Translations under genes and position numbers: made by a program | In this document: piece by piece, positions 1 through 64,000 of the stretch | Numbering within the stretch: position 1 is the first letter of the stretch | Layout of the letters: each line of letters opens with the position of its first letter | Assembly: GCF_019679435.2 (NCBI RefSeq) | Contig: NZ_CP139781.1 | Coordinates: forward strand, 4,311,753-4,375,752 | Direction: 5' to 3' | Length of the DNA: 64,000 nucleotides | DNA from: Actomonas aquatica | GTDB taxonomy: Bacteria > Verrucomicrobiota > Verrucomicrobiia > Opitutales > Opitutaceae | The notes under the pieces: generated by a model | The model's input: the letters and a program-made list of their open reading frames with translations, nothing else | The model's database searches: none | What the model was told of the DNA's origin: nothing

Positions 1-7
1 CGATTCC

Positions 8-1297
8 ATGAACGAGACTTTCAAAATTGCAGTGATTGGCGGGGGCGCGGCGGGATTTTTTGCGGCGGTGCGGGCGGCTGAGGTCAATCCGGCGGCGCGG
101 GTGGTGATCTTTGAGGCCACGGCGCATGTGCTGGCCAAGGTGCGCATCTCGGGGGGCGGGCGCTGTAATACGACCCACGCCTGCTTCGAAGCGCGCGAGC
201 TGGTGAAGCGGTATCCGCGTGGGTCGCGGGAACTGATCGGGCCGTTCAACCGGTTTGGTCCGCGGGACACGGTGGCGTGGTTCGCGGCGCGCGGCGTGGA
301 GCTGAAAACCGAGGCCGACGGGCGGATGTTTCCGGTGACGGACGACTCGAGCACGATCGTGGATTGTCTGCGGCGGGCAGCGAGCAGCGCCGCGGTGGAG
401 GTGCGGGTGCGCACGCCGGTGGAGGCGGTGGAGGTGGAGGGCGGAGAGGCAGGGGGGATGTCGGGCGTAAAGCCCGACCCACAGGGCGCCTCGGGTGGGT
501 TTCGCTTGGTGTTGCGGGATGGGGTGGAGCGGTTTGATCGGGTGATTCTGGCGGCGGGTGGGGGCAAGGCGGGCGGCGGGCATGCGTTGGCCGAAGGGTT
601 GGGGCATACGATCGAGACGCTGGCGCCGTCGTTGTTTACCTTTCAGATCGAAGACGCGGTGCTGCGTGGGTTGGAGGGGCTGGCGGTGCCGGAGGCGGAG
701 GTGAGTGTGCCGGGCACGAAGCTGAAGGAGCGGGGACCGGTGTTGGTCACGCATTGGGGGCTGAGTGGTCCGGGCATCCTGCGGCTGTCGGCGTGGGGTG
801 CGCGGGAGCTGGCGGCCTGCGACTATCAGTTCACCGTGCGGGTGGCGTGGACGGGCGAGGCCAACGAAGAAAAGGTGCGCGCGGCGATTGCGGCCGGACG
901 GGAATCGCTGGCGCGTAAGCAGCTCACGACGGCGAATCCGCTGGGCTTGCCGGGGCGTCTGTGGGACCGGCTGGTCGAGGCGGCGGGGGTGCCGGCCACG
1001 ACGGTGTGGAATGCCTTGCCGAAGAAAGGGCTGAGCGCGCTGGTGCGGGCCGTGGCGGCGAGCGAGTTTGCCGTGACCGGCAAGAGCATGAACAAGGAGG
1101 AGTTTGTGACCTGCGGCGGCGTGCGGCTGAAAGAGGTCAACTTCAAGACGATGGAGAGCCGGCGGTGCCCGGGGCTGTATTTTGCGGGCGAGGTGCTCGA
1201 CATAGATGGCATCACCGGTGGCTTCAACTTCCAGAACGCCTGGACCACCGGGTGGATCGCGGGAAGCGCGGCGGCGGAGGTGATCCCGGCGGAGTAA
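8..1297 (+). CDS. HI0933/YhiN-family NAD(P)/FAD-dependent oxidoreductase
   Basis: A 429-residue flavoprotein of the HI0933 (YhiN/BaiN-like) family. The N-terminus carries the Rossmann dinucleotide motif GGGAAGFFAA (about residues 11-20), then RISGGGRCNTTH (about 46-57), typical of this family. The C-terminus has the family ending GGFNFQNAWTTGWIAG, which closes the FAD site. The length fits the family (about 390-430). It is probably cytoplasmic; the natural substrate of most members is unknown. The start is the ATG at 8; a longer gene beginning before the window cannot be excluded but the FAD motif is already correctly spaced. Oddity: residues around 151-160 (MSGVKPDPQG) are encoded by a REP-like hairpin at 459-483 that also occurs between genes elsewhere in the window. 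Confidence 0.9.
   Translation: MNETFKIAVIGGGAAGFFAAVRAAEVNPAARVVIFEATAHVLAKVRISGGGRCNTTHACFEARELVKRYPRGSRELIGPFNRFGPRDTVAWFAARGVELKTEADGRMFPVTDDSSTIVDCLRRAASSAAVEVRVRTPVEAVEVEGGEAGGMSGVKPDPQGASGGFRLVLRDGVERFDRVILAAGGGKAGGGHALAEGLGHTIETLAPSLFTFQIEDAVLRGLEGLAVPEAEVSVPGTKLKERGPVLVTHWGLSGPGILRLSAWGARELAACDYQFTVRVAWTGEANEEKVRAAIAAGRESLARKQLTTANPLGLPGRLWDRLVEAAGVPATTVWNALPKKGLSALVRAVAASEFAVTGKSMNKEEFVTCGGVRLKEVNFKTMESRRCPGLYFAGEVLDIDGITGGFNFQNAWTTGWIAGSAAAEVIPAE
459..483 (-). repeat. REP-like element (GTGG + hairpin) inside a CDS
   Basis: On the minus strand the element reads GTGG followed by stem GTCGGGC, loop TTTAC, stem GCCCGAC. The same 25 bases recur without mismatch at 53676-53700 between genes. 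Here it lies in frame inside the flavoprotein gene and adds codons without breaking it. Confidence 0.7.
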
Positions 1298-1321
1298 ACG
1301 GCGGAGCGCGCCGATCGGAAC

Positions 1322-2215
1322 CTACGCGGCTGAGGGGCAACCGGGTTTTGCCGCGGGTCGGGTGAGTTGATGAGTGGCAATCCAGCGCCAAAGGAGGATG
1401 GTCGCGGCACCGGTGATCACGATGTTGAGGATCGAATCCTCGGGCCCGAAGGCACCGCCGGTCAGCCAAAATGGACCGGCCGCATGGCTGATCAGCGGCG
1501 CGCTGTGGCGCCATTCCTCCTGACCGGAGAGAGGCACACCGGACAGGAAGATGGTAAGATTCCAAAAGGCGTGATTCAGCCCGGCGACCCAGAGGTTTCG
1601 TGCAAGGGCATACACGCCGCACCAAAATGCGCCAAGCAGGGTGACCGAAACGACCGTGAAGGGCGTGGTGCCGTCGTTGAGAAGGTGCAGGACGCCGAAG
1701 GCTCCCGAGGTCACCGCCATCGCGGTCCAAGTTCCGAGTGATCGCTCGAACGCGCGGAAGAGCAGGCAGCGAAACACCAGTTCCTCGATCACCGCCGCGG
1801 AAAGAATGGTGGCGGCCACCGGCGCGACCGCGCTGAAGCCGCGCCACGAATCAAGTTGGTAGACGCCGAGGGCGAACAGGCTGGCGATCGTGAGGGCAAT
1901 CAGGCCTGAACCGGCGACCGCGCCGACCGCGATGGGGGCTGGATGGACACCGAGTTCCGTTGCAGTCCGTCGCTCCCACCAGCGAACGAAGAGTCCGTAG
2001 GCCGCGACGGCCGCGGCCAAGGAGCCGAGTGGTCCCACCACGGGGGACAAAGATTCAGGCCATCCCGGGAGCTGCTGCAGGAGGGGGAACAGCAAGCGTT
2101 TGAAGGTGAGGAGGACGGAGTAGACCGCCGACAGGCCGATGACGAAGCCGAGGAGAGGAAGGGTGAGGCGACGAAGCAGGTCGGCCGAGGAGTTGTGCGG
2201 GGGAGGGAGCGCCAT
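1322..2215 (-). CDS. CPBP family intramembrane glutamic endopeptidase
   Basis: A 297-residue polytopic membrane protein with the three CPBP (CAAX protease/bacteriocin-processing, Abi) motifs: EELVFR (E144, E145, R149), the FGVLH motif about 30 residues later, and NHAFWN further on. These supply the glutamate and histidine residues of the membrane-embedded active site. Several hydrophobic segments surround them (about 15-45, 58-78, 93-118, 130-142). It is encoded convergent to the preceding flavoprotein with only 24 bases between, and divergent from the AEC transporter. The substrate is unknown; family members process prenylated or small peptides or act in stress responses. The family call is firm; the role is open. 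Confidence 0.85.
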   Translation of the reverse strand: MALPPPHNSSADLLRRLTLPLLGFVIGLSAVYSVLLTFKRLLFPLLQQLPGWPESLSPVVGPLGSLAAAVAAYGLFVRWWERRTATELGVHPAPIAVGAVAGSGLIALTIASLFALGVYQLDSWRGFSAVAPVAATILSAAVIEELVFRCLLFRAFERSLGTWTAMAVTSGAFGVLHLLNDGTTPFTVVSVTLLGAFWCGVYALARNLWVAGLNHAFWNLTIFLSGVPLSGQEEWRHSAPLISHAAGPFWLTGGAFGPEDSILNIVITGAATILLWRWIATHQLTRPAAKPGCPSAA

Positions 2216-2372
2216 GGCGGGAAAACACCTCCAGTCCGAAAAAGTCGCAGCCGGCGGAGGGAATTACGGTGATCGGCGAACGCATGAGTTGCGCGGAGTC
2301 GACGAAGTCATGCCCTCACGTTTCCGTGCTTCGCGATTGAGTTCGCGGCCGTTCCGGTGCGGTTTGGGCGCC

Positions 2373-3317
2373 GTGCCTTCGTATTTTGAGCTGCTAGCGT
2401 TGATTGTGCCGGTGTTCGCGTTGATCGCGATCGGGTCGGGTGCGCGTTGGGCGGGGTGGATTTCACCGGACGCCGACTCGAGTCTGATGAAGCTGGTGGT
2501 GAATGTGCTCTATCCGGCGTTGATTTTTGATGCGGTCTTGGGCAACGCGGCGCTGAGCGATCATCGCAATGTCTTTTGGCCGCCGCTGGTGGGGTTTGGC
2601 ACGATGGTGATCGGCATCTTCGGATCGCTGGCGATCGGCCGCGCGCTCGGATTCAGCAAGGGGCACGGGTTGCGGACCTTCGCGTTTGCGGCGGGCATCT
2701 ACAACTACGGCTACATTCCGATTCCGCTCATGACGGGATTGTTCGGCCAGGAGAGCATCGGCGTGTTGCTGGTGCACAATGTCGGCTGTGAAGCGGCGGT
2801 GTGGACGGTGGGGGTGATCGTGGTATCCGGAGTTTCGTTACGCGAGAGCTGGCGCAAGCTGGTGAGTGGTCCGGTGGTGGCGTTGCTGCTGGCGGCGGGC
2901 GGCAACCTGGTGGGGTTGGATGAAGCGATGCCGGAGGTGGTGCGCACGGTGATCAAGTCGGCCGGGGTGTGTGCGATTCCGCTGGGACTGATCACGATCG
3001 GCGCGACCTTGACGGAGTATCTGCGCAAACCCTCGCAACTGTTCTCGGCGCGGGTCACGCCGCTGGCGTGTGGCTTGCGGCTGTTGGTGTATCCGGCGGT
3101 GTTTCTGGTGTTGGCGAAGGTGTTGCCGATCAGTCCGGAGTTGAAGCGGGTGATGTTGGTGCAGGCGGCGATGCCGGCGGGCATCGTGCCGATCCTGATC
3201 GCGAAACACTACGGCGGGCAGCCGTTGACGGCGGTGCAGGTGGTGCTGGGCACGACGGCGGTGGGACTGGTGGCGATCCCGCTGTGGCTGCGGTTCGGGC
3301 TGGGGTGGGTGTTCTGA
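2373..3317 (+). CDS. AEC family transporter (auxin efflux carrier-like permease)
   Basis: Integral membrane permease with about ten hydrophobic helices. From the GTG at 2373 it is 314 residues, the usual AEC length, beginning VPSYFELLALIVPVFALIAIGSG. The open frame extends upstream (ATG at 2310 or earlier) but that extension is Arg-rich, unlike a membrane N-terminus, so I prefer 2373. The motif YNYGYIPIPL in the first half and QAAMPAGIVPILIAKHYGG near the C-terminus match the broken-helix regions of the bile acid:Na+/AEC superfamily. Likely exports or imports small organic acids; the substrate cannot be read from sequence. A perfect hairpin overlaps the stop codon (3316-3331). Confidence 0.85.
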   Translation: MPSYFELLALIVPVFALIAIGSGARWAGWISPDADSSLMKLVVNVLYPALIFDAVLGNAALSDHRNVFWPPLVGFGTMVIGIFGSLAIGRALGFSKGHGLRTFAFAAGIYNYGYIPIPLMTGLFGQESIGVLLVHNVGCEAAVWTVGVIVVSGVSLRESWRKLVSGPVVALLLAAGGNLVGLDEAMPEVVRTVIKSAGVCAIPLGLITIGATLTEYLRKPSQLFSARVTPLACGLRLLVYPAVFLVLAKVLPISPELKRVMLVQAAMPAGIVPILIAKHYGGQPLTAVQVVLGTTAVGLVAIPLWLRFGLGWVF

Positions 3318-3350
3318 CGGCCTTGGCCGTCACCCCTCTTTCTCTTTCCA
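3316..3350 (+). terminator. Hairpin terminator overlapping the AEC transporter stop
   Basis: GACGGCC-TT-GGCCGTC (3316-3331) forms a 7 bp stem starting within the TGA stop, followed by a pyrimidine-rich run (ACCCCTCTTTCTCTTT). The T-run is interrupted, so termination efficiency is uncertain. Confidence 0.5.
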
Positions 3351-3518
3351 CTTTATCTTTATCTTTCTCGGACGGCGCGGAGCGCCGCCGGTGAATTGGG
3401 ATTGGCGGGGAGGGCGGGCGGATACCGGTCGGGCGGGGATAAAGAGAAAGATAAAGAATAAGGATATAGATGAGATTCGGTTGGCGCGGATGGGGGCGCG
3501 TGGGCTTGATCGGGCGGT

Positions 3519-4271
3519 ATGGAGTGGATTGCTGACCCGCAGATCTGGATCTCGTTGCTGACCTTGACCGCGCTGGAGGTGGTGCTGGGGATCGACAACA
3601 TTATCTTCATTTCGATCCTGGCGGGGAAGTTGCCGGCGGAGCAGCAGGACAAGGCGCGCAAGACGGGGCTGTTGCTCGCGCTGGTGACGCGCATTCTGCT
3701 GCTGTTGAGCATTTCGTGGCTGATGGGGCTCACGAAGCCGTGGTTTGAGTTGCCGCTGCTGCACCATCCGGTGTCGGGCAAGGACCTGATCCTACTGGTC
3801 GGTGGTCTATTCCTGATCGGGAAGAGCGTGTTTGAGATCCATGAAAAATTGGAGGGCGAGGATGGCCATGCGACGGCGTCGTTGGGGCGGGCGACCTTTC
3901 AGGGTGTGGTGGTGCAGATCCTGTTGCTCGATGTGGTGTTCTCGCTTGATTCGGTGATCACGGCGGTGGGCATGGCCGATCACCTGTGGGTCATGATCGT
4001 GGCGGTGATCATCGCGGTGGGCATCATGTTGCTGGCGGCGAAATCGATCAGCGATTTTGTGAACCGGCATCCGACGCTGAAGATGTTGGCGCTGAGTTTC
4101 CTGATTCTGATCGGCGTGATGCTGGTGGGCGAGTCGCTCGGTCATCACATCCCGAAGGGCTACATCTACTTCGCCATGGCGTTCTCGTTTGGCGTCGAGA
4201 TGCTCAACCTGCGCATGCGAGCCAAGAAGAACGCGGCACAGCCCGTGGAGCTGAATCAGCCGTATCGGTGA
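3519..4271 (+). CDS. TerC family integral membrane protein
   Basis: A 250-residue membrane protein of the TerC/YgaP-like family linked to tellurite resistance and, in other bacteria, manganese export and metalation of secreted proteins. The two family hallmarks with paired acidic residues in membrane helices are visible: LEVVLGIDNIIFISILAG (about residues 16-33) and LLDVVFSLDSVITAVGMAD (about 133-151). Around seven to eight hydrophobic helices are separated by a short loop containing EIHEKLEGEDGHAT. The ATG at 3519 gives a hydrophobic N-terminus directly (MEWIADPQIWISLLTLTAL). It stands alone between two repeat-containing spacers. Metal specificity is not deducible. Confidence 0.9.
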   Translation: MEWIADPQIWISLLTLTALEVVLGIDNIIFISILAGKLPAEQQDKARKTGLLLALVTRILLLLSISWLMGLTKPWFELPLLHHPVSGKDLILLVGGLFLIGKSVFEIHEKLEGEDGHATASLGRATFQGVVVQILLLDVVFSLDSVITAVGMADHLWVMIVAVIIAVGIMLLAAKSISDFVNRHPTLKMLALSFLILIGVMLVGESLGHHIPKGYIYFAMAFSFGVEMLNLRMRAKKNAAQPVELNQPYR

Positions 4272-4492
4272 AGGCCGGCGGCTTTTGTTGTTACAGGAGG
4301 ACGCAGAGAGAAACAGAGGCAGGAGCGGCGTGGGTTCTTTTTAACAGAAGGTAGCAAAGGGAGCGAAGCCACTCCGACGCCCACGCTGGGGCTTTACGTT
4401 GGATCGCCCTCTGTGGTCTCTGTGGCAAAAACCATCCTGCCACTCCGCCCGGCTTCGTTGGCTTCCTTCCCTTCTGTAAAATCCCCTGACGC

Positions 4493-5974
4493 TTATTCGC
4501 CGCGGCGGGATTTGATGGCCCAGCGGTAGGTGTCGACGTAGCGGCGGGCGCTGGCGCCCCAGCTGAAGTCGCGGGCCATGCCTTGGCGGCGCAGCTGGCG
4601 GTATTGGTCGGGGCGATCGTAGTAGGTCGCGTTGGCCCAGCCGATGGTGTTGTAGAGCGCCGGGGCGGAGGCGTCCTCAAACTTGAAGCCGGTGCCGGCG
4701 CCGGTCGTCTCGTCGAATTGATCGACGGTGTCCACGAGTCCGCCGGTGGCGCGCACGATCGGCGGGGTGCCGTAACGCATGGCGTAGAGTTGGGTGAGCC
4801 CGCAGGGTTCGGCGCGGCTGGGCATGACGAAGAAGTCGGAGCCGGCCTGGATGAGGCGTGCGAGCTTGGCGTTGAAGCCCACGTGCAGGCCGACGCGGCC
4901 GGGGAACTTGGCGGCGCAATCGCGGTAAACCGCTTCGAGCCCTTGGTCGCCGCTGCCGAGGATGGCGAACTGCACGTGCATGCGGCCGACGATGTGGGGC
5001 AGGGCTTCGGCGAGCAGGTCGAGACCCTTCTGCGTGGCGAAGCGCGAGACGACGCCGTAGAGCGCGATGTGCGGATCGATGTCGAGGCCGAGCTGTTTCT
5101 GCAGGGCGGCTTTGCAGACGGTTTTGCCGCCGAAGTTCTGGGCGGTGTAGGAACTGGGGATGTTGGGGTCGGCGGCCGGGTTCCACGAGGTGGTGTCGAT
5201 GCCGTTGACGATGCCCATGAGGTCGGCGGCGCGGAAACGCAGCACGGGATCGAGGCCGAAACCGCCGGCGGGTTGTTTGATTTCCTCGGCGTAGGTGGGG
5301 CTGACGGTGGTGATCTTGGTGGCGTGGTAGAGCCCCGCCTTCATCATGTTGATCTTGCCGTGCGACTCGGTGCTGTCGGCGCGGAACTCGTTCACGGGCA
5401 CGTGGGCAAAGTCGAGGGCGCGACGGTCGCAGTAGCCCTGGTGCTCGAGGTTGTGGATGGTGAACACCGAAGCGGTGCGGCCGAGCGGCGTGTTCTTGAG
5501 CGTGGTGTTGAGCAGGAGCGGCAGGAAACCGGTGGTCCAGTCGTGGCAGTGCACGACGTCGGGAATCCAATCGAGCTGTTGGCAGAGCGTGAGGGCGCCG
5601 CGGCAGAGGAAGATGAAGCGCAGGTCGTTGTCGGGGTGGTCGCCCCACGGGCCGGCGTAAACCTCGGGACGGCCGAAGAGGTGTTCGTGCTCGAGGCAAT
5701 AGATGGGCACGGTCGACCCCGGCAGATGCGAGACCCAGGTGCGGCCCCAGTGGGCGGCGGCCCCGACATCGACGCCGAGCGGTTCGTTGCGGGCGGACCA
5801 GTCGTCGGAGAGCTTCAGGCTGCCGTAGGCCGGGCAGACGACGCGCACATCGTGGCCCATGGCCGCGAGATCCTTGGGTAGGGACCCCACCATGTCGGCG
5901 AGCCCGCCAACTTTGACGAAGGGCTCCACTTCGGGAGAGACGAACAGGATTTTGAGAGGCGCGTCGGCGGGCAT
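4493..5974 (-). CDS. glgA: Glycogen synthase (ADP-glucose type), GT5
   Basis: A 493-residue bacterial-type glycogen/starch synthase that transfers glucose from ADP-glucose to growing alpha-1,4-glucan chains. The N-terminal lobe has the nucleotide-sugar motif KVGGLADMVGSLP (residues 21-33) and VVHCHDWTTG. The C-terminal lobe carries PSRAEPCGLTQLYAMRYGTPPI and the STGGL-like RATGGLVDTVDQF. The length matches family members (about 480-500). The start ATG at 5974 gives MPADAPLKILFVSPEVEPF, the canonical first strand. No other glycogen gene lies nearby, so in this genome glgA is not in a tight glg operon. Downstream (4272-4492) is a spacer with dispersed AT-rich repeat phrases. Confidence 0.95.
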   Translation of the reverse strand: MPADAPLKILFVSPEVEPFVKVGGLADMVGSLPKDLAAMGHDVRVVCPAYGSLKLSDDWSARNEPLGVDVGAAAHWGRTWVSHLPGSTVPIYCLEHEHLFGRPEVYAGPWGDHPDNDLRFIFLCRGALTLCQQLDWIPDVVHCHDWTTGFLPLLLNTTLKNTPLGRTASVFTIHNLEHQGYCDRRALDFAHVPVNEFRADSTESHGKINMMKAGLYHATKITTVSPTYAEEIKQPAGGFGLDPVLRFRAADLMGIVNGIDTTSWNPAADPNIPSSYTAQNFGGKTVCKAALQKQLGLDIDPHIALYGVVSRFATQKGLDLLAEALPHIVGRMHVQFAILGSGDQGLEAVYRDCAAKFPGRVGLHVGFNAKLARLIQAGSDFFVMPSRAEPCGLTQLYAMRYGTPPIVRATGGLVDTVDQFDETTGAGTGFKFEDASAPALYNTIGWANATYYDRPDQYRQLRRQGMARDFSWGASARRYVDTYRWAIKSRRGE

Positions 5975-6135
5975 GGAAAGGGACGGAGAGTCAGGGAGCT
6001 GGAGGCTGGTGGCTGCTGAAAGGCTGAAGACGAAATTAACCGCGAAGGTCGCGAAGAAAGGCGAAGCTAAAGGCAGCGTGGTTTTTGGCGGGAACGGATT
6101 GTCGTTAAGGGACTTCGGGCTCGGCGCGGTGTCTT

Positions 6136-6840
6136 TTAGGCTTGTTTCAACTGGTCGAGGAGGGCGGGGAGGTCGGTGATGGTTTCGAGCTGGTGGAAAC
6201 GGGGACCGCTCGGTTCGCGGTCGGCGCGGTCGAGCACCCAGGTGTGCGGGTAAGGCACGTGAGCGGCGTGGGCGCCGAGGTCGAGGACGGGGAGGATATC
6301 ACTTTTGACCGAGTTGCCGACCATGAGGAATTCGTCCCTCGCGATGCCGTGGCGGCGCAGGATGCGGTCGTAGGTGGCGGGGTCCTTTTCGGTGACCACT
6401 TCGAGGTCGGCGAAGTGCGGATCCAGCTGGGAAAGGTTGAACTTGCGGGACTGGTCGCGCAGGTCGCCCTTGGTGATGATGAGCATGTGGTAGCGACCGG
6501 TGGCGGCGATCTGGGCCACGGTCTCGGGCACGCCGTCGAGCATCTCGACCGGGTGGTCGAGCATGTCGTGGGCGAGGGCGATGATCTCGCGGATCTCCTG
6601 GGCGGAGATCTGGCCGTCGCTCAGGTCGATGGCGGTTTCGATGGCCGAGAGGGTGAAGCTCTTGATGCCGTAGCCGTAGCGGGCGAGGTTGCGGCGCTCG
6701 GTGGTGTTGAGCGTGTCGTCGACCTTGGCGGCGTCGTGATAGCGGGAGAGCAGTTCGCAGAGTTTGCCGTGAGTGGCGACGAACAGCGTCTCATTGTGCC
6801 AAAGGGTGTCGTCGGCGTCGAAACCGATGGTTTTGATCAT
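6136..6840 (-). CDS. HAD family hydrolase
   Basis: A 234-residue haloacid dehalogenase superfamily phosphatase. Motif I is FDADDTLWHNE (residues 7-17, nucleophile D8 or D10). Motif II is the LIITKGD segment near the middle, and the C-terminal FLMVGNSVKSDILPVLDLGAHAAHVP supplies motif IV acidic residues. A helical cap lies between motifs I and II. The frame starts at 6840 with MIKTIGFDADD, ideal for a HAD fold. It is followed upstream on the same strand by the HPF-like gene at 6934. The substrate is unknown. Confidence 0.85.
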   Translation of the reverse strand: MIKTIGFDADDTLWHNETLFVATHGKLCELLSRYHDAAKVDDTLNTTERRNLARYGYGIKSFTLSAIETAIDLSDGQISAQEIREIIALAHDMLDHPVEMLDGVPETVAQIAATGRYHMLIITKGDLRDQSRKFNLSQLDPHFADLEVVTEKDPATYDRILRRHGIARDEFLMVGNSVKSDILPVLDLGAHAAHVPYPHTWVLDRADREPSGPRFHQLETITDLPALLDQLKQA

Positions 6841-6933
6841 TGGCGCAGCACCTTTGCGAGGGCGGCGCAGGGACGGAAGCGAAAAGACGGCGGGGGGCGC
6901 TGAGTGCCCCCGCCGACGGGGACGAAATCGGTC

Positions 6934-7332
6934 TTATGGCGCGATTGAGAGGTTGCTGGCGCGTTCCGACCAGTGAGGGGCGAGGGCTTGGCGCTGGCGG
7001 GCTTCGAAGGCGGTGGCGCGTTTGCGCAGGGCGCGGTCGAGGCGGGAGACCGCTTGGTTGATGGCTTTGTAAGCGTCGTCGGCGGAGGCCGAGGCGAAGA
7101 GGTCGGGGCCTTTGACCTCCACCCGCCCCTTGACCACAAACTGCTGATCGGCGGCGCGGGTTTGGTCGTGGATGACTTCGAGGTTGATCCAATCGATGCG
7201 GGGTTGGTGACGCAGCAATCGACCCGCTTTAAGCACGATGTGATGGCGCATCGCATCGGTGAGATGGAGGTGCACGCCGGTCGCCGAGAGGCGCTCGCCG
7301 AAACGGTGGAAGGATCGATCGGATGGAATCAT
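6934..7332 (-). CDS. HPF/RaiA-type ribosome-associated protein (copy A)
   Basis: A 132-residue short-form hibernation promoting factor/sigma-54 modulation protein. The beta-alpha-beta core reads GVHLHLTDAMRHHIVLKAGRLLRHQPRIDWINLEVI, then the strand FVVKGRVEVKGPDLFASASADDAYKAINQAVSRLDRALRKR, the family's ribosome-binding helix region. The last ~20 residues (ATAFEARQRQALAPHWSERA) form a short tail; there is no long-form HPF dimerisation domain. It is a paralogue of the gene at 7670-8056 and diverges most at its N-terminus. It probably binds the 30S subunit in slow growth to inhibit or protect ribosomes; whether it works like HPF or like YfiA cannot be told. Confidence 0.85.
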   Translation of the reverse strand: MIPSDRSFHRFGERLSATGVHLHLTDAMRHHIVLKAGRLLRHQPRIDWINLEVIHDQTRAADQQFVVKGRVEVKGPDLFASASADDAYKAINQAVSRLDRALRKRATAFEARQRQALAPHWSERASNLSIAP

Positions 7333-7607
7333 AGCGCAGGCTGGGACGGCGGAAGCGGAGGTTTGGTTCGTTACAAAGGGGGCGACGGATTCAAATGCGT
7401 AAAAAGGGAACCAAGAGTGTCAGGCTGGGTGGCTGGGCGCTGGGGGCTGGTCGCTGGTGGCTGGTGGCTGGTGGCTGGGCGCTGGTGGGTTGGGTGCTGG
7501 GGGCTGGGAGCTGGTGGGTTGGGTGCTGATAGCTGACGGCTGAGAGCTTATAGCTGTGTTACATGTGAGGTGCGGGTGGGTGGTGGTATTCCTGGTGCAG
7601 TGGGCGC
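7333..7607. repeat. Spacer with CTGGGNGCTGG-type simple repeat
   Basis: The non-coding gap between the two hpf genes. From about 7422 to 7556 it consists of imperfect tandem CTGGGxGCTGGxGG units of mixed 7-8 bp period. The same phrase occurs at 8153-8195, 8378-8414 and 36583-36681. No gene is apparent. Confidence 0.7.
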
Positions 7608-7640
7608 AAAAAAACCGGCCGCACGAAGGGTGCGGCCGGT
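7608..7640 (-). terminator. Rho-independent terminator downstream of hpf copy B
   Basis: Read on the minus strand: a perfect 11 bp stem ACCGGCCGCAC / GTGCGGCCGGT (arms 7614-7624 and 7630-7640, 5-base loop) followed by seven T residues (A7 at 7608-7614 on the plus strand). It sits about 30 bases after the stop of the gene at 7670-8056, so it ends that transcript and isolates the two hpf paralogues from one another. Confidence 0.9.
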
Positions 7641-7669
7641 GGGAGAGAGGGGAGATCGGACAGGACCGG

Positions 7670-8056
7670 TTAGTCGACCTTGGGCAGGTCGGCGTCGAGT
7701 TCGACGCCCGACGGGTGGTTGCGCTTGCTGAGACGATCAGTGGCACGCTTGCGCAGGAGGCGGTCGAGTTCCTTCACCGTTTTGTCGATGGCGGCGTAGG
7801 CGTCGTCGCCGGTTTCGCCGGCGATGCAGTCCGGGCCTTGGATTTCGATGCGTCCCTTGGCGGTGAACTGACCGTGGCGGGACTTGGTTTCCTGGTATTC
7901 GATATCGATGCGGACGCGGACGATCTGGGGCTCGTGGCGGAGGAGTTTGGTCACCTTTTCGCGGACGTGGGCCTTGATGGCGTCGGTCAGGTCGAGGTGG
8001 ATACCGCTGATGATGAGCTTTTCGTCGAGAACTTCAGGGGGGATTTCTTGGATCAT
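7670..8056 (-). CDS. hpf: HPF/RaiA-type ribosome-associated protein (copy B)
   Basis: A 128-residue short HPF family protein when started at the ATG at 8056 (MIQEIPPEVLDEKLIISGIH). The open frame continues upstream to 8230 but that part reads as Pro/Thr-rich translation of an intergenic repeat, so it is excluded. The core is GIHLDLTDAIKAHVREKVTKLLRHEPQIVRVRIDIEY, then KGRIEIQGPDCIAGETGDDAYAAIDKTVKELDRLLRKRATDR. It is clearly related to copy A (6934-7332), with shared LLRHxPxI, KGRxExxGPD and DDAYxAIxxxVxxLDRxLRKRAT. It has its own strong terminator. Likely role: ribosome hibernation or stabilisation in stationary phase. Confidence 0.9.
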   Translation of the reverse strand: MIQEIPPEVLDEKLIISGIHLDLTDAIKAHVREKVTKLLRHEPQIVRVRIDIEYQETKSRHGQFTAKGRIEIQGPDCIAGETGDDAYAAIDKTVKELDRLLRKRATDRLSKRNHPSGVELDADLPKVD

Positions 8057-8198
8057 GGGAAAGGGGTTTAATTGCGAAGTGTTCGCGTTTGAGAACGCTT
8101 GCAACCTACCCGTGGTTGATCGGGTTGCAAGGGTTACAGGTGGGTTACGGGGACTGGGTGCTGGGTGCTGGTAGTTGGTAGCTGGGGGCTGGGGGGCA

Positions 8199-8227
8199 TC
8201 CGCCGTCGCTCGGTGAGCTTTGGCGGA
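8199..8227. repeat. Hairpin element TCCGCC..GGCGGA (copy 1)
   Basis: Arms TCCGCC and GGCGGA enclose a loop containing GTCGCT..GAGCT. Near-identical copies lie at 28796-28824 and 32010-32038. Each is followed within about 15 bases by a GTAG-hairpin element. Confidence 0.6.
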
Positions 8228-8239
8228 CAAGGGGGGGGG

Positions 8240-8263
8240 AGCGGCCGAGACGGCCGCTGCTAC
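8240..8263 (-). repeat. REP-like element (GTAG + hairpin)
   Basis: On the minus strand it reads GTAG, GC, stem AGCGGCCG, loop TCT, stem CGGCCGCT. The same element is at 35125-35148. Confidence 0.7.
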
Positions 8264-8278
8264 AAGGGGGTTCTGAAT

Positions 8279-8302
8279 GTAGCCGCGGGCGTGTCGCCCG
8301 CG
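8279..8302 (+). repeat. REP-like element (GTAG + hairpin)
   Basis: GTAG, C, stem CGCGGGCG, loop TGT, stem CGCCCGCG. It is inverted relative to the element at 8240, forming a head-to-head pair like the pair at 35125/35164. Confidence 0.7.
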
Positions 8303-8474
8303 TTCGTTGTGTGGGGATTCGGGATCGAGGGTTGTGTCGACTGAGGGGCAAGGACGCCGACGGGGGCGTCGGCGGTGCTGGTGCTGAGCGCTGAGTGCTG
8401 AGAGCTGAGCGCTGGAGGGGCCGACGTTGTCGGCGCTCCCTGGCTCGGAGGGTCGGCTGAAGACCGACCCTACG
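8303..8474. repeat. Cluster of palindromes downstream of tex
   Basis: Three hairpins close together: stem CGCCGAC/GTCGGCG around 8352-8372, stem GCCGAC/GTCGGC at 8420-8434 with a 3-base loop, and a GTAG-type element at 8449-8473 (stem AGGGTCGG/CCGACCCT, CTAC at its right end, so minus orientation). The last begins one base after the tex stop codon region and could also act in transcript ending or stability. The interval 8378-8414 is CTGAGCGCTGAG simple repeat. No gene seen. Confidence 0.6.
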
Positions 8475-10871
8475 TTATTTCTTTTTGTTTAGCGCGGCGC
8501 TGAACCAGTCGCCGCCGAGGCTGGTGCCGAAGCTTTGGTTGCCGCGGTTGTTGCCGCCGCCACCCGAACGGTGGCCTCCGCCGTCGCGGCGGGGGCCGCC
8601 CGGGCCGCGGCGGTCGTTGCCGCCTCGGTTGCTGCCGCGATTGCCGCCGCCGCCGGATTTGCCGCCGAGCTCGGGGTTGCTGCGCATGCTCAGGGCGATG
8701 CGGTTGCGGGCGAGGTCGATGTCGGTCACGGTCACCGTGACCTTTTGGCCGGGTTTCACGTGCTCCGACGGGTCCTTCACAAAGGTGTCGGCGAGCTGGC
8801 TGACGTGCACGAGGCCGTCCTGATGCACGCCGACGTCCACGAAGGCGCCGAAGGCGGTGACGTTGGTCACGATGCCGGGCAGCTTCATGCCTTGTTTGAG
8901 GTCCTCGGGTTTGTTGACGCCTTCGGCAAAGGAGAAGGCTTCGAACTGCTGGCGCGGGTCGCGGCCGGGTTTGGCGAGTTCGGCGAGGATGTCCTTGAGC
9001 GTGGGCAGACCGACTTCGTCGGAGACGTAGGTCTCGAGCTTGATGCGGGCGCGGGCTTTGCCGTCGGCGATGAGATCGGCCACGGTCACGCCGAGATCGG
9101 CGGCCATGCGTTCGACGAGGGCATAGCGCTCGGGGTGCACGGCGGAGGCGTCGAGCGGGTGGGCGCTGTCGCGGATGCGCAGGAAGCCGGCGGCTTGTTC
9201 AAAGGCCTTGGGGCCGAGGCGCGGCACGTCGAGCAACTCGGCGCGGGACTTGAACGGACCGGCGGCGTCGCGGCGCGCGACGATGGCGGCGGCGGTGCTG
9301 CTGTTGAGGCCGGAGACGTAGGAGAGGAGTTGTTTGGAGGCGGTGTTGAGCTCCACGCCGACGCCGTTCACGGACGAGACCACGGTGTCGTCGAGGGAGC
9401 GTTTGAGGGCGAGTTGATCGACGTCGTGTTGGTATTGGCCGACGCCGATGGATTTGGGGTCGAGTTTCACCAGTTCGGCGAGCGGATCCATGAGGCGGCG
9501 ACCGATGGAGACGGCGCCGCGCACGGTGATGTCGTGGTCGGGGAACTCCTCGCGGGCGACCTCGGAGGCCGAGTAGATGGAGGCGCCGGATTCGTTGACG
9601 AGGACCACGGGAATGGACGGCGGGAGTTTGAGGCCGCGCACGAAGGCTTCGGTCTCGCGGCCGGCGGTGCCGTTGCCGATGGCGATGGCCTGGACGTTGA
9701 AGTGTTGGACGAAGCCGCGGATCTTTTCCTCGGCCTCGATGCCGTGGCGGTCGGGGTAGATGACGTCGTGGTGGAGAAGCTTGCCCTGGGCGTCGAGGAG
9801 CACGGTTTTGCAACCGGTGCGGAAGCCCGGGTCGATGGCCATGACGGCGCGTTGGCCGAGCGGGGAGGCGAGGAGGAGCTCGCGGAGGTTTTCGGTGAAG
9901 ACCTTGATGGCGTCGGCGTCGGCGCGCTTTTTGGAGCCGAGGCGCATCTCCGTTTCCATGGCGGGGAAGAGGAGGCGTTTGGCGGCGTCCTCGACGGCGA
10001 GGCGCACCTGTTGGGCGGCGGCATTGGCGGCGTCGCCGGTCACGTAGAGGCGGGAGAGTTCGGCGAAGGCGAGGTCCTCGTCGGGGAGCTGCACGCGCAT
10101 CATGAGGAAGCCCTCTTTCTCGCCGCGGCGCATGGCGAGGATGCGGTGGGAGGGGGCCTTGGCGAGGGGCTCGGACCACTCGAAGTAGTCCTTAAATTTG
10201 GCGGCTTCGGCCTCCTTGCCGTAGAGGACCTTGGAGGAAACGGAGGCCTGTTCGGCGTAGAGCGTGCGCAGGGTGGCGCGGGCGTTGGCGTCGTCGGAGA
10301 CGCGTTCGGCGAGGATGTCGCGGGCGCCGGCGAGCACATCGGCGACGGTCTCGAGGGTGTTGGTCTTGGTCTCGTGGGTGACAGAGGCGCCGACGAAGGG
10401 CGCGGCGGCGGCCTCGGGATCGAAGGACGGGTCCTGGGTCCAGAGTTGTTCGGCGAGGGGCTCGAGGCCGAGTTCCTTGGCGATGGTGGCGCGGGTGCGT
10501 TTCTTGGGGCGGAACGGCAGGTAGATGTCCTCGAGCTGGGTGAGCGACGTGGCGGCGTTGAGGGCCTTTTCGAGCTCGGCGGTGAGGAGGCCACGTTCCT
10601 TGAGGCCGGAGAGGATGGAGGCGCGGCGCTCGTCGATGGAGCGGAGGGCTTCGAGGCGGTCGCGGATGGTGGTGATGACGACCTCGTCGAGGGAGCCGGT
10701 GACCTCCTTGCGGTAGCGGGCGATGAAGGGGACGGTGGCGCCCTCGGCCAGGAGTTGGGCGGTGGCGGCTATCTGCGCGACCGGCAGGTTGAGCTCGTCG
10801 GAGAGCTGGAGCACGTGCTCGGCGTTGGGGGTGGGAGCGGAGGACGAGGAAGCGACCGGGGAAGAAGACAT
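8475..10871 (-). CDS. tex: Tex family protein (S1 RNA-binding transcription accessory protein)
   Basis: A 798-residue Tex homologue (usual length 720-780). In order: Tex N-terminal helical region; YqgF-type RNase-H fold around residues 340-470 (VMAIDPGFRTGCKTVLLD and IAIGNGTAGRETEAFVR); tandem helix-hairpin-helix region (SVNGVGVELNTASKQLLSYVSGL, LLDVPRLGPKAFEQAAGFLRI); S1 domain near residues 650-720 (PGIVTNVTAFGAFVDVGVH..GLVHVSQLA). The tail from about 725 is a Gly/Arg/Asn-rich low-complexity segment (SGGGGNRGSNRGGNDRRGPGG), a nucleic-acid-binding type extension not present in short Tex proteins. It acts on nucleic acids in the cytoplasm. The start ATG at 10871 is followed by a Ser/Pro-rich leader before EHVLQLSDELNL. 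Confidence 0.95.
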   Translation of the reverse strand: MSSSPVASSSSAPTPNAEHVLQLSDELNLPVAQIAATAQLLAEGATVPFIARYRKEVTGSLDEVVITTIRDRLEALRSIDERRASILSGLKERGLLTAELEKALNAATSLTQLEDIYLPFRPKKRTRATIAKELGLEPLAEQLWTQDPSFDPEAAAAPFVGASVTHETKTNTLETVADVLAGARDILAERVSDDANARATLRTLYAEQASVSSKVLYGKEAEAAKFKDYFEWSEPLAKAPSHRILAMRRGEKEGFLMMRVQLPDEDLAFAELSRLYVTGDAANAAAQQVRLAVEDAAKRLLFPAMETEMRLGSKKRADADAIKVFTENLRELLLASPLGQRAVMAIDPGFRTGCKTVLLDAQGKLLHHDVIYPDRHGIEAEEKIRGFVQHFNVQAIAIGNGTAGRETEAFVRGLKLPPSIPVVLVNESGASIYSASEVAREEFPDHDITVRGAVSIGRRLMDPLAELVKLDPKSIGVGQYQHDVDQLALKRSLDDTVVSSVNGVGVELNTASKQLLSYVSGLNSSTAAAIVARRDAAGPFKSRAELLDVPRLGPKAFEQAAGFLRIRDSAHPLDASAVHPERYALVERMAADLGVTVADLIADGKARARIKLETYVSDEVGLPTLKDILAELAKPGRDPRQQFEAFSFAEGVNKPEDLKQGMKLPGIVTNVTAFGAFVDVGVHQDGLVHVSQLADTFVKDPSEHVKPGQKVTVTVTDIDLARNRIALSMRSNPELGGKSGGGGNRGSNRGGNDRRGPGGPRRDGGGHRSGGGGNNRGNQSFGTSLGGDWFSAALNKKK

Positions 10872-11213
10872 GTTGGCGAAAAAGCGTCCGAGAACAGACC
10901 CTCAGCGCAGCGCCGCAAGGGCGAAATGGGGGCCGAGGGGCAAGGCCGAGGGGCAGGACTTTTTTTTAACCACGGATGAACACGGATGGCTTACTCCTTC
11001 GCCAAGGCTTCGGCGCACAAGTCGCCTACCGGCTACTCACTGAAACCCACTCACCCTGAATTTTCTAATAACCAGACCGGGTTGGCTTGGAGGCGGAACG
11101 GTAGTGGAGCCCATTGGTGTCCATCCGTGGTTAAAAAAAACGGCGGTGCGTCAGCCCTCGGGTTTCCTGCGTTTCCTTCTGTAAAATTGGCCGTTTCGGG
11201 GCAGGGTGGGGGT
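10872..11213. repeat. Divergent spacer with long inverted repeat
   Basis: The gap between tex (minus) and thymidine phosphorylase (plus). Perfect 19 bp arms at 10960-10978 and 11122-11140 (T8 AACCACGGATG and its complement CATCCGTGG TTA8) are about 140 bases apart. The interior (about 10990-11110) is AT-richer with no clear ORF. The phrase AACCACGGATG..ACACGGATGG is of the dispersed AT-rich type seen elsewhere in this window. Promoters for both genes must lie here but no convincing -35/-10 pair was found. Confidence 0.6.
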
Positions 11214-12521
11214 ATGTTTCCACAGCATGTGATTGCGCGTAAGCGGGATGGGGCGGTTTTGAGCGAGGCCGAGATTCAGGCCTTTGTGCGCGGTGCGACC
11301 GATGGGTCGTGGGCCGACTACCAGCTGACCGCCATGTTGATGGCGATCTACCTCAATGGCATGACCGCCGAGGAGACCGCGGCCTACACGCGGGCGATGA
11401 TGAACTCCGGCGTCGTGGCCGACCTCTCCCAGGTGAAGGGCATCAAGGTCGACAAACACTCCACCGGTGGCGTGGGTGACAAGGTCTCCCTGCCGCTCGC
11501 CGCCATGGTCGTCGCCTGCGGTGTGCCGGTGCCGATGATCAGCGGACGCGGCCTCGGCCACAGCGGCGGCACGCTCGACAAGCTCGAGTCGATCCCGGGC
11601 TTCAATGTGAACCTCTCGCTCGAGGCCTACCGCGAACAGGTCACGCGCATCGGCTGCGCCCTCATCGGGCAGACCGCCGACCTGGCGCCCTCGGACAAAA
11701 AACTCTACGCGCTGCGCGACGTCACCGCGACGGTCGAGTGTGTGCCGCTCATCTGCGGTTCCATCATGTGCAAGAAGCTCGCCGAGGGCATCGATGGCCT
11801 CGTGCTCGATGTGAAATACGGCCGCGGCGCCTTCATGAAGGAGATCGACCGCGCCCGCGAACTGGCGCACGGCATGGTTGAAATCGGCCGCGAGATGGGC
11901 AAGGACGTGCGGGCGCTGATCACTGCCATGGACCAGCCGCTGGGTCGGGCCGTGGGCAACGCTGTCGAAGTCGCCGAGTCCATTGCCTGCCTGAAGGGCG
12001 AAGGTCCGGCCGATCTCATGGAAGTCACCTACGCGCTCGGCGTGGAGATGTTGCTCATCGGGGGCGCGGCCAAGGACGCCGACGCCGCCCAAGCCATGCT
12101 CGAAGGCGTGGTGCATAGCGGCGCGGCGCTGAACGCGTTTCGCGCGGTGATCGAAGCGCAGGGCGGCAACGCCGAAGTGTGCGACGACCCGGATGGTTTG
12201 CTGCCGCGCGCCGCCCAACGCGTGCCGCTGCAGGCGCTCGAAGCCGGCGTGGTGCAGGATGTCGACGCCATGGCGGTGGCCCTGGCTGCGCTCAAACTCG
12301 GTGCGGGCCGGGCGCGGGCGGAGGACGCCGTCGATCACGCCGTGGGCATCACCGATCTGGTGAAGATCGGCGAGACCGTGGAGAAGGGGCAACCGCTCTG
12401 CGTGGTGCACGCCAACGACGACGACACCTGGGCGGCGGCCGAAGTGATGTTGCGTGACGCGATCGTGGTGGGCGAAGGCGCGGCCAAAGCCCCGCCGCTC
12501 ATCGTCGAGCGCATCGGCTGA
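11214..12521 (+). CDS. deoA: Thymidine/pyrimidine-nucleoside phosphorylase
   Basis: A 435-residue nucleoside phosphorylase from the ATG at 11214 (MFPQHVIARKRDGAVLSEAEIQAFV). It cleaves thymidine/deoxyuridine (or pyrimidine nucleosides generally) with phosphate to base and (deoxy)ribose-1-phosphate. Visible motifs: KHSTGGVGDKVSLPLAAMVVA (from residue 81), the phosphate-binding loop, and the family signature SGRGLGHSGGTLDKLESIPGF (110-130). A C-terminal biotin-like beta domain ends VEKGQPLCVVHANDDDTWAAAEVMLRDAI. The open frame extends to 10986 but that region is the inverted-repeat spacer. Whether it is DeoA or the broader Pdp cannot be settled here. It is convergent with the chemoreceptor gene 75 bases downstream. 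Confidence 0.92.
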   Translation: MFPQHVIARKRDGAVLSEAEIQAFVRGATDGSWADYQLTAMLMAIYLNGMTAEETAAYTRAMMNSGVVADLSQVKGIKVDKHSTGGVGDKVSLPLAAMVVACGVPVPMISGRGLGHSGGTLDKLESIPGFNVNLSLEAYREQVTRIGCALIGQTADLAPSDKKLYALRDVTATVECVPLICGSIMCKKLAEGIDGLVLDVKYGRGAFMKEIDRARELAHGMVEIGREMGKDVRALITAMDQPLGRAVGNAVEVAESIACLKGEGPADLMEVTYALGVEMLLIGGAAKDADAAQAMLEGVVHSGAALNAFRAVIEAQGGNAEVCDDPDGLLPRAAQRVPLQALEAGVVQDVDAMAVALAALKLGAGRARAEDAVDHAVGITDLVKIGETVEKGQPLCVVHANDDDTWAAAEVMLRDAIVVGEGAAKAPPLIVERIG

Positions 12522-12596
12522 GGCTGAGGTGGAGGAAAGGATCGACGCCAGCACCGACGCGGCGTGGTGCGGCTAGGTTTGGTGCCGACGCTCCGC

Positions 12597-14078
12597 TCAG
12601 GCAGCCATCAGCGGTTGTTCGACCTTGCGTTCGGTCGAGCGGACAGCCGCGTGGCTGGCGGACGGTGAGGGGCCGGCGGCGGCCTGGTCGGACACGCCGC
12701 CGAGATCCTGCAACATGCGGGCGTGGCGGGAGAGCACGACGCTCTTGGCGGAGAGTTCCTCGGCGCTGGCGGCGCCGGTTTCGGAGACGGCGGTGATCTG
12801 GTGAATGGCGTGATTGTTCTCACGGGAGCGCAGCACTTCCGTGCGCAGGGTTTCGACCTGGCGGGCGCATTCCTCGGCTTGGGAACGGGCGAGATCGGTG
12901 AGGCCGCGGGCGTGCTCGTCGATGACCTCAAACACGTCGTGGATTTTTTGGCCGATGGCGGTGCAGCGGCGGGTGGTCTCGATGGAGTGGGTGATCTTGG
13001 AGGCGGACTCGGCGGCGGCGGTGGCGCTGCGGCGGGCGAGCTGCCGCACCTCGTCGGCCACGACGGAGAACCCGGCTCCGGCCTCGCCGGCGCGGGCGGC
13101 TTCGATGGCGGCGTTGAGGGCGAGGATGTTGGTCTGGAAGGCGATCTCGTCGACGGTCGCGAGGATGCGTTGAATGTCGTCGGAGGCGGTGGACAGCTCG
13201 TTCATGCCGGAAACGAGTTCGCCGACATCGCGCTGGGCCTGTTCGGTGCGCTCGTGGGTGGAGCTGGCGGAGTCGGTGATGTCGACGGTGCGTTTCTGGT
13301 AGGTCTCGGAAATGCGGCTCACGTCGGTCAGCGCCTGGCTGTTGGCGTCGGCGGCGGCGCTGAGCTGCGTGGCGTAGGAAGCGAGCTCGGACGTGCTCTG
13401 GCTGGAGGATTCGGCGTTGTTGCGAATCTCGTCGGCCTCCTGCACGAGTTCGGCGGCGAGGTCGCGCAACGGGTGGACGACATGGCGGCGAATCAGAAAA
13501 GCGGATACAAGGCAAAGGGCGCAGCCGAGGCCGGCGGCGGACCAGAGGATCTGGGTGACGCGGGCGAGTTTGGCGTTGGCGTGGGCTTCGAAGAGACCGA
13601 CGGCGGCGTTGGAGGTTTTGAGCAGCGGCACGTTGTCGGCGAGGATGGTGGTGAGGGCGGCCTCGCGTTGGGTCGTGGTGCTGTTGGGCGCCAGCAACTG
13701 GTCGACGGCGGCGCTGAAGGGCGTCCACAGGCTGCGCACCTCGTCGAGGGTGGTCACGATTGCTGGCGACGTGGCGGCGGGCAGGTGAAGCTCGGCATCG
13801 CCGTCCCGCAGGCCGAGGAGGCTGCGCTGGAACAGATCGCGGTTGGCGGCGAGGGAGGTGGCGATGGCCTGGTCGGCGTAGGCGTTGTGGGCAAATTGGA
13901 GGGCCTCTTTGCTCATGCGTTGGCTGAGCATGCGTTGGCGGCCGGCGACATTGATGACGGTGGCGTCGGCGCGGTTGGCGCGCAGGGAGTATTCCACGGT
14001 GCCGGCGCAGGCGAGGAAGCCGACGGCGAGCAGGAGCAGTTGTGGGAAGATGCGTCGTGAGACGGATTTGGTTTTCAC
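12597..14078 (-). CDS. Methyl-accepting chemotaxis protein with PilJ-type sensor domain
   Basis: A 493-residue membrane chemoreceptor. One TM lies near residues 10-30, followed by a type IV pili methyl-accepting (PilJ) N-terminal domain with the typical [20 protein letters not shown] segment (about 40-60). A second TM lies near 183-200 ([20 protein letters not shown]). A HAMP-like linker is followed by the cytoplasmic signalling domain, whose hairpin tip reads [21 protein letters not shown] followed by [16 protein letters not shown]. It would control a CheA/CheY-type pathway, possibly motility by pili. There are no che genes nearby. A Ser/Ala-rich tail replaces a CheR-binding pentapeptide. 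Confidence 0.92.
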
Positions 14079-14401
14079 GGCGATAGAGGGTGGACGGGAG
14101 GGAAGAGGGAGGGACGTGGAGAGCGTTGGTCGGAGGCAGGCTACGGCACGCAGTAGAAATGCTTAAGCGCGGTAGAACCCGGTTGGTTCAAATCGGGGGT
14201 TATCCCGGTGGGCCTTTGGGGGGCAGTCCTCACGCGGTTGCGTTGTTTTGGGAAAGTGGCCGCTGGGAGTGGGGGAGCGGTGGCTGGAGGGGGAGGGCGA
14301 AGAAAACGAGCTGAAAAGTGGGCTTGATTTGCGCGAATGGCTTGTTCAGCGTGCCCGACCCTCACCAGAGGCTTGCCCGTAGTGGCAGGTCGGATGGAAA
14401 C
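14079..14401. other. Non-coding spacer upstream of tRNA-Val
   Basis: 323 bases between the start of the chemoreceptor gene and the tRNA. It is G-rich around 14255-14300 and shows no credible ORF or repeat. The promoters of the chemoreceptor (minus) and the tRNA (plus) must lie here; no consensus was recognised. Confidence 0.5.
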
Positions 14402-14479
14402 GGGCGCATAGTCTCAGTTGGTTAGAGCGCTTCCTTCACACGGAAGAGGTCACAGGTTCGAGTCCTGTTGCGCCCACCA
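14402..14479 (+). tRNA. tRNA-Val (CAC), CCA encoded
   Basis: Acceptor stem GGGCGCA (14402-14408) pairs fully with TGCGCCC (14469-14475), followed by discriminator A and an encoded CCA (14477-14479). The anticodon arm is CTTCC-TTCACAC-GGAAG with anticodon CAC, reading GUG valine codons. The T arm ACAGG-TTCGAGT-CCTGT is perfect. The D arm holds TAGTCTCAGTTGGTTAGAGC, with one base more than usual between the acceptor and the CTC/GAG pairing. The gene is 78 nt with CCA. Confidence 0.95.
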
Positions 14480-15017
14480 TCCTTCGCTCCTGAAGGAGCT
14501 ACGGCTTGGCCAAGCCACCGATAATCCGAATTATTTCGGTGCCCGCCGAAGCCCAACGGGCTGATGAAGGAGGACTTGGCACGATTCGAGGAGCGTCGAG
14601 CTAACGCGCCGTCAGCCAGTAGAGTTGAACCGCGAAGAACGCGAAGAAACGCGAAGGCTTCAACGAGAGTGAGAAATGCAGCTCACCAGCTCCGATGTCG
14701 CCGACAGGGCATCCCGACTGTTTCGCGACCGAATGCCGGAATGTAGACAGGTGACGACATGACCCCTTCCGGCTGCCGGTCGACTCGGCTCGTCAAGAGT
14801 CAAGACCTGACGTCTTCCGCCGACCTTCAGCCAGAAGAGTTGAAGCGCGAAGAAACGCGAAGGCTTCAATGGGAGTGAGAATTGCAGCTCAGCAGCTCCG
14901 ATGTCGCCGTCAGGGCATCCCGACTGTATTGCGACTGAATGCCGGAATGTAGACAGGTGACGATATGACCCCTTCCGGCTGCCGACCCCTTCCGGCTGCC
15001 TGACCCCTTTAGGCTGC
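14480..15017. repeat. Non-coding region with ~160 bp direct duplication and short tandem repeat
   Basis: Downstream of the tRNA: a small GTAG-type hairpin (14486-14502, minus orientation, stem GCTCC/GGAGC), a perfect 14 bp palindrome GGCTTGGCCAAGCC (about 14504-14517), and two imperfect direct copies of a ~160 bp block at 14612-14777 and 14827-14983 (215 bases start to start; high identity, with a 9 bp deletion in the second). Each block ends in GACCCCTTCCGGCTGCC, which repeats again at 14984-15000 and, degenerate, at 15002-15018, touching the stop of the ATPase gene. No believable ORF. Confidence 0.8.
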
Positions 15018-16547
15018 CTATTTGTGGAATCCGTTGAACGCCTTTCCTTGCTTAATTCCCATTCCAAATCGAAATACAAAAGGTATAATATAGGAGCTGC
15101 TTCGTGGGCGCTTTTGCAGGAAACCGATGGCCACGAGGTCATCAACAATGATATTCCATTTGGACCCTAGTAGAGACTCAAGAGAGTGTGCATTGTGCTC
15201 GGCCTTTGTGTGCTCGAACTTACTCATGTGTGGCCAGAATTCCGGGAATTCGGCTTCGAGGTAAGTTCGCCTCTTTTTGCTCGATAGTTCTCTGAGGCCC
15301 TCTTTCAAGGCTTGTGAGCCAAGCAGGCTTTCTTCATTGATTCCGTCTTTGCGTATGTGCTCGATCTGTTTGGTTATGGCGGCGGCTAATAGGTCGATAA
15401 TGTCGCGAGGTGTTACGACGCCTCTTCCGTCCTCGCAGTGGTGGTAAAGCCAGTCAAGTGTTGTAGACTGGTTCTTTCCCCGGACAACCTGCTTGGGGAA
15501 CAGCCGATCAAAAACGCGCTTCAAGTGGGGGGCGTCGTTCTCACTTATTAGTTGTTTGTTTCCTCCGCAGAATTGCCGGACTCGTGGGTCTTGGCAAAAT
15601 CGCTTTATAATTAGTATTTTGAGGTCCTCGGCTGACCAGCGTAATGACGGCGCTCGTCGAGATTCTATGTGTGAGAGCGCTGTGAATCCTTCGCCTTTGA
15701 GGAGGACGTTTTCGAATATATCATCGCGAATAAAAAGTTTAATTCGAATGTCTTGAGAAGGGAAGTTTCTCGTGGTTCTCAAGAGGGCTCGTAGAGCCGT
15801 TCGTTCGAGTTTTGTGCGACGTGGGAAAACCTCATCTAAGCGATCGAGTAGTATCCAGAGCCTAAGGTTTGCTGCTTTTAGCAGGCGAAGTAAACTTGAG
15901 TGTATGTCGTGGAGAAAAATGGGCGAACTCGTAGATTCATTTTTGCTTTTTTCGTTCGGCTGGCAGGGCTCAATTGTAAGTGCGGAAATTGACTCTCCAC
16001 TTGGCGAATTGGATATACTAAGTATATTTAGCTTTATTGTTTTCAGGGCTAGTTGCGCAATCTCCCTGAATGATCTGCTGTCTGTAAGTTCCGGGATGCA
16101 TGCTCGTCGACAGCGATCTTGGAAATCTTTGGCTTCGACTCTGGCTTTCGCGAGTTGCTCAGAAAATTCGCTGTTTTTAACAAAGTGTTCGTTGATTAGT
16201 GCTACGATGTATACTCTCCAGAAATTTTCGAACTCCAATTCATTTAGGCCCTCAAAATTTTTTCTAAATGCGAGGAATACGGGGTCTCCGGAAGCTTCAA
16301 CACCTGTGAGAATCGCTGTATTGCTCGTTTTTAGCATTACAGGCTTTAGAAATTCCGAAACGAGCCGGTATAGTGCTGTTTTTCCGGATCCTTTAGGGCC
16401 GGAAACCAAGTCGTAGCGGTCGCGAAATAATCCGTTGAATACGGGCGTTTCTACGCGTGCTTCATATAGCATGATGTCGTTTTCGGCAACGCCTGCGCCG
16501 AGGTCTATCTTTTCCAGTATTTTGATTATTTCAGCAGGGCTAATCAT
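15018..16547 (-). CDS. Orphan P-loop ATPase, possibly Sll1717-like
   Basis: A 509-residue protein from the ATG at 16547 (MISPAEIIKILEKID); the frame runs to 16685, where another ATG at 16637 is possible. Walker A is GPKGSGKT (residues 50-57). Walker B is LRLWILLDRLDEVF (about 228-241). A following strand IRIKLFIRDDIFENV resembles sensor 1. The opening GAGVAENDIMLYEARVETPVFNGLFRDRYDLVSG resembles the 'AE-D...F' leader of P-loop ATPases of the Sll1717 type seen in defence and mobile regions; this assignment is from memory. Base composition is far more AT-rich than all neighbours and codon use differs, indicating recent transfer. No partner gene is adjacent. Function unknown. Confidence 0.75.
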   Translation of the reverse strand: MISPAEIIKILEKIDLGAGVAENDIMLYEARVETPVFNGLFRDRYDLVSGPKGSGKTALYRLVSEFLKPVMLKTSNTAILTGVEASGDPVFLAFRKNFEGLNELEFENFWRVYIVALINEHFVKNSEFSEQLAKARVEAKDFQDRCRRACIPELTDSRSFREIAQLALKTIKLNILSISNSPSGESISALTIEPCQPNEKSKNESTSSPIFLHDIHSSLLRLLKAANLRLWILLDRLDEVFPRRTKLERTALRALLRTTRNFPSQDIRIKLFIRDDIFENVLLKGEGFTALSHIESRRAPSLRWSAEDLKILIIKRFCQDPRVRQFCGGNKQLISENDAPHLKRVFDRLFPKQVVRGKNQSTTLDWLYHHCEDGRGVVTPRDIIDLLAAAITKQIEHIRKDGINEESLLGSQALKEGLRELSSKKRRTYLEAEFPEFWPHMSKFEHTKAEHNAHSLESLLGSKWNIIVDDLVAIGFLQKRPRSSSYIIPFVFRFGMGIKQGKAFNGFHK

Positions 16548-17028
16548 GGCATTAGGATTCTGGGTGTGCCTGATTTTGGCGTTATTTTGGCGATTTAGGG
16601 AGATCGGTTTTAACCTGGTCCAGGTGGCTGTGAGCATTGCTTCCGGACAATGCTGGAGCAGGATTGGACGCGGTCCTATTAACAAAAGGGGGTAGATGTT
16701 CGAAACGGAATTGTTCTAGAAATTGCGAGTGTAAATCTTTTCGAGGGAGGTGCAGGGCGTGCTGAAGACGCCAAGTCTCGACTAGCAGGGTGGCCGGAGG
16801 CGGTGAACCGCGATCATTTCGTCAGATGTTAATAGGCGTCGGTGGCGACCTAGTTTTCGGACGGCGGGGCGGTGATGCGGTCTGGAGTCGATGGATCGAT
16901 CGGGAGCGGGCTGAAGGGCAACGGGGTGTCGGGGCGTAAAGCCCCTCCTACAGGTTTTTTGCAGGGGGGGCTTCAGCGTTGGTAGCGCGAATGGCGTCGC
17001 GCGAGGGGCGGCTTTGGCCGGGGAGTGC
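16548..17028. other. Spacer between the ATPase and the MORN gene
   Basis: AT-richer near the ATPase start (its promoter is expected about 16550-16720). From about 16780 the composition returns to that of the host. It contains a 65 bp dispersed repeat (16889-16953) shared with 21883-21948, ending in a GTAG-type hairpin (16930-16951), then a T6 run. No gene recognised; no copy of the tRNA 3' end was found that would mark an island boundary. Confidence 0.6.
16889..16953 (-). repeat. 65 bp dispersed repeat ending in REP-like hairpin (copy 1)
   Basis: It begins CGATGGATCG, then CGGGAG and GGGCAA, and ends with the hairpin GGGGC-GTAAA-GCCCC followed by TCCTACAGG (GTAG on the minus strand, at 16948-16951). 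It aligns along its whole length with 21883-21948 with a few substitutions. Confidence 0.75.
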
Positions 17029-19494
17029 CTATTGGTAGGCGATGATTCGGTAGCGTGAGCTTTGGGCGCAGTGCACGACGTAGTAGATGTTGGCGGATGG
17101 GGAGATGTGGTCGAGCAGGGTGATATCGAGCAGGCGGGGTTTGTCGGGATCGGCTGTTGCGTCGCCGATGAACGCGTTGAGGACACCACCCCTCATGGAA
17201 AACCGATACTGGCCGATGTCGCCGTTGTAGCCTCCGATGTATTCCACGATCACCGGCTGGCTGCTCTTGCCGTCGAGGTCCTCGATGATGAGGCCGAAGG
17301 CGCTGTTCGCCGGAATGCGGTGGGAACGCCCCGTGAAGGTTGCGGTGTAAAGCACGTTGCGCCGGGGCGCTTTCCGCTGGGTGGCGGCCCGCTGGCGGGC
17401 TTCGTTTCGTTTGCGGATCTCTTCGTTGCGCCGGTCGATGGCGGCCAGTCGCAGCCGTTCCTTCTCGATCTTCTCGGCCAGCAGCTTCGCGCGCTCCTCG
17501 CGTCGGCGCTCGAGATCCTCGACGAGGAATGCGGAATAGAGCTGGCCGCTCTCCGTGTAGCGCACGTCGTCCTGATAGTAGAGGGTCTCCTCCTCTGCCT
17601 CGCCGGTTCGCTTGAGGAAGGGGCCCTCGCGTCTGCCGTTTTCGAAGCGCCCGCTGATGGTGATGGGCGGGGCCGTCTGCCCGACAAAGGGGCGCATGGC
17701 GCCTTTGCCGTGGAAGCGACCGTTTTTGAAACCACCTTCATAGAGGCCTTCGTAGTCGTATTGGCCGATGCTGAAGTGGTCGGCCGAGCCCATCAGGGCG
17801 ATGCCTTCGCCGTTGAGGCAGTTGCCTTGGAGGCAGTCGTTGACGGCAAGCTGGAAGGCGCCTCGCTTGGCGGCCGCGACGCGGGAGACACCCGCGGGCA
17901 GGACGAGGGTCTTGGTGTAGGCGGGAATGCCGGCGTGGAGCTCGAAGGCCTTGATCTCGCCGTTGGGCAGCGACAGTTCGCCGTAGCCCTGGGCGAGGCC
18001 ATCGACGAAATGGCCGGCGTAGGTCCCCAGCCCCGGAAGCTCGAGGATGCCGTCGCCGTTCTCACAATCGCCGGAAAGCGGGCGCCCGAAACGGGTCGCG
18101 AAGGGGGTCTTGATGACGAAGCCGTCGCCCTGGCCGGGAGGCTGGTGGTGGAGCCAATACTTCTCGATCTCCATCACGAGTTCGCCCGCTTCATATTCCT
18201 GGAACAGATAGGGGAGGAGCATGACCTCGTCGGCGGCAGTGAAGTAGGTGTCCTCGGTCCGGATCGAGTCGAGGGTATCCGCGCCGGAAAACTGGTAGGA
18301 GATGCCGGGGCCGTGGCGCACGCCGTCCTTGAACCAACCGATGTAGGCGGGGAGGGGATTTTCCGCCGGGTCGCTATGGCGCATGAACTGCCGCCCCCAG
18401 CCCTCGGGCCGGGCCTCGCGGAAGTGGCCTTCATACCAAAAGGGAGCCTCCGTATCGAGATAGCGAATACGGGCGTAGCCGTCGACGCAGTCCCCGGTGA
18501 GGCAATCCACGTCGACGAGCTGGGGATGGGCTTCGACCCGGGCGCGCCAGGCTTCCTTGACGACCTCGAGGACGAAATACTCCCGCCCGTTGTGCTGTCG
18601 CTTGACGAGTCGCTTCGCACGCCCCTGGGGTGGGAGCGCGGACCAGCGGCGGTTATCTTGCTGGATCGTCCATCCTTCGGCGCGCAGGAGGTTCTCGATC
18701 TCGGGCAGGGGCAGGTTGTAGGGGGCGAACCCGTATTTGGGGGCGAAGAAGATCTCCAGTTCGTAGCGCATCGGGCTGGTCGAGTGGAGGAGGAGAAAGG
18801 GTTCGGCCGCCGCGGGATTGAGGACGGAGGCGGGGAGCCGGAAACGGTCGGGATCGTCGGTCGGAATGCGCAGGTCGCGGAACTCCGAGTCGGCCGCGCG
18901 CAGGAGGTCGAGCAGGACCTGTTGGCCTTCCGCGGTGGACCACGCGGGCGTTGCCGTGGCGGGCGGAGCGGGGGCGTCGTCGGCGGTGGCCGGCGCGGTG
19001 GTGGGCAGTTGGGCGACCTCGGCCGTTCCGGGGCCGGTGTATTCGATCTGGAGGTGCACCGTGTCGGCGCCGTCGAGGTTCTCCAGCGCGAGGACGACGC
19101 GGGTCACGCCGTCGTCCTGCGATCGGGTGAAGGTGTCCGATCCATAGAAGAACGTGCTCTCGGTCTGTTTCTCCCATGCGGGGAGCAGGGCGGAAAGACG
19201 GCCGCGGAGTTGCTGGAACGTGTTGTGCAGTGGCCTGCGCCCGGACGCATCGATCACCGCGAGCTTGAACGAAGCGACGTAACGCGCCTTTCCGTTTCGG
19301 CTCTCGCCAGCGAACGGCAGGATCTCTTCGCCGTTTGCAGAGCCCGCCATCCCGTGTTTCGCGAAGGCCGAGTGGTAGCCGTTGGGCGCATCGGCGATGT
19401 AGTCGGAAATCAACTGATCGAGTCCGTCGGCGAGCAAGCGCAGGGGCAGCAGAAACAGCGCGAGGAGCGTGCAGAAGGAGGAGGGGCGCATCAT
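17029..19494 (-). CDS. Secreted MORN-repeat protein
   Basis: An 821-residue exported protein. It starts MMRPSSFCTLLALFLLPLRLLADG, a signal peptide with likely cleavage after ~22. The middle (about 340-640) carries MORN-like repeats: YEGHFREARPEGWGRQF, YIGWFKDGVRHGPGISY, YAGHFVDGLAQGYGEL, YEGGFKNGRFHGKGAM, ISGRFENGRREGPFL. A charged coiled-coil-like helix (about 655-705, LERRREERAKLLAEKIEKE) precedes a C-terminal ~100-residue beta domain starting NVLYTATFTGRSHRIPA. Pairs of cysteines in CLTGDCVDG and CLQGNCLNG suggest disulphides in the envelope. The start overlaps the stop of the upstream WG-repeat gene (ATGA), so the two are co-translated. Role unknown; possibly an envelope scaffold. Confidence 0.8.
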   Translation of the reverse strand: MMRPSSFCTLLALFLLPLRLLADGLDQLISDYIADAPNGYHSAFAKHGMAGSANGEEILPFAGESRNGKARYVASFKLAVIDASGRRPLHNTFQQLRGRLSALLPAWEKQTESTFFYGSDTFTRSQDDGVTRVVLALENLDGADTVHLQIEYTGPGTAEVAQLPTTAPATADDAPAPPATATPAWSTAEGQQVLLDLLRAADSEFRDLRIPTDDPDRFRLPASVLNPAAAEPFLLLHSTSPMRYELEIFFAPKYGFAPYNLPLPEIENLLRAEGWTIQQDNRRWSALPPQGRAKRLVKRQHNGREYFVLEVVKEAWRARVEAHPQLVDVDCLTGDCVDGYARIRYLDTEAPFWYEGHFREARPEGWGRQFMRHSDPAENPLPAYIGWFKDGVRHGPGISYQFSGADTLDSIRTEDTYFTAADEVMLLPYLFQEYEAGELVMEIEKYWLHHQPPGQGDGFVIKTPFATRFGRPLSGDCENGDGILELPGLGTYAGHFVDGLAQGYGELSLPNGEIKAFELHAGIPAYTKTLVLPAGVSRVAAAKRGAFQLAVNDCLQGNCLNGEGIALMGSADHFSIGQYDYEGLYEGGFKNGRFHGKGAMRPFVGQTAPPITISGRFENGRREGPFLKRTGEAEEETLYYQDDVRYTESGQLYSAFLVEDLERRREERAKLLAEKIEKERLRLAAIDRRNEEIRKRNEARQRAATQRKAPRRNVLYTATFTGRSHRIPANSAFGLIIEDLDGKSSQPVIVEYIGGYNGDIGQYRFSMRGGVLNAFIGDATADPDKPRLLDITLLDHISPSANIYYVVHCAQSSRYRIIAYQ

Positions 19495-20720
19495 GGGAGG
19501 TCCTGCTTGAGTTCGAGGTAGGCGGCGTAGGCCTCGGCGTCGGCCACGCCGGACTTGGAGGAGAAGATGACCGCGCCCTGCGCGTTGAGGACGACCGTTT
19601 CTTCCTTCTCGCTCAAGGCGGAGTTCATGCTGAGCTCCGCCCAGCCGCCACTGGGGGTTACGCGAGCCTCAAAAAATCGTCCGCCGACGAGTTCGACTCC
19701 GCTGTATTTTCGCGGCGGAATGACTTGTTTGCCCGCCTCATTGTAGACGGCCAGACCCGGAGCCCGCACCCAGAGAAAACCTCCGTCCACCGTGAAACTG
19801 TTGTATTTAAATTCCGGTGACAGAAAGACGGTGCCAGAGGCAAAGGAGAAGACGCCGAAGCTCATCTCGTCCTGGCGCGGAGTGGGACCGAGCTCCTCGA
19901 GGGGGTAGTTCAAGCGGCTGACCAAGAGGTAGCGCTCGTCGAGCGGTTCGATGCTGAAATACGTTTCCGGAATGACCTTGTTCAACTGGGTATCCAGAGC
20001 CCCCGTTTTTTCGGTGCCGAGGGAAACGGGGTAAAAAGTGCGGATGGTATCCAGCGGGTGGTCCGCGTCGAATTTTCCGGTCCAGGGGCCGATGGACTCA
20101 TAGATGGCGGGAACCCGTTCGGCGCCCTCGCGATCGACCATGCCCCAGCGGCTGTTTTGTTTCACCCGGGCCAGGCCATTGGCGTCGAACGCCTCGATCT
20201 CTTCATAGGCCGGCGGCACGACGAACCGGCCGCTGCGGTCCACGACGCCCCAGTAGAAGTCCTTCGCGACGACGGCGTGGTCTGGGTGGTCCCCCGTAAA
20301 GGCGCCGGGTTTGATGGCCTCGTAGTGGACCGGCAGCACCTCGGTCCCATCGGATTGGTAGAGCCCCCAGAGCCCGCCGGCTTGCACCCGAATGGAATTC
20401 ACGTTGCGGGCATCCACCTCGTCGAAGGCAAAGGGCAGGAGGATCTCGTGGCGCTTGTTGATCAGGCCGACTTTGCCATCGAGCGTCGCCACCATCGCGT
20501 CGGTGAAGAAATAGATCGGTCGTTCGTAGATCACGGGGATCACTTCCCGTCCGCTCTCATCGATGAACCCATGGCGACCGTCTTTTTCGGCCGGGGCCAC
20601 CCCCTTAAAAAAGGCACCGACTCGGTCGAAGGCATCGAGGGCTGCGTTCTGGGCTGAGGCGAAGGGTAGAAAGCTGAGCAGGAAAACCGCGCTCAGGCGA
20701 ATGAGTCGTGCTGGATGCAT
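19491..20720 (-). CDS. Secreted WG-repeat protein
   Basis: A 409-residue protein with signal peptide MHPARLIRLSAVFLLSFLPFASAQ. It has several WG (KWG) repeats: VGLINKRHEILLPFAFDEVD, WGLYQSDGTEVLPVHYEAI, WGVVDRSGRFVVPPAYEEIE, WGMVDREGAERVPAIYESI, plus weaker ones at both ends. WG repeats form beta-rich modules in envelope or extracellular proteins; biochemical roles are mostly unknown. It is the first gene of a two-gene operon with the MORN-repeat protein (4-base overlap). Start ATG at 20720. Confidence 0.85.
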   Translation of the reverse strand: MHPARLIRLSAVFLLSFLPFASAQNAALDAFDRVGAFFKGVAPAEKDGRHGFIDESGREVIPVIYERPIYFFTDAMVATLDGKVGLINKRHEILLPFAFDEVDARNVNSIRVQAGGLWGLYQSDGTEVLPVHYEAIKPGAFTGDHPDHAVVAKDFYWGVVDRSGRFVVPPAYEEIEAFDANGLARVKQNSRWGMVDREGAERVPAIYESIGPWTGKFDADHPLDTIRTFYPVSLGTEKTGALDTQLNKVIPETYFSIEPLDERYLLVSRLNYPLEELGPTPRQDEMSFGVFSFASGTVFLSPEFKYNSFTVDGGFLWVRAPGLAVYNEAGKQVIPPRKYSGVELVGGRFFEARVTPSGGWAELSMNSALSEKEETVVLNAQGAVIFSSKSGVADAEAYAAYLELKQDLP

Positions 20721-20876
20721 GCCGTGATGAGGAATGGGAGTGAAAGTGTTGCGTCGGGGTCCCCCGGCGGAGCCTCAAAACGTTCGCAACGTAAGAAGCG
20801 CCCGCGAGATGAAAAGTCCCCGCTGGCTACGACGTGCGACCGGAACAGGCATGAAGATGGGGCAGTCGGGCCGGCC

Positions 20877-21542
20877 CTAGGAGGTTAGGTCGCGGAGCCA
20901 GGTTTTCGCGGCGTGGAAGAGGGGCCAGCCGCGGGGGCCGTCGTAGCTGATCGCTTGGTAGAGCAGCACAATCGCCCAGTAGGTGAAGAGGTAGCTACCC
21001 TTGGCGGACTTGTGGCGGAAGAGGCGCTGGGCGATGAAGGCGCCGGGCCAGCCGCCGAGGAGCTCGAGGATATGCAGCACGTTTTCGGGGACACGCCAGA
21101 GGCCTTCGCGCGCGCAGCTTTTGTCGTAGTAGTAAGCCGCGAAGCAGACGAGCGACACGGTCGCGGCGACTCCCATCAGCATCCAGAAATGATCCGGCTC
21201 CAACCACCCGTGGGCGGCTTGCACGGGGAGGATCAGCAGGGCGGCGAGCACCAGCAGGCTGCCGATACCGAAGCTGCCGCCGAAGCCGTCTTGCACGACA
21301 TCCACGGCGCAGGTGCGGCCGTGTTTGTCGGTGCCCATGGTGTAGTGAACCTTATCGCCAATGCGTGGGCGTCGCACGCGGTCGGCGAAGTCCCGGATGT
21401 GGACGAAGACTTTTCCCTTTGTGCCGGTGAGGTAACCGAAGCCACGTTCGTCGTTCCAGTCCGTGATCCGGCCCAACAGTCGGGGAGGACCTGGGGGCGG
21501 TTCGGGATCGGGATCGGGATCGGGTTGCGGGCCGGAGTTCAT
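20877..21542 (-). CDS. Cold-shock domain / DUF1294 fusion membrane protein
   Basis: A 221-residue protein. After a Pro/Asp-rich leader (PDPDPDPEPPPGPP), residues about 22-68 form a cold-shock OB fold (RITDWNDERGFGYLTG..KVFVHIRDF, with the RNP-1-like GFGYL and RNP-2-like VFVHI). Then come two hydrophobic segments and a DUF1294 domain (YYYDKSCAREGLWRVPENVLHILELLGGWPGAFIAQRLFRHKSAKGSYL), a membrane domain common in such fusions. It may couple RNA binding to the membrane; the function is unproven. A repeat of GTGTATC half-sites lies upstream at 21584-21606. Confidence 0.85.
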   Translation of the reverse strand: MNSGPQPDPDPDPEPPPGPPRLLGRITDWNDERGFGYLTGTKGKVFVHIRDFADRVRRPRIGDKVHYTMGTDKHGRTCAVDVVQDGFGGSFGIGSLLVLAALLILPVQAAHGWLEPDHFWMLMGVAATVSLVCFAAYYYDKSCAREGLWRVPENVLHILELLGGWPGAFIAQRLFRHKSAKGSYLFTYWAIVLLYQAISYDGPRGWPLFHAAKTWLRDLTS

Positions 21543-21583
21543 GCGCGTCGTGAGGGCGTGAGGAAAAGCGTCTGGTGGCGTGA

Positions 21584-21606
21584 GTGTATCGATACAGATG
21601 ATACAC
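21584..21606. promoter_or_regulatory. Operator-like inverted repeat GTGTATC-N9-GATACAC
   Basis: Perfect 7 bp arms separated by nine bases, which themselves overlap the palindrome GTATCGATAC (21586-21595). It lies 42 bases upstream of the CSD/DUF1294 start codon, a plausible repressor site. Confidence 0.4.
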
Positions 21607-21882
21607 CCGCAAGGGGGGCCTCGGTGCTGACGGAATTACCACGACGTCGTCTGGCCATGTTCTTGGATCTTAGATGGGGGGAGGCGGTCGCTGGTGGGAG
21701 CTGAGGCGTGACGACTTCGGTGAGGAAGGACGTGCACGCTTCGGCGGCAGCGGCCGGGTGAAGGAGGGGCTTCGGATCCAAGGCCAGTTTGGAGCGAAGT
21801 GGGCGCTAAGGTAGCGCGTGGGGGAGCGGAGGGAAGCTCGGAGCGAGGAGTTGGGCGCTTTTTGCGGGCGGGTTTGATGGGC

Positions 21883-21948
21883 CGATGGATCGGTCGGGAG
21901 AGGGGTCGAGGGCAATGGGCTTTCGGGGCGTAAAGCCCCTCCTACAGG
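21883..21948 (-). repeat. 65 bp dispersed repeat ending in REP-like hairpin (copy 2)
   Basis: Counterpart of 16889-16953. The terminal hairpin GGGGC-GTAAA-GCCCC with CTAC at 21942-21945 is identical to that of copy 1. Confidence 0.75.
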
Positions 21949-22038
21949 GGTGATGCCGCCGCGGCTTCGGCGTGAAAGTTTCTGAAAGATTTTTGGGGCG
22001 TTGCATTGGGGGAGAGGTGGGGCTGAGGGTGCGGAGTT

Positions 22039-23820
22039 ATGCGCGCTGTTGATGTATCCGCGGTAAAAACCCCGTCCCGGAACCCCGACTCAGAGAAGGC
22101 CTTGCAGTGGTGGCGAAAAGCCCGCTTCGGGCTGTTCATTCACTGGAGCCTGTCGTCCATCAAGGCCGGCGAATGGAAGGGCGAGGTGGTGCCGGGGCTC
22201 GCGGAGTGGATGATGTTTCAGAAAAAGATCCCGGTGGCGGAGTTTGCGCCGCTGGCGCAGGAGTTTAATCCGCGCAAATTCGACGCGGCGGCCTGGGCGC
22301 AACTCGCGGTCGATGCGGGCATGCGTTACGTGGTGATCACGGCGAAGCACCACGAGGGCTTTGCGATGTATCACTCCAAGGCGGATCCCTACAACGTGGT
22401 CGACGCGACGCCGTGGGGCCGCGATCCGCTGAAGGAGTTGGCCAAGGAGTGCCGCAAGCGCCGGCTTAAGCTGTGTTTTTATTATTCGCAGGACCTCGAC
22501 TGGCATCACCCGGATGGCGCCTGGAACACGTGGGACTACGACGAAGCGAAGAAGAAGCCGGAGCGTTACCTGCGCGAGAAGGTGTTTCCGCAGCTGCGCG
22601 AGTTGCTCACGCAGTATGGGTCGATCGGTATGATCTGGTTCGATACGCCGCTGACCTTGTCGCGCGCGCAGAGTCGGCGGATTCGCAAGTTTGTGAAGGA
22701 CCTGCAGCCGCAGTGTCTGGTGTCGGGTCGCATCGGCCACGGGTTGGGCGACTACAGTCTGCCGCGAGACAACTTCCTGCCGGGCGCGCGGCTGGAGGGA
22801 GATTGGGAAACGTGTGCGACGATGAACGACACGTGGGGCTACAAGCGCACCGATCACGCGTGGAAGCCGGTGGATAACTTGATCACGACGCTGGTCGATC
22901 TCGCCAGCAAGGGCTCCAACTACCTGCTCAACGTCGGTCCCGATGCGGACGGCGTGGTGCCGGCGCCGAGCGTGAAGCGGCTGCACCAGATGGGCGCGTG
23001 GATGGCGGTCAACGGCGAGGCGATTCGCGGCACAACCCCGAGCCCGTTTAAGCCGGAGTTTTCGTGGGGGCGCATGACGACGAAGGGACGTTCGCTGTTC
23101 CTGCATTTCTTCGGGCGGCCGGAGCGGCGGTTCCGCCTGCATGGGCTGAAGACCAAGGTGCGCTCGGCGGCTTTGTTGGCGGCGCCGGAGGTGAAGTTTG
23201 CGGTCACGCAATCGGTCGATCCCGCGACGGGCACGCCCTTGCTCGATATCGACTTCAAGGGATTTAAATCCACGCGGCCGGTGACGGTGGTGAAGCTGCA
23301 ATTGGCGGCGGCGCCGGAGGTCGAGGAGCGCACGATGCAACAGCCGGATGACTCGATCACCTTGGTCGGCCCGCAGGCGCAGGTGGGCACCGACCGGAGC
23401 GAGAGCGGCGCGGCGGCCAAGCCGGCGATGCGCATGGGCGGCAACGGACTCACCGAAAACTGGGCCAACACGGAGGATTGGTTGGAGTGGGATTTTGTGG
23501 TGCTGAAGCCCGGCACGTATGACGCGATGGTGGTGACGACGCATCAGCATCTAGAGCCCTGGAGTGGCGGTCACACCGTGGTGGTGAGTTGCGCGGGCAA
23601 GCAGTTGCGCCGGCGCACGAAGCAGGCGGTGGCGTTGCCGGGGCTGCGCTCGAAATATTATCCGCAATGGGGCACGCCGTGCGGGAAGCTGCGCTTTGCT
23701 GAGGCCGGGGTTTACACGCTGCGATTGCAGATCGAACGCCTGAATGTGAAGGCGGGCGACAAGACGTTGTTCTCGGATGGCGGCATGCAGTTCAGCGAGC
23801 TGCGGCTGGCGCCGGCGTGA
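22039..23820 (+). CDS. Alpha-L-fucosidase, GH29
   Basis: A 593-residue retaining fucosidase. N-terminal TIM-barrel motifs: WWRKARFGLFIHWSLSS (24-40), YVVITAKHHEGFAMYHSKADPY (97-118), YYSQDLDWHHPDG (148-160) and IGMIWFDTPL (196-205), where D202 is the expected nucleophile. The barrel closes with the conserved GSNYLLNVGPDADGVVPAPSVKRL. A C-terminal region (about 450-593) looks like a beta-sandwich (WLEWDFVVLKPGTYDAMVV). No signal peptide is visible at the chosen ATG, so it may act in the cytoplasm on imported oligosaccharides, unlike many secreted homologues. The start is tentative because 5' in-frame alternatives are not obvious. Confidence 0.92.
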   Translation: MRAVDVSAVKTPSRNPDSEKALQWWRKARFGLFIHWSLSSIKAGEWKGEVVPGLAEWMMFQKKIPVAEFAPLAQEFNPRKFDAAAWAQLAVDAGMRYVVITAKHHEGFAMYHSKADPYNVVDATPWGRDPLKELAKECRKRRLKLCFYYSQDLDWHHPDGAWNTWDYDEAKKKPERYLREKVFPQLRELLTQYGSIGMIWFDTPLTLSRAQSRRIRKFVKDLQPQCLVSGRIGHGLGDYSLPRDNFLPGARLEGDWETCATMNDTWGYKRTDHAWKPVDNLITTLVDLASKGSNYLLNVGPDADGVVPAPSVKRLHQMGAWMAVNGEAIRGTTPSPFKPEFSWGRMTTKGRSLFLHFFGRPERRFRLHGLKTKVRSAALLAAPEVKFAVTQSVDPATGTPLLDIDFKGFKSTRPVTVVKLQLAAAPEVEERTMQQPDDSITLVGPQAQVGTDRSESGAAAKPAMRMGGNGLTENWANTEDWLEWDFVVLKPGTYDAMVVTTHQHLEPWSGGHTVVVSCAGKQLRRRTKQAVALPGLRSKYYPQWGTPCGKLRFAEAGVYTLRLQIERLNVKAGDKTLFSDGGMQFSELRLAPA

Positions 23821-23892
23821 GGCGGGACAGGCGGCCGCGTCCACCGTTGCGCCATGCTCTGATCTCGCGGTGGGGTGATGTTGCGGGTCCGT

Positions 23893-23933
23893 AAATTGAA
23901 CCGCCCCCACGGGCACGGGGCCGGTGGGGGCGG
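23893..23933 (-). terminator. Terminator of the entericidin-like gene
   Basis: Read on the minus strand: perfect 10 bp stem CCGCCCCCAC/GTGGGGGCGG (arms 23924-23933 and 23901-23910) followed by TTCAATTT. A second hairpin GGCCGGGT-GCAGG-ACCCGGCC (23950-23970) precedes it. Confidence 0.65.
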
Positions 23934-24016
23934 GTTGGGATTAGGAATCGGCCGGGTGCAGGACCCGGCCGCGGATGAAGGAAAGGATCGTGCGGATTCA
24001 GCGCCGCGTCCGTCCA

Positions 24017-24166
24017 TCAAGACGCGCCGCGGGCGGCGTCGGAGATGGCGTCGCCCGCGTTCTCGATATCCTCGCCGGCACCTTCGATGGTCTGGCAGCC
24101 GGTGAAGGTGAGCGCGGTGGCGGAGAGGGCGAGCAAGGTGAAGACGAGTTTGCGGTAGTGTTTCAT
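24017..24166 (-). CDS. Entericidin-like small lipoprotein
   Basis: A 49-residue gene. The translation begins MKHYRKLVFTLLALSATAL and continues TFTGCQTIEGAGEDIENAGDAISDAARGAS. It has a lipoprotein signal with lipobox TFTGC (Cys24) and the entericidin pattern C-x-T-x-x-G-x-G-x-D-I-x-x-x-G-x-x-I. Entericidin A/B-type peptides are small membrane lipoproteins linked to stress and programmed lysis; many bacteria carry one of unknown role. The ATG is at 24166 and the TGA at 24017-24019. It is monocistronic with its own downstream terminator at 23893-23933. Confidence 0.85.
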   Translation of the reverse strand: MKHYRKLVFTLLALSATALTFTGCQTIEGAGEDIENAGDAISDAARGAS

Positions 24167-24281
24167 CGTGCCACCGCAGTTTGCAGGGGCGGTGCCAAGT
24201 CTAGTTGGGCATTCCTAAGGGGATGGTAATGAGGCTTTAGTGGGTTTTATGAGGCTCTGCGAGGCGGGCGAAACCTCGTGG

Positions 24282-24302
24282 ATTCGGGCGAAATGCCCGA
24301 AT
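24282..24302. other. Hairpin in the divergent spacer
   Basis: Perfect 8 bp stem ATTCGGGC-GAAAT-GCCCGAAT between the entericidin-like gene and the lipoprotein gene at 24421. It could be an operator or an RNA hairpin in a leader; nothing else supports either. Confidence 0.35.
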
Positions 24303-24420
24303 GGCAGACTATCCGGTCGGGTGTTATGCACGACGGTTGGAAGGGGGGCATTTTGATGGGCTGGGCGAAATAATATGAAACTTCGGGCGCTCCTATCGGG
24401 TAGTAGGGGAGAGCCTATTT

Positions 24421-24852
24421 ATGATGAAGATACTGTTTGTTCCGGTGCTGATGCTTGGCGCGCTGCTTTTGGCGGCGGGCTGCGGTTTGCAGCGGACTGG
24501 TGGCGCGCAGTCGCGGGAGGGGGAGATCTGTTTGGTGGGCGAAGGGGAAGTGCCGACCTTGGCGACGGCCCGGGCGCGGTTGAATGGCGCGGGGGCCGAG
24601 GAGTTGCGCGCTTGGCTGGCCCGGCAGCAATCCGGTTGGCGGCGTAGTGGACGTGCGGATACGCAACGCGGGTTGCACTTGGTCCTGCAGCGCGAGGCCG
24701 ATGTGGAGACGCACGTGGAGCTGGTCGGCAACACGCTCTGGATGCAGGGGCAGCACAAAGCGCTCGATCGCGAGGAGCTGCGTGAGTTGTGGTCGATCAT
24801 CGGCCCGCAGCGGCGGGTGCCGTATCTGGCCGACGAGATATGGGCGATGTGA
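24421..24852 (+). CDS. Predicted lipoprotein of unknown function
   Basis: A 143-residue protein with signal MMKILFVPVLMLGALLLAAGCG; the LLAAGC lipobox predicts lipidation at Cys21. The mature part is short, has Arg-rich helices (ELRAWLARQQSGWRRSGRAD) and a strand-like segment LHLVLQREADVETHVELVGNTLWMQGQ. No family is recognised. The start may be the ATG at 24421 or the next codon at 24424. It is convergent with the REC-HK gene, separated by a hairpin terminator. Confidence 0.7.
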   Translation: MMKILFVPVLMLGALLLAAGCGLQRTGGAQSREGEICLVGEGEVPTLATARARLNGAGAEELRAWLARQQSGWRRSGRADTQRGLHLVLQREADVETHVELVGNTLWMQGQHKALDREELRELWSIIGPQRRVPYLADEIWAM

Positions 24853-24855
24853 GCG

Positions 24856-24888
24856 CCCGGGCTCGGTCTGCCCGGGAGGGATGGTTTT
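24856..24888 (+). terminator. Hairpin between convergent genes
   Basis: Stem CCCGGGC/GCCCGGG (24856-24862, 24870-24876) with a 7-base loop, followed by AGGGATGGTTTT. It may end the lipoprotein transcript; the tail runs into the last codons of the opposing kinase gene. Confidence 0.5.
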
Positions 24889-25951
24889 AAGCCGACGCAG
24901 CGGGCAGCTCGAACCAGAAGGAGGCGCCTTCGCCGGGAGGGCTGTCCACGCCGCAACGACCGTGGAGCTGGCTGACGATCCGCCGCACGATCGAGAGTCC
25001 GAGACCGTGGCCTTTGTGGCGATGTTGAGGGATCTTGCTGAAGGCGGTGAACATTTTGGTGAGCATGGCGGGCTCAATCCCCGCCCCGTGATCGCGCACG
25101 ATGAAGCGCACGCAACGCTTGTCGGGGTGCGTTTCGGCGAGCAGGTCGATGTGCGGAGATTCACCGCCGTATTTCGCCGCGTTGCTGATGAAGTTGCTCC
25201 ACAGGTGAACCACCCACGGCGCGTAACCGAGGGCAACGGGCCAGTCGTCGGCTACGTTCACGGTGGCGTCATTGCGGTGCAAGGTGGTCTCGGTGCGGGC
25301 GATCGCCTCCTGCACGATTTCGCCCATGTCGAGCGGCTCCGGTTCGACGGTCTCCTGGCGCAGGCTCGTGAGCATCAGGATCTCATCGATGATGGTGTTG
25401 AGGCGGTTGCTCGCCTCTTGGGCTCCTTCCAAGTGGGCCCGCAGGCGCGGGGGGCAGGTGTCGTCGAGCAGGCCTTCGGCAAGCTCCAAGCGGCCGAGGA
25501 GCACCGAGATGGGCGAACGCAGATCGTGGGCGACGGTGTGAGCAAAGGCAGACAACTCATCGACGAGGTCCTTGCGCTCCAAACGCACGGCGACGGATTG
25601 CAGGAGGTCGTCGGTCTCGAAGGGTTTGTAAATGTAGTCGTCGGCCCCGCGCCGCATGGCCGTGCGCATTGCGGAGTTATCGTTGCGACCGGTCAGCACG
25701 ATGACCGGGACCGCTTTGAAGTCGGGCATCTCACGCAGCTGGCGCACGAAGGTGTGTCCATCGAGGCGCGGCATGACCAAATCGGTGATCACCAAATCCG
25801 GATGGACCTCCCGCGCTCGCTTCAATCCGTCGGCCCCGTCGGCCGCTGAATCGACGGCATAGCCGACTTCCCGCAGGATGCGCTCGAGGAGACCGCGAGT
25901 CGGCGAATGGTCTTCAACGACCAGGATGCGATGGCGTTCGCCCGAATTCAT
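24887..25951 (-). CDS. Receiver-histidine kinase fusion (REC-HisKA-HATPase)
   Basis: A 354-residue soluble protein from the ATG at 25951 (MNSGERHRILVVEDHSPTRG). The frame extends to 26020 via a TTG and the shorter start places the receiver domain directly at the N-terminus. The receiver domain (8-125) has acidic pair ED (13-14), phospho-acceptor D57 (VITDLVMPRLDG), T87 and K109. A HisKA domain follows with H142 (FAHTVAHDLRSPIS), then HATPase_c with N box NFISNAAKYGG, DHGAGI and GHGLGLSIVRRI. The C-terminal kinase fused behind a receiver suggests a phosphorelay component controlled by another kinase. It is divergent from the metalloprotease across an AT-rich promoter region. Confidence 0.88.
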   Translation of the reverse strand: MNSGERHRILVVEDHSPTRGLLERILREVGYAVDSAADGADGLKRAREVHPDLVITDLVMPRLDGHTFVRQLREMPDFKAVPVIVLTGRNDNSAMRTAMRRGADDYIYKPFETDDLLQSVAVRLERKDLVDELSAFAHTVAHDLRSPISVLLGRLELAEGLLDDTCPPRLRAHLEGAQEASNRLNTIIDEILMLTSLRQETVEPEPLDMGEIVQEAIARTETTLHRNDATVNVADDWPVALGYAPWVVHLWSNFISNAAKYGGESPHIDLLAETHPDKRCVRFIVRDHGAGIEPAMLTKMFTAFSKIPQHRHKGHGLGLSIVRRIVSQLHGRCGVDSPPGEGASFWFELPAASA

Positions 25952-26029
25952 AAAAGGAGGTGCGGAGGAGCGGTTTGTGGCACTCGGAGCAACGCGGCCA
26001 CCGTAGACAGAATCGCTCAATCGTAAACC

Positions 26030-26106
26030 TTAAGCTGAGGAAAACTAGGTAAATACGGACCTATTTAATATTAGGGTTAATTACCCATTAAATCGGCAGC
26101 CGATTT
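26030..26106. promoter_or_regulatory. AT-rich divergent promoter region with operator-like palindrome
   Basis: The only strongly AT-rich stretch between the kinase and the metalloprotease. It contains GGGTTAATTACCC (near-palindrome, about 26074-26086) and the perfect hyphenated palindrome AAATCGGC-A-GCCGATTT (26090-26106). Likely promoters for both genes; individual -10/-35 boxes were not assigned. Confidence 0.5.
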
Positions 26107-26223
26107 AGGGGAGTCTGCATTAGCTGGTTTGGGGCAGGCGGACTGCCCAACTTTGCACGGCACGGACGCGCGGTGCGCATGTCTGTTGCCCTGGTCGGCG
26201 GAACGGCCGATGACTTTCTGGGC

Positions 26224-28722
26224 ATGCGTAAAACGGTTTCTCCTCTTCGGTTGGCGGGTTTGGTCCTGGGGCTGGTGGCAGCCGCGGCCGTGGTTGTGGT
26301 GGCGGTTTGGATGGGTCGTCGCGAGGGCGAGCCGGGCAAACCGGAGGCCACTGTCGTCGCGCAAGAGAAGGCGGCGGAGGTTGCGGCGGATTCCGCAACG
26401 TCCGGCGAAGCCGGGCTCGATCCGACCACCGTGGTGGCGGCGACGGAGGAGGAGGTGGTGGTGGAGCCACAGGTTTGGCGTTTGGCGACATTGTCGGAGG
26501 AAACCCGGTCGCACCTAAGAGTCGTGCGGACGGTCGCGCGGCAAGTGAGTTACGCGCGATTGGATACGACGGTATTGGCAGGCAAGGACTCGCCGTTTGT
26601 GCGGCCGGGGCGGGGTCGGGTGACGTGGACTTTGCCGGAAGGCGGGGCCGTCGTCGGGGCGGTGGAACGCACGACGATGCAAGGGCCGGACGCCTGGCTG
26701 AGCGAAGGCCGGGTGGAAGGCGTGGCGGGCGCGCGGTGGTTGGCCGCGATGGTGCGCGGGCGGTTGTCCGTTTCGATCGACGGCCTGCCGGGCGGCGAAG
26801 TGAAGGCGCGCACGGTGGAGACGGCGGAGGGTCCGGTGGTGCAGCTTTATCGGGTCGATCCGCAGCTGGCGGGGGATTGCGTGACCGTGCGTGTGTCGGC
26901 GGCCTTTGATGGGCAGGATTCCGAGGTGGCGGAAACGCCGATCGACCCGGTCGATCCCAGCCTCAGTGGGGGCGATGCGCAGATTGATCTGTTGATGGTC
27001 TACACGCAGGCGGTGCGGGCGGCGCTGGGTGGGGCGGCCAACGTCGAGGCGGAGGCGATGCTGGCGGTGGCGCAGGTGAACGCGGATTTTGCCGGCAGTG
27101 AGTTGCGGGCGCGCGTGCGGCTGGCTGGCATGCTGGAGGTCAATATGCCGGGGGATGACCAGACCGGCTTCGTGAACGGCTGGCAGCGCACGGCGTTGGA
27201 GAACATCGCGGGCGTGACCGACGGCATCATGGACGAAGTGCATGCGGCGCGCGAAGCGGTGGGCGCGGATCTGGTGAGTCTGGTGGTGGCGCGGCCCGAC
27301 AGTGGCAGTGCGGGCATCGCCTACATCCTCGAGCGGCTGGGGCACTACAGTGAGCCGTTTTACGCGTATTCGGTGGTTAACTACGATGGGCTCAGCGACG
27401 CCACTACGCTCACGCATGAGTTGGGGCACAATCTCGGCTGCGCGCATGACCGCGACAACGCCGGCGACCTGCCGGATCGGGGGCATCACGGCGCGTTTCC
27501 GGGGGCCTACGGTTTCCGCGTGAGTGCGCCCGATGTGAACGGGCTCTCGCGGCAGGTGCGCACGATCATGGCGTATTCACCGGGCACGCGGGTGCGGTAT
27601 TTCTCCAGCCCGACGCGGCAGATCCGTCGTTTCATCAGTGGCGGCAACACGGTGGAGTTCGCCCAGCCGGTCACGCTGGGCGTGGCGGTGGACGCGGTGG
27701 CAGATGCGCAACAGGCAGCTGACAACGCCAGCGTGATTCAACGCACGGCGTTTCAGGTGGCGGGTTACCGGTTGTCGCCGGAGCGGGCCTTTGTCGGTCA
27801 GTTGATCAATGTCTCCACCCGCGCGTATGTAGGAAGTGGATACCAAGCCCTGATCGGTGGGTTTGTGGTCACGGGAGCGGAGCGGGAGGTGTTGCTGCGG
27901 GCGCCAGGGCCGATTCTGGGCACGGACTTTGGGGTGCCGGGCGCGCTGGCGGATCCGGTGTTGCGCGTGAGCCGGCTCGACAACGGCACGGTCACGACCG
28001 TGGGCACGAACGACGATTGGGAGTTGCCGGCGGCGAATGGCATCGCGGTGGCCCAGGCGGGTCAGCAAGTGGGGGCGTTTGCCTTCAACAACGGCGGCCG
28101 TGATGCGGCGACGGTAGTTACGCTGGGACCGGGCAGTTACACGGCCGAAGTCACGGGCGCGGGCGGCGCGGAAGGCGTTGCGCTGATCGAGGCCTACGAT
28201 GTGAGCGAACGCAGCGGCGAGGGCGGCGCGCGGTTGGTGAACCTGTCGACGCGCGCTTATGCCTCGACGGCGACGCCGATCGTGGCGGGTTTTGTGGTGG
28301 AGGCGGATCCGTTGCAGCCGAATGCGCGCAAGACGATGTTTCTGCGGGTGCGTGGCCCCTCGCTGGCCAACTACGGTCTGCCGGGTGAGGTGGTGATGCC
28401 GGATCCGGTGATCGAGATCTACGACGATCAGGCGGGGCTGGTGTTCTACAACGACGACTGGGATTCGCGGTCGGCGATTTTGGGTAGCAGTATCCCGGAC
28501 TTGCAGCGTGGCGTGGTGGATCGTGTCGAAGAGGAAGAGGTGTTTGCCGCGGCGGCGCAAGTGGGCGCGACGGACATGTTGCCAACCGAACCGGCGGCCG
28601 TGATCGAACTCCCGCCGGGGCTCTACACCATGACCGTGCGGCCCTTCACGGATGAGACCGACGACGAGGACGTCGGTGAACCCGGCGTGGCGATCGTGGA
28701 AGTGTTTGAGTTGGATCGATAG
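26224..28722 (+). CDS. Reprolysin-like (M12B) zinc metalloprotease with C-terminal beta modules
   Basis: An 832-residue protein from the ATG at 26224 (MRKTVSPLRLAGLVLGLVAAAAVVVVAVWMG, a signal anchor). Upstream in-frame starts exist from 26173. The catalytic zinc motif HELGHNLGCAHD begins at H398 (ligands H398, H402, H408), with a Met-turn near IMAYSPG. The N-terminal ~200 residues form a prodomain-like beta region. The C-terminus contains two related ~120-residue modules, each opening with a LxNxSTRAY motif and GGFVV/AGFVV and including a LRxxGP segment, a family also present in the protein at 32131-34854. Probably secreted or surface-anchored, degrading proteins outside the cell. Confidence 0.85.
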   Translation: MRKTVSPLRLAGLVLGLVAAAAVVVVAVWMGRREGEPGKPEATVVAQEKAAEVAADSATSGEAGLDPTTVVAATEEEVVVEPQVWRLATLSEETRSHLRVVRTVARQVSYARLDTTVLAGKDSPFVRPGRGRVTWTLPEGGAVVGAVERTTMQGPDAWLSEGRVEGVAGARWLAAMVRGRLSVSIDGLPGGEVKARTVETAEGPVVQLYRVDPQLAGDCVTVRVSAAFDGQDSEVAETPIDPVDPSLSGGDAQIDLLMVYTQAVRAALGGAANVEAEAMLAVAQVNADFAGSELRARVRLAGMLEVNMPGDDQTGFVNGWQRTALENIAGVTDGIMDEVHAAREAVGADLVSLVVARPDSGSAGIAYILERLGHYSEPFYAYSVVNYDGLSDATTLTHELGHNLGCAHDRDNAGDLPDRGHHGAFPGAYGFRVSAPDVNGLSRQVRTIMAYSPGTRVRYFSSPTRQIRRFISGGNTVEFAQPVTLGVAVDAVADAQQAADNASVIQRTAFQVAGYRLSPERAFVGQLINVSTRAYVGSGYQALIGGFVVTGAEREVLLRAPGPILGTDFGVPGALADPVLRVSRLDNGTVTTVGTNDDWELPAANGIAVAQAGQQVGAFAFNNGGRDAATVVTLGPGSYTAEVTGAGGAEGVALIEAYDVSERSGEGGARLVNLSTRAYASTATPIVAGFVVEADPLQPNARKTMFLRVRGPSLANYGLPGEVVMPDPVIEIYDDQAGLVFYNDDWDSRSAILGSSIPDLQRGVVDRVEEEEVFAAAAQVGATDMLPTEPAAVIELPPGLYTMTVRPFTDETDDEDVGEPGVAIVEVFELDR

Positions 28723-28795
28723 GCTGCAGGGTGGGGTTATTCACACCAAGGCAGCAAAGGGAGCAAAGGGCGGGGAGGACGTAGGCCAAGAGGCA

Positions 28796-28824
28796 TCCGC
28801 CGTCGCTCTGCGAGCTATGGCGGA
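28796..28824. repeat. Hairpin element TCCGCC..GGCGGA (copy 2)
   Basis: Same arms and loop type (GTCGCT CTGCGAGCTAT) as copies at 8199 and 32010; followed 12 bases later by a GTAG-type element. Confidence 0.6.
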
Positions 28825-28835
28825 CAAGGGGTTAG

Positions 28836-28857
28836 CGCGAGTAAACTCGCGGCCTAC
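28836..28857 (-). repeat. REP-like element (GTAG + hairpin)
   Basis: On the minus strand GTAGGC then stem CGCGAG, loop TTTA, stem CTCGCG. Head-to-head with the element at 28881. Confidence 0.6.
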
Positions 28858-28880
28858 GAAGTGGGGTGCGAGTGGGAAAT

Positions 28881-28902
28881 GTAGGCTGCGAGTTTACTCG
28901 CG
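28881..28902 (+). repeat. REP-like element (GTAG + hairpin)
   Basis: GTAGGCTG then CGAG-TTTA-CTCG; opposite orientation to 28836-28857, forming a BIME-like pair. Confidence 0.6.
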
Positions 28903-29209
28903 CTGCGTTGCCTCGCGGAGTGAGACGAGGGATAGCCACAAAAAGGCACGAAGAAGCACAAAAAGGAGGAACGGAGAGCTGCGTGCGGTGGGGTGGTTTT
29001 CTTCACACCAAGGTAGCAAAGGGAGCGAAGAGACGGGCGGGGAGATAGGGTAGCTGCATAATGAAGTAGGCTGGTTTTCGTGAATTTTTGTGCCTTTTCG
29101 TGGCTTTCTCTTTCCGGTCTCTCCGCGCGGCGTTCTTCTACGTATCTCGCATCTGTTGGTCGTCGATAGTTGTGCCGTTGCGGCGCGGGGTGGGGCGTGG
29201 TGGCGCGGT

Positions 29210-29220
29210 GGTGTCACACC
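29210..29220. promoter_or_regulatory. Palindrome GGTGTCACACC upstream of clpB
   Basis: An 11 bp perfect palindrome about 60 bases before the clpB start. Ten of its bases (GGTGTCACAC) recur upstream of the first Hsp20 gene at 42346-42355, hinting at a shared control site. Confidence 0.35.
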
Positions 29221-29278
29221 TCGGGCGGGCGCTCACCTCTGACGCGCGGTTGGCTCGGGGCATGCAAGGGAGGAACGC

Positions 29279-31861
29279 ATGGATATGAACTCACTCACTC
29301 AGATGTCGCGCCAGGCGGTCACCGACGCACAGGCGGAAGCGCGGCGTCGTAACCACCACGAGGTCGATACGTGGCATCTGCTGCACGCCTTGCTCGGGCA
29401 GGAGGATGGCATCGTGCCGGCCTTGGTGGAGAAACTCGACCTCACCACCAGCGCGATGCAACTCGCGGTGCAGCGCGAACTCGATCGCCTGTCGGCCGTG
29501 ACGGGCAGCGTCGACGCGTCGAAGATTTATGTGACCCAGGCGGTCAACGAGACCCTCGTCCGCGCCGAGAAAGAGGCGAAGTCGCTCAAGGACGAATTTG
29601 TGTCCACCGAGCATCTCTTCCTCGCCGCCGTTGAGGTGGCGAAGCCCGACGCGGTGGCGAAGTTTTTCAAGTCGTTCGGGCTCGATCGCGGTCGCGTGCT
29701 TAAAGCCCTGCAGGCCCTGCGCGGCGCGCAACGCGTGACGACCGACAATCCCGAGTCGACTTACAACGCCCTCCAGAAATACGGCACCGATCTCGTGGCG
29801 CTGGCCAAGGCCGGTAAGATGGATCCGGTCATCGGCCGCGACGACGAAATTCGTCGCGCGGTGCGCATCCTCTCGCGCAAAACCAAGAACAACCCGGTGC
29901 TGATCGGCGAACCCGGCGTGGGCAAAACCGCCATCGTCGAAGGTCTCGCTCAGCGCATCGTGCGCGGCGACGTGCCGGAAGGGTTGAAGGACCGCACCCT
30001 CTTCGCGCTCGACATGGGCGCGCTGGTCGCGGGCGCCAAATACCGCGGTGAATTTGAAGAGCGCCTCAAGGCCGTGCTCAACGAGGTGAAGCAGAGCGAC
30101 GGCCGCATCATCCTCTTCATCGACGAACTCCACACCATCGTGGGCGCGGGTAAAACCGAGGGCGCGATGGACGCGGGCAATCTGCTCAAGCCCATGCTGG
30201 CGCGCGGGGAGTTGCACTGTATCGGCGCGACCACGCTCGACGAGTATCGCAAGCACATCGAAAAGGACGCCGCTCTCGAGCGTCGCTTCCAGCCCGTGCT
30301 GGTGCAGCCGCCGAGCGTCGAGGACGCCATCTCCATCCTGCGCGGTCTGCGCGAGCGTTTTGAGCTGCACCACGGCGTGCGCATTCTCGACGGCGCGTTG
30401 GTGGCGGCGGCGACTTTGTCGGACCGCTACATCTCCGATCGTTTCCTGCCCGACAAGGCCATCGACCTGGTCGACGAAGCCTGCGCGATGATCCGCACCG
30501 AAATGGACTCCATGCCGCAGGAACTCGACGCGCTCTCGCGGCGCACGCTGCAGCTCGAGATCGAGGAAGCCGCGCTGAAGAAAGAAAAGGACGCGGCCTC
30601 GAAGGAGCGTCTGAAGGCCCTGCAAAGCGAACTCGCCGACACGCGTTCGCAGGCCGCCGCGTTGCGCGCCAAGTGGGACAAGGAAAAGGCCGGCGTCGAC
30701 AAGGTGCGCAAGGTGCGCGAGCAGCTCGAGGAGGTGCGTCGCGAGATGGAACAGGCCGAGCGCGCCTACGACCTGAACAAGCTGGCCGAGCTGCGCCACG
30801 GCAAGTTCCCGCAACTCGAAGCCGAGCTGAAGCGCCTCGAAGCGGAGTCGGCCGAAACCGAGTTGTTCAAAGAAGAGGTCACCGACGAGGAGGTCGCCAG
30901 CATCGTCGCAAAGTGGAGCGGCATCCCGGTGACGCGTTTGGTCGAGGGGGAAAAGGAAAAGCTCCTGCGCCTCGACGAGACCTTGCACGAGCGCGTGATC
31001 GGTCAGGACGAAGCGGTCACGTTGGCGAGCGAGGCCATCCTGCGCGCGCGGGCCGGCATCAAGGATCCGCGGCGACCGGTGGGCTCGTTCCTCTTCCTCG
31101 GTCCGACGGGCGTGGGTAAAACCGAGCTGGCCAAGACGCTGGCGGAGACGCTCTTCGACAGCGAGGCCTCGATGATCCGCATCGACATGTCGGAATACAT
31201 GGAGAAGCACAGCGTGGCCCGGCTTATCGGCGCGCCTCCCGGTTACGTCGGTTACGACGAGGGTGGTCAGTTGACCGAGGCCGTGCGGCGCAAGCCCTAC
31301 GCGGTGGTGCTATTCGACGAAATCGAAAAGGCGCATCCGGATGTATTCAATGTGTTGTTACAGGTGCTCGACGATGGTCGCATCACCGACAGTCAGGGCC
31401 GCACGATCGATTTCAAAAACACGATCATCATCATGACGTCGAATCTCGGCAGTCGGCACCTCTTGGAGCGGGTGACCGGCAGCGAGATTCCGGAGAGTGT
31501 GCGTGAGTCGGTCATGACCGAGTTGCGTCAGGCCTTCCGGCCGGAGTTCCTGAATCGCATCGATGAGACGATCCTCTTCAAGCCGCTCACGCTGGAGGAG
31601 ATCACCTCGATCGTGGACCTCTTGCTGGCCGATCTGAACCGCCGCCTGGCCGACCGTCGGGTGACGGTGGAGCTGGATGCAGCGGCCAAGACCTGGGCGG
31701 CCGAGAAGGGTTACGACCCGGTCTTCGGCGCGCGGCCCCTGAAGCGCTTCCTGCAACGCCAACTCGAGACCAAGCTGGCGCGTGCGCTGGTTGCCGGTGA
31801 AATCGGCGAAGGCGCCACAGTGAAGTTCACCGTGCGCGACGACGCGCTGGTGATGGCGTAG
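29279..31861 (+). CDS. clpB: ATP-dependent disaggregase ClpB
   Basis: An 860-residue Hsp100 chaperone that rescues aggregated proteins together with DnaK. The N domain (1-150) is followed by AAA1 with Walker A GEPGVGKT (210-217) and [12 protein letters not shown]-type Walker B. A long coiled-coil middle domain (about 405-525) holds [23 protein letters not shown]2 has [16 protein letters not shown] and the [13 protein letters not shown] segment. The C-terminus is [21 protein letters not shown] ribosome-binding site sits 8 bases before the ATG at 29279. It stands alone and is probably heat-inducible. Confidence 0.97.
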
Positions 31862-32130
31862 GCCTACAACGTGCGTCGGACGGGTTCTGTTTTCTTTTTA
31901 CAGGAGGAAGCAGAGGGAAACAGAGGCTCGTCCGGCGTGGGTTTTGTTCACAGCAAGGAAGCAAAGGGAGCAAAGCCGGGGGGAGGGGCAGTGCTGGGGC
32001 CGAGAGGCATCCGCCGTCGCTCTGCGAGCTATGGCGGACAAGGGGTTGGCGCGAGCGGGCTCGCAGCTTACAAGGTAGGAGTCGTTCGGGAAATGTAGGC
32101 TGCGAGTTGCCTCGCGGAGCGGAGGGCGTA
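31862..32130. repeat. Repeat-rich spacer between clpB and the YCF48-like gene
   Basis: Contains AT-rich phrases TACAGGAGGAAGCAGAGGG (31902 on) and CACAGCAAGGAAGC (31950 on), the third TCCGCC..GGCGGA hairpin (32010-32038), and two GTAG-like elements, 32050-32071 (minus, degenerate GTAA) and 32095-32116 (plus, GTAGGCTGCGAG..CTCG). This order repeats that of 28740-28902. Confidence 0.7.
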
Positions 32131-34854
32131 TCAGTTCACCTCATACACTTCGGCCAGGGCCACGCCGGTGGTGCCGGCCTCGCCTTCGATGTGCACGGTG
32201 TAGACGCCGGGGGCGAGGGTGAGCAAGAGGGCCGAGTCTGCGGATCCTTCATCCAGCGCGAACGCTCCGAGGCGGGCCGACTCGGTGCGGATTTCATCGA
32301 CGTTGGGCGCGGTGGTCCAACCGGTGTTGCTCGCGAGCACTTCGGTGTCGCGGAGCACTTTGAGCACCGGCTTTTCCAGCCGGCCGGTGACGTTGAAACG
32401 TTCCAGGGACGGTCCGATGCCGCGCACCAGAATCCGTTTGGGCGCTTCCCCGCCGACGACGAAGCCGGTGATCAGGATGTCTTCGCCGGCGCCCACCTGC
32501 GTGCGGGTCGAGATGTTCACCAGTTGGCTGGTCGTTCCTTGGATCGCGTAGATTTCAACCAGGGCCACGCCGGTTTCGCCATCCTGACCGGACACTGTGG
32601 CGGTGTAGGCTCCGGGCTGCAGGTCCCAGACCATGGCGGCATCGGCCGAACCTTCTTCGAAGGCGAAGGCTCCGGTCACGGCGGTCGCCGCGCGCACGGC
32701 GTCGGCTGTTTCGTGGGTGGACCACCCGGCGTTGTAAGAGAGGATCGTGCCGCCGGCGCTGTAGAGTTGCAGCACGGGGCGAGTCAGCGCACCGGCGACG
32801 CCGTTCTGGAGGAGGGCCGGTCCCGCCGCGCGGATGAGCATCCGTTGCGGCTCGTCGCCCTGCACGACAAAGCCCGAGATGATCAGGGAGTCGGCTGAGC
32901 CCACGCGCGAGCGCACGGAATTGTTGGTGAAGCGGGCCGTGCCCGATTCCCAAATGAGGCCGCCTTCGCCGATCGCGAGCAACTGGTCGTTCGCGTGCAC
33001 CAGGTTACGCACCATGCCGCGACCGCTGAAGTCTTCCGCTTCCCACTGTTCACCGTCGGTGCTCACGACCACATGGCCGTAGGCGGTCACGCCGACGAAT
33101 TGATTGCCGACGGCTTTAAAGGCCGCGACGGGTCCGTGGGCAATCAGCGGGTTTGACCCGGCAGGTTGCCAGCCCGCGCCAAAGGTGGAGACGAGGACGC
33201 CGCCCGTCTGGTTGGCTGCGACCATGCGGTCGCCGAAGCCAGCGATGGCGGTGATCGGACTGGAGGAGGTGCCCACCAACGTCCAGTCGAGGCCGTCGGC
33301 GGATCGAAGGATGACGCCGCTGTCGTCAGACGCCTTGGCCCCGACGGCGTAAAAGAGGCCCTCGATAAACTCGAATCGGCGCGCCCCGTAGGCGCCCACT
33401 CCGGAGGCGGGCGTCCATGTGTATCCGTCGGTGGAGACATACCAACCGCTCGCGCTGCCGGGGGCCGAGACGGAGGCCAGAAAGCGGCCGTTGCCGAAGA
33501 CGAGTTGGTTCAAGGTGCCCTGCAGTCCGCCGGCCACGGCCCAGGATGTGCCGCCGTCCTCTGAGACCATGATTTGTCCCGCAGGTCCTCCGGCGACAAA
33601 ACGACCGGCGCCGTAGGCGACTGCGCCGCCATGAAAGGCGGAGGCGTTGGTCATCACCGACCAGTCCTTGCCGTTGATGGAGGTCAGCAAACCCAACTCC
33701 GCGGCAACCATCCACCGGCCGTCGCCCCATGCGCCGGACAGCAGGCGGTGGGAGGTCGCCGAACGATTCACCTGCGCCCAGGTCTGCCCATCCGTGCTCG
33801 ATGCGACGTAGCCGAAACGGCCCACGGCGACCAGGCGGTTTCCGTCCGTCGCCAGGTCATTGATGGTCAGTTGGCCGGGGCCCTGCCGGTCGACGCGCGG
33901 GTTGGTGCCGTCGACGGAGGACGAGATCAACTGGTCCTGCGAGCCGAGCAGGTAGGCGCGACCATCAAAGACCTCCAAGTCGTAGACCGGAGCGTTGCCG
34001 GCGTTGGGGGAGAACGTGCTGGAGCCGAACAGCCAGGTCGCGCCGTTGTCGTCGGAGGTCAGTAGGGTGCGGCTGAATACGGACGCCTGGCTGGCCTGGT
34101 CTTCGTAGATGTCGGTCCCGGCGGCAAGCCACCGGCCGTCCTTGTAAATCGGGCCGGCGGAGATGGTGGCCATGTTATTGAACAAACCGGCGTAGCTCCA
34201 CGTCTCGCCGCCATCAGTGGAGACCACGGAGCGCACCGTCTGGTAGTTCCACGTCGTGCCGTTGGAGCTGCCGAGGCGACTGGTGGATTGGTCGATGCCC
34301 AACAGCACGCCGCCGCCTTCGCTGATCCGCGCGACGTTCATGGCCGAAGCCTGTTCGTGTTTGGTCCAGTGGACGCCGTCGGTGGAGTAGGCGGTGAAGT
34401 TGAGGCCGTTGGACATGGCCCAAAACCGACCGGCGACGAAGCGGATCTTCGTCACCTTGCCCCATTCGGCCGCGCCGGACCCGGTCACCGTTGTTTGGGT
34501 CCAGACGACGGCGTCGGGCGAGATCATGACTCCGCCTAACCTGGAACCAACCGCCACGTAGCGATCGGCGCCGTAGGCGATACCCGCGATCCATTCCTTG
34601 GTGTCGGTGAACGAGGGAGTCCAGGTGACACCATCGGTGGAAGTGGCGACGGCCCCGCCGGCTCCGACCAACACAAACTTCCCGCCGCCATGGATCACGG
34701 CTGAGATGTCGTTGCCGTGCGGCAGGGGATTGCGCCAGTTCCAATACGGAATCTCCGCGCTCACCAGTCCGGCGGTCCACGTCGCCAAACCGACTGCTAC
34801 CGCCAAGGTTCTGAAGATCATCCGGTCCCAGCGGGACAGACTAAACCACTGCAT
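32131..34854 (-). CDS. Secreted YCF48/BNR-like beta-propeller protein with C-terminal beta modules
   Basis: A 907-residue exported protein from the ATG at 34854 (MQWFSLSRWDRMIFRTLAVA.. with signal peptide ending near VSAE). About a dozen propeller-blade repeats of the form 'VATSTDGVTWTP / GRFVAVG' (e.g. AVATSTDGVTWTPSF, VMISPDAVVWTQT, VASSTDGQTWAQV, YVSTDGYTWTPASG) span residues 40-650. Two C-terminal modules follow (SLIISGFVVQGDEPQRML.. and LVNISTRTQVGAGEDILITG), each carrying a VRGIGPSLE- or IRAAGPAL-type segment and ending GVALVEIYAI / GVALAEVYEVN. The same module occurs twice in the metalloprotease at 26224-28722. Probably an extracellular or cell-surface protein; the ligand is unknown. 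Confidence 0.8.
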   Translation of the reverse strand: MQWFSLSRWDRMIFRTLAVAVGLATWTAGLVSAEIPYWNWRNPLPHGNDISAVIHGGGKFVLVGAGGAVATSTDGVTWTPSFTDTKEWIAGIAYGADRYVAVGSRLGGVMISPDAVVWTQTTVTGSGAAEWGKVTKIRFVAGRFWAMSNGLNFTAYSTDGVHWTKHEQASAMNVARISEGGGVLLGIDQSTSRLGSSNGTTWNYQTVRSVVSTDGGETWSYAGLFNNMATISAGPIYKDGRWLAAGTDIYEDQASQASVFSRTLLTSDDNGATWLFGSSTFSPNAGNAPVYDLEVFDGRAYLLGSQDQLISSSVDGTNPRVDRQGPGQLTINDLATDGNRLVAVGRFGYVASSTDGQTWAQVNRSATSHRLLSGAWGDGRWMVAAELGLLTSINGKDWSVMTNASAFHGGAVAYGAGRFVAGGPAGQIMVSEDGGTSWAVAGGLQGTLNQLVFGNGRFLASVSAPGSASGWYVSTDGYTWTPASGVGAYGARRFEFIEGLFYAVGAKASDDSGVILRSADGLDWTLVGTSSSPITAIAGFGDRMVAANQTGGVLVSTFGAGWQPAGSNPLIAHGPVAAFKAVGNQFVGVTAYGHVVVSTDGEQWEAEDFSGRGMVRNLVHANDQLLAIGEGGLIWESGTARFTNNSVRSRVGSADSLIISGFVVQGDEPQRMLIRAAGPALLQNGVAGALTRPVLQLYSAGGTILSYNAGWSTHETADAVRAATAVTGAFAFEEGSADAAMVWDLQPGAYTATVSGQDGETGVALVEIYAIQGTTSQLVNISTRTQVGAGEDILITGFVVGGEAPKRILVRGIGPSLERFNVTGRLEKPVLKVLRDTEVLASNTGWTTAPNVDEIRTESARLGAFALDEGSADSALLLTLAPGVYTVHIEGEAGTTGVALAEVYEVN

Positions 34855-35124
34855 AAAACTCTTTCGCGTTGAGGGGTGACGGCCAGTCGCGAAAGACGTC
34901 ATGGGAAAACGCCGTAAGCGGCAACCGTCGATTCGGTTTCGCGGGCGGGGCAGGGTGGCTGGGCACGGGCTGGGCGTGGGCGGTGGTGGATTCTTTGTTC
35001 ACACCAAGGAAGCAAAGGGAGCAAAGAGGCGGCGGAGGGCAGGGCTGCGGCCGGGAGGCGGAGGAGGGATAGCCACAAAAAGGCACGAAGAGGCACGAAA
35101 AGGAGGCGCGAAGGGGCAGGCGGG

Positions 35125-35148
35125 AGCGGCCGAGACGGCCGCTGCTAC
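35125..35148 (-). repeat. REP-like element (GTAG + hairpin)
   Basis: Identical stem and loop (AGCGGCCG-AGA-CGGCCGCT on the plus strand) to 8240-8263. Confidence 0.7.
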
Positions 35149-35163
35149 ACCAGGACGGGAGAT

Positions 35164-35187
35164 GTAGCCGCGGCCGTGTCGGCCGCG
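35164..35187 (+). repeat. REP-like element (GTAG + hairpin)
   Basis: GTAG, C, stem CGCGGCCG, loop TGT, stem CGGCCGCG; a head-to-head partner of 35125-35148, matching the arrangement at 8240/8279. Confidence 0.7.
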
Positions 35188-35394
35188 TGGCGGGGCGGTG
35201 GTTTAAGGTAGCAAAGGGAGCGAAGAGGTGGGCTGACGCACTGGAACGACGCGGTCGAGACGCCCGCGTCCACCTTCGGAGTGTGTTTGGGGTGGACCGT
35301 GGCCTCCTGATACGGTCGGCGGTGGAGAGGCTCTGTTTTCCTCTGTTCTCTCCTGTAAAACTAAACCTTACCGGCGCGTCACCACGTCACCACG

Positions 35395-36504
35395 TCACCA
35401 GGTGTCCACGGGGCCCTTGGGGACGGGGATGGCGTCGCGTTGGTTGACGGGGTCGTCCTCGGCGCGGAGGAAGCTGGCGATCATGGGGTTGGGGGCATAC
35501 TTGGCCAGGAGCTCGCCATTCTCGTCGCAGAACTGGGCGCGCCAGGCGACGTAGTCGGTCACCGCTTTCTCGAAGTCGGCGCGGTTGGTGATGCGGATGA
35601 TGTCGCGCTTGAAGGGTTTGGCCGGACCAAAACGTTTGGCATACCACGGCGCGACTTTGCGGAAGAATTTGGCGCCGCGTTCCTCGCCGTAGAACTCGAG
35701 GTAGCGATCGAAGTGGCGGCGCATGACGTGGAGGCGTTCGGCGAAGGTGGGCTCGGGCAATAGCTCACCAGTCGCGAAGAGGTGGGCGGTGCGTTTGAAG
35801 ATCCACGGATCGTAGAAGGCGCCGCGACCGATGCTCACGCCGGCGCAGCCGGTTTCGTTGCGCATGTGGACCGCAGCCTCGGGCGTGGTGACGTCACCGT
35901 TGCCGATTACCGGGATGGTTTGGGCGGCCTCGACGACGGCGCGGATACCGGCGAGGTTGACGCGACCGGAGAAACCCTGGGCGCGGGTGCGGCCGTGCAC
36001 GAAGACCGCCTTCACGCCGGCGTCCTCGAGCGTGCGGGTGAGGTCAGGGGCGGTGAGGTTTTCCTCGTCCCAGCCCAGGCGCATCTTGGCGGTGACGGGG
36101 ATCTTGACGGCGTTGACCATGCCGCTGACGAGGGCGGCGGTTTTTTTGAGCTCGGTCATCATGGCGGAGCCGCCGCCGACGTTGACGACTTTGCGCACGG
36201 GGCAGCCCATGTTGATGTCGACCGAGTGCGCGCCGAGTTCCTGACAAATGACGGCGGCGTCGCGCATCTCCTCGGGCACGGCGCCGAAGAGCTGGATGGC
36301 GAGCGGTTCGTCGCCGGGGGCGGTGGCAACGAGTTTGTGGGCGATGCGGTTGCGCTCGATGAGGGAGCGAGCGTTGACGAGATCGGTGGTGGCCCAGCCG
36401 AGTCCGCCGAGTTCACGCACGGTGAGGCGCATGGGCAGGTTGGTGTAACCGGCCAAGGGCGACAGGAAGAGCGGCGAGGAGAGTTCGATGGGACCGATGC
36501 GCAT
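35395..36504 (-). CDS. dus: tRNA-dihydrouridine synthase
   Basis: A 369-residue flavoenzyme reducing uridines in tRNA D-loops. From the ATG at 36504: MRIGPIELSSPLFLSPLAGYTNLPMRLTVRELGG (FMN-binding first strand). Then AIQLFGAVPEEMRDAA, DINMGCPVRKVV with the catalytic Cys, VTAKMRLGWDEE, VHGRTRAQGFSG, IPVIGNGDVTTPEA and GVSIGRGAFYDPWIF. The frame is open back to 37008 but reads simple CTGGG repeat there, so it is not coding. It resembles the DusB subgroup; no fis gene is adjacent. The long C-terminus ends DAIPVPKGPVDTW. Confidence 0.92.
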   Translation of the reverse strand: MRIGPIELSSPLFLSPLAGYTNLPMRLTVRELGGLGWATTDLVNARSLIERNRIAHKLVATAPGDEPLAIQLFGAVPEEMRDAAVICQELGAHSVDINMGCPVRKVVNVGGGSAMMTELKKTAALVSGMVNAVKIPVTAKMRLGWDEENLTAPDLTRTLEDAGVKAVFVHGRTRAQGFSGRVNLAGIRAVVEAAQTIPVIGNGDVTTPEAAVHMRNETGCAGVSIGRGAFYDPWIFKRTAHLFATGELLPEPTFAERLHVMRRHFDRYLEFYGEERGAKFFRKVAPWYAKRFGPAKPFKRDIIRITNRADFEKAVTDYVAWRAQFCDENGELLAKYAPNPMIASFLRAEDDPVNQRDAIPVPKGPVDTW

Positions 36505-36886
36505 GCGGGCGAAGAGCGGAAGGCGTGATGGACGTTGGCGGAAGCGAAAAACAGCCGGGAGGGGAGGGAAACCCTGAAACGGGGGCTGGGTGGCTGGGTG
36601 CTGGGGGCTGGGTGCTGGGGGCTGGGGGCTGGGTGCTGGGTGGCTGGTGGCTGGGTGCTGGGTTGCTGGGTTGCTGGGTGGAGGGGAGGTTGGAGCGCGA
36701 AGGACGCGAAGGGGCGCGAAGCGGAGGGGCAGGTGTGGAGCAGTCCGAAAGGTAGCCGCGCTTGAGCCGGAGGCGAAAGGGTGGTTCCGGGTGGGCTCCG
36801 TAGCAGAGCTGGGCAATTTATGCGGTGGGGTGGGCATTGCGGCGGGGGGCGGAGGTGGGCTAGCGTGGCTTAAACCCCCTCTCGCC
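36505..36886. repeat. Divergent spacer with CTGGGNGCTGG simple repeat
   Basis: Between dus (minus) and the GH2 gene (plus). 36583-36681 is a run of CTGGGTGCTGGGGG variants, followed by GCGCGAAGGACGCGAAGGG (36691 on). No gene apparent; both promoters probably lie at the edges. Confidence 0.7.
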
Positions 36887-38785
36887 ATGATCACTCCTCT
36901 GCGTCTGTGCCTTGTTTTCCTTGTTTCCAGTCTGTCGGTTTGGGCGGACACCGCGATTTCGTCGCTGCTGTCACGGCCGACGACGAGCCTCGATGGGCTG
37001 TGGAGCATCGTGGTCGATCCCTACGACAACGGGTTCTACAACTACCGTTACACGCCGTTTGACGCGACGGGCAAACTGACCGGCGGCTACGGTCAGGATC
37101 TGCCGCACGACAACAAGAGCGGCTTGATCGAATACAACTTCGACACCGCGCCGAAGATCCAGGTGCCGGGCGACTGGAATTCGCAGGACGAGAAATTGTA
37201 TCTCTACGAGGGCAGTGTGTGGTATCGGCGCACCTTTGACGCGCCGGCGGTGGCGGACGGCGAGCGAGTGTTTCTGCATTTTGGCGCGGCCAATTATCGG
37301 GCCGATGTTTACCTCAACGGCGCGAAACTCGGCATGCACATCGGTGGGTTCACGCCGTTTGATTTTGAGGTGACGGGCAAGCTGCAGCCGACCGGCAATT
37401 CACTGGTGGTGCGGGTGAACAACAACCGCCACCTCGAGGCGGTGCCGACGGTGAACACCGATTGGTGGAACTACGGCGGCATCACGCGCAGTGTGCAGTT
37501 GGTGACGGTGCCGGCGGTGTTTGTGCGCGACTATGCGCTGGCGCTGGCGCGCGGGGAGGGCGACGTGTTGCGCATGGCGGTGGACGTGGAGGCTCCCGAA
37601 GGGGGCGCGGCGTTGCCGGAAACGGTGACGGTGGCGATCCCCGAACTCGGCGTGCGCGAAAACCTCACGGTGGATGCCGACGGACACGCGAAGGGTGAGG
37701 TGACGCTGCGCCGACTCGTGCGGTGGACGCCGGAGATTCCGCGTTTGTATGAGGTGCGGATCGAGGCGGGCGACGACGTCGTGACCGAGCGCATGGGCTT
37801 CCGCACGATCGAGACGGCGGGCACGGATATTTTGCTCAACGGCGAGTCGGTGTTTTTCCGCGGCATCTGCATGCACGAGGAGAATCCGTTCCGCGGCGGG
37901 CGGGCCTGGTCGGAGGATGACGCGCGTTTGATGTTGGGTTGGGCCAAGGAGCTGGGCTGCAACTTCGTGCGGCTGGCGCACTATCCGCACAACGTGAACA
38001 TGGCCCGCATCGCCGACGAAATGGGGCTGATGTTGTGGGAGGAGATTCCGGTGTATTGGACGATCCAGTGGGAGAATCCCGACACGCTGGCCAATGCGCG
38101 GGCGCAGCTCGCCGACCTGATTGTGCGCGACCGCAATCGCGCCAGCGTGATGGTGTGGTCGGTGGCGAATGAGACGCCGTTGAGCGAGCCGCGTATGCAG
38201 TTTCTGGGCACGCTGGTGAAGGACGCGCGGGCGCTCGATCCGACGCGCCTCGTGTCGGCGGCGATGGAGGTGCATCGCGATCCGGAGCATCCGGAGATGC
38301 GCATCGTGAACGATCCGTTTGGCGAGCTGACGGACCTGGTGAGTTTCAACCAATACGTCGGCTGGTATGACGGCCTGCCGGAGAACTGCGACCGGGTGAA
38401 GTGGCGCGTCGATTACCAGAAGCCGGTATTCATCAGCGAATGGGGCGGCGGCGCGAAGGCCGGTTATCACGCGGATGCGCTCACGCGTTGGAGCGAAGAG
38501 TTCCAGGCCGACATTTATCGGCGCGGCATTCCGATGCTCGAATCGATCCCGCAGCTGCGCGGTATGTCGCCGTGGATCCTGGTGGACTTCCGTTCGCCGC
38601 GGCGTCCGCTGGCGGACATCCAGGACGGCTGGAACCGCAAGGGGCTCATCAGCGATCGCGGCGAGCGCAAGCAGGCCTTTGCGATCCTGCAGGCGTATTA
38701 TCAACGCAAGGCGCAGGCAGAGATCGATGCGCAGGCCGGCTCGGGCGTGAAGGCCCCTGCGACGGCGACGACGCCGCAAAAGTAA
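36887..38785 (+). CDS. Secreted GH2 glycosidase (beta-galactosidase/glucuronidase type)
   Basis: A 632-residue exported enzyme from the ATG at 36887 (MITPLRLCLVFLVSSLSVWADT, signal peptide). It contains the N-terminal jelly-roll (FDAPAVADGERVFLHFGAANYRADVYLNG), an immunoglobulin-like domain and the TIM barrel. The barrel carries FRGICMHEENPFRGG, the acid/base E429 in MVWSVANETP, and the nucleophile E518 in VFISEWGGGAKAGYH. These are the GH2 landmarks; beta-glucuronidase-like features (GICMHEE, WGGGAKAGYH) are stronger than those of LacZ. Substrate specificity needs assay. Upstream in-frame extension to 36590 is simple repeat and is excluded. Confidence 0.9.
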   Translation: MITPLRLCLVFLVSSLSVWADTAISSLLSRPTTSLDGLWSIVVDPYDNGFYNYRYTPFDATGKLTGGYGQDLPHDNKSGLIEYNFDTAPKIQVPGDWNSQDEKLYLYEGSVWYRRTFDAPAVADGERVFLHFGAANYRADVYLNGAKLGMHIGGFTPFDFEVTGKLQPTGNSLVVRVNNNRHLEAVPTVNTDWWNYGGITRSVQLVTVPAVFVRDYALALARGEGDVLRMAVDVEAPEGGAALPETVTVAIPELGVRENLTVDADGHAKGEVTLRRLVRWTPEIPRLYEVRIEAGDDVVTERMGFRTIETAGTDILLNGESVFFRGICMHEENPFRGGRAWSEDDARLMLGWAKELGCNFVRLAHYPHNVNMARIADEMGLMLWEEIPVYWTIQWENPDTLANARAQLADLIVRDRNRASVMVWSVANETPLSEPRMQFLGTLVKDARALDPTRLVSAAMEVHRDPEHPEMRIVNDPFGELTDLVSFNQYVGWYDGLPENCDRVKWRVDYQKPVFISEWGGGAKAGYHADALTRWSEEFQADIYRRGIPMLESIPQLRGMSPWILVDFRSPRRPLADIQDGWNRKGLISDRGERKQAFAILQAYYQRKAQAEIDAQAGSGVKAPATATTPQK

Positions 38786-38835
38786 ATGCGACGCGACAGT
38801 TGCGTTGCGGGCGCGGCGCGACGAAGTGATGGCGC

Positions 38836-39300
38836 ATGAGCGAAGAACGCGACGCGCCGCAGCTTACGTCGACGTCCGCCGTGGGTGGCTGGGCGGGGCC
38901 GTTGCTGTTGTTCGACGGCGAGTGCGGCCTGTGCAACGCGGTAGTGCGTTTCCTGTTGCGGCGCGATGCGGCGGCGGTGCTGCGTTTTGCGCCGCTGCAG
39001 GGCGCGACCGGTCAGGCGACGCTGCGGCGGCTGGGGCTACCGACGACGGACTTTGATTCGATCGTGTTTTTGCCGAACGCGACGGGGACGGCGTGCCGGT
39101 TGAAATCCGACGGCGTCGCGGCGGTGCTGCAGTGCCTGCCGGGCTGGCCGCGGATCGCGGGGCGATGGCTCGAGCGGGTGCCGACGTGGTTGCGCGACGG
39201 CGGTTACACGGTGGTGGCGCGCACGCGCTACGCGTTGTTCGGCGCGTTCGTGCCGCGACCGCTGGAACGCCCGGAGTGGGCGGAGCGGTTTTTTGAATGA
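38836..39300 (+). CDS. DCC-family thiol-disulfide oxidoreductase (DUF393)
   Basis: A 154-residue protein of the DCC family, named for the D-x-x-C-x-x-C motif seen here as FDGECGLCNAVVRFLLRRD (about residues 25-43). The rest (VLRFAPLQG, DSIVFLPN, GVAAVLQCLPGWPRIAGRWL, YTVVARTRYALFG) matches the family's thioredoxin-like core. The redox partner is unknown. The start ATG at 38836 follows the GH2 stop by 50 bases, so the two could be cotranscribed. The stop is followed at once by the palindromic repeat array. Confidence 0.85.
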   Translation: MSEERDAPQLTSTSAVGGWAGPLLLFDGECGLCNAVVRFLLRRDAAAVLRFAPLQGATGQATLRRLGLPTTDFDSIVFLPNATGTACRLKSDGVAAVLQCLPGWPRIAGRWLERVPTWLRDGGYTVVARTRYALFGAFVPRPLERPEWAERFFE

Positions 39301-39313
39301 GGTGTCGGGTGGA

Positions 39314-39420
39314 GGTGGACCGTGACCTCCGGGCGCGGTCTGCGTTGGAGTGGCGACGGTGGCGGGGGGGGATCGGGCTGACGCACTGGAACGACGCGGC
39401 CGGGGACGTCCGCGTCCACC
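39314..39420. repeat. RAYT-associated palindromic unit 1
   Basis: Starts GGTGGACCGTGACCTCCGGG, ends GACGTCCGCGTCCACC. The ends are imperfect inverted complements (GGTGGAC/GTCCACC). The unit starts exactly 120 bp before unit 2. Confidence 0.85.
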
Positions 39421-39433
39421 TTGCGAGGAGTGC

Positions 39434-39542
39434 GGTGGACCGTGACCTCCGGGCGCGGTCTGCGTTGGAGTGGCGACGGTGGAGGGCCGGGGGATCGGGC
39501 TGACGCACTGGAACGACGCGGCCGGGGACGTCCGCGTCCACC
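39434..39542. repeat. RAYT-associated palindromic unit 2
   Basis: 109 bp copy of unit 1; differs mainly in the G-rich centre. Starts exactly 120 bp before unit 3. Confidence 0.85.
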
Positions 39543-39553
39543 TTGTGAGGAGA

Positions 39554-39656
39554 GGTGGGCCGTGACCTCCGGGCGCGGTCTGCGTTGGAGTGGCGACGGT
39601 GGAGGGGGGGCGGGCTGACGCACTGGAGCGACGCGGCCCGGAGGTCCGCGTCCACC
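39554..39656. repeat. RAYT-associated palindromic unit 3
   Basis: 103 bp copy; its right end GCCCGGAGGTCCGCGTCCACC is the near-perfect complement of the left end, giving a 10 bp ACCTCCGGGC/GCCCGGAGGT stem plus an outer 7 bp stem. It ends 43 bases before the transposase start. Confidence 0.85.
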
Positions 39657-39699
39657 TTCTTGAGTTGCGGCCTACGTTCTACGGTGGTGCGGTTTCGGC

Positions 39700-40152
39700 G
39701 TGGATGACGTGAGCCAGAATCGCTTTCCGGGGCGGCTTCACCATCAGGTGCCGGGGTGGGTGACAGCGGGGGCGGTGTTCCACATCCGGGTGAGGGCGGT
39801 TGGAACTGTGCTCACGGAACCTGAGATCGCGGAGGCGATGCTGGAGTCCGTGCGGTTTTATCACGAAACGGGTCGTTGGCATGCTGTGCTGGTGCTGCTC
39901 ATGCCAGATCATCTTCACGCCCTGCTCGCGTTTCCGCCTGATCGGGAAATGTCTAAGGGGATAGGCGCGTGGAAGGCGTTTCAGGCAAAAGAGCTCGGGG
40001 TGGTTTGGCAGAGCGGTTTTTTTGATCATCGCATTCGGCGCGAGGAAGAGCTGGCGACGACGTGGGACTACATTCGGCGAAATCCGGTGGTGAAGAAGCT
40101 ATGCAAGACGGAGGAGGATTGGCGCTGGTGCTGGTCGTCGTCTCGGGGCTGA
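39700..40152 (+). CDS. REP-associated tyrosine transposase (RAYT, Y1/IS200-like)
   Basis: A 150-residue single-domain HUH transposase. The metal-binding motif is MPDHLHALLAF (HxH at H71, H73). Helix region: VVWQSGFFDHRIRREEELATTWDYIRRNPVVKKL, with Y124 in DYIRRNPV as the likely catalytic tyrosine. This WQ-GFxDHxIR..Y-I--NP pattern is diagnostic for RAYTs. It lacks the partner TnpB and terminal features of IS200/IS605, as expected for domesticated RAYTs that mobilise REP sequences. The start is the GTG at 39700 (a second GTG at 39709). Three palindromic units lie immediately left and one immediately right, strongly suggesting they are its substrate. Confidence 0.9.
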   Translation: MDDVSQNRFPGRLHHQVPGWVTAGAVFHIRVRAVGTVLTEPEIAEAMLESVRFYHETGRWHAVLVLLMPDHLHALLAFPPDREMSKGIGAWKAFQAKELGVVWQSGFFDHRIRREEELATTWDYIRRNPVVKKLCKTEEDWRWCWSSSRG

Positions 40153-40170
40153 CGGACGGGACGGGTTTGA

Positions 40171-40275
40171 GGTGGACCGTGACCTCCGGGCGCGGTCTGC
40201 GGTGGAGTGGGCTGACGGTGGCGGTGGAGTGGGCTGACGCACTGAAACGACGCGGCCCGGAGGTCCGCGTCCACC
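40171..40275. repeat. RAYT-associated palindromic unit 4
   Basis: 105 bp copy starting 18 bases after the transposase stop. Both ends carry perfect ACCTCCGGGC / GCCCGGAGGT arms within GGTGGAC..GTCCACC; the centre contains a partial internal duplication of GTGGAGTGGGCTGAC. Confidence 0.85.
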
Positions 40276-40317
40276 TTTGAGCAGCGGTTAATGTCGGCGG
40301 CTGAAGCCTCCGCTACG

Positions 40318-40935
40318 TTACGTGGTCAGGCGGTGGGTGAGGCGGGTTTTGACCTCGGGCCATTCCTCGGGGAGGAGGCTGTAGAAGACGGTGTCGCGTT
40401 GGTAGGTGCCGTGGACGACCATGTGGCGGCGGAGGGTGCCTTCCTTGGTCGCGCCGAGGCGCTCGATGGCGCGTTGGGAGGTGAGGTTGCGGGCGTCGGT
40501 TTTGAACTGCACGCGGCGGCAGCCGAGCGTTTCAAAACAGTGCGTAAGCAACAGCAGCTTCGTCGCTGTATTCACTTCGCTGCGACAGGCGGCCGGGGCC
40601 AGCCAGGTGTAGCCGATCTCCAGGGCGCGCTCCGGGCGACGAAAGTCGTAGAGGCAGGTGAAGCCGGCCACGGTGTCGTCGGCAAGGCGACGGATGACGT
40701 AGCAGACGCGCGTGCCGGCGAGCACTTCGTTGAGGCGGTCGGCCACCCAGCGGGCGGCGTCGACGTTGTCGGTGAAAGCCGGTCGCGGCATGTAACGCCA
40801 CGTGGCTTCGTCCTGGCCGATGGCGAAGAGGTCGGGGCCGTGTTCCGGTCGCAACGGCTCAAGGCGCACCTGCGCGTTGGCCAGCTCGATGGGGCGGACA
40901 CGAAAGGGCGGCAGGTCGTCGGGAGACAGGTGCAT
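40318..40935 (-). CDS. GNAT N-acetyltransferase (RimJ/RimL-like)
   Basis: A 205-residue acyl-CoA-dependent acetyltransferase of the RimJ/RimL/YdaF type. Features: N-terminal NAQVRLEPLRPEHGPDLFAIG, strand VCYVIRRLADDTVAGFTCLYDF, the ALEIGYTWLAPAACRSEVNTATKLLLLTHCFETLGCRRVQFKTDARNLTSQRAIERLGATKEGTLRRH segment (the last part is the typical N-x-x-S-x-x-A-x-x-x-x-G-A-x-x-E-G helix of this subgroup). Likely acetylates a protein N-terminus, ribosomal protein or small amine. Start ATG at 40935. It is not co-transcribed with the RAYT, which is on the opposite strand. Confidence 0.85.
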   Translation of the reverse strand: MHLSPDDLPPFRVRPIELANAQVRLEPLRPEHGPDLFAIGQDEATWRYMPRPAFTDNVDAARWVADRLNEVLAGTRVCYVIRRLADDTVAGFTCLYDFRRPERALEIGYTWLAPAACRSEVNTATKLLLLTHCFETLGCRRVQFKTDARNLTSQRAIERLGATKEGTLRRHMVVHGTYQRDTVFYSLLPEEWPEVKTRLTHRLTT

Positions 40936-40949
40936 GGTGACAGCAGGTT

Positions 40950-41096
40950 TTACAGGAGGGAACGGAGGGAAACAGAGCTGTCAGCCTGAGTTTTCACAGA
41001 AGGTAACGAAGGCGGTGGAGTGGCTTTGTTCTCTTCGTTTCCTTCTGTAAACGACAGCGGAGGAACTGCTCTGTTAATCTCTGTTTCCTCCTGTAA
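40950..41096. repeat. Nested inverted repeats (AGGAGG/CCTCCT type)
   Basis: Outer arms TTACAGGAGG (40950-40959) and CCTCCTGTAA (41087-41096), extended imperfectly by ACGGAGGGAAACAGAG / CTCTGTTTC; inner arms ACAGAAGGTAACGAAG (40996-41011) and CTTCGTTTCCTTCTGT (41033-41048, one mismatch). The whole gap between patB and the GNAT gene can fold into a cruciform. It is made of the same phrases seen at 4285, 31897 and 35331. Confidence 0.7.
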
Positions 41097-41103
41097 TAGG
41101 AAT

Positions 41104-41122
41104 CGCGGCTGTCTCAGCCGCG
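41104..41122 (-). terminator. Hairpin across the patB stop codon
   Basis: CGCGGCTG-TCT-CAGCCGCG, a perfect 8 bp stem with the stop codon (41114-41116) at its loop. No T-run follows on the minus strand, so it may stabilise the mRNA end rather than terminate. Confidence 0.4.
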
Positions 41123-42268
41123 GGTGGCGTGGACTCCGGTGGCGAAGCGGCGGAGGCCTTCGCGGAGGGTGACTTCGGGGCAGCCGAAGTTGAGGCGCAC
41201 GTAGCTGCCGGGTTTGGCGCCGAAGAAGGCGCATTCGCTGAGGCCGACGCCGTGGGACTCGAAATGGGCAACAGGATCCGCGAGGCCGAGCTCTTCCACG
41301 TTGATCCAGGAGAGGTAGGTCGCTTCCTGCGGGCCGACGAGGCGCACGCCGGGGAGGTCGGCGATGGTTTGCTCGATGAGCTTGGCGTTGCCGCGCAGGG
41401 TGGTGAGGAGTTCCTGGCGCCACGGTTCGGAGGAGCCGTCGTAGGCGGCTTCGCAAGCGGCGTAAGCGAGGTTGTTGACCTCGGGGAGGAGGCCGAGCGC
41501 GATGTGTTGGAAGCGGCGGCGCAGGGACTCGTTGGAAATGATGGCGAGGGTGCAGCCGAGGCCGGCGATGTTGTAGGTCTTGCTCGGCGCCATGAGCGTG
41601 ATGGTGCGCTCGGCGAGCTCGGGGCTGATGAGCGAGCTCGGAATGTGCGGCAGCGTGTCGTCGAGGATGAGGTCGCAGTGAATCTCGTCGGAGATGAGCA
41701 ACAGGTCGTGCTCGAGGCAGAAGGCGCCAAGGCGTTCGAGTTCATCGCGGCGCCAGACGCGGCCGATGGGGTTGTGCGGGTTGCAGAGGTAGAAGAGTTT
41801 TGTCTGCGGGGTGAGGGCGGCGGTCATGGCCTCCCAATCGAGTTCCCAGCCGGTGTCGGTGAGGCGCCAGGGGGCGCGCACGGCGCGGCGGTCGAAGTTG
41901 CGACCGGCGCTGAGGAAGGGCGGATACACCGGTGTGAGGGTGAGGTAGTTGTCGCCGGGATCGGAGAAGGCGAGGGCGCAGAGGTTGAGGCCGCAGACCA
42001 TGCCGGGCATCCACACAAACCAGGACGGATCGACCTCCCAGCCGTAGTGCTCGGCGTGGTGTTTGACGATGGCGTCGACCGTGGACGGCACCGGGCGGGC
42101 GTAGCCGAAGACACCGTGGTCCACGCGCTGATGGAGCGCCTCCAGGATGGGAGCGGAGGAGAGGAAATCCATGTCGGCCACCCACATCGGGATGATGTCG
42201 CGGCCGGCATATTTTTGCCATTTCTGAGAGTCGGTTTCGAGGCGTTGAGGAGGCGTGGTGAAGTCCAT
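41114..42268 (-). CDS. patB: MalY/PatB-family PLP-dependent aminotransferase (cystathionine beta-lyase-like)
   Basis: A 384-residue fold-type I PLP enzyme. N-terminus MDFTTPPQRLETDSQKWQKYAGRDIIPMWVADMDF is typical of PatB/MalY. Motifs: VWMPGMVCGLNLC, YLCNPHNPIGRVWRRDEL, LLISDEIHCDLIL, and the PLP lysine K230 in LMAPSKTYNIAGLGC. C-terminal GSYVRLNFGCPEVTLREGL holds the carboxylate-binding Arg. It probably cleaves cystathionine or other cysteine S-conjugates, or acts as an aminotransferase. The start ATG is at 42268; its promoter shares the 234-base divergent spacer with the Hsp20 gene. Confidence 0.9.
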   Translation of the reverse strand: MDFTTPPQRLETDSQKWQKYAGRDIIPMWVADMDFLSSAPILEALHQRVDHGVFGYARPVPSTVDAIVKHHAEHYGWEVDPSWFVWMPGMVCGLNLCALAFSDPGDNYLTLTPVYPPFLSAGRNFDRRAVRAPWRLTDTGWELDWEAMTAALTPQTKLFYLCNPHNPIGRVWRRDELERLGAFCLEHDLLLISDEIHCDLILDDTLPHIPSSLISPELAERTITLMAPSKTYNIAGLGCTLAIISNESLRRRFQHIALGLLPEVNNLAYAACEAAYDGSSEPWRQELLTTLRGNAKLIEQTIADLPGVRLVGPQEATYLSWINVEELGLADPVAHFESHGVGLSECAFFGAKPGSYVRLNFGCPEVTLREGLRRFATGVHATRG

Positions 42269-42345
42269 GCGATAAAGGGAACGGTTACTAAGGGAGGGAG
42301 TGAAAGTGGGGTTGGCCAGCGGGTGCGACGGAATTTCACTCTCAA

Positions 42346-42355
42346 GGTGTCACAC
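42346..42355. promoter_or_regulatory. GGTGTCACAC motif upstream of hsp20
   Basis: Ten bases shared with the palindrome upstream of clpB (29210-29219), about 157 bases before the Hsp20 start. Tentative common heat-shock operator. No CIRCE element (inverted TTAGCACTC) was found in either region. Confidence 0.3.
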
Positions 42356-42502
42356 TGGCGGACAGAATTTCCCACCGATTGCAACGGGGTTGGAATTCGG
42401 GTGCTGATTATCAATGGGTTAGGCGATCGGGGTGCTCGGCATCGCGTATGCAAGAGTCATGGCATCAACCCAATCTCAACCATCCATAGGAGGAACCAAA
42501 TC

Positions 42503-42952
42503 ATGAGAATCGTTCGTTATGCTTACCCGACCAACCGCTACGCCCCGGCTTCCGTTTTTGGCCGCAGCCCCTGGGCCGGACTCGAAACGGAAATCGATCG
42601 GCTGTTCAGCTCTGCGCTGAGCGACTTCGCTGGCACCCCCGCCGGCAACGACCGCTTTCCGGTCGACCTGTATGAGGACGAAAACAACGCCTACGTGCGG
42701 GCCGAACTCCCGGGCTTCGATCGCAAGTCGATCAACGTGGAAGTCGTCGACGGTTACCTGACCATCGATGCCACTCGCGAAGAGAAGCGCGGCGAGAAGA
42801 CCTCGACCGCGAAGTTCAGCCGCTCCGTGGCGCTGCCCGATGAGGTCAAGACCGACGGCGTGAGCGCCGCCTACACCGACGGTGTGCTCACCGTGACGTT
42901 GCCGAAGAAGGAGGAAGCCAAGCCGCGCAAGATCTCCGTGCAGGTGAACTGA
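42503..42952 (+). CDS. Small heat-shock protein Hsp20 (copy 1)
   Basis: A 149-residue alpha-crystallin chaperone from the ATG at 42503, preceded by TAGGAGGAACC as ribosome-binding site. N-terminal region MRIVRYAYPTNRYAPASVFGRSPWAGLETEIDRLFSSAL; alpha-crystallin domain from FPVDLYEDENNAYVRAELPGFDRKSINVEVVDGYLTI through ATREEKR, FSRSVALPDEVKTDGVSAAYTDGVLTVTLPKKEEAKPRKI. The A-x-x-x-x-G-V-L motif and the C-terminal I-x-V-like tail are present. It binds unfolding proteins and works with ClpB/DnaK. Together with 43031 it forms a two-gene operon (78-base gap). Confidence 0.95.
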   Translation: MRIVRYAYPTNRYAPASVFGRSPWAGLETEIDRLFSSALSDFAGTPAGNDRFPVDLYEDENNAYVRAELPGFDRKSINVEVVDGYLTIDATREEKRGEKTSTAKFSRSVALPDEVKTDGVSAAYTDGVLTVTLPKKEEAKPRKISVQVN

Positions 42953-43030
42953 GCGCCGGCGACAGCAACCCACCGTCGCAAACCTCACGACACGTTAATC
43001 CCGCATTTTAATAACCAAGGAGACATCACC

Positions 43031-43435
43031 ATGAATCTGCTCAATTCGATCATCCCCGCCTTTCATCGCAGCCCGGCCGTGCGCCAGGGCCACCGCGACG
43101 AGGACCTCGGTGCGACGATCAAGCCGCACTACGAAATCAAAGAAACCGAAGACGCCTACGGGCTTACCGTGCAGTTGCCGGGCGTGAACAAGGCCGGTCT
43201 CGAAATCACCGCCGAAGACACGACCCTGCGCCTCGTGGGCAAGCGCGCCTGGACGCGTCCGGCCGGTTGGACCGCGCTCTATCGCGAGACGACCGACGCG
43301 ACCTACCTGCTCGAGCTCGATCACGACAACGCGATCGACCTCGACAAGATTCGTGCCGAGCTGAACGACGGCGTGCTGCGCGTCAGCCTGCCGAAGGCCG
43401 AAGCGATCAAGCCGCGCAAGATTGCGGTCAGCTAA
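43031..43435 (+). CDS. Small heat-shock protein Hsp20 (copy 2)
   Basis: A 134-residue Hsp20 with a shorter N-terminus (MNLLNSIIPAFHRSPAVRQGHR). The core reads IKPHYEIKETEDAYGLTVQLPGVNKAGLEITAEDTTLRLVGKR, then TTDATYLLELDHDNAIDLDKIRAELNDGVLRVSLPKAEAIKPRKIAVS, ending in an I-A-V tail. It differs strongly from copy 1, so the pair probably form hetero-oligomers or have different clients. An AAGGAGAC ribosome site precedes the ATG at 43031. A strong terminator follows at 43588-43631. Confidence 0.95.
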   Translation: MNLLNSIIPAFHRSPAVRQGHRDEDLGATIKPHYEIKETEDAYGLTVQLPGVNKAGLEITAEDTTLRLVGKRAWTRPAGWTALYRETTDATYLLELDHDNAIDLDKIRAELNDGVLRVSLPKAEAIKPRKIAVS

Positions 43436-43587
43436 CCTGACATGGCTGAGACTGGGCCGGCTGCCTGCAGCCGGGCCCGACCCGCGACGGTGGTGCGACG
43501 TGTAGCGTAACCGCCGCGCGGGGAGGGCGTCTCTTTTCCCGGGCACGCCCCTGCCGACTTTCAAACCCACCAAACCAATCCTGTAAC

Positions 43588-43631
43588 CGCGCCGGTGTCC
43601 TCAGCCAGAGGGCCCGGCGCGTTTTCGTTTA
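43588..43631 (+). terminator. Rho-independent terminator downstream of the hsp20 pair
   Basis: Stem CGCGCCGG (43588-43595) with CCGGCGCG (43614-43621), inner stem CCTC/GAGG, followed by TTTTCGTTT. Ends the two-gene hsp20 operon. Another GC-rich hairpin built on GGCTGC-CT-GCAGCC lies at about 43455-43480. Confidence 0.8.
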
Positions 43632-43670
43632 TCTTGGCGGCATGCCGCTGGGTCGCCACGCTGCAGAGCC

Positions 43671-44306
43671 ATGGACGGTTTGCCGATTCCGACGATCTTG
43701 GTGGCGCTCTGGGTGACCGTGGCGGTGGTCTTCGTGTTGTTGGCCAAACGCCATGCGCGGAAGAGCAGTGAAAACACGCGCCGGCTGGCGATTGAGCTGG
43801 GGCTTTCGATTGCGGAGCAACCGCCGGTTTTTGGTGTGTTCTCGCGGCGGCCCGAGGTGGCGGGAGAGCGGGAAGGTAAACTCACGCGGTTGGAGCGCTT
43901 CTCGACCGGCAGCGGTAAAAATCGGCAACAGTGGGTCGCACTGGCGGTGCGGCCACGTTTGCGGGGGCGGCTGGAGTTTCGACTGAGCCCGGAGAGCTTC
44001 GGCAACAAGGTGCGTGGGCTTTTCGGCTACAAGGAGATCAAGGTGGGGGATCCGCGTTTTGATCGGGACTGGTATGTGGAGACCAACCTTGAAGCGTTTT
44101 TCCGGGACGCGTTGTTGCCGGAGCTGCGGGAACGTTTGCAGCAGTTGCGGCAAGAGGGACTCAAGGGCCGCTTTGAGACTCACGACGGGGACGTGCGCTA
44201 CGTGGAGCCTGGTTCACTCGGCAGTGACGGTCAGCGGCGGCGACTGGTGCTGGCGGCCGACATGGTGAGCACGCTGGCTGAGGTGGTCGAGGTCGCGGCG
44301 GGATGA
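43671..44306 (+). CDS. Membrane-anchored protein of unknown function
   Basis: A 211-residue protein with one N-terminal TM (IPTILVALWVTVAVVFVLLAKRH), then a cytosolic domain with an Arg-rich strand (RPRLRGRLEFRLSPESFGNKVRGLFGYKEIKVGDPRFDRDWYVETN) and a helix (FFRDALLPELRERLQQLRQEG). The 'DPRFDRDWYVETN' phrase resembles conserved segments in uncharacterised Verrucomicrobia/Planctomycetes proteins; I cannot assign a family. It sits between the hsp20 terminator and a convergent glucosaminidase gene. Start ATG at 43671. Confidence 0.75.
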   Translation: MDGLPIPTILVALWVTVAVVFVLLAKRHARKSSENTRRLAIELGLSIAEQPPVFGVFSRRPEVAGEREGKLTRLERFSTGSGKNRQQWVALAVRPRLRGRLEFRLSPESFGNKVRGLFGYKEIKVGDPRFDRDWYVETNLEAFFRDALLPELRERLQQLRQEGLKGRFETHDGDVRYVEPGSLGSDGQRRRLVLAADMVSTLAEVVEVAAG

Positions 44307-44362
44307 GGCTGCCGAGAGGCAGGGTTTTTTAACCACCGTCGGATGGTTCAGGGTGGAGGCGC

Positions 44363-45217
44363 TCACTCGCCGCGTTCGGCGGCCATGTGGGCTTCGTCGT
44401 ATTGGGCGAGCTTGTTGGAGCGGATCATCGAGCGGATGATGGCGACGTATTCGTAACCTTTTTCTGAATACCGGGTGAGGCCGCCGGCGAGAACGCTGCC
44501 GGAAATGGTGCGGTCCTGGCGGCGGAGGTCGCGGCGCAGGTTGCGCAGCTGGCGGTAGGTGCTGCCAGTATTCAACGTTTGAATATAGTCGGCAAGACCT
44601 TCGCGCACGGTGTCGTAGGCGGCGACTTCCCAGGTGGCGCCGGCGGCGCGGCGCTTGGGCACGATGCCGGTGCCGGGTTCGTAGGTGCGCATGCCGAAGA
44701 GGTTGTTGCCCTGGCGGGCGAAGCGCGAAGTGCCCCAGGCGGACTCGTTGGCGGCCTGCGCCATGATGAGCGAGGGCGGGATGATGTCGACGCGACGCAG
44801 CAGTTGGTCGACGAAAGCGAGGGTCGGTTTTTCCGGGATGTCCTCAAACTCGTAGCGCTCGGCGAGGTGGGTGATCCAGCGGCGATCGATCCAACCCGGC
44901 GCATCGCCTTCGGCGGCGTCGGCGCGGATGGCTTCGAGGCGACGGCGGTCTTTAAGAATGCCCTGATTCACCGCCTCGATGTGGGGGGCGAGGAAGTCGA
45001 AGAAGGCCGTCTTCTTTTCGTTTACGTCGGTGTAGTCGGCGAAGTCGGGCAGGTGTTCCGGCACGAAGGGCAGGAAGGACGGCGCGTGGCGCGAGCACTG
45101 GCTCCAGATGAGAATGGCCACGACCACGATGCCGGCGATGCCCAGTTTGCGGGCGGCGGCGCGGCGACGCGGATCGGACACGGGGTCCGAGGGGATCATT
45201 CTCGACCGGAGCGTCAT
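44363..45217 (-). CDS. Bax-like glucosaminidase (peptidoglycan hydrolase)
   Basis: A 284-residue protein with an N-terminal TM (IAGIVVVAILIWSQCSRH) and a periplasmic glucosaminidase domain. The domain holds PPSLIMAQAANESAWGTSRFARQGNNLFGM (the catalytic E follows AAN-), GLADYIQTLNTGSTYRQL, and GGLTRYSEKGYEYVAIIRSMIR. Bax-type proteins cleave N-acetylglucosaminyl bonds in peptidoglycan. The start at 45217 is supported by an ATGA overlap with the stop of the upstream gene (45214-45639), so the two are translationally coupled. An in-frame start at 45199 is also possible. Confidence 0.85.
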   Translation of the reverse strand: MTLRSRMIPSDPVSDPRRRAAARKLGIAGIVVVAILIWSQCSRHAPSFLPFVPEHLPDFADYTDVNEKKTAFFDFLAPHIEAVNQGILKDRRRLEAIRADAAEGDAPGWIDRRWITHLAERYEFEDIPEKPTLAFVDQLLRRVDIIPPSLIMAQAANESAWGTSRFARQGNNLFGMRTYEPGTGIVPKRRAAGATWEVAAYDTVREGLADYIQTLNTGSTYRQLRNLRRDLRRQDRTISGSVLAGGLTRYSEKGYEYVAIIRSMIRSNKLAQYDEAHMAAERGE

Positions 45218-45639
45218 GGTTGCAGGCGATGTAAGTGGAGGATGAGGCGGCCGTTCATCCAATACTCCACGTAGTTGGCGGAGGTCTCCACCCAGTCGCT
45301 CCAGCCGTTGGGCGCGTGGCCGGCGTGGGCGGGGGAGACGAGGTCGAGCGAGCCGTTGAACCACGGGCGGTAGGCGTCGCGGTAGAGGGTGGAGTTGCGC
45401 AGGGTGATGGCCTCGTCGATGTAGGTCACGTGTCGCTTGAGGTAGATGCGGCCGTTCTCGACCTTCACGTCCTGCAGCACGGCGTGGTCGAACACGAGGG
45501 CTTCGAATGGACCGAAGCGCGGAGTTTGGGCGGGCCCTTGCGGAGGCGGCGGTGGGGCGGTGTCCCCGTCGGCGAAGAGCGGGGATATCGCCGGGAGACC
45601 GGCCAGCAGCAAGCCACTGATCATGCGCCAAGTTTTCAT
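45214..45639 (-). CDS. Secreted protein of unknown function upstream of the glucosaminidase
   Basis: A 141-residue protein with signal peptide MKTWRMISGLLLAGLPAISPLFAD, a Pro-rich segment (TAPPPPPQGPAQTP), then a compact beta-type domain (PFEALVFDHAVLQDVKVENGRIYLKRHVTYIDEAITLRNSTLYRDAY). It forms an operon with the Bax-like gene through a 4-base overlap. The context suggests a cell-envelope role; no family was recognised. Confidence 0.7.
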   Translation of the reverse strand: MKTWRMISGLLLAGLPAISPLFADGDTAPPPPPQGPAQTPRFGPFEALVFDHAVLQDVKVENGRIYLKRHVTYIDEAITLRNSTLYRDAYRPWFNGSLDLVSPAHAGHAPNGWSDWVETSANYVEYWMNGRLILHLHRLQP

Positions 45640-45736
45640 GATGCGCGGACCCTATGCGGATTGCCAAGAATCTGCAAGTGAAGCCGTTGGTTGCGCCATG
45701 GGTTGACCTGGAGGGGGGCGCCGGAATGCTGCGGGG

Positions 45737-46408
45737 ATGAAACTGCCCCTTCGATCCGCCCCGCTGCTGGGCGCTCTGCTGGCTCTGGTTTTCGGCAACG
45801 CGGCACTGGCCGCCGAGCCGCTCAACCCGCATTGGGAAGAGGAGGTGGCGGGGATTGAAGCGCGGGAGCAAAAGGCGCCGGTGCCGGCGGGCGGGATCCT
45901 GTTCACGGGCAGTTCCAGCATCCGCTTGTGGAAAACGCTGGCGGCGGACTATCCGGAGTTGCCGGTCATCAACCGTGGCTTCGGCGGATCGCAGATCTCG
46001 GATCTGATCGCTTACTTTGACCGGCTGGTGCTGCCGTGGAAACCGCGCCAGATCGTGGTGTATTCAGGAACCAATGACATCAGTGACGGTGAGGCGGCCG
46101 AGCAGGTGTTGGCGGACTGGGCGATGTTATGCGGCATGATCGAGCGGGAGCTGCCCGGCACCAGGATCGCCCTGATCGCGGCGGCGCCGAATCCGGCGCG
46201 TTGGGCGCAGCGGGAAACGCAGGAGCGGTTCAATACGCTCGCGGCGGCGTTTTGTGCGCGCAACGGGTATGATTTTATCGACGTCTGGACGCCGATGCTC
46301 GGGCCGGATGGTGAGCCCTCGCGCGACATTTACGTCGAGGACAAGCTGCACATGAACGCGGCCGGTTACGCGATGTGGCGCGAGATCGTGGCGCCGTATT
46401 TGCAGTAG
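45737..46408 (+). CDS. Secreted SGNH/GDSL hydrolase
   Basis: A 223-residue exported esterase-like enzyme. Signal peptide MKLPLRSAPLLGALLALVFGNAALAAEP. Block I is FTGSSSIRLWKTL (catalytic Ser in GSSS), block II NRGFGGSQISDL (oxyanion Gly), block III VVYSGTNDISDGE (GxND), block V DKLHMNAAGYAMW (Asp/His). The 'SSSIRLW' form of block I is frequent in acetylxylan/rhamnogalacturonan acetylesterase-like SGNH proteins. It probably deacetylates polysaccharides, in keeping with the glycosidases elsewhere in this region; that is inference. Confidence 0.9.
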   Translation: MKLPLRSAPLLGALLALVFGNAALAAEPLNPHWEEEVAGIEAREQKAPVPAGGILFTGSSSIRLWKTLAADYPELPVINRGFGGSQISDLIAYFDRLVLPWKPRQIVVYSGTNDISDGEAAEQVLADWAMLCGMIERELPGTRIALIAAAPNPARWAQRETQERFNTLAAAFCARNGYDFIDVWTPMLGPDGEPSRDIYVEDKLHMNAAGYAMWREIVAPYLQ

Positions 46409-46424
46409 GCGAGACGGTGGCGGC

Positions 46425-47111
46425 TTAGTTCCAGCTGGAGCCCCAGCGGGTGTTGATCTCGAGGACCTTGATGTCGGTGGGGGATTTGGCTTCGAGCAGG
46501 ATCTCGATGCCGCGGCTGCGGCGGTGGAAGGCTCCGCCGACACTTTCGTAGTAGCTGTAGAAGCTGTCGCCTTCGACGCGGTAGCGTTGGGACCAGCCGC
46601 GGACGGGTTCGGGGGCGCGCAGATCGAGATCGACGTCGGTCACGGTGGTGTAGCCCGAGCCGAGTTTGAGTTTGTAACGCAGGTGGCGCAGGGCGGCCTC
46701 GCGGGCTTTGGTGGCAACGGCGGCGCGGAGGGCTTCCTCGCGGGCGGCGTAGTCGGGGGGCTGGGACTGGGACTGAGGCGCGGACGCGTTGGTGGGCGCG
46801 GCGGGCGACGCGGGCGGCACAGATTTGGCGGAGGGCTCGGGATGTTCGGCAGCGCGGGCGTCGATGCGATCGGTCACGAAGCCGGGAAAGAGGGCGACGG
46901 GATAGGGTTTGAGTTGGTGGTCTTCGAGGACGTAGATGAGCCCGGCTTCGCGGTTGAAGCTGCGCAGGGTGGCGTCTTTGAGGACGCGGCCGTTGGCGAG
47001 GGAGAGGCGGGGGTAGCGCAGGTTGAGCGGCACGAGGTCGGCGAGGGCGCTGCTCGCCGTGAGCAGAACGGCGGCGAGCGAGCAGACCAAGGCGCGGGGC
47101 AGGCGAGTCAT
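46425..47111 (-). CDS. Secreted protein of unknown function (SLA1-like strand)
   Basis: A 228-residue protein from the ATG at 47111 with signal peptide MTRLPRALVCSLAAVLLTASSALAD. It begins PLNLRYPRLSLANGRVLKDATLRSFNREAGLIYVLEDHQLKPYPVALFPGFV, a beta-strand pattern like the small 'GRxxxxAxxxS...xxxxxxG.xKxxPxxxxP' domain common in Verrucomicrobia exported proteins. A Pro/Ala-rich linker is followed by GYTTVTDVDLDLRAPEPVRGWSQRYRVEGDSFYSYYESVGGAFHRRSRGIEILLEAKSPTDIKVLEIN. No enzymatic signature. Convergent with the SGNH gene. Confidence 0.7.
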   Translation of the reverse strand: MTRLPRALVCSLAAVLLTASSALADLVPLNLRYPRLSLANGRVLKDATLRSFNREAGLIYVLEDHQLKPYPVALFPGFVTDRIDARAAEHPEPSAKSVPPASPAAPTNASAPQSQSQPPDYAAREEALRAAVATKAREAALRHLRYKLKLGSGYTTVTDVDLDLRAPEPVRGWSQRYRVEGDSFYSYYESVGGAFHRRSRGIEILLEAKSPTDIKVLEINTRWGSSWN

Positions 47112-47196
47112 GATGAAGAGGTGGGACCGGTGGCGGGCGGTGGGGTTCCGGTGGGGGCGGATCCGCGGTCGAAGAGGGCTGAGGGGCAACGTTTAC

Positions 47197-47346
47197 GCGG
47201 CCCGGAGGTCCGCGTCCACCTTGAGAATGCGGGGCGGGTGGACCGTGACCTCTGGGCGCGGTCTGCGGTGGAGTGGGCGCGGGCTGACGCATCGACGTGA
47301 CGTGGCCCGGATCGCCGCGGTCGCGGGACAGGGGTCCGCGTCCACC
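47197..47346. repeat. RAYT-associated palindromic unit 5 plus a right-end fragment
   Basis: 47237-47346 matches units 1-4 (starts GGTGGACCGTGACCTCTGGG, ends GTCCGCGTCCACC). It is preceded by a lone right-end fragment GCGGCCCGGAGGTCCGCGTCCACC-like at 47197-47220. It lies in the divergent gap between the genes at 46425 and cstA, 7 kb away from the transposase. Confidence 0.8.
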
Positions 47347-47427
47347 TTGGGAGCGCGTTTCGTTTATGGACAGGGCGGGGGGAGGTTGTCCATGTTGCGC
47401 GCGGCTGCGGCCCTTACCCCTACCTTT

Positions 47428-49287
47428 ATGCACCCCCTCTTGATCGCTTTCCTGGCGGGCGTCGGTTTCGTCGTCGCCTATCACACCTATGGCCGCTGGC
47501 TCGGTGGCAAAATTTTCAAACTCTCGGCCAATGCGGTGTGTCCGTCGCGCCGCCTGGCCGATGGCAACGACTACGTGGAGACGCCGAAGAGCGTGGTGTT
47601 TGGGCATCACTTTGCGTCGATCGCGGGCACGGGGCCGATCGTGGGGCCGGCGGTGGCGATCATCTGGGGATGGGTGCCGGCGCTGTTGTGGGTGATCTTT
47701 GGCTCGATCTTCATCGGGGCGGTGCACGACTTCGGCGCGCTGGTGGTGTCGTTGCGCAACAACGGACAGACGGTGGGCGACATCGCGGGGCGAGTGCTGA
47801 ATCGGCGAGTGCGGGTGTTGTTCCTGTGCATCCTCTTTCTCGCGCTGATGATCGTGCTGGCGATCTTCGGCCTGGTGATCGCATCGGTGTTTCGGATGTT
47901 CCCGAGCGCGATCGTGCCGTGCGTGATTCAGATTCCCATCGCGGTGGCGATCGGGGCGTGGCTCAACCGTCACGGCAAGAGCCTGTTGCTGCCGTCGTTG
48001 GTGGCGCTGGGGGTCATGTATGTGACGGTGATCTACGGTGACGTGGGTTTCCTGCACGCGCTGAACGCGGCGATGGCAGACTGGTCGCTGCTGCAGTGGG
48101 TCGTGCTCCTGCTGGGCTATTCCTACGTGGCGTCGGTGCTGCCGGTTTGGACGCTGTTGCAGCCGCGGGACTACATCAACTCGCTGCAACTCATCTCGGT
48201 GCTGGCGCTCTTGGTGTTGGGCGTGCTGGCGGCGACGTTTGTGGGCGGTGGCGCGGAAGCGGCGGCGGCCGGGGCGGGCTTCGAGATGGTGGCGCCGGCG
48301 TTTAACCTGAGTCCGGCGGGGGCGCCGGCGATGTTTCCGTTTTTGTTCATCACCATCGCGTGTGGGGCGATCAGCGGGTTTCACTGCTTGGTTTCGTCGG
48401 GCACGAGCAGCAAGCAACTCAAGCAGGAGCCCGATGCGCGGATGGTGGGTTATGGGGCGATGTTGACCGAAGGCTTTTTGGCCACGCTGGTCATCCTCGC
48501 GTGTGGCGCGGGCGTGGGGCTCGGGCTGACCGAGGCGGGGGGCGAAGTGTTCACGGGTGCGGCGGCGTGGTCGCATCATTATGCGCAGTGGAGCTCCGGG
48601 CTCGGTCCGGCGCTGGGCGCGTTTGTGGGTGGCTCGGCCAACTTCCTCGAAGCGCTCGGTATTCCGGCGGCGGTCGCGGTGGCGCTGATGGGCGTGTTTG
48701 TGGCGTCCTTTGCGGGGACGACCTTGGATACGGCCTGTCGCTTGCAGCGCTACATCGTGCAGGAGTTGGCGAATGCGGTGGTGCCGAAACCGGCGGAGGG
48801 CGCGGGCGGTGTTGATTGGCTGGGGGCGCTGCGCGGCAAACATGGCGCGACGATCTTTGCGGTGGTCACGGCGGTGGTGATGGCGGCGATTCCGCCGGCG
48901 GGGGCGGAGTGGACCTGGGCCAATGCCGGGCGGGGTGGTTTGATCCTGTGGCCGATCTTTGGCGCGACCAATCAGTTGTTGGGCGGCCTGTCGTTTCTGG
49001 TGATCGCATTCTATCTCTGGCGGCGATCGGTGCCGGTGTGGTTTTTGATTGTGCCGATGATCCTGATGCTGGTGTTGCCGGCTTGGGCGATGACGCTGAA
49101 TGCCTTCGTGGGCGAGGCGAGTTGGTGGGCGCAGGGCAACTGGCTGCTGGTGGGCGTGGCGGTGATCACCATGGGGCTCGAAGCGTGGATGGTGGTCGAG
49201 GCGGTGCAGCTCTTCCCGCGCGTGAAAGGCGTGGTCGAGGCTGGCGCGTTGGACGCAGCAGGGAACGCGGTCGATCCGGCGCGTTGA
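47428..49287 (+). CDS. cstA: Carbon starvation protein CstA (peptide/pyruvate transporter)
   Basis: A 619-residue polytopic transporter with about 16 hydrophobic helices. From the ATG at 47428: MHPLLIAFLAGVGFVVAYHTYGRWLGGKIFKL, then DGNDYVETPKSVVFGHHFASIAGTGPIVGPAVAIIWGWVPALLWVIFGSIFIGAVHDF, the CstA signature. FHCLVSSGTSSKQ and FAGTTLDTACRLQRYIVQELA are also conserved. Members import peptides or pyruvate during carbon limitation. The CarS/CstA C-terminus is shorter than in E. coli CstA (about 700 residues). Upstream open frame from 47023 overlaps the repeat unit and is excluded. Confidence 0.93.
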   Translation: MHPLLIAFLAGVGFVVAYHTYGRWLGGKIFKLSANAVCPSRRLADGNDYVETPKSVVFGHHFASIAGTGPIVGPAVAIIWGWVPALLWVIFGSIFIGAVHDFGALVVSLRNNGQTVGDIAGRVLNRRVRVLFLCILFLALMIVLAIFGLVIASVFRMFPSAIVPCVIQIPIAVAIGAWLNRHGKSLLLPSLVALGVMYVTVIYGDVGFLHALNAAMADWSLLQWVVLLLGYSYVASVLPVWTLLQPRDYINSLQLISVLALLVLGVLAATFVGGGAEAAAAGAGFEMVAPAFNLSPAGAPAMFPFLFITIACGAISGFHCLVSSGTSSKQLKQEPDARMVGYGAMLTEGFLATLVILACGAGVGLGLTEAGGEVFTGAAAWSHHYAQWSSGLGPALGAFVGGSANFLEALGIPAAVAVALMGVFVASFAGTTLDTACRLQRYIVQELANAVVPKPAEGAGGVDWLGALRGKHGATIFAVVTAVVMAAIPPAGAEWTWANAGRGGLILWPIFGATNQLLGGLSFLVIAFYLWRRSVPVWFLIVPMILMLVLPAWAMTLNAFVGEASWWAQGNWLLVGVAVITMGLEAWMVVEAVQLFPRVKGVVEAGALDAAGNAVDPAR

Positions 49288-49311
49288 GGCCTCCGGCCGG
49301 CCTGAGTCGAA

Positions 49312-49785
49312 TCAGTTGAGCGACGCGACGAGCGTCGCACCGACGAGGGTGCGGGAGCGGTCCTGCCAGCGGTCGAGTTTGGCGACCTGTTCGTCGGTGA
49401 GCTGGGCGCGCAGGCGACGCTCAAGCAGGTTCTGGGCGTGGCGTAGTTGCACTTCGGCGAGGGCGGCCTCGCGATCGCGGCGCAGCGCAGCGCGATCGTC
49501 GTCGCGGGAGAACTGAGCGGCCATGCGGGCGGACAAAGCTTGATCGGAGAGTTCGTCGAGCTCGGGAGCGCTGGCCTCGATCATAGCGCGGCAGGCCAGT
49601 TCCTGAGCCTCGCTGAGGTCGAGCGACCACTGCAGGGCGTGCAGCGGCGGCGGAAGTTTTTCATGCTGCAGCGCGAGCAGCGGGGCTTCGCTGAGCGCCA
49701 CCACCGACTCGCGGGCGGAGTGCACCCAGAACGGCAGGGCGGCAGCGGCGATGAGGGTGATGAATTTGAGACGCAGGCGGGACAT
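49312..49785 (-). CDS. Spy/CpxP-like periplasmic protein
   Basis: A 157-residue exported protein (signal MSRLRLKFITLIAAAALPFWVHSA). It is mostly helical with the LTDEQVAKLDRWQDR phrase near the C-terminus, the LTxxQ-type motif of Spy/CpxP/heavy-metal sensor proteins, and a matching LDLSEAQELACRAM half in the middle. This suggests an antiparallel helical cradle as in Spy. It may be a periplasmic chaperone or stress sensor. The family link is moderate. The start codon is at 49785; twin operator-like palindromes lie about 85-120 bases upstream. Confidence 0.65.
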   Translation of the reverse strand: MSRLRLKFITLIAAAALPFWVHSARESVVALSEAPLLALQHEKLPPPLHALQWSLDLSEAQELACRAMIEASAPELDELSDQALSARMAAQFSRDDDRAALRRDREAALAEVQLRHAQNLLERRLRAQLTDEQVAKLDRWQDRSRTLVGATLVASLN

Positions 49786-49867
49786 CAGAGTCGTGCAATC
49801 GACCCTCGTGCGAATTCCTTGAGCCCAACGGGACAGAATGAGGGATCCACCGGATGCGCTTCCCAGG

Positions 49868-49904
49868 ATTAGCCTCGGCTAATTGTGTCACCTAATAGGT
49901 GACA
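49868..49904. promoter_or_regulatory. Twin perfect palindromes in a divergent promoter region
   Basis: ATTAGCCTCGGCTAAT (49868-49883; 7 bp arms around TC) followed two bases later by TGTCACCT-AAT-AGGTGACA (49886-49904; 8 bp arms). They lie between the Spy-like gene (minus) and the large membrane gene (plus), ideally placed for operators of both. Confidence 0.5.
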
Positions 49905-49923
49905 AGGGCGCATATCCGTATGA

Positions 49924-50033
49924 TGGGTAGGGGGATGGGGAGTGGGTTTTGGGGGTGGGGGAGGGTGGGTTTGGGTGGGGGGAGAGGTGGTGGGGGATTG
50001 ACCTGGGGGGGGCGGTGCGGGATGCAAGGGGGG
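49924..50033 (+). other. G-quadruplex-forming tract
   Basis: More than ten runs of three to eight G separated by 1-6 bases (e.g. GGGGGATGGGGAGTGGG, TTTTGGGGGTGGGGGAGGG). It lies immediately upstream of the large membrane protein gene on its coding strand, so the mRNA leader would be G-quadruplex prone. Confidence 0.6.
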
Positions 50034-51958
50034 TGCGTTTTGCGATTCGATTTATTCGGCGTAGTCGGCGGTCCCAGCGGCAGGTGTCGGTGAATATTGC
50101 GGATGAGTTGGCCAAGCAGGGGCGGTGGATTGCGTGGCTGAGTCAGGAGACCGGGCAGGGGGTGCGGCGGCGGTTGTATATCGATGCGCGGAAGTGGTTG
50201 GTCCTGTTCGGGGTGTTGGCGGTGCTGGGCTACGTGGCGGCCGGGGTGGGGCTGCAGTGGTGGCTGGATCGGCGGCCGCACAACCAGGTGGAGGTGACGG
50301 ATCTGCTGTTGCCGTGGCGGTGGAGCGGAGTGCCGGAGAAGCGGGCGGAGGGGTATGCGCTGCGCGGTCAGGACGAGTTGGCGGTGGGCAACGTGCAGGC
50401 GGGGTTGTTTTTGTTGCGGCGGGCGCTGGCGGGGAAGCCGGACTTCGATGCGGCGCGGGTGACGCTGGCGAAGGTGTATTCGGAAGGTGGTTACTATGAG
50501 GGGGTGCGGCGCACGGTGGAGCCGCAGTTGGCATTCGGGGCTTCGCGGGAGTTGCTGGAGCTGTGGTGGCGGGCGGCAATGGCGGCGGACGATCCGGCGG
50601 CGGTGTTGACGGGCGTGGAAGATCAGCTGGCGCGCGCCGACCTGGATGCGGAACGGCGTTGGTGGTTGCAGCGTTGGCAGGTGCGGGCGCTGGCGGCGAC
50701 GGAGGCGTGGCCGGAGGTATGGGCGGTGATGGATCAGGCGGAGATGCGGGATGATCGGGAGTTGGCGCCGTTGGCGTTGAGGGCGTTGGTGGAGATGGGG
50801 CGCGTGGAGGAGGCGCAGGGCTGGGCGGAGCGGTTTCCGACGTCGGATTTGGAGGCGGCGCCGTTGCCGCGGGTCTTGGCGGCGCGGGCGGCGATCGCGG
50901 CGGAGGATGCGGTGAAACTGCGGGAGGTCCTGGCGGCGTTGCTGGCCGAGCGAGCGACCGCGCCGGCGGCGTGGGTGACGGCATTGCGCTTGGCGACCGA
51001 GGGCGAGCAACGCGATTTGGCGGTGCAATACGGGCGTGGTTTTCTGGCGCGGTGGGGCGGCAAGCAGTCGTCGGTGCGGTTTCTGTTGAGGGAGGTGGTG
51101 GCGACGGAGGACGTGGTGTTGGCGAGGGCGTTGTTTGACGAGGCAGAGCTGTATCAGTCCTTGGGCGGCGAGGATCTGTTGGGTCTCGCGTTGGTGCAGG
51201 TGAAGGCGGCGGCGTGGACGGAGGTCGCGGCGACTTTGGCGAAGGTGGAACGTTGGCACGAAAGCTCCGGCGCGGCCTGGCCGGACTGGGTGCGGTGGCT
51301 GGCGCGGGTGGGGGACACCGCGATGGAGCCGACCCGGCGGAGTGAGTTGGAGGCGGTGGTGGCGGCCGGGCGTCTGCATCTGAATTTGTTTGAGGTGATG
51401 CTTACCGGATTCGAGCGCAGTGGTGATTGGGAGACGGTGGCGATGATCACCGCAGTGGGACAGCGGCAGCATCCGCACAGCCGGACGCTGCGGCAGTGGG
51501 CGGAGCGGGTGGCGGCGTGGCGCGAGAGCGAGCGTATTCAGAATCCGGATGCAGAGGTGGCCGTGGGGTCCGCGCCGGCGAGGACGCTGCCGAAGAATGC
51601 CGCGGCGCTGGACGCCGAGGTGGCGGCGCTGGCGGACGCGGAGCGTTACGAGGAGTTGGGACGGTTGGCGCGCCACGTGCGGCGAGCGGCGCCCGACTGG
51701 GTCGGTGAGGCGAAAGGCACTTTGGCGGCGGCGGAGATTTGGGCCGCCGCAGGGGTGGACGACTGGCTGCTGGTGCGGCGGTTGTTGGCACCGCAACTGC
51801 AGGAGGAGGCGAAGACGTGGTTACCGTGGACCTGGGGTCGCGTGGAGCGACTGACGCAGGAAGGCCGTTGGGCGGCCGCCCGGCAGTTGGTGGACCTGTT
51901 GATGGTCGTGGATCCGGAAGCGGCGGCGGCGTGGACTGCCGAACATCCGGAGGGTTGA
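50033..51958 (+). CDS. Large membrane-anchored TPR-like repeat protein
   Basis: About 641 residues from the GTG at 50033 (VRFAIRFIRRSRRSQRQ); GTG at 50084 (VSVNIADELAKQGRWIAWLSQ) is an alternative. The frame is open from 49949 but that section is the G-rich tract. One TM near residues 60-80 (WLVLFGVLAVLGYVAAGVGLQWWL). The rest is Ala/Leu/Glu-rich with TPR-like helical hairpins (GYALRGQDELAVGNVQAGLFLLRRALAGKPDFDAARVTLAKVY). It resembles Verrucomicrobia 'tetratricopeptide repeat' proteins associated with membrane complexes. Function unknown. Start uncertain. Confidence 0.7.
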   Translation: MRFAIRFIRRSRRSQRQVSVNIADELAKQGRWIAWLSQETGQGVRRRLYIDARKWLVLFGVLAVLGYVAAGVGLQWWLDRRPHNQVEVTDLLLPWRWSGVPEKRAEGYALRGQDELAVGNVQAGLFLLRRALAGKPDFDAARVTLAKVYSEGGYYEGVRRTVEPQLAFGASRELLELWWRAAMAADDPAAVLTGVEDQLARADLDAERRWWLQRWQVRALAATEAWPEVWAVMDQAEMRDDRELAPLALRALVEMGRVEEAQGWAERFPTSDLEAAPLPRVLAARAAIAAEDAVKLREVLAALLAERATAPAAWVTALRLATEGEQRDLAVQYGRGFLARWGGKQSSVRFLLREVVATEDVVLARALFDEAELYQSLGGEDLLGLALVQVKAAAWTEVAATLAKVERWHESSGAAWPDWVRWLARVGDTAMEPTRRSELEAVVAAGRLHLNLFEVMLTGFERSGDWETVAMITAVGQRQHPHSRTLRQWAERVAAWRESERIQNPDAEVAVGSAPARTLPKNAAALDAEVAALADAERYEELGRLARHVRRAAPDWVGEAKGTLAAAEIWAAAGVDDWLLVRRLLAPQLQEEAKTWLPWTWGRVERLTQEGRWAAARQLVDLLMVVDPEAAAAWTAEHPEG

Positions 51959-51961
51959 TGG

Positions 51962-52432
51962 TCAGTGCACGGTGGTTTCGCGCTGGAGCAGTTCCAGGGT
52001 GCGGGGGTCGGGTTCGCTGTCGAAGTAGCGGGTGAGGAGTTGGTGGAACGGGGAGTCGGGCGGGCTGACCTGGGCGAAAAGCGTGGCGCTGGAGTGGAGC
52101 TTGAGGTCGTCGGGTTCGCCCATGATTTCCCGGGCGGATTTGTTTTCGTGGGTGAGCAAGGCGGCGGCACAGGCGTGCAGGCGGGCGCCGAGGGTCTTGT
52201 GGGCGAGGTAGGCGGCGGCTTCGTCGCGGGATTGGATGGCAAAACGTTCGGCCATGGGGCTGGTGCCGAGACCGGCGAGCTGGGGGAAGATGAACCACAT
52301 CCAGTGGCTGGTTTTCTTGCCGGCGCGCAGTTCGCGCAGAGCGATTTTGTAGGGGCCTTCCTGGGCGTAGAGGAAGCGTTGCAGGTCGAAGGGATCCGCG
52401 GCGGAGGAGGGTTGGTTGTCGTCGGAGGCCAT
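51962..52432 (-). CDS. DUF1810 family protein
   Basis: A 156-residue cytoplasmic protein matching the DUF1810 pattern: DPFDLQRFLYAQEGPYKIALRELRAGKKTSHWMWFIFPQLAGLGTSPMAERFAIQSRDEAAAYLAHKTLGARLHACAAALL (all conserved blocks in order), ending ATLFAQV..PFHQLLTRYFDSEPDPRTLELL. The family is widespread in bacteria without known function. Start ATG at 52432. It is convergent with the large TPR-like gene with three bases between the genes. Confidence 0.9.
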   Translation of the reverse strand: MASDDNQPSSAADPFDLQRFLYAQEGPYKIALRELRAGKKTSHWMWFIFPQLAGLGTSPMAERFAIQSRDEAAAYLAHKTLGARLHACAAALLTHENKSAREIMGEPDDLKLHSSATLFAQVSPPDSPFHQLLTRYFDSEPDPRTLELLQRETTVH

Positions 52433-52574
52433 GGGAGAAGGTAATCGTTTTTGAGAGAAACCAAAACCTCGGGGGCAATTGGCAGGGAATGCGGCGCAAA
52501 ACCGAGCCGAGGTCCGGTAGCTTGGCGAAGCCGAACTGGCTCAGCGCACAACCCTTACCCCCCCTTACCCCGCC

Positions 52575-53657
52575 ATGAACCGAGGACTGTTTCTGAAACT
52601 CGCCCGAGAAGGACACTGCATGCCGATTGGCACCCATCTGGTGCTGCATGAACGTCCGGATGCGGAGGACGTGATGTTGGATGGAACGGCGCTTGGCGAA
52701 GTGGTGGTGGAGTCGGCCCGGCGTTTTGGCACGCCGTTGGCGGTTCCGCTGATGGACCTCACTTTGGAAAAGGAGGCGATGTTGCGGGCCATGGGCGTCG
52801 AGGCGGAGGAGTTGGCCAAGTTTCATTTCGAGTCGTTGCCCGAACGGGAAATGGGGCGGGTGGAGCTCACGCCGCGGATGCGGGCGACCTGTGATGCGAT
52901 CGCGCATGTGACGCAGTTGCCGGAGTTGCTGCCGATGGGAATGGCGATCGGGCCGTATTCGTTGCTGACGAAGCTGGTGCGGGATCCGATTACGCCGGTG
53001 TATATGACGGGCATGGGCATGACGGCAGAACAGGAGCCGGACATAGCCCTGATGGAGACGCTGCTGGAGCTCGGGGAGCGAGTGATCCTGCGCTACGTGA
53101 ATGCGCAGATCGATGCAGGGGCCAAGGCGATCGTGATCTGTGAGCCGGCGGCCAACCTGGTGTATTTCTCGCCGCTGCAGATGGAGGACAATCCGGGTCC
53201 GTTTGAGCATTTTGTGATGGAGCCGATGCAGCGGCTGGCGGCGGTGTTGGAGGCGCGGGACGTGGATCTGGTGTTCCATGATTGCGGCGAATTGACCGAT
53301 GACATGGTCGAGCGGTTTGGTCAGCTCGGTGCGGCGATGCTGAGTTTTGGCAGCTCGCGTGACATGGTGGAGGATGCCGATCTGGTGCCGGACGACGTGG
53401 TGCTCTATGGCAATCTGCCGTCGAAGAATTTTTATGCGACGGAGCTGACGACGGATGAAGTCGAAGCCCGCGGGCGTGAGTTGGTGGAGCGGATGGCGAA
53501 GACGAAGCATCCGTTCATTCTGGGCACGGAGTGCGACGTGTTGAGCGTGCCGGGCAAGGAAGGTGAGATCACCAGCAAGGTCACCGCGCTGATGCGCTGC
53601 GGCTGTAAGGTCGCAGTGGATACGGCACCGAACGGGCCGCGGTGTGAAGGGGTGTGA
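52575..53657 (+). CDS. Uroporphyrinogen decarboxylase (URO-D) family protein
   Basis: A 360-residue TIM-barrel protein of the URO-D/MtaA/CmuA superfamily. N-terminus MNRGLFLKLAREGHCMPIGTHLVLHERPDAEDVML. Middle: GPYSLLTKLVRDPITPVYMTG, AGAKAIVICEPAANLVYFSP and the C-terminal metal-binding candidates FHDCGELTDDM and GTECDVLSV. The set of His/Cys/Asp residues resembles zinc-dependent methyltransferase subfamilies more than heme-pathway HemE, which has an N-terminal RPPVW-type motif absent here. Possible role: transfer of methyl groups from methylated compounds. Start ATG at 52575. Confidence 0.85.
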   Translation: MNRGLFLKLAREGHCMPIGTHLVLHERPDAEDVMLDGTALGEVVVESARRFGTPLAVPLMDLTLEKEAMLRAMGVEAEELAKFHFESLPEREMGRVELTPRMRATCDAIAHVTQLPELLPMGMAIGPYSLLTKLVRDPITPVYMTGMGMTAEQEPDIALMETLLELGERVILRYVNAQIDAGAKAIVICEPAANLVYFSPLQMEDNPGPFEHFVMEPMQRLAAVLEARDVDLVFHDCGELTDDMVERFGQLGAAMLSFGSSRDMVEDADLVPDDVVLYGNLPSKNFYATELTTDEVEARGRELVERMAKTKHPFILGTECDVLSVPGKEGEITSKVTALMRCGCKVAVDTAPNGPRCEGV

Positions 53658-53675
53658 GCGGTGGGAGCAGGGGCG

Positions 53676-53700
53676 TGTCGGGCGTAAAGCCCGACCCACA
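53676..53700 (-). repeat. REP-like element (GTGG + hairpin) between convergent genes
   Basis: Same 25 bases as 459-483: on the minus strand GTGG, stem GTCGGGC, loop TTTAC, stem GCCCGAC. It sits in the 51 bp gap between convergent genes and could also act as a bidirectional transcript end. Confidence 0.7.
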
Positions 53701-53708
53701 TACGCTAG

Positions 53709-54443
53709 TCAGCGGCGGCCGTCATACCAGAGGTGGCAGTGGTCGCGGTTGCGCATGACCTTGAATGGTTGGGTGAAGGTGCGCAGGGCGAAGGTGAGGT
53801 TCTCGCGCAGGCTGTAGAGTTCCACCTTACGCGGTGAGGTGAGCAGGGGGTGGCGGGTGAGGATGCGGATGTGTTGGGCGGGGTAGCGGTCGCGGCCGAG
53901 GTGTTGGAGGCGGCGGGAGAGCTCGAGTTCTTCGCCGACGTAGAGGTCGGTGGGAAAGCCGCCGACTTCGCGAAAGGCCTGGGTTTCCACGGCGACGAAG
54001 GAGCCAGCCATGTGGCGCAGGAGTCGGCTCCAGGTTTGCCAGGCGGCGGCGCCGAGCCGGAGCAGCGGGTGGCTGGTGGGGAAGCGCAGGGTGGAGCCGC
54101 AGGCGATGACGGTGTCGGTCGCGATGGCGGCGGCGAGATCGGTCAGGAGCGCGGCCGAGGGGCGGGAATCGGCGTCGATGAAGAGGAGCCAACGACCGCG
54201 GGCGACGGACGTGCCGGTGTTGCGGGCGCGGGCGATTTGGTTGATGGGCTCGAAGACGACGTGGGCGCCGTGGTCGGCCGCGATGGCGGCAGTGCGATCG
54301 GTGGAGTTGTTGTCGCAGACGATGAGTTCGTGGTCCCAGCCGAGTGGGGTCCACGCGGTGGTGGCCGCGGTCTGGATGGCGGCGAGGTTGGGGCCGAGAA
54401 GTTTTTCTTCGTTGAAGGCGGGGACGACGATGGAGACGAGCAT
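53709..54443 (-). CDS. Glycosyltransferase family 2
   Basis: A 244-residue GT-A fold transferase. N-terminus MLVSIVVPAFNEEKLLGPNLAAI; DHELIVCDNNSTDRTAAIAADHG; ARARNTGTSVARGRWLLFIDADSRPSAALL (D-x-D-like FIDADSRP); and the FVAVETQAFREVGGFPTDLYVGEELELSRRL acceptor region, then CHLWYDGRR. It resembles dolichyl/undecaprenyl or rhamnosyl transferases but the substrate cannot be stated. The start ATG at 54443 is preceded by a small unassigned ORF (54462-54668) on the same strand. Confidence 0.88.
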   Translation of the reverse strand: MLVSIVVPAFNEEKLLGPNLAAIQTAATTAWTPLGWDHELIVCDNNSTDRTAAIAADHGAHVVFEPINQIARARNTGTSVARGRWLLFIDADSRPSAALLTDLAAAIATDTVIACGSTLRFPTSHPLLRLGAAAWQTWSRLLRHMAGSFVAVETQAFREVGGFPTDLYVGEELELSRRLQHLGRDRYPAQHIRILTRHPLLTSPRKVELYSLRENLTFALRTFTQPFKVMRNRDHCHLWYDGRR

Positions 54444-54461
54444 GGAGGGCGACGGGCCCTT

Positions 54462-54668
54462 TCAGGAAGCGTCGGCGCGGGTGGTTTTCAAGCGGGTCGG
54501 GCGTTCCGGGTGGCGCGCAGCGGGTGCGAAGGAGGCGAAGAAATGGGCGAGGCCGGTGTAGTGCAGGCGCAGGTCGAGGGCGGTGTCGGTTCCGGCGGTT
54601 TCGGCGTCGGCGGCAGTGGTGTCGTCGAGCTGAGGCAGGTGGGTGGATTGGAAGAGGGTGGTTTCCAT
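54462..54668 (-). CDS. Possible small protein upstream of GT2 gene
   Basis: A 68-residue open frame from the ATG at 54668: METTLFQSTHLPQLDDTTAA and so on, with FASFAPAARHPERPTRLKTTRADAS at the end. The stop lies 18 bases before the GT2 start. No family recognised; the composition is Thr/Ala-rich. It may be a real small gene in the same operon or chance. Confidence 0.35.
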   Translation of the reverse strand: METTLFQSTHLPQLDDTTAADAETAGTDTALDLRLHYTGLAHFFASFAPAARHPERPTRLKTTRADAS

Positions 54669-54886
54669 GACGGAGGAGAGTGTAGCCGAAAGTCGTCGCC
54701 GTTGGATGGGCCGGAGGTCATGGCCGATGGTCATGGTGGCCGACGGAGGAGAACGGTTGGTTAGGTGGAGACACACGGTGAGCTGGATGATGGTTACACT
54801 TTTTTGGGGAAAAGTTAGGCAAAGGACGGTTGGAGAGTGGCGACTTGAGCTGGAGTTGGAGGAGATTTGGCCGATCTTAGCCGTTC

Positions 54887-55885
54887 ATGGGGTCCACTTT
54901 GATTCACTGCTTGCGACGTTGTCGGGTGATCCGGCGGTGGGGAGCGTGGGTGGGTGGTGCGGTTGTGCTGGCGATCGCGGGGCAGAGCGAAGGACGGGCG
55001 CAGGAGGACTTGGCGGGGGAGACCGCTCCGCTGCGTTTTGCGTTTTCGCGGGAGATGTTCTGGGGCGTGAACGTGAACGATGCGCAGGCGGCGATTCGGG
55101 TCTGGGCGAATTCCTTTCTGGAGAATCAGCAGTTCCAGCTCTCCACCGACATCTCGATTCTGGACGGAGTGCCGAAGGTGCTGGAGGCGCTGCGGGCGCG
55201 CGAAATCGATGCGATCTCGGTCACGACAAGGGAGTTTTGGGAGCTGCGCCCGCAGATCGAGATCGGACAAATCCTGCTGGGCACGACGGAGGGAATCGAC
55301 CGGCAGACGTTTGCGGTCTGGGTGCGGCGTGACCGGGGAATTGAAAACTTGGCGGACCTGCGGGGAGGGCATCTGAAGGTATGGCGTTCTTCGCGCACGG
55401 GTCTGGCAGAGCCGTGGCTGGAGGTGGAGCTGGAGACGGCAGGGCTGGGCGGGGGGGCGGGTTTTTGGGGGCACCGCAGTGAAACGGCCAAACTCTCGCA
55501 GGCGGTTTTGCCGGTGTTTTTTGGTCAGGCGGAGGCGTGTTTGGTGACGCGGCGCGGGATGGAATTGATGACCGAGTTGAATCCGCAATTGGGGCGCGAT
55601 CTGGTGGAGGTGGTGGTCTCAGAACCGATGGTGGCGTCGCTGATGTTCTTCCGGGCTTCGTTTGAGCGGGAAGATTTTCCGGCTATGGTCGAGGCGCTCA
55701 ACCGGGTGGCGGATACGCCGGAGGGAGCGCAATTGTTTATGCTATTTCAGCAGACGGGTTTGACTGAAGGGGAGGAGTCGGATCTGGCGACGGGTCTCGA
55801 TCTGTTGGATCGTTATGAGGCGTTGCGAACGAAGCGGGAAGCGGCTGCCGCGGCACCGATGATGACGGGGGAGGACAATTCGTAA
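54887..55885 (+). CDS. PhnD-like periplasmic binding protein (copy 1)
   Basis: A 332-residue exported protein of the phosphate/phosphonate (PhnD/TTSS-like SBP) fold. After a signal region (AWVGGAVVLAIAGQSEGRAQ) it has LRFAFSREMFWGVNVNDAQAAIRVWANSF, SILDGVPKVLEALRAREIDAISVTTREFW, DLRGGHLKVWRSSRTGLAEPWLEVEL, AVLPVFFGQAEACLVTRRGMELMTELNPQLG, typical PhnD lobes. There is no permease or ATPase beside it. A second, clearly paralogous copy follows at 55913. Both lie opposite the end of a hybrid sensor kinase, suggesting a signalling rather than transport role. Confidence 0.8.
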   Translation: MGSTLIHCLRRCRVIRRWGAWVGGAVVLAIAGQSEGRAQEDLAGETAPLRFAFSREMFWGVNVNDAQAAIRVWANSFLENQQFQLSTDISILDGVPKVLEALRAREIDAISVTTREFWELRPQIEIGQILLGTTEGIDRQTFAVWVRRDRGIENLADLRGGHLKVWRSSRTGLAEPWLEVELETAGLGGGAGFWGHRSETAKLSQAVLPVFFGQAEACLVTRRGMELMTELNPQLGRDLVEVVVSEPMVASLMFFRASFEREDFPAMVEALNRVADTPEGAQLFMLFQQTGLTEGEESDLATGLDLLDRYEALRTKREAAAAAPMMTGEDNS

Positions 55886-56909
55886 GCGGTTGAGCTGGAG
55901 TTTGTAGCCATCGTGACGATGCTACTGGTCTTCGTGATTCGAAATCGGCTCCAATGCGCTTGGTTGGGTTGTGGTGAAGCGGTGGGCTGGTGCCTGACGG
56001 GACGACGTCTCCGGTTGATCGGGTTGGGCCTTTGCGTGGCGTTGGTGGGTGTGCGGGGTGAGGGCGAGGAGGCGGGAGAGGGCGAGAAAGACTTGGTGCG
56101 GTTTGGGTTTTCGCAGCGGCTGTTTCGCACGGTGAATTCCAATGATGCGCATGCGGCGGTGCGGGTGTGGTCGAATGCGATTTTGGATGGGTGGGGGTTC
56201 CAGGTTTCGACGAATATCTACCTGTTCGATACCTTGGACGACTTGGTGGGGCGGGTGCGGAACGGGCAGGTGGAAGGCATTGCGGTGACGTTGGAGGAGT
56301 TTTGGGAAGTGCGGGACCAGATCGAGGTGGGGCCGGTGTTGTTGGGCACGGACGGGGAGGTGGAGTGGCAGGAGTTTGTGGTGGTGGCGCGGCGGGACCG
56401 CGGGTGGACGGAGCTCGCGGATCTGCGCGGGCGGACGTTGCGGGGGTGGGATGCGCCGCGCACGGGCTTGGCGGTGCGCTGGTTGACCCTGGAGTTGGAC
56501 GCGATGGGGGTGGAGGGAGGGCCGGAGGCGTTTTTTGAGGGGGAGCCTTCGATGCAGCCGAAGGTGTCGCAGGTGCTATTGCCGGTGTTCTTCGGGCAGG
56601 TGGACGTGGGACTGGTGACGCGGCGTTCGCTGGAGTTGATGGCGGAACTCAACCCCCAGATCGGGCGCGATTTGGTGGTGCTGGCGTCGTCGGAGCCCTA
56701 CATCGCGACGCTGTGTTTTCTGCGGAAGGACTTTGATCGGCCGTATTTGCCGAAGCTCTTGGAGGCGCTGGAGTCGATCGGCGATACGGTGGCGGGGGAG
56801 CAGATCGTGACGCTTTTTCAGCAATCGGGTCTGACCGTGGTGGATGCGTCGGAGCTGGATAGCAGTCTCGCGTTGATGGACCGCTACGAGGCTTGGCGAG
56901 AGCGCGAGG

Positions 56910-60374
<3,465 letters not shown>

Positions 60375-60727
60375 GCCGACAAGTCACGCCGGTGGGGGCG
60401 GGAGAGGGGTCGCGGAGGGGCGGGGGGCAAAGGAGCCGGGTGTTCTCACCAGTGGGGAAACCAGAAAGACTTGGTAGTGGGGATAGACCCTGAGGTGCCT
60501 GGCCAGGCGGCGACCGCAGGAATTCCGTCCCGGAAAATGGGGCGTAGAACCAGCGTTCACGAGGGGCTTCTTTTACGTTAAATGGGGGGCAAACCTCAAG
60601 GACCGTTAGCATCCTTAATGTAAATAGTTGCCATTACCCTTTTCCCTCGGGGGTAACCCCAGGGCCTACACGGGTCCATTTGGGGGTGGGTGGCGGAGGG
60701 TGTCCCCAGTCTACGCCCTCGGTGGGG
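60375..60727. other. Spacer between the kinase and the methyltransferase
   Basis: 353 bases. It has a hairpin CCCT..GGGGGTAACCCC..AGGG at 60644-60664 and an AT-rich patch near 60610-60640 (TTAATGTAAATAG), probably part of the kinase promoter. No ORF or repeat family recognised. Confidence 0.5.
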
Positions 60728-61369
60728 TTAGGTGCTGGTGCGACGGGCGAGCACCATGAGCCAGGGGAAGGGGTTGAGCCAGCGTTCAACGGTGAAACCT
60801 TGGGTGGCGAGCAGGCGGCCGAAGGCGGCGCCGGTCCAGTGGTTGAGGTGACCGGGGGTGTTGCCGAGGTCGCCCCAGTATTTGCCGCGCGCCATGTTGA
60901 GAACGCGCCAGATGGGTTCGTGGGGGACGGACAGCACGTAGTAGCGCGCGCCGAGGGCATGCATGCGGGCGAGGCCGATGGCGGGCTCTTCGAGGTGTTC
61001 GAGGACTTCGCAGCAGACCACCACGTCGCGGGCGTGGGCGGTGCGGCTCAGCTCGTAGGCGCTGGCTTGGGCGAAGTGGAGGCGCTCGGTGGCGAGGGGA
61101 GCGTTGCCGGCGATGAGCGCGGTGGAAAAATCGGTGGCGAGGATATCGACGGGGTGTTGCTCGGCCATGAGGGTGGCGAGGCGACCTTCGCCGCAACCGA
61201 CCTCGAGGATGGAGCGGGGGGCAGCGGCGGCGAGGGCGGCGAGGAAGGCGCGGTCGAAACCTTGCACGAGGGCGCGCGAGATCGGGTTGGACAGGTTGGC
61301 CTTGTCCTCCTGGTTGCCGATGTAGATGCCGGCTTCCTGTTCCCGGACGTGATTGCGCGCTGTCGACAT
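60728..61369 (-). CDS. Class I SAM-dependent methyltransferase
   Basis: A 213-residue Rossmann methyltransferase. Motif I is ILEVGCGEGRLATLMAE, motif II DILATDFSTALIAG, motif IV VVVCCEVLEHLEEPAIGLAR (a HxEx-type acidic loop), post-motif YYVLSVPHEPIWRVLNMARGKYWGDLGNTPGHLNHW. The 'PHEP..RVLNM.RGKYWGDLGNTPGH.NHW' sequence is common in sugar/lipid-associated methyltransferases, e.g. near glycosyltransferase genes. Start ATG at 61369. Divergent from the secreted protein gene at 61555. Confidence 0.9.
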   Translation of the reverse strand: MSTARNHVREQEAGIYIGNQEDKANLSNPISRALVQGFDRAFLAALAAAAPRSILEVGCGEGRLATLMAEQHPVDILATDFSTALIAGNAPLATERLHFAQASAYELSRTAHARDVVVCCEVLEHLEEPAIGLARMHALGARYYVLSVPHEPIWRVLNMARGKYWGDLGNTPGHLNHWTGAAFGRLLATQGFTVERWLNPFPWLMVLARRTST

Positions 61370-61554
61370 AGTAGGTCTGACAGGTCGGCGGCGGGCTGGG
61401 TTGAAGTCAAATCTTCAGGGGGCGCGGCAGTGGGTTAACCCGGGCGCGGGGAACATTGGGAAATTCCGGCGGACTCATCCCCTTTGGGCGTAGTGCTGGC
61501 CTGCTTTCGCCATACCCCTCCCCCTCATCGCCAACCCCTCGTTCCGTTTGTATC

Positions 61555-62352
61555 ATGAAACGCACTACATCCCTCCTGCTGGGCAGCCTGACCCTGTGTC
61601 TGGGCGCCAGCCTGCTCACGGCTGAAACGGCCAAACTTGTCACCTATGCCAAGACGCATGGCAGTTATCAACGAACGCCGGTCGAGGCGGGTCCGGAGTA
61701 TGCGGAGTCGTTTGTGATCAACATGGGCCAATACAACCTGAGCGGGACCGATGATGAGGCCCTCGAGGCGGTGAGCTTTGCCGACATCGAGGAGGAGCTC
61801 GGGGCGGTCTTGGAAAACGAAGGGTTCAAGCCGGCCGAAAACCGCGAGGCGGCGGATTTGCTGATCGTGGTGCATCGCGGACGCACGGCGCCGGAGCGCG
61901 GGCGGAACGCGGCGCCGGTGTATCTGGATCAAAACCATCGCGGTTCGGTGTCGAAGGTGAATTCGCCGGCCGGCAACCTGATCGAGGTGGCCAAGGTGTT
62001 GGGCTACTACGAGGAGCTGGCGGGGCTGATGATTGAGAACCGGGTGAGTTCGACGGATTTTAAGTTGGCCGATCTCCGGACCGAGCTGGAGCAGGAGCGG
62101 TATTATCTGGTCATCGCGGCTTATGATTATCCGACGATGCAGCGCTCGGGGCGGCGGGTATTGTTGTGGGAGACGCGGTTGAGTTTTGCGGCTGAGAACA
62201 AATCCTTCGCGGATCGGTTTGCGGCGATGCTGCAGGCGAGCGCGTCCTACTTCGGGCGCAACACGCCTTACGGTCTCCAGCGGGAGTTCGTGCGGCTCGA
62301 TGCCGCGGGTGAGGGGCCGGACGCTCGGCGGCTGGCGCTGGGGCAGTATTGA
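61555..62352 (+). CDS. Secreted protein of unknown function
   Basis: A 265-residue protein from the ATG at 61555 with signal peptide MKRTTSLLLGSLTLCLGASLLTAET. It contains the DUF4136-like or CsgG-like phrase EELGAVLENEGFKPAENREAADLLIVVHRGRTAP and later ERYYLVIAAYDYPTMQRSGRRVLLWETRLSFAAENKSFADRFAAMLQASASYFGRNT, consistent with an exported alpha/beta domain. The family link is only suggestive. Convergent with the OppA-like gene, 9 bases apart. Confidence 0.7.
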   Translation: MKRTTSLLLGSLTLCLGASLLTAETAKLVTYAKTHGSYQRTPVEAGPEYAESFVINMGQYNLSGTDDEALEAVSFADIEEELGAVLENEGFKPAENREAADLLIVVHRGRTAPERGRNAAPVYLDQNHRGSVSKVNSPAGNLIEVAKVLGYYEELAGLMIENRVSSTDFKLADLRTELEQERYYLVIAAYDYPTMQRSGRRVLLWETRLSFAAENKSFADRFAAMLQASASYFGRNTPYGLQREFVRLDAAGEGPDARRLALGQY

Positions 62353-62361
62353 CGCCAGTGC

Positions 62362-63990
62362 TCAGTCGGTGGTCTTGAAGCCGACGAGGCGCCAGGGCGT
62401 GAGTTCGAGGATGTTCTGGCGCCAGTTGTCGATGCGCGGATCCACCAGGCGCGTGACGGCGTAGTAGGCGTAGGGGATGACCGGCATCTCTTCGGCGAGG
62501 ATGGCGTCCATCTGGTGGTAGAGCGCTTCGCGGGCGGCGGGGTCGACGGTGCGGCGGGCCTCTTCGTAGAGGGCGTCGTAGTCGGCGTGGACCCAGCCGG
62601 AATTGTTGGTGCCGCTGTCGCCCTTCATGAGTTCGTAGAGCTCGATGGGTTCGGGGGTCCACGGCAGCCAGGAACCGCGGGCGAGGTCGAAGGCCTGTTG
62701 CTGGCGGGAGTCGAGGAAGACCTTCCACTCCTGGTTGTGCAGGGTGACGTCGACGCCGAGGTTTACCTTCCACATTTGCTGAATGGCTTCGCCGATCTGT
62801 CGGTTGCGCTCGTTGGTGTTGTAGAGGTATTCGACGGAGGGAAAACCGGCCCCGTCGGGGTAGCCAGCCTCGGCGAGAAGACGGCGGGCCTCGGTCACGG
62901 ATTCGGTGAGCACGGTGCCCGGGGTGTGACCGGGGACGGGACCGACGAAAGCGTAGGACGGCGGGGCGCCGGTGCGGATGACGGCGTCGGCGAGTTGGCG
63001 GCGATCGAGGGCGAGGGAAAAGGCCTGACGCACGCGCACATCGTCGAAGGGTGGGCGGGTGGTGTTGAAGGAAATGTAACTGGTGGCGACACGCGGCGTG
63101 ATGCGCAGGGCGGGATCGTTGGCCTCGCGATAGATGGCGATCTTGTGGCTGGGCACGCCGTTGGTGAGGTGGAGTTGGCCGGTGCGGAAGGCGCGCTCCT
63201 CGGCGTCGAGGCTGTCGATGGCGAAGAAGCGAATCGAGTCGGCTTCCACCTCGCGCGGGTAGTGCGGGTTGCGCGTGACTTCGACGTATTGGTTGGGCCG
63301 CCAATCGGTGAGTTTGTAGGGGCCGTTGGTGACGAGTTCGCCGGGGCGGGTGAAGTTGGTGCTCAGGCTGTAGGGATCGCCGGCGGCGCGCACGCTGGGA
63401 AAGTGCACGGGCAACCACGGGTAGGCGGTGAGCATGCCGAGGAATCCGGCGGTGGGTTCGCGCAGGGTGAGCACGAGCGTGTGGTCGTCGGGCGCGTGGA
63501 TGCCGAGGGTGGAAGGGTCGGTGGTGCGACCGTTGAAATAGTCCTCCACGCCGACGATGGGGTAAGCTTTGACGGCGAGTTCGGCGGCGAGGGATGGGGT
63601 GACAAAACGGATGAGCGACTCGACCCACTGTTGGGCGGTGACGGGATCGCCGTTGGACCAGCGGTTGCGCGGGTCGAGGTGGAAGGTGTAGGTGCGGCCG
63701 TCGGGCGAGATCTCCCAACTCTGGGCGGCGGCGGGCTCGACGGCGGAGATGTCGGCGTTCCAATCGACGAGCGGATCCCAAAGCGCGCTGATGATGGAGG
63801 ATTCGGACGAGCCGGTGTTGCGATGCGGATCGAGCGAGGATGGTTCGAGGCCAACGCTGATGAGAATTTGATTTTCGGCGCGGGCGGTGTCGGCGGGCGC
63901 GGTGCGGGAACAAGCGGTGAGGGCGCAGGCCACTGCGAGCAGGCCGAGTCCGGTGAGAAGCCCGCGAGTGGGCAGCGACGGCGAAGGCAT
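62362..63990 (-). CDS. Peptide-binding lipoprotein, SBP family 5 (OppA/MppA-like)
   Basis: A 542-residue lipoprotein: MPSPSLPTRGLLTGLGLLAVACALTACSRTAP (LTAC lipobox, Cys27). Family 5 motifs: ILISVGLEPSSLDPHRNTGSSESSIISALWDPLVDW, PDGRTYTFHLDPRNRWSNGDPVTAQQWVESLIRF (the SBP_bac_5 signature), FNTTRPPFDDVRVRQAFSLALDRRQLADAV. It delivers oligopeptides (or murein peptides) to an ABC permease that is not in the window; the operon may continue beyond position 64000. Start ATG at 63990. Confidence 0.93.
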   Translation of the reverse strand: MPSPSLPTRGLLTGLGLLAVACALTACSRTAPADTARAENQILISVGLEPSSLDPHRNTGSSESSIISALWDPLVDWNADISAVEPAAAQSWEISPDGRTYTFHLDPRNRWSNGDPVTAQQWVESLIRFVTPSLAAELAVKAYPIVGVEDYFNGRTTDPSTLGIHAPDDHTLVLTLREPTAGFLGMLTAYPWLPVHFPSVRAAGDPYSLSTNFTRPGELVTNGPYKLTDWRPNQYVEVTRNPHYPREVEADSIRFFAIDSLDAEERAFRTGQLHLTNGVPSHKIAIYREANDPALRITPRVATSYISFNTTRPPFDDVRVRQAFSLALDRRQLADAVIRTGAPPSYAFVGPVPGHTPGTVLTESVTEARRLLAEAGYPDGAGFPSVEYLYNTNERNRQIGEAIQQMWKVNLGVDVTLHNQEWKVFLDSRQQQAFDLARGSWLPWTPEPIELYELMKGDSGTNNSGWVHADYDALYEEARRTVDPAAREALYHQMDAILAEEMPVIPYAYYAVTRLVDPRIDNWRQNILELTPWRLVGFKTTD

Positions 63991-64000
63991 GCGGGGGACG

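Follow-up and report, generated by a model that had tools for sequence, protein, structure and literature searches.

The gene at positions 39700–40152 of the window, the 64,000-nt stretch of DNA analysed here (positions 4311753–4375752 of the one-contig 6.11-Mb genome of Actomonas aquatica), very probably forms a REPtron with the repeats around it, that is, a single-copy RAYT within a BIME array of its own REP family. The arrangement is classical: it is a textbook BIME/REPIN family, and it adds one more genome to a known system. New here is a large RAYT clade with repeats that nearly all start with GTGG rather than GTAG.

A RAYT Gene in an Array of Inverted REPs

The RAYT, a domesticated transposase, sits between four units of about 105 bp, which have the ends GGTGG-AC...GTCCACC. 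The initial annotation described three units starting in 120-bp steps at 39314, 39434, and 39554, with another beginning at 40171, 18 bp past the stop codon that ends at 40152. These coordinates were confirmed, and the unit ends GGTGGAC and GTCCACC are present as exact inverted repeats. The complementarity of ACCTCCGGGC and GCCCGGAGGT in units 3 and 4 was likewise found, together with the fifth copy at 47237–47346 and partial copies at about 35230 and 47194. REP copies were counted with a covariance model (R1) and by a pattern search. The features of the window are as follows, with R1 scores given for the REPs.

39700–40152, + strand: RAYT (TnpA-REP) gene, GTG start, 150 amino acids (NF047646, Y1_Tnp, 4er8, and AlphaFold2 model)
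39314–39340, + strand: REP, left member of head-head dimer 1, 45.7 bits
39393–39420, - strand: REP, right member of dimer 1, variant with a 10-nt apex, 43.0 bits
39434–39460, + strand: REP, left member of dimer 2, 45.7 bits
39515–39542, - strand: REP, right member of dimer 2, 43.0 bits
39554–39580, + strand: REP, left member of dimer 3, 41.9 bits
39630–39656, - strand: REP, right member of dimer 3, 47.2 bits
40171–40197, + strand: REP, left member of dimer 4, 18 bp past the RAYT stop, 45.7 bits
40249–40275, - strand: REP, right member of dimer 4, 47.2 bits
35248–35274, - strand: REP, paired tail-tail with the REP at 35291–35317, 40.9 bits
35291–35317, + strand: REP with a decayed apex, 36.6 bits
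47194–47220, - strand: REP of the same family as those flanking the RAYT, 36.9 bits
47237–47263, + strand: REP, left half of the fifth copy, 42.7 bits
47299–47346, - strand: REP variant of 48 nt whose apex is enlarged, forming the right half of the fifth copy, 23.2 bits (weak)

The protein contains the HUH motif His-71–Leu-72–His-73, a WQ motif at residues 103–104, and a predicted catalytic Tyr-124. The HLH at 71–73 and Tyr-124 are at the positions first reported for the transposase. Among 56 aligned proteins, His-71, His-73, Trp-103, Gln-104, and Tyr-124 are invariant or almost so. Strand β1 carries the signature H28-x-R30-x-R32. The score against the Pfam profile Y1_Tnp is over the cut-off. 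Against the NCBIfam model NF047646 (REP_Tyr_transpos) the protein scores 79.5 bits (E = 2.2e-22), which marginally misses the curated cut-off of 80 and is a point against the REPtron account. The AlphaFold2 model has a mean pLDDT of 90.1 and places β1 at residues 26–33. The closest solved structure in both sequence and fold (TM 0.70) is 4er8, a TnpA-REP with a REP hairpin bound. The assignment of the gene as a RAYT is thus borne out by the family model and by the sequence and fold matches. Within 400 bp of the gene there are six REPs upstream and two downstream, so that inverted REPs flank it on both sides. The features by which TnpA-REP proteins are recognized, namely HUH, a single tyrosine, WQ, the (marginal) family match, and the flanking inverted REPs, are all found at this locus.

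The HUH/Y1 superfamily is shared with insertion sequences of the IS200/IS605 type, and the modeled fold also resembles the IS608 and ISDra2 transposases. If this were such an element, the repeats would be its subterminal hairpins and the whole would be mobile. This is extremely unlikely. The gene is single-copy, with no other match in the genome above 36% identity. Its flanking hairpins, by contrast, number 119, nearly always with no gene; no second close copy of the gene with its ends was found in the genome. The GTGG foot and the best matches to REP_Tyr_transpos and 4er8 also indicate a TnpA-REP. A TIRYT (PMC3733652) was rejected: such an element has long terminal inverted repeats that bear no relation to GTRG repeats, and the flanks here are GTGG-footed REPs.

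Structure of the REP

When the genome was searched with unit 4, 59 matches were obtained, many of which span only 27–30 nt of one unit end. The repeat is the single 27–28-nt end rather than the 100-bp unit, since the spacers vary from place to place and 42 copies are solitary. In each REP, a 7-bp stem stands on a GTGG foot and is followed by a purine-purine mismatch, 2 further base pairs, and a short pyrimidine-rich loop, in the pattern GGTGG-AC-NNN-G, A/G, inner stem and loop (usually TCC), G/A, C-NNN-GTC. The foot GGTGG is present in 110 of 114 copies. Above the 7-bp stem, the same copies have A.G (78), G.A (28), another mismatch (3), or a standard pair (5). The mismatch is therefore retained in 109 of 114, and A.G swaps with G.A (p = 1e-7 in a Fisher test of the distinct sequences, uncorrected for relatedness). 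In E. coli, a bulge conserved in the REP is needed for TnpA-REP activity (PMC8266576), which makes the mismatch a plausible point of recognition.

Differences between the stems are compensated. In unit 1 of the window the left end is GTGG ACCGTG/CGCGGT; read on its own strand, the right end is GTGG ACGCGG/CCGCGT. Across 18 distinct REP sequences, 98.8% of cells are paired, with four doubly changed pairs and 30 double-change cells. Pairing falls to 46% or less when the stem partners are slid against each other, a lenient control because the structure was derived from the same sequences. The conserved foot and apex, combined with freely changing but compensated stems, hint at the parts of the REP that the enzyme may recognize.

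The initial annotation took the unit to be of a different structural type, a single hairpin of about 105 bp with long arms and a loop of about 50 bases, unlike classical REPs and BIMEs of about 35 bp. The ends are indeed exact inverted repeats, and every whole unit is predicted to fold as single-stranded DNA into a long hairpin (-27.8 to -33.9 kcal/mol). This predicted preference counts against the REPtron account, and the long hairpin clearly beats shuffled sequences for unit 4 only (z = -4.4). Because the folding energy favors the long hairpin, energy was dropped as a discriminator between long and local pairing, and covariation was preferred. Local pairing holds at 357 of 364 stem positions (98%) across 26 head-head dimers, versus 233 of 364 (64%) for the long-range, arm-to-arm stem, and the differences between left and right are compensated locally. 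Together with spacers from 21 to 143 bp (one of 311) and the solitary copies, this makes a functional long hairpin very improbable; it would not be new in any case, as a long doublet hairpin is the published description of a REPIN (PMC3116915). Each unit instead consists of two ordinary inverted REPs, arranged as ordinary head-head dimers or BIMEs. The predicted long hairpin is compatible with local hairpins as the recognized parts.

Enlarged apices of 46–48 nt were observed in REP variants at G000:C1:1681637, 1688415, 1691098, and 3725780 (G000 being the present genome) and at 47299–47346 of the window. The first four have a second small hairpin, CCCGCC...GGCGGG, at the apex, as if inserted.

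Distribution of the REPs in the Genome

The covariance model gives 119 REP matches in the genome at E ≤ 1, the last four of which (E > 0.1) are weak. A strict one-end pattern finds 85 copies compared with 0 for the reversed control. Chance does not account for these numbers, and the genome-wide multiplicity expected of the repeat is evident by both the unit 4 search and the model. The matches form 64 clusters, in which neighbors are arranged head-head 29 times, tail-tail 26 times, and head-tail never; tail-tail spacers are 5–27 bp. With genes predicted by a codon-usage gene finder written for this analysis, 111 of the 119 REPs lie outside genes, in regions of which 78% is coding sequence. Fifty-three sites lie between convergent genes and 8 between divergent genes. 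The four REP types that flank the RAYT together make up 27 of the 119 copies, of which 19 lie far from it, and they include the first and third commonest types of the genome.

The repeat is thus a GTRG-footed imperfect palindrome of high copy number that is extragenic and alternates in orientation with spacers. An alternating, extragenic, multicopy pattern is a published property of REPs and BIMEs (PMC2817692, PMC3733652). Inverted doublets, as in REPINs, are present in this one genome sequence. Searches of the locus in Rfam gave no match, and no similar unit was found in PLSDB plasmids.

Other repeats and RAYTs were seen in the same genome. At 35125–35188 the window contains a tail-tail dimer of a second REP family with a GTAG foot, whose likely RAYT is at G000:C1:5784732–5785121, flanked by about 12 copies of that REP. 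A different repeated hairpin, near GGCTGCGAGTTTACTCGCGCTGCGTTGCC, occurs at about 28881 of the window and at G000:C1:4277396, 4277601, and 4114310. The genome has ten genes of the RAYT family, so some REP copies could be acted on by another enzyme. Five of the ten encode proteins of about 310–340 residues and have no obvious GTRG repeats flanking them.

Relatives of the RAYT and Their Repeats

A scan of GTDB species genomes identified 475 encoded relatives, and the best 80 of these are mostly from Verrucomicrobiota, with others from Lentisphaerae, Kiritimatiellales, and one Acidobacteria record. Repeated GTRG hairpins adjoin the gene at 87 of 102 RAYT loci (66 GTGG and 21 GTAG). The loci in genomes G017 and G001 have the same dimer architecture with different stems. 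Two relatives (L066 and L067) have an in-frame stop codon, TAG and TGA, respectively, exactly at the invariant tryptophan of the WQ motif. Model R1 had no match in seven genomes of the same genus, which indicates that the REP family is patchy.

That the repeats are the substrate of the adjacent RAYT was the central proposal of the initial annotation. Their REP-like character, multiple copies, and adjacency to the gene stood up; that they are cognate to it is suggested by this proximity and by the same arrangement in the relatives.

Genome G024 belongs to a different genus of the family, and the model gives 62 matches to GTGG REPs there (loci L340–L359). All 16 REPs that were read in detail have the foot GTGG and the apex ACCTCCGGG, with different stems. 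Neither a RAYT nor Y1_Tnp was detected in G024, whose assembly is 97% complete and fragmented, so that a RAYT may have been lost at a contig break. These REPs are apparently an orphan population, which counts against the REPtron account. Retention of REPs where no RAYT was detected, as well as the preference for sites between convergent genes, would fit repeats that are kept mainly as host RNA or DNA elements, such as terminators, mRNA stabilizers, or gyrase sites, with the RAYT link as a relic. We consider this reading improbable, since a conserved single-stranded foot and a covarying mismatch are superfluous for a terminator, and both the foot and the adjacency of RAYT and REP are kept across many genomes. 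A host role and the REPtron account are not exclusive, and both can hold.

Proposed Mechanism

By analogy with TnpA-REP of E. coli and Marinomonas, the RAYT of the REPtron would bind the single-stranded REP hairpin through the foot and the mismatch and would move or duplicate REP doublets in trans. Tyr-124 would cut at a dinucleotide chosen by the foot. A change from GTAG to GTGG has been shown to allow cleavage at CC, and still at CA (PMC8266576), so CC or CA is the predicted cut site for GTGG, against CT or CA for GTAG. The 120-bp steps may represent tandem duplications of one head-head dimer.

Foot Type and Strand β1

A first tree, built from 100 RAYTs, puts the GTGG loci on one side of a branch (SH-aLRT 98). 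An enlarged tree of 187 RAYTs contains a 79-row clade with a support of 100 that includes the present gene and carries H-x-R in β1. With feet called by an automatic hairpin finder, loci of the H-x-R type have GTGG in 68 of 69 scorable cases, 60 of them with exactly H28-R30-R32, and loci with threonine at residue 30 (F-x-T) have GTAG in 59 of 62. H-x-R as a requirement for GTGG was rejected, because L088, L263, and L264 combine F-x-T with repeats of the GTGG type.

Strand β1 is among the regions that contact GTAG in the E. coli co-crystal (PMC8266576), and this suggests a specificity switch in β1. The clade may have switched its foot specificity from GTAG to GTGG once, as β1 changed from F-x-T-x-(C/N) to H-x-R-x-R, and the arginines could read the extra guanine; we propose this tentatively and regard it as somewhat doubtful. 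Two changes at residue 30 suffice on the tree, other columns change on the same branch, and the independent-pairs test of foot against residue 30 has only 3 usable pairs. The switch happened essentially once, so the link between foot and β1 is a hypothesis. If it is true, the predicted cut site would shift from CT to CC. The GTGG-foot clade beside its GTAG-foot kin is a natural experiment on how these enzymes read their guide tetranucleotide, with three candidate residues, His-28, Arg-30, and Arg-32.

Comparison with Known Systems

The locus resembles the REPtrons of E. coli TnpA-REP, Stenotrophomonas, and Pseudomonas (PMC2817692, PMC8266576) in having a single RAYT flanked by inverted GTRG-footed hairpins, with BIME arrays at the gene, alternating orientation, and extragenic copies. 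It differs from them in its GTGG foot and its host, a member of Verrucomicrobiota. The E. coli RAYT has F-x-T-x-N in β1 in contrast to H-x-R-x-R here, and the two proteins are about 20% identical in the fold alignment.

REPs in Verrucomicrobiota are not new and have been published before, including some with a GTGG foot. Opitutus terrae is highly enriched in REPs, and most of its GTAG-20 family has a GTGG foot (PMC3733652). Its GTAG repeat families share with the present REPs the phylum, GTRG-footed hairpins, head-head and tail-tail dimers, and the presence of several REP families per genome; GTAG-20 was compared by description only. GTGG feet are also known in some TnpA-REP groups (PMC6006769) and in Pseudomonas fluorescens (PMC2817692). 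The GTGG-footed REPs of P. fluorescens SBW25 (PMC2817692) differ from the present ones in their stems and in the RAYTs to which they belong. The REPINs of SBW25 (PMC3116915) are similar to the present units in being inverted REP doublets of about 100 bp that occur in tandem copies including their flanks, alongside many singlets.
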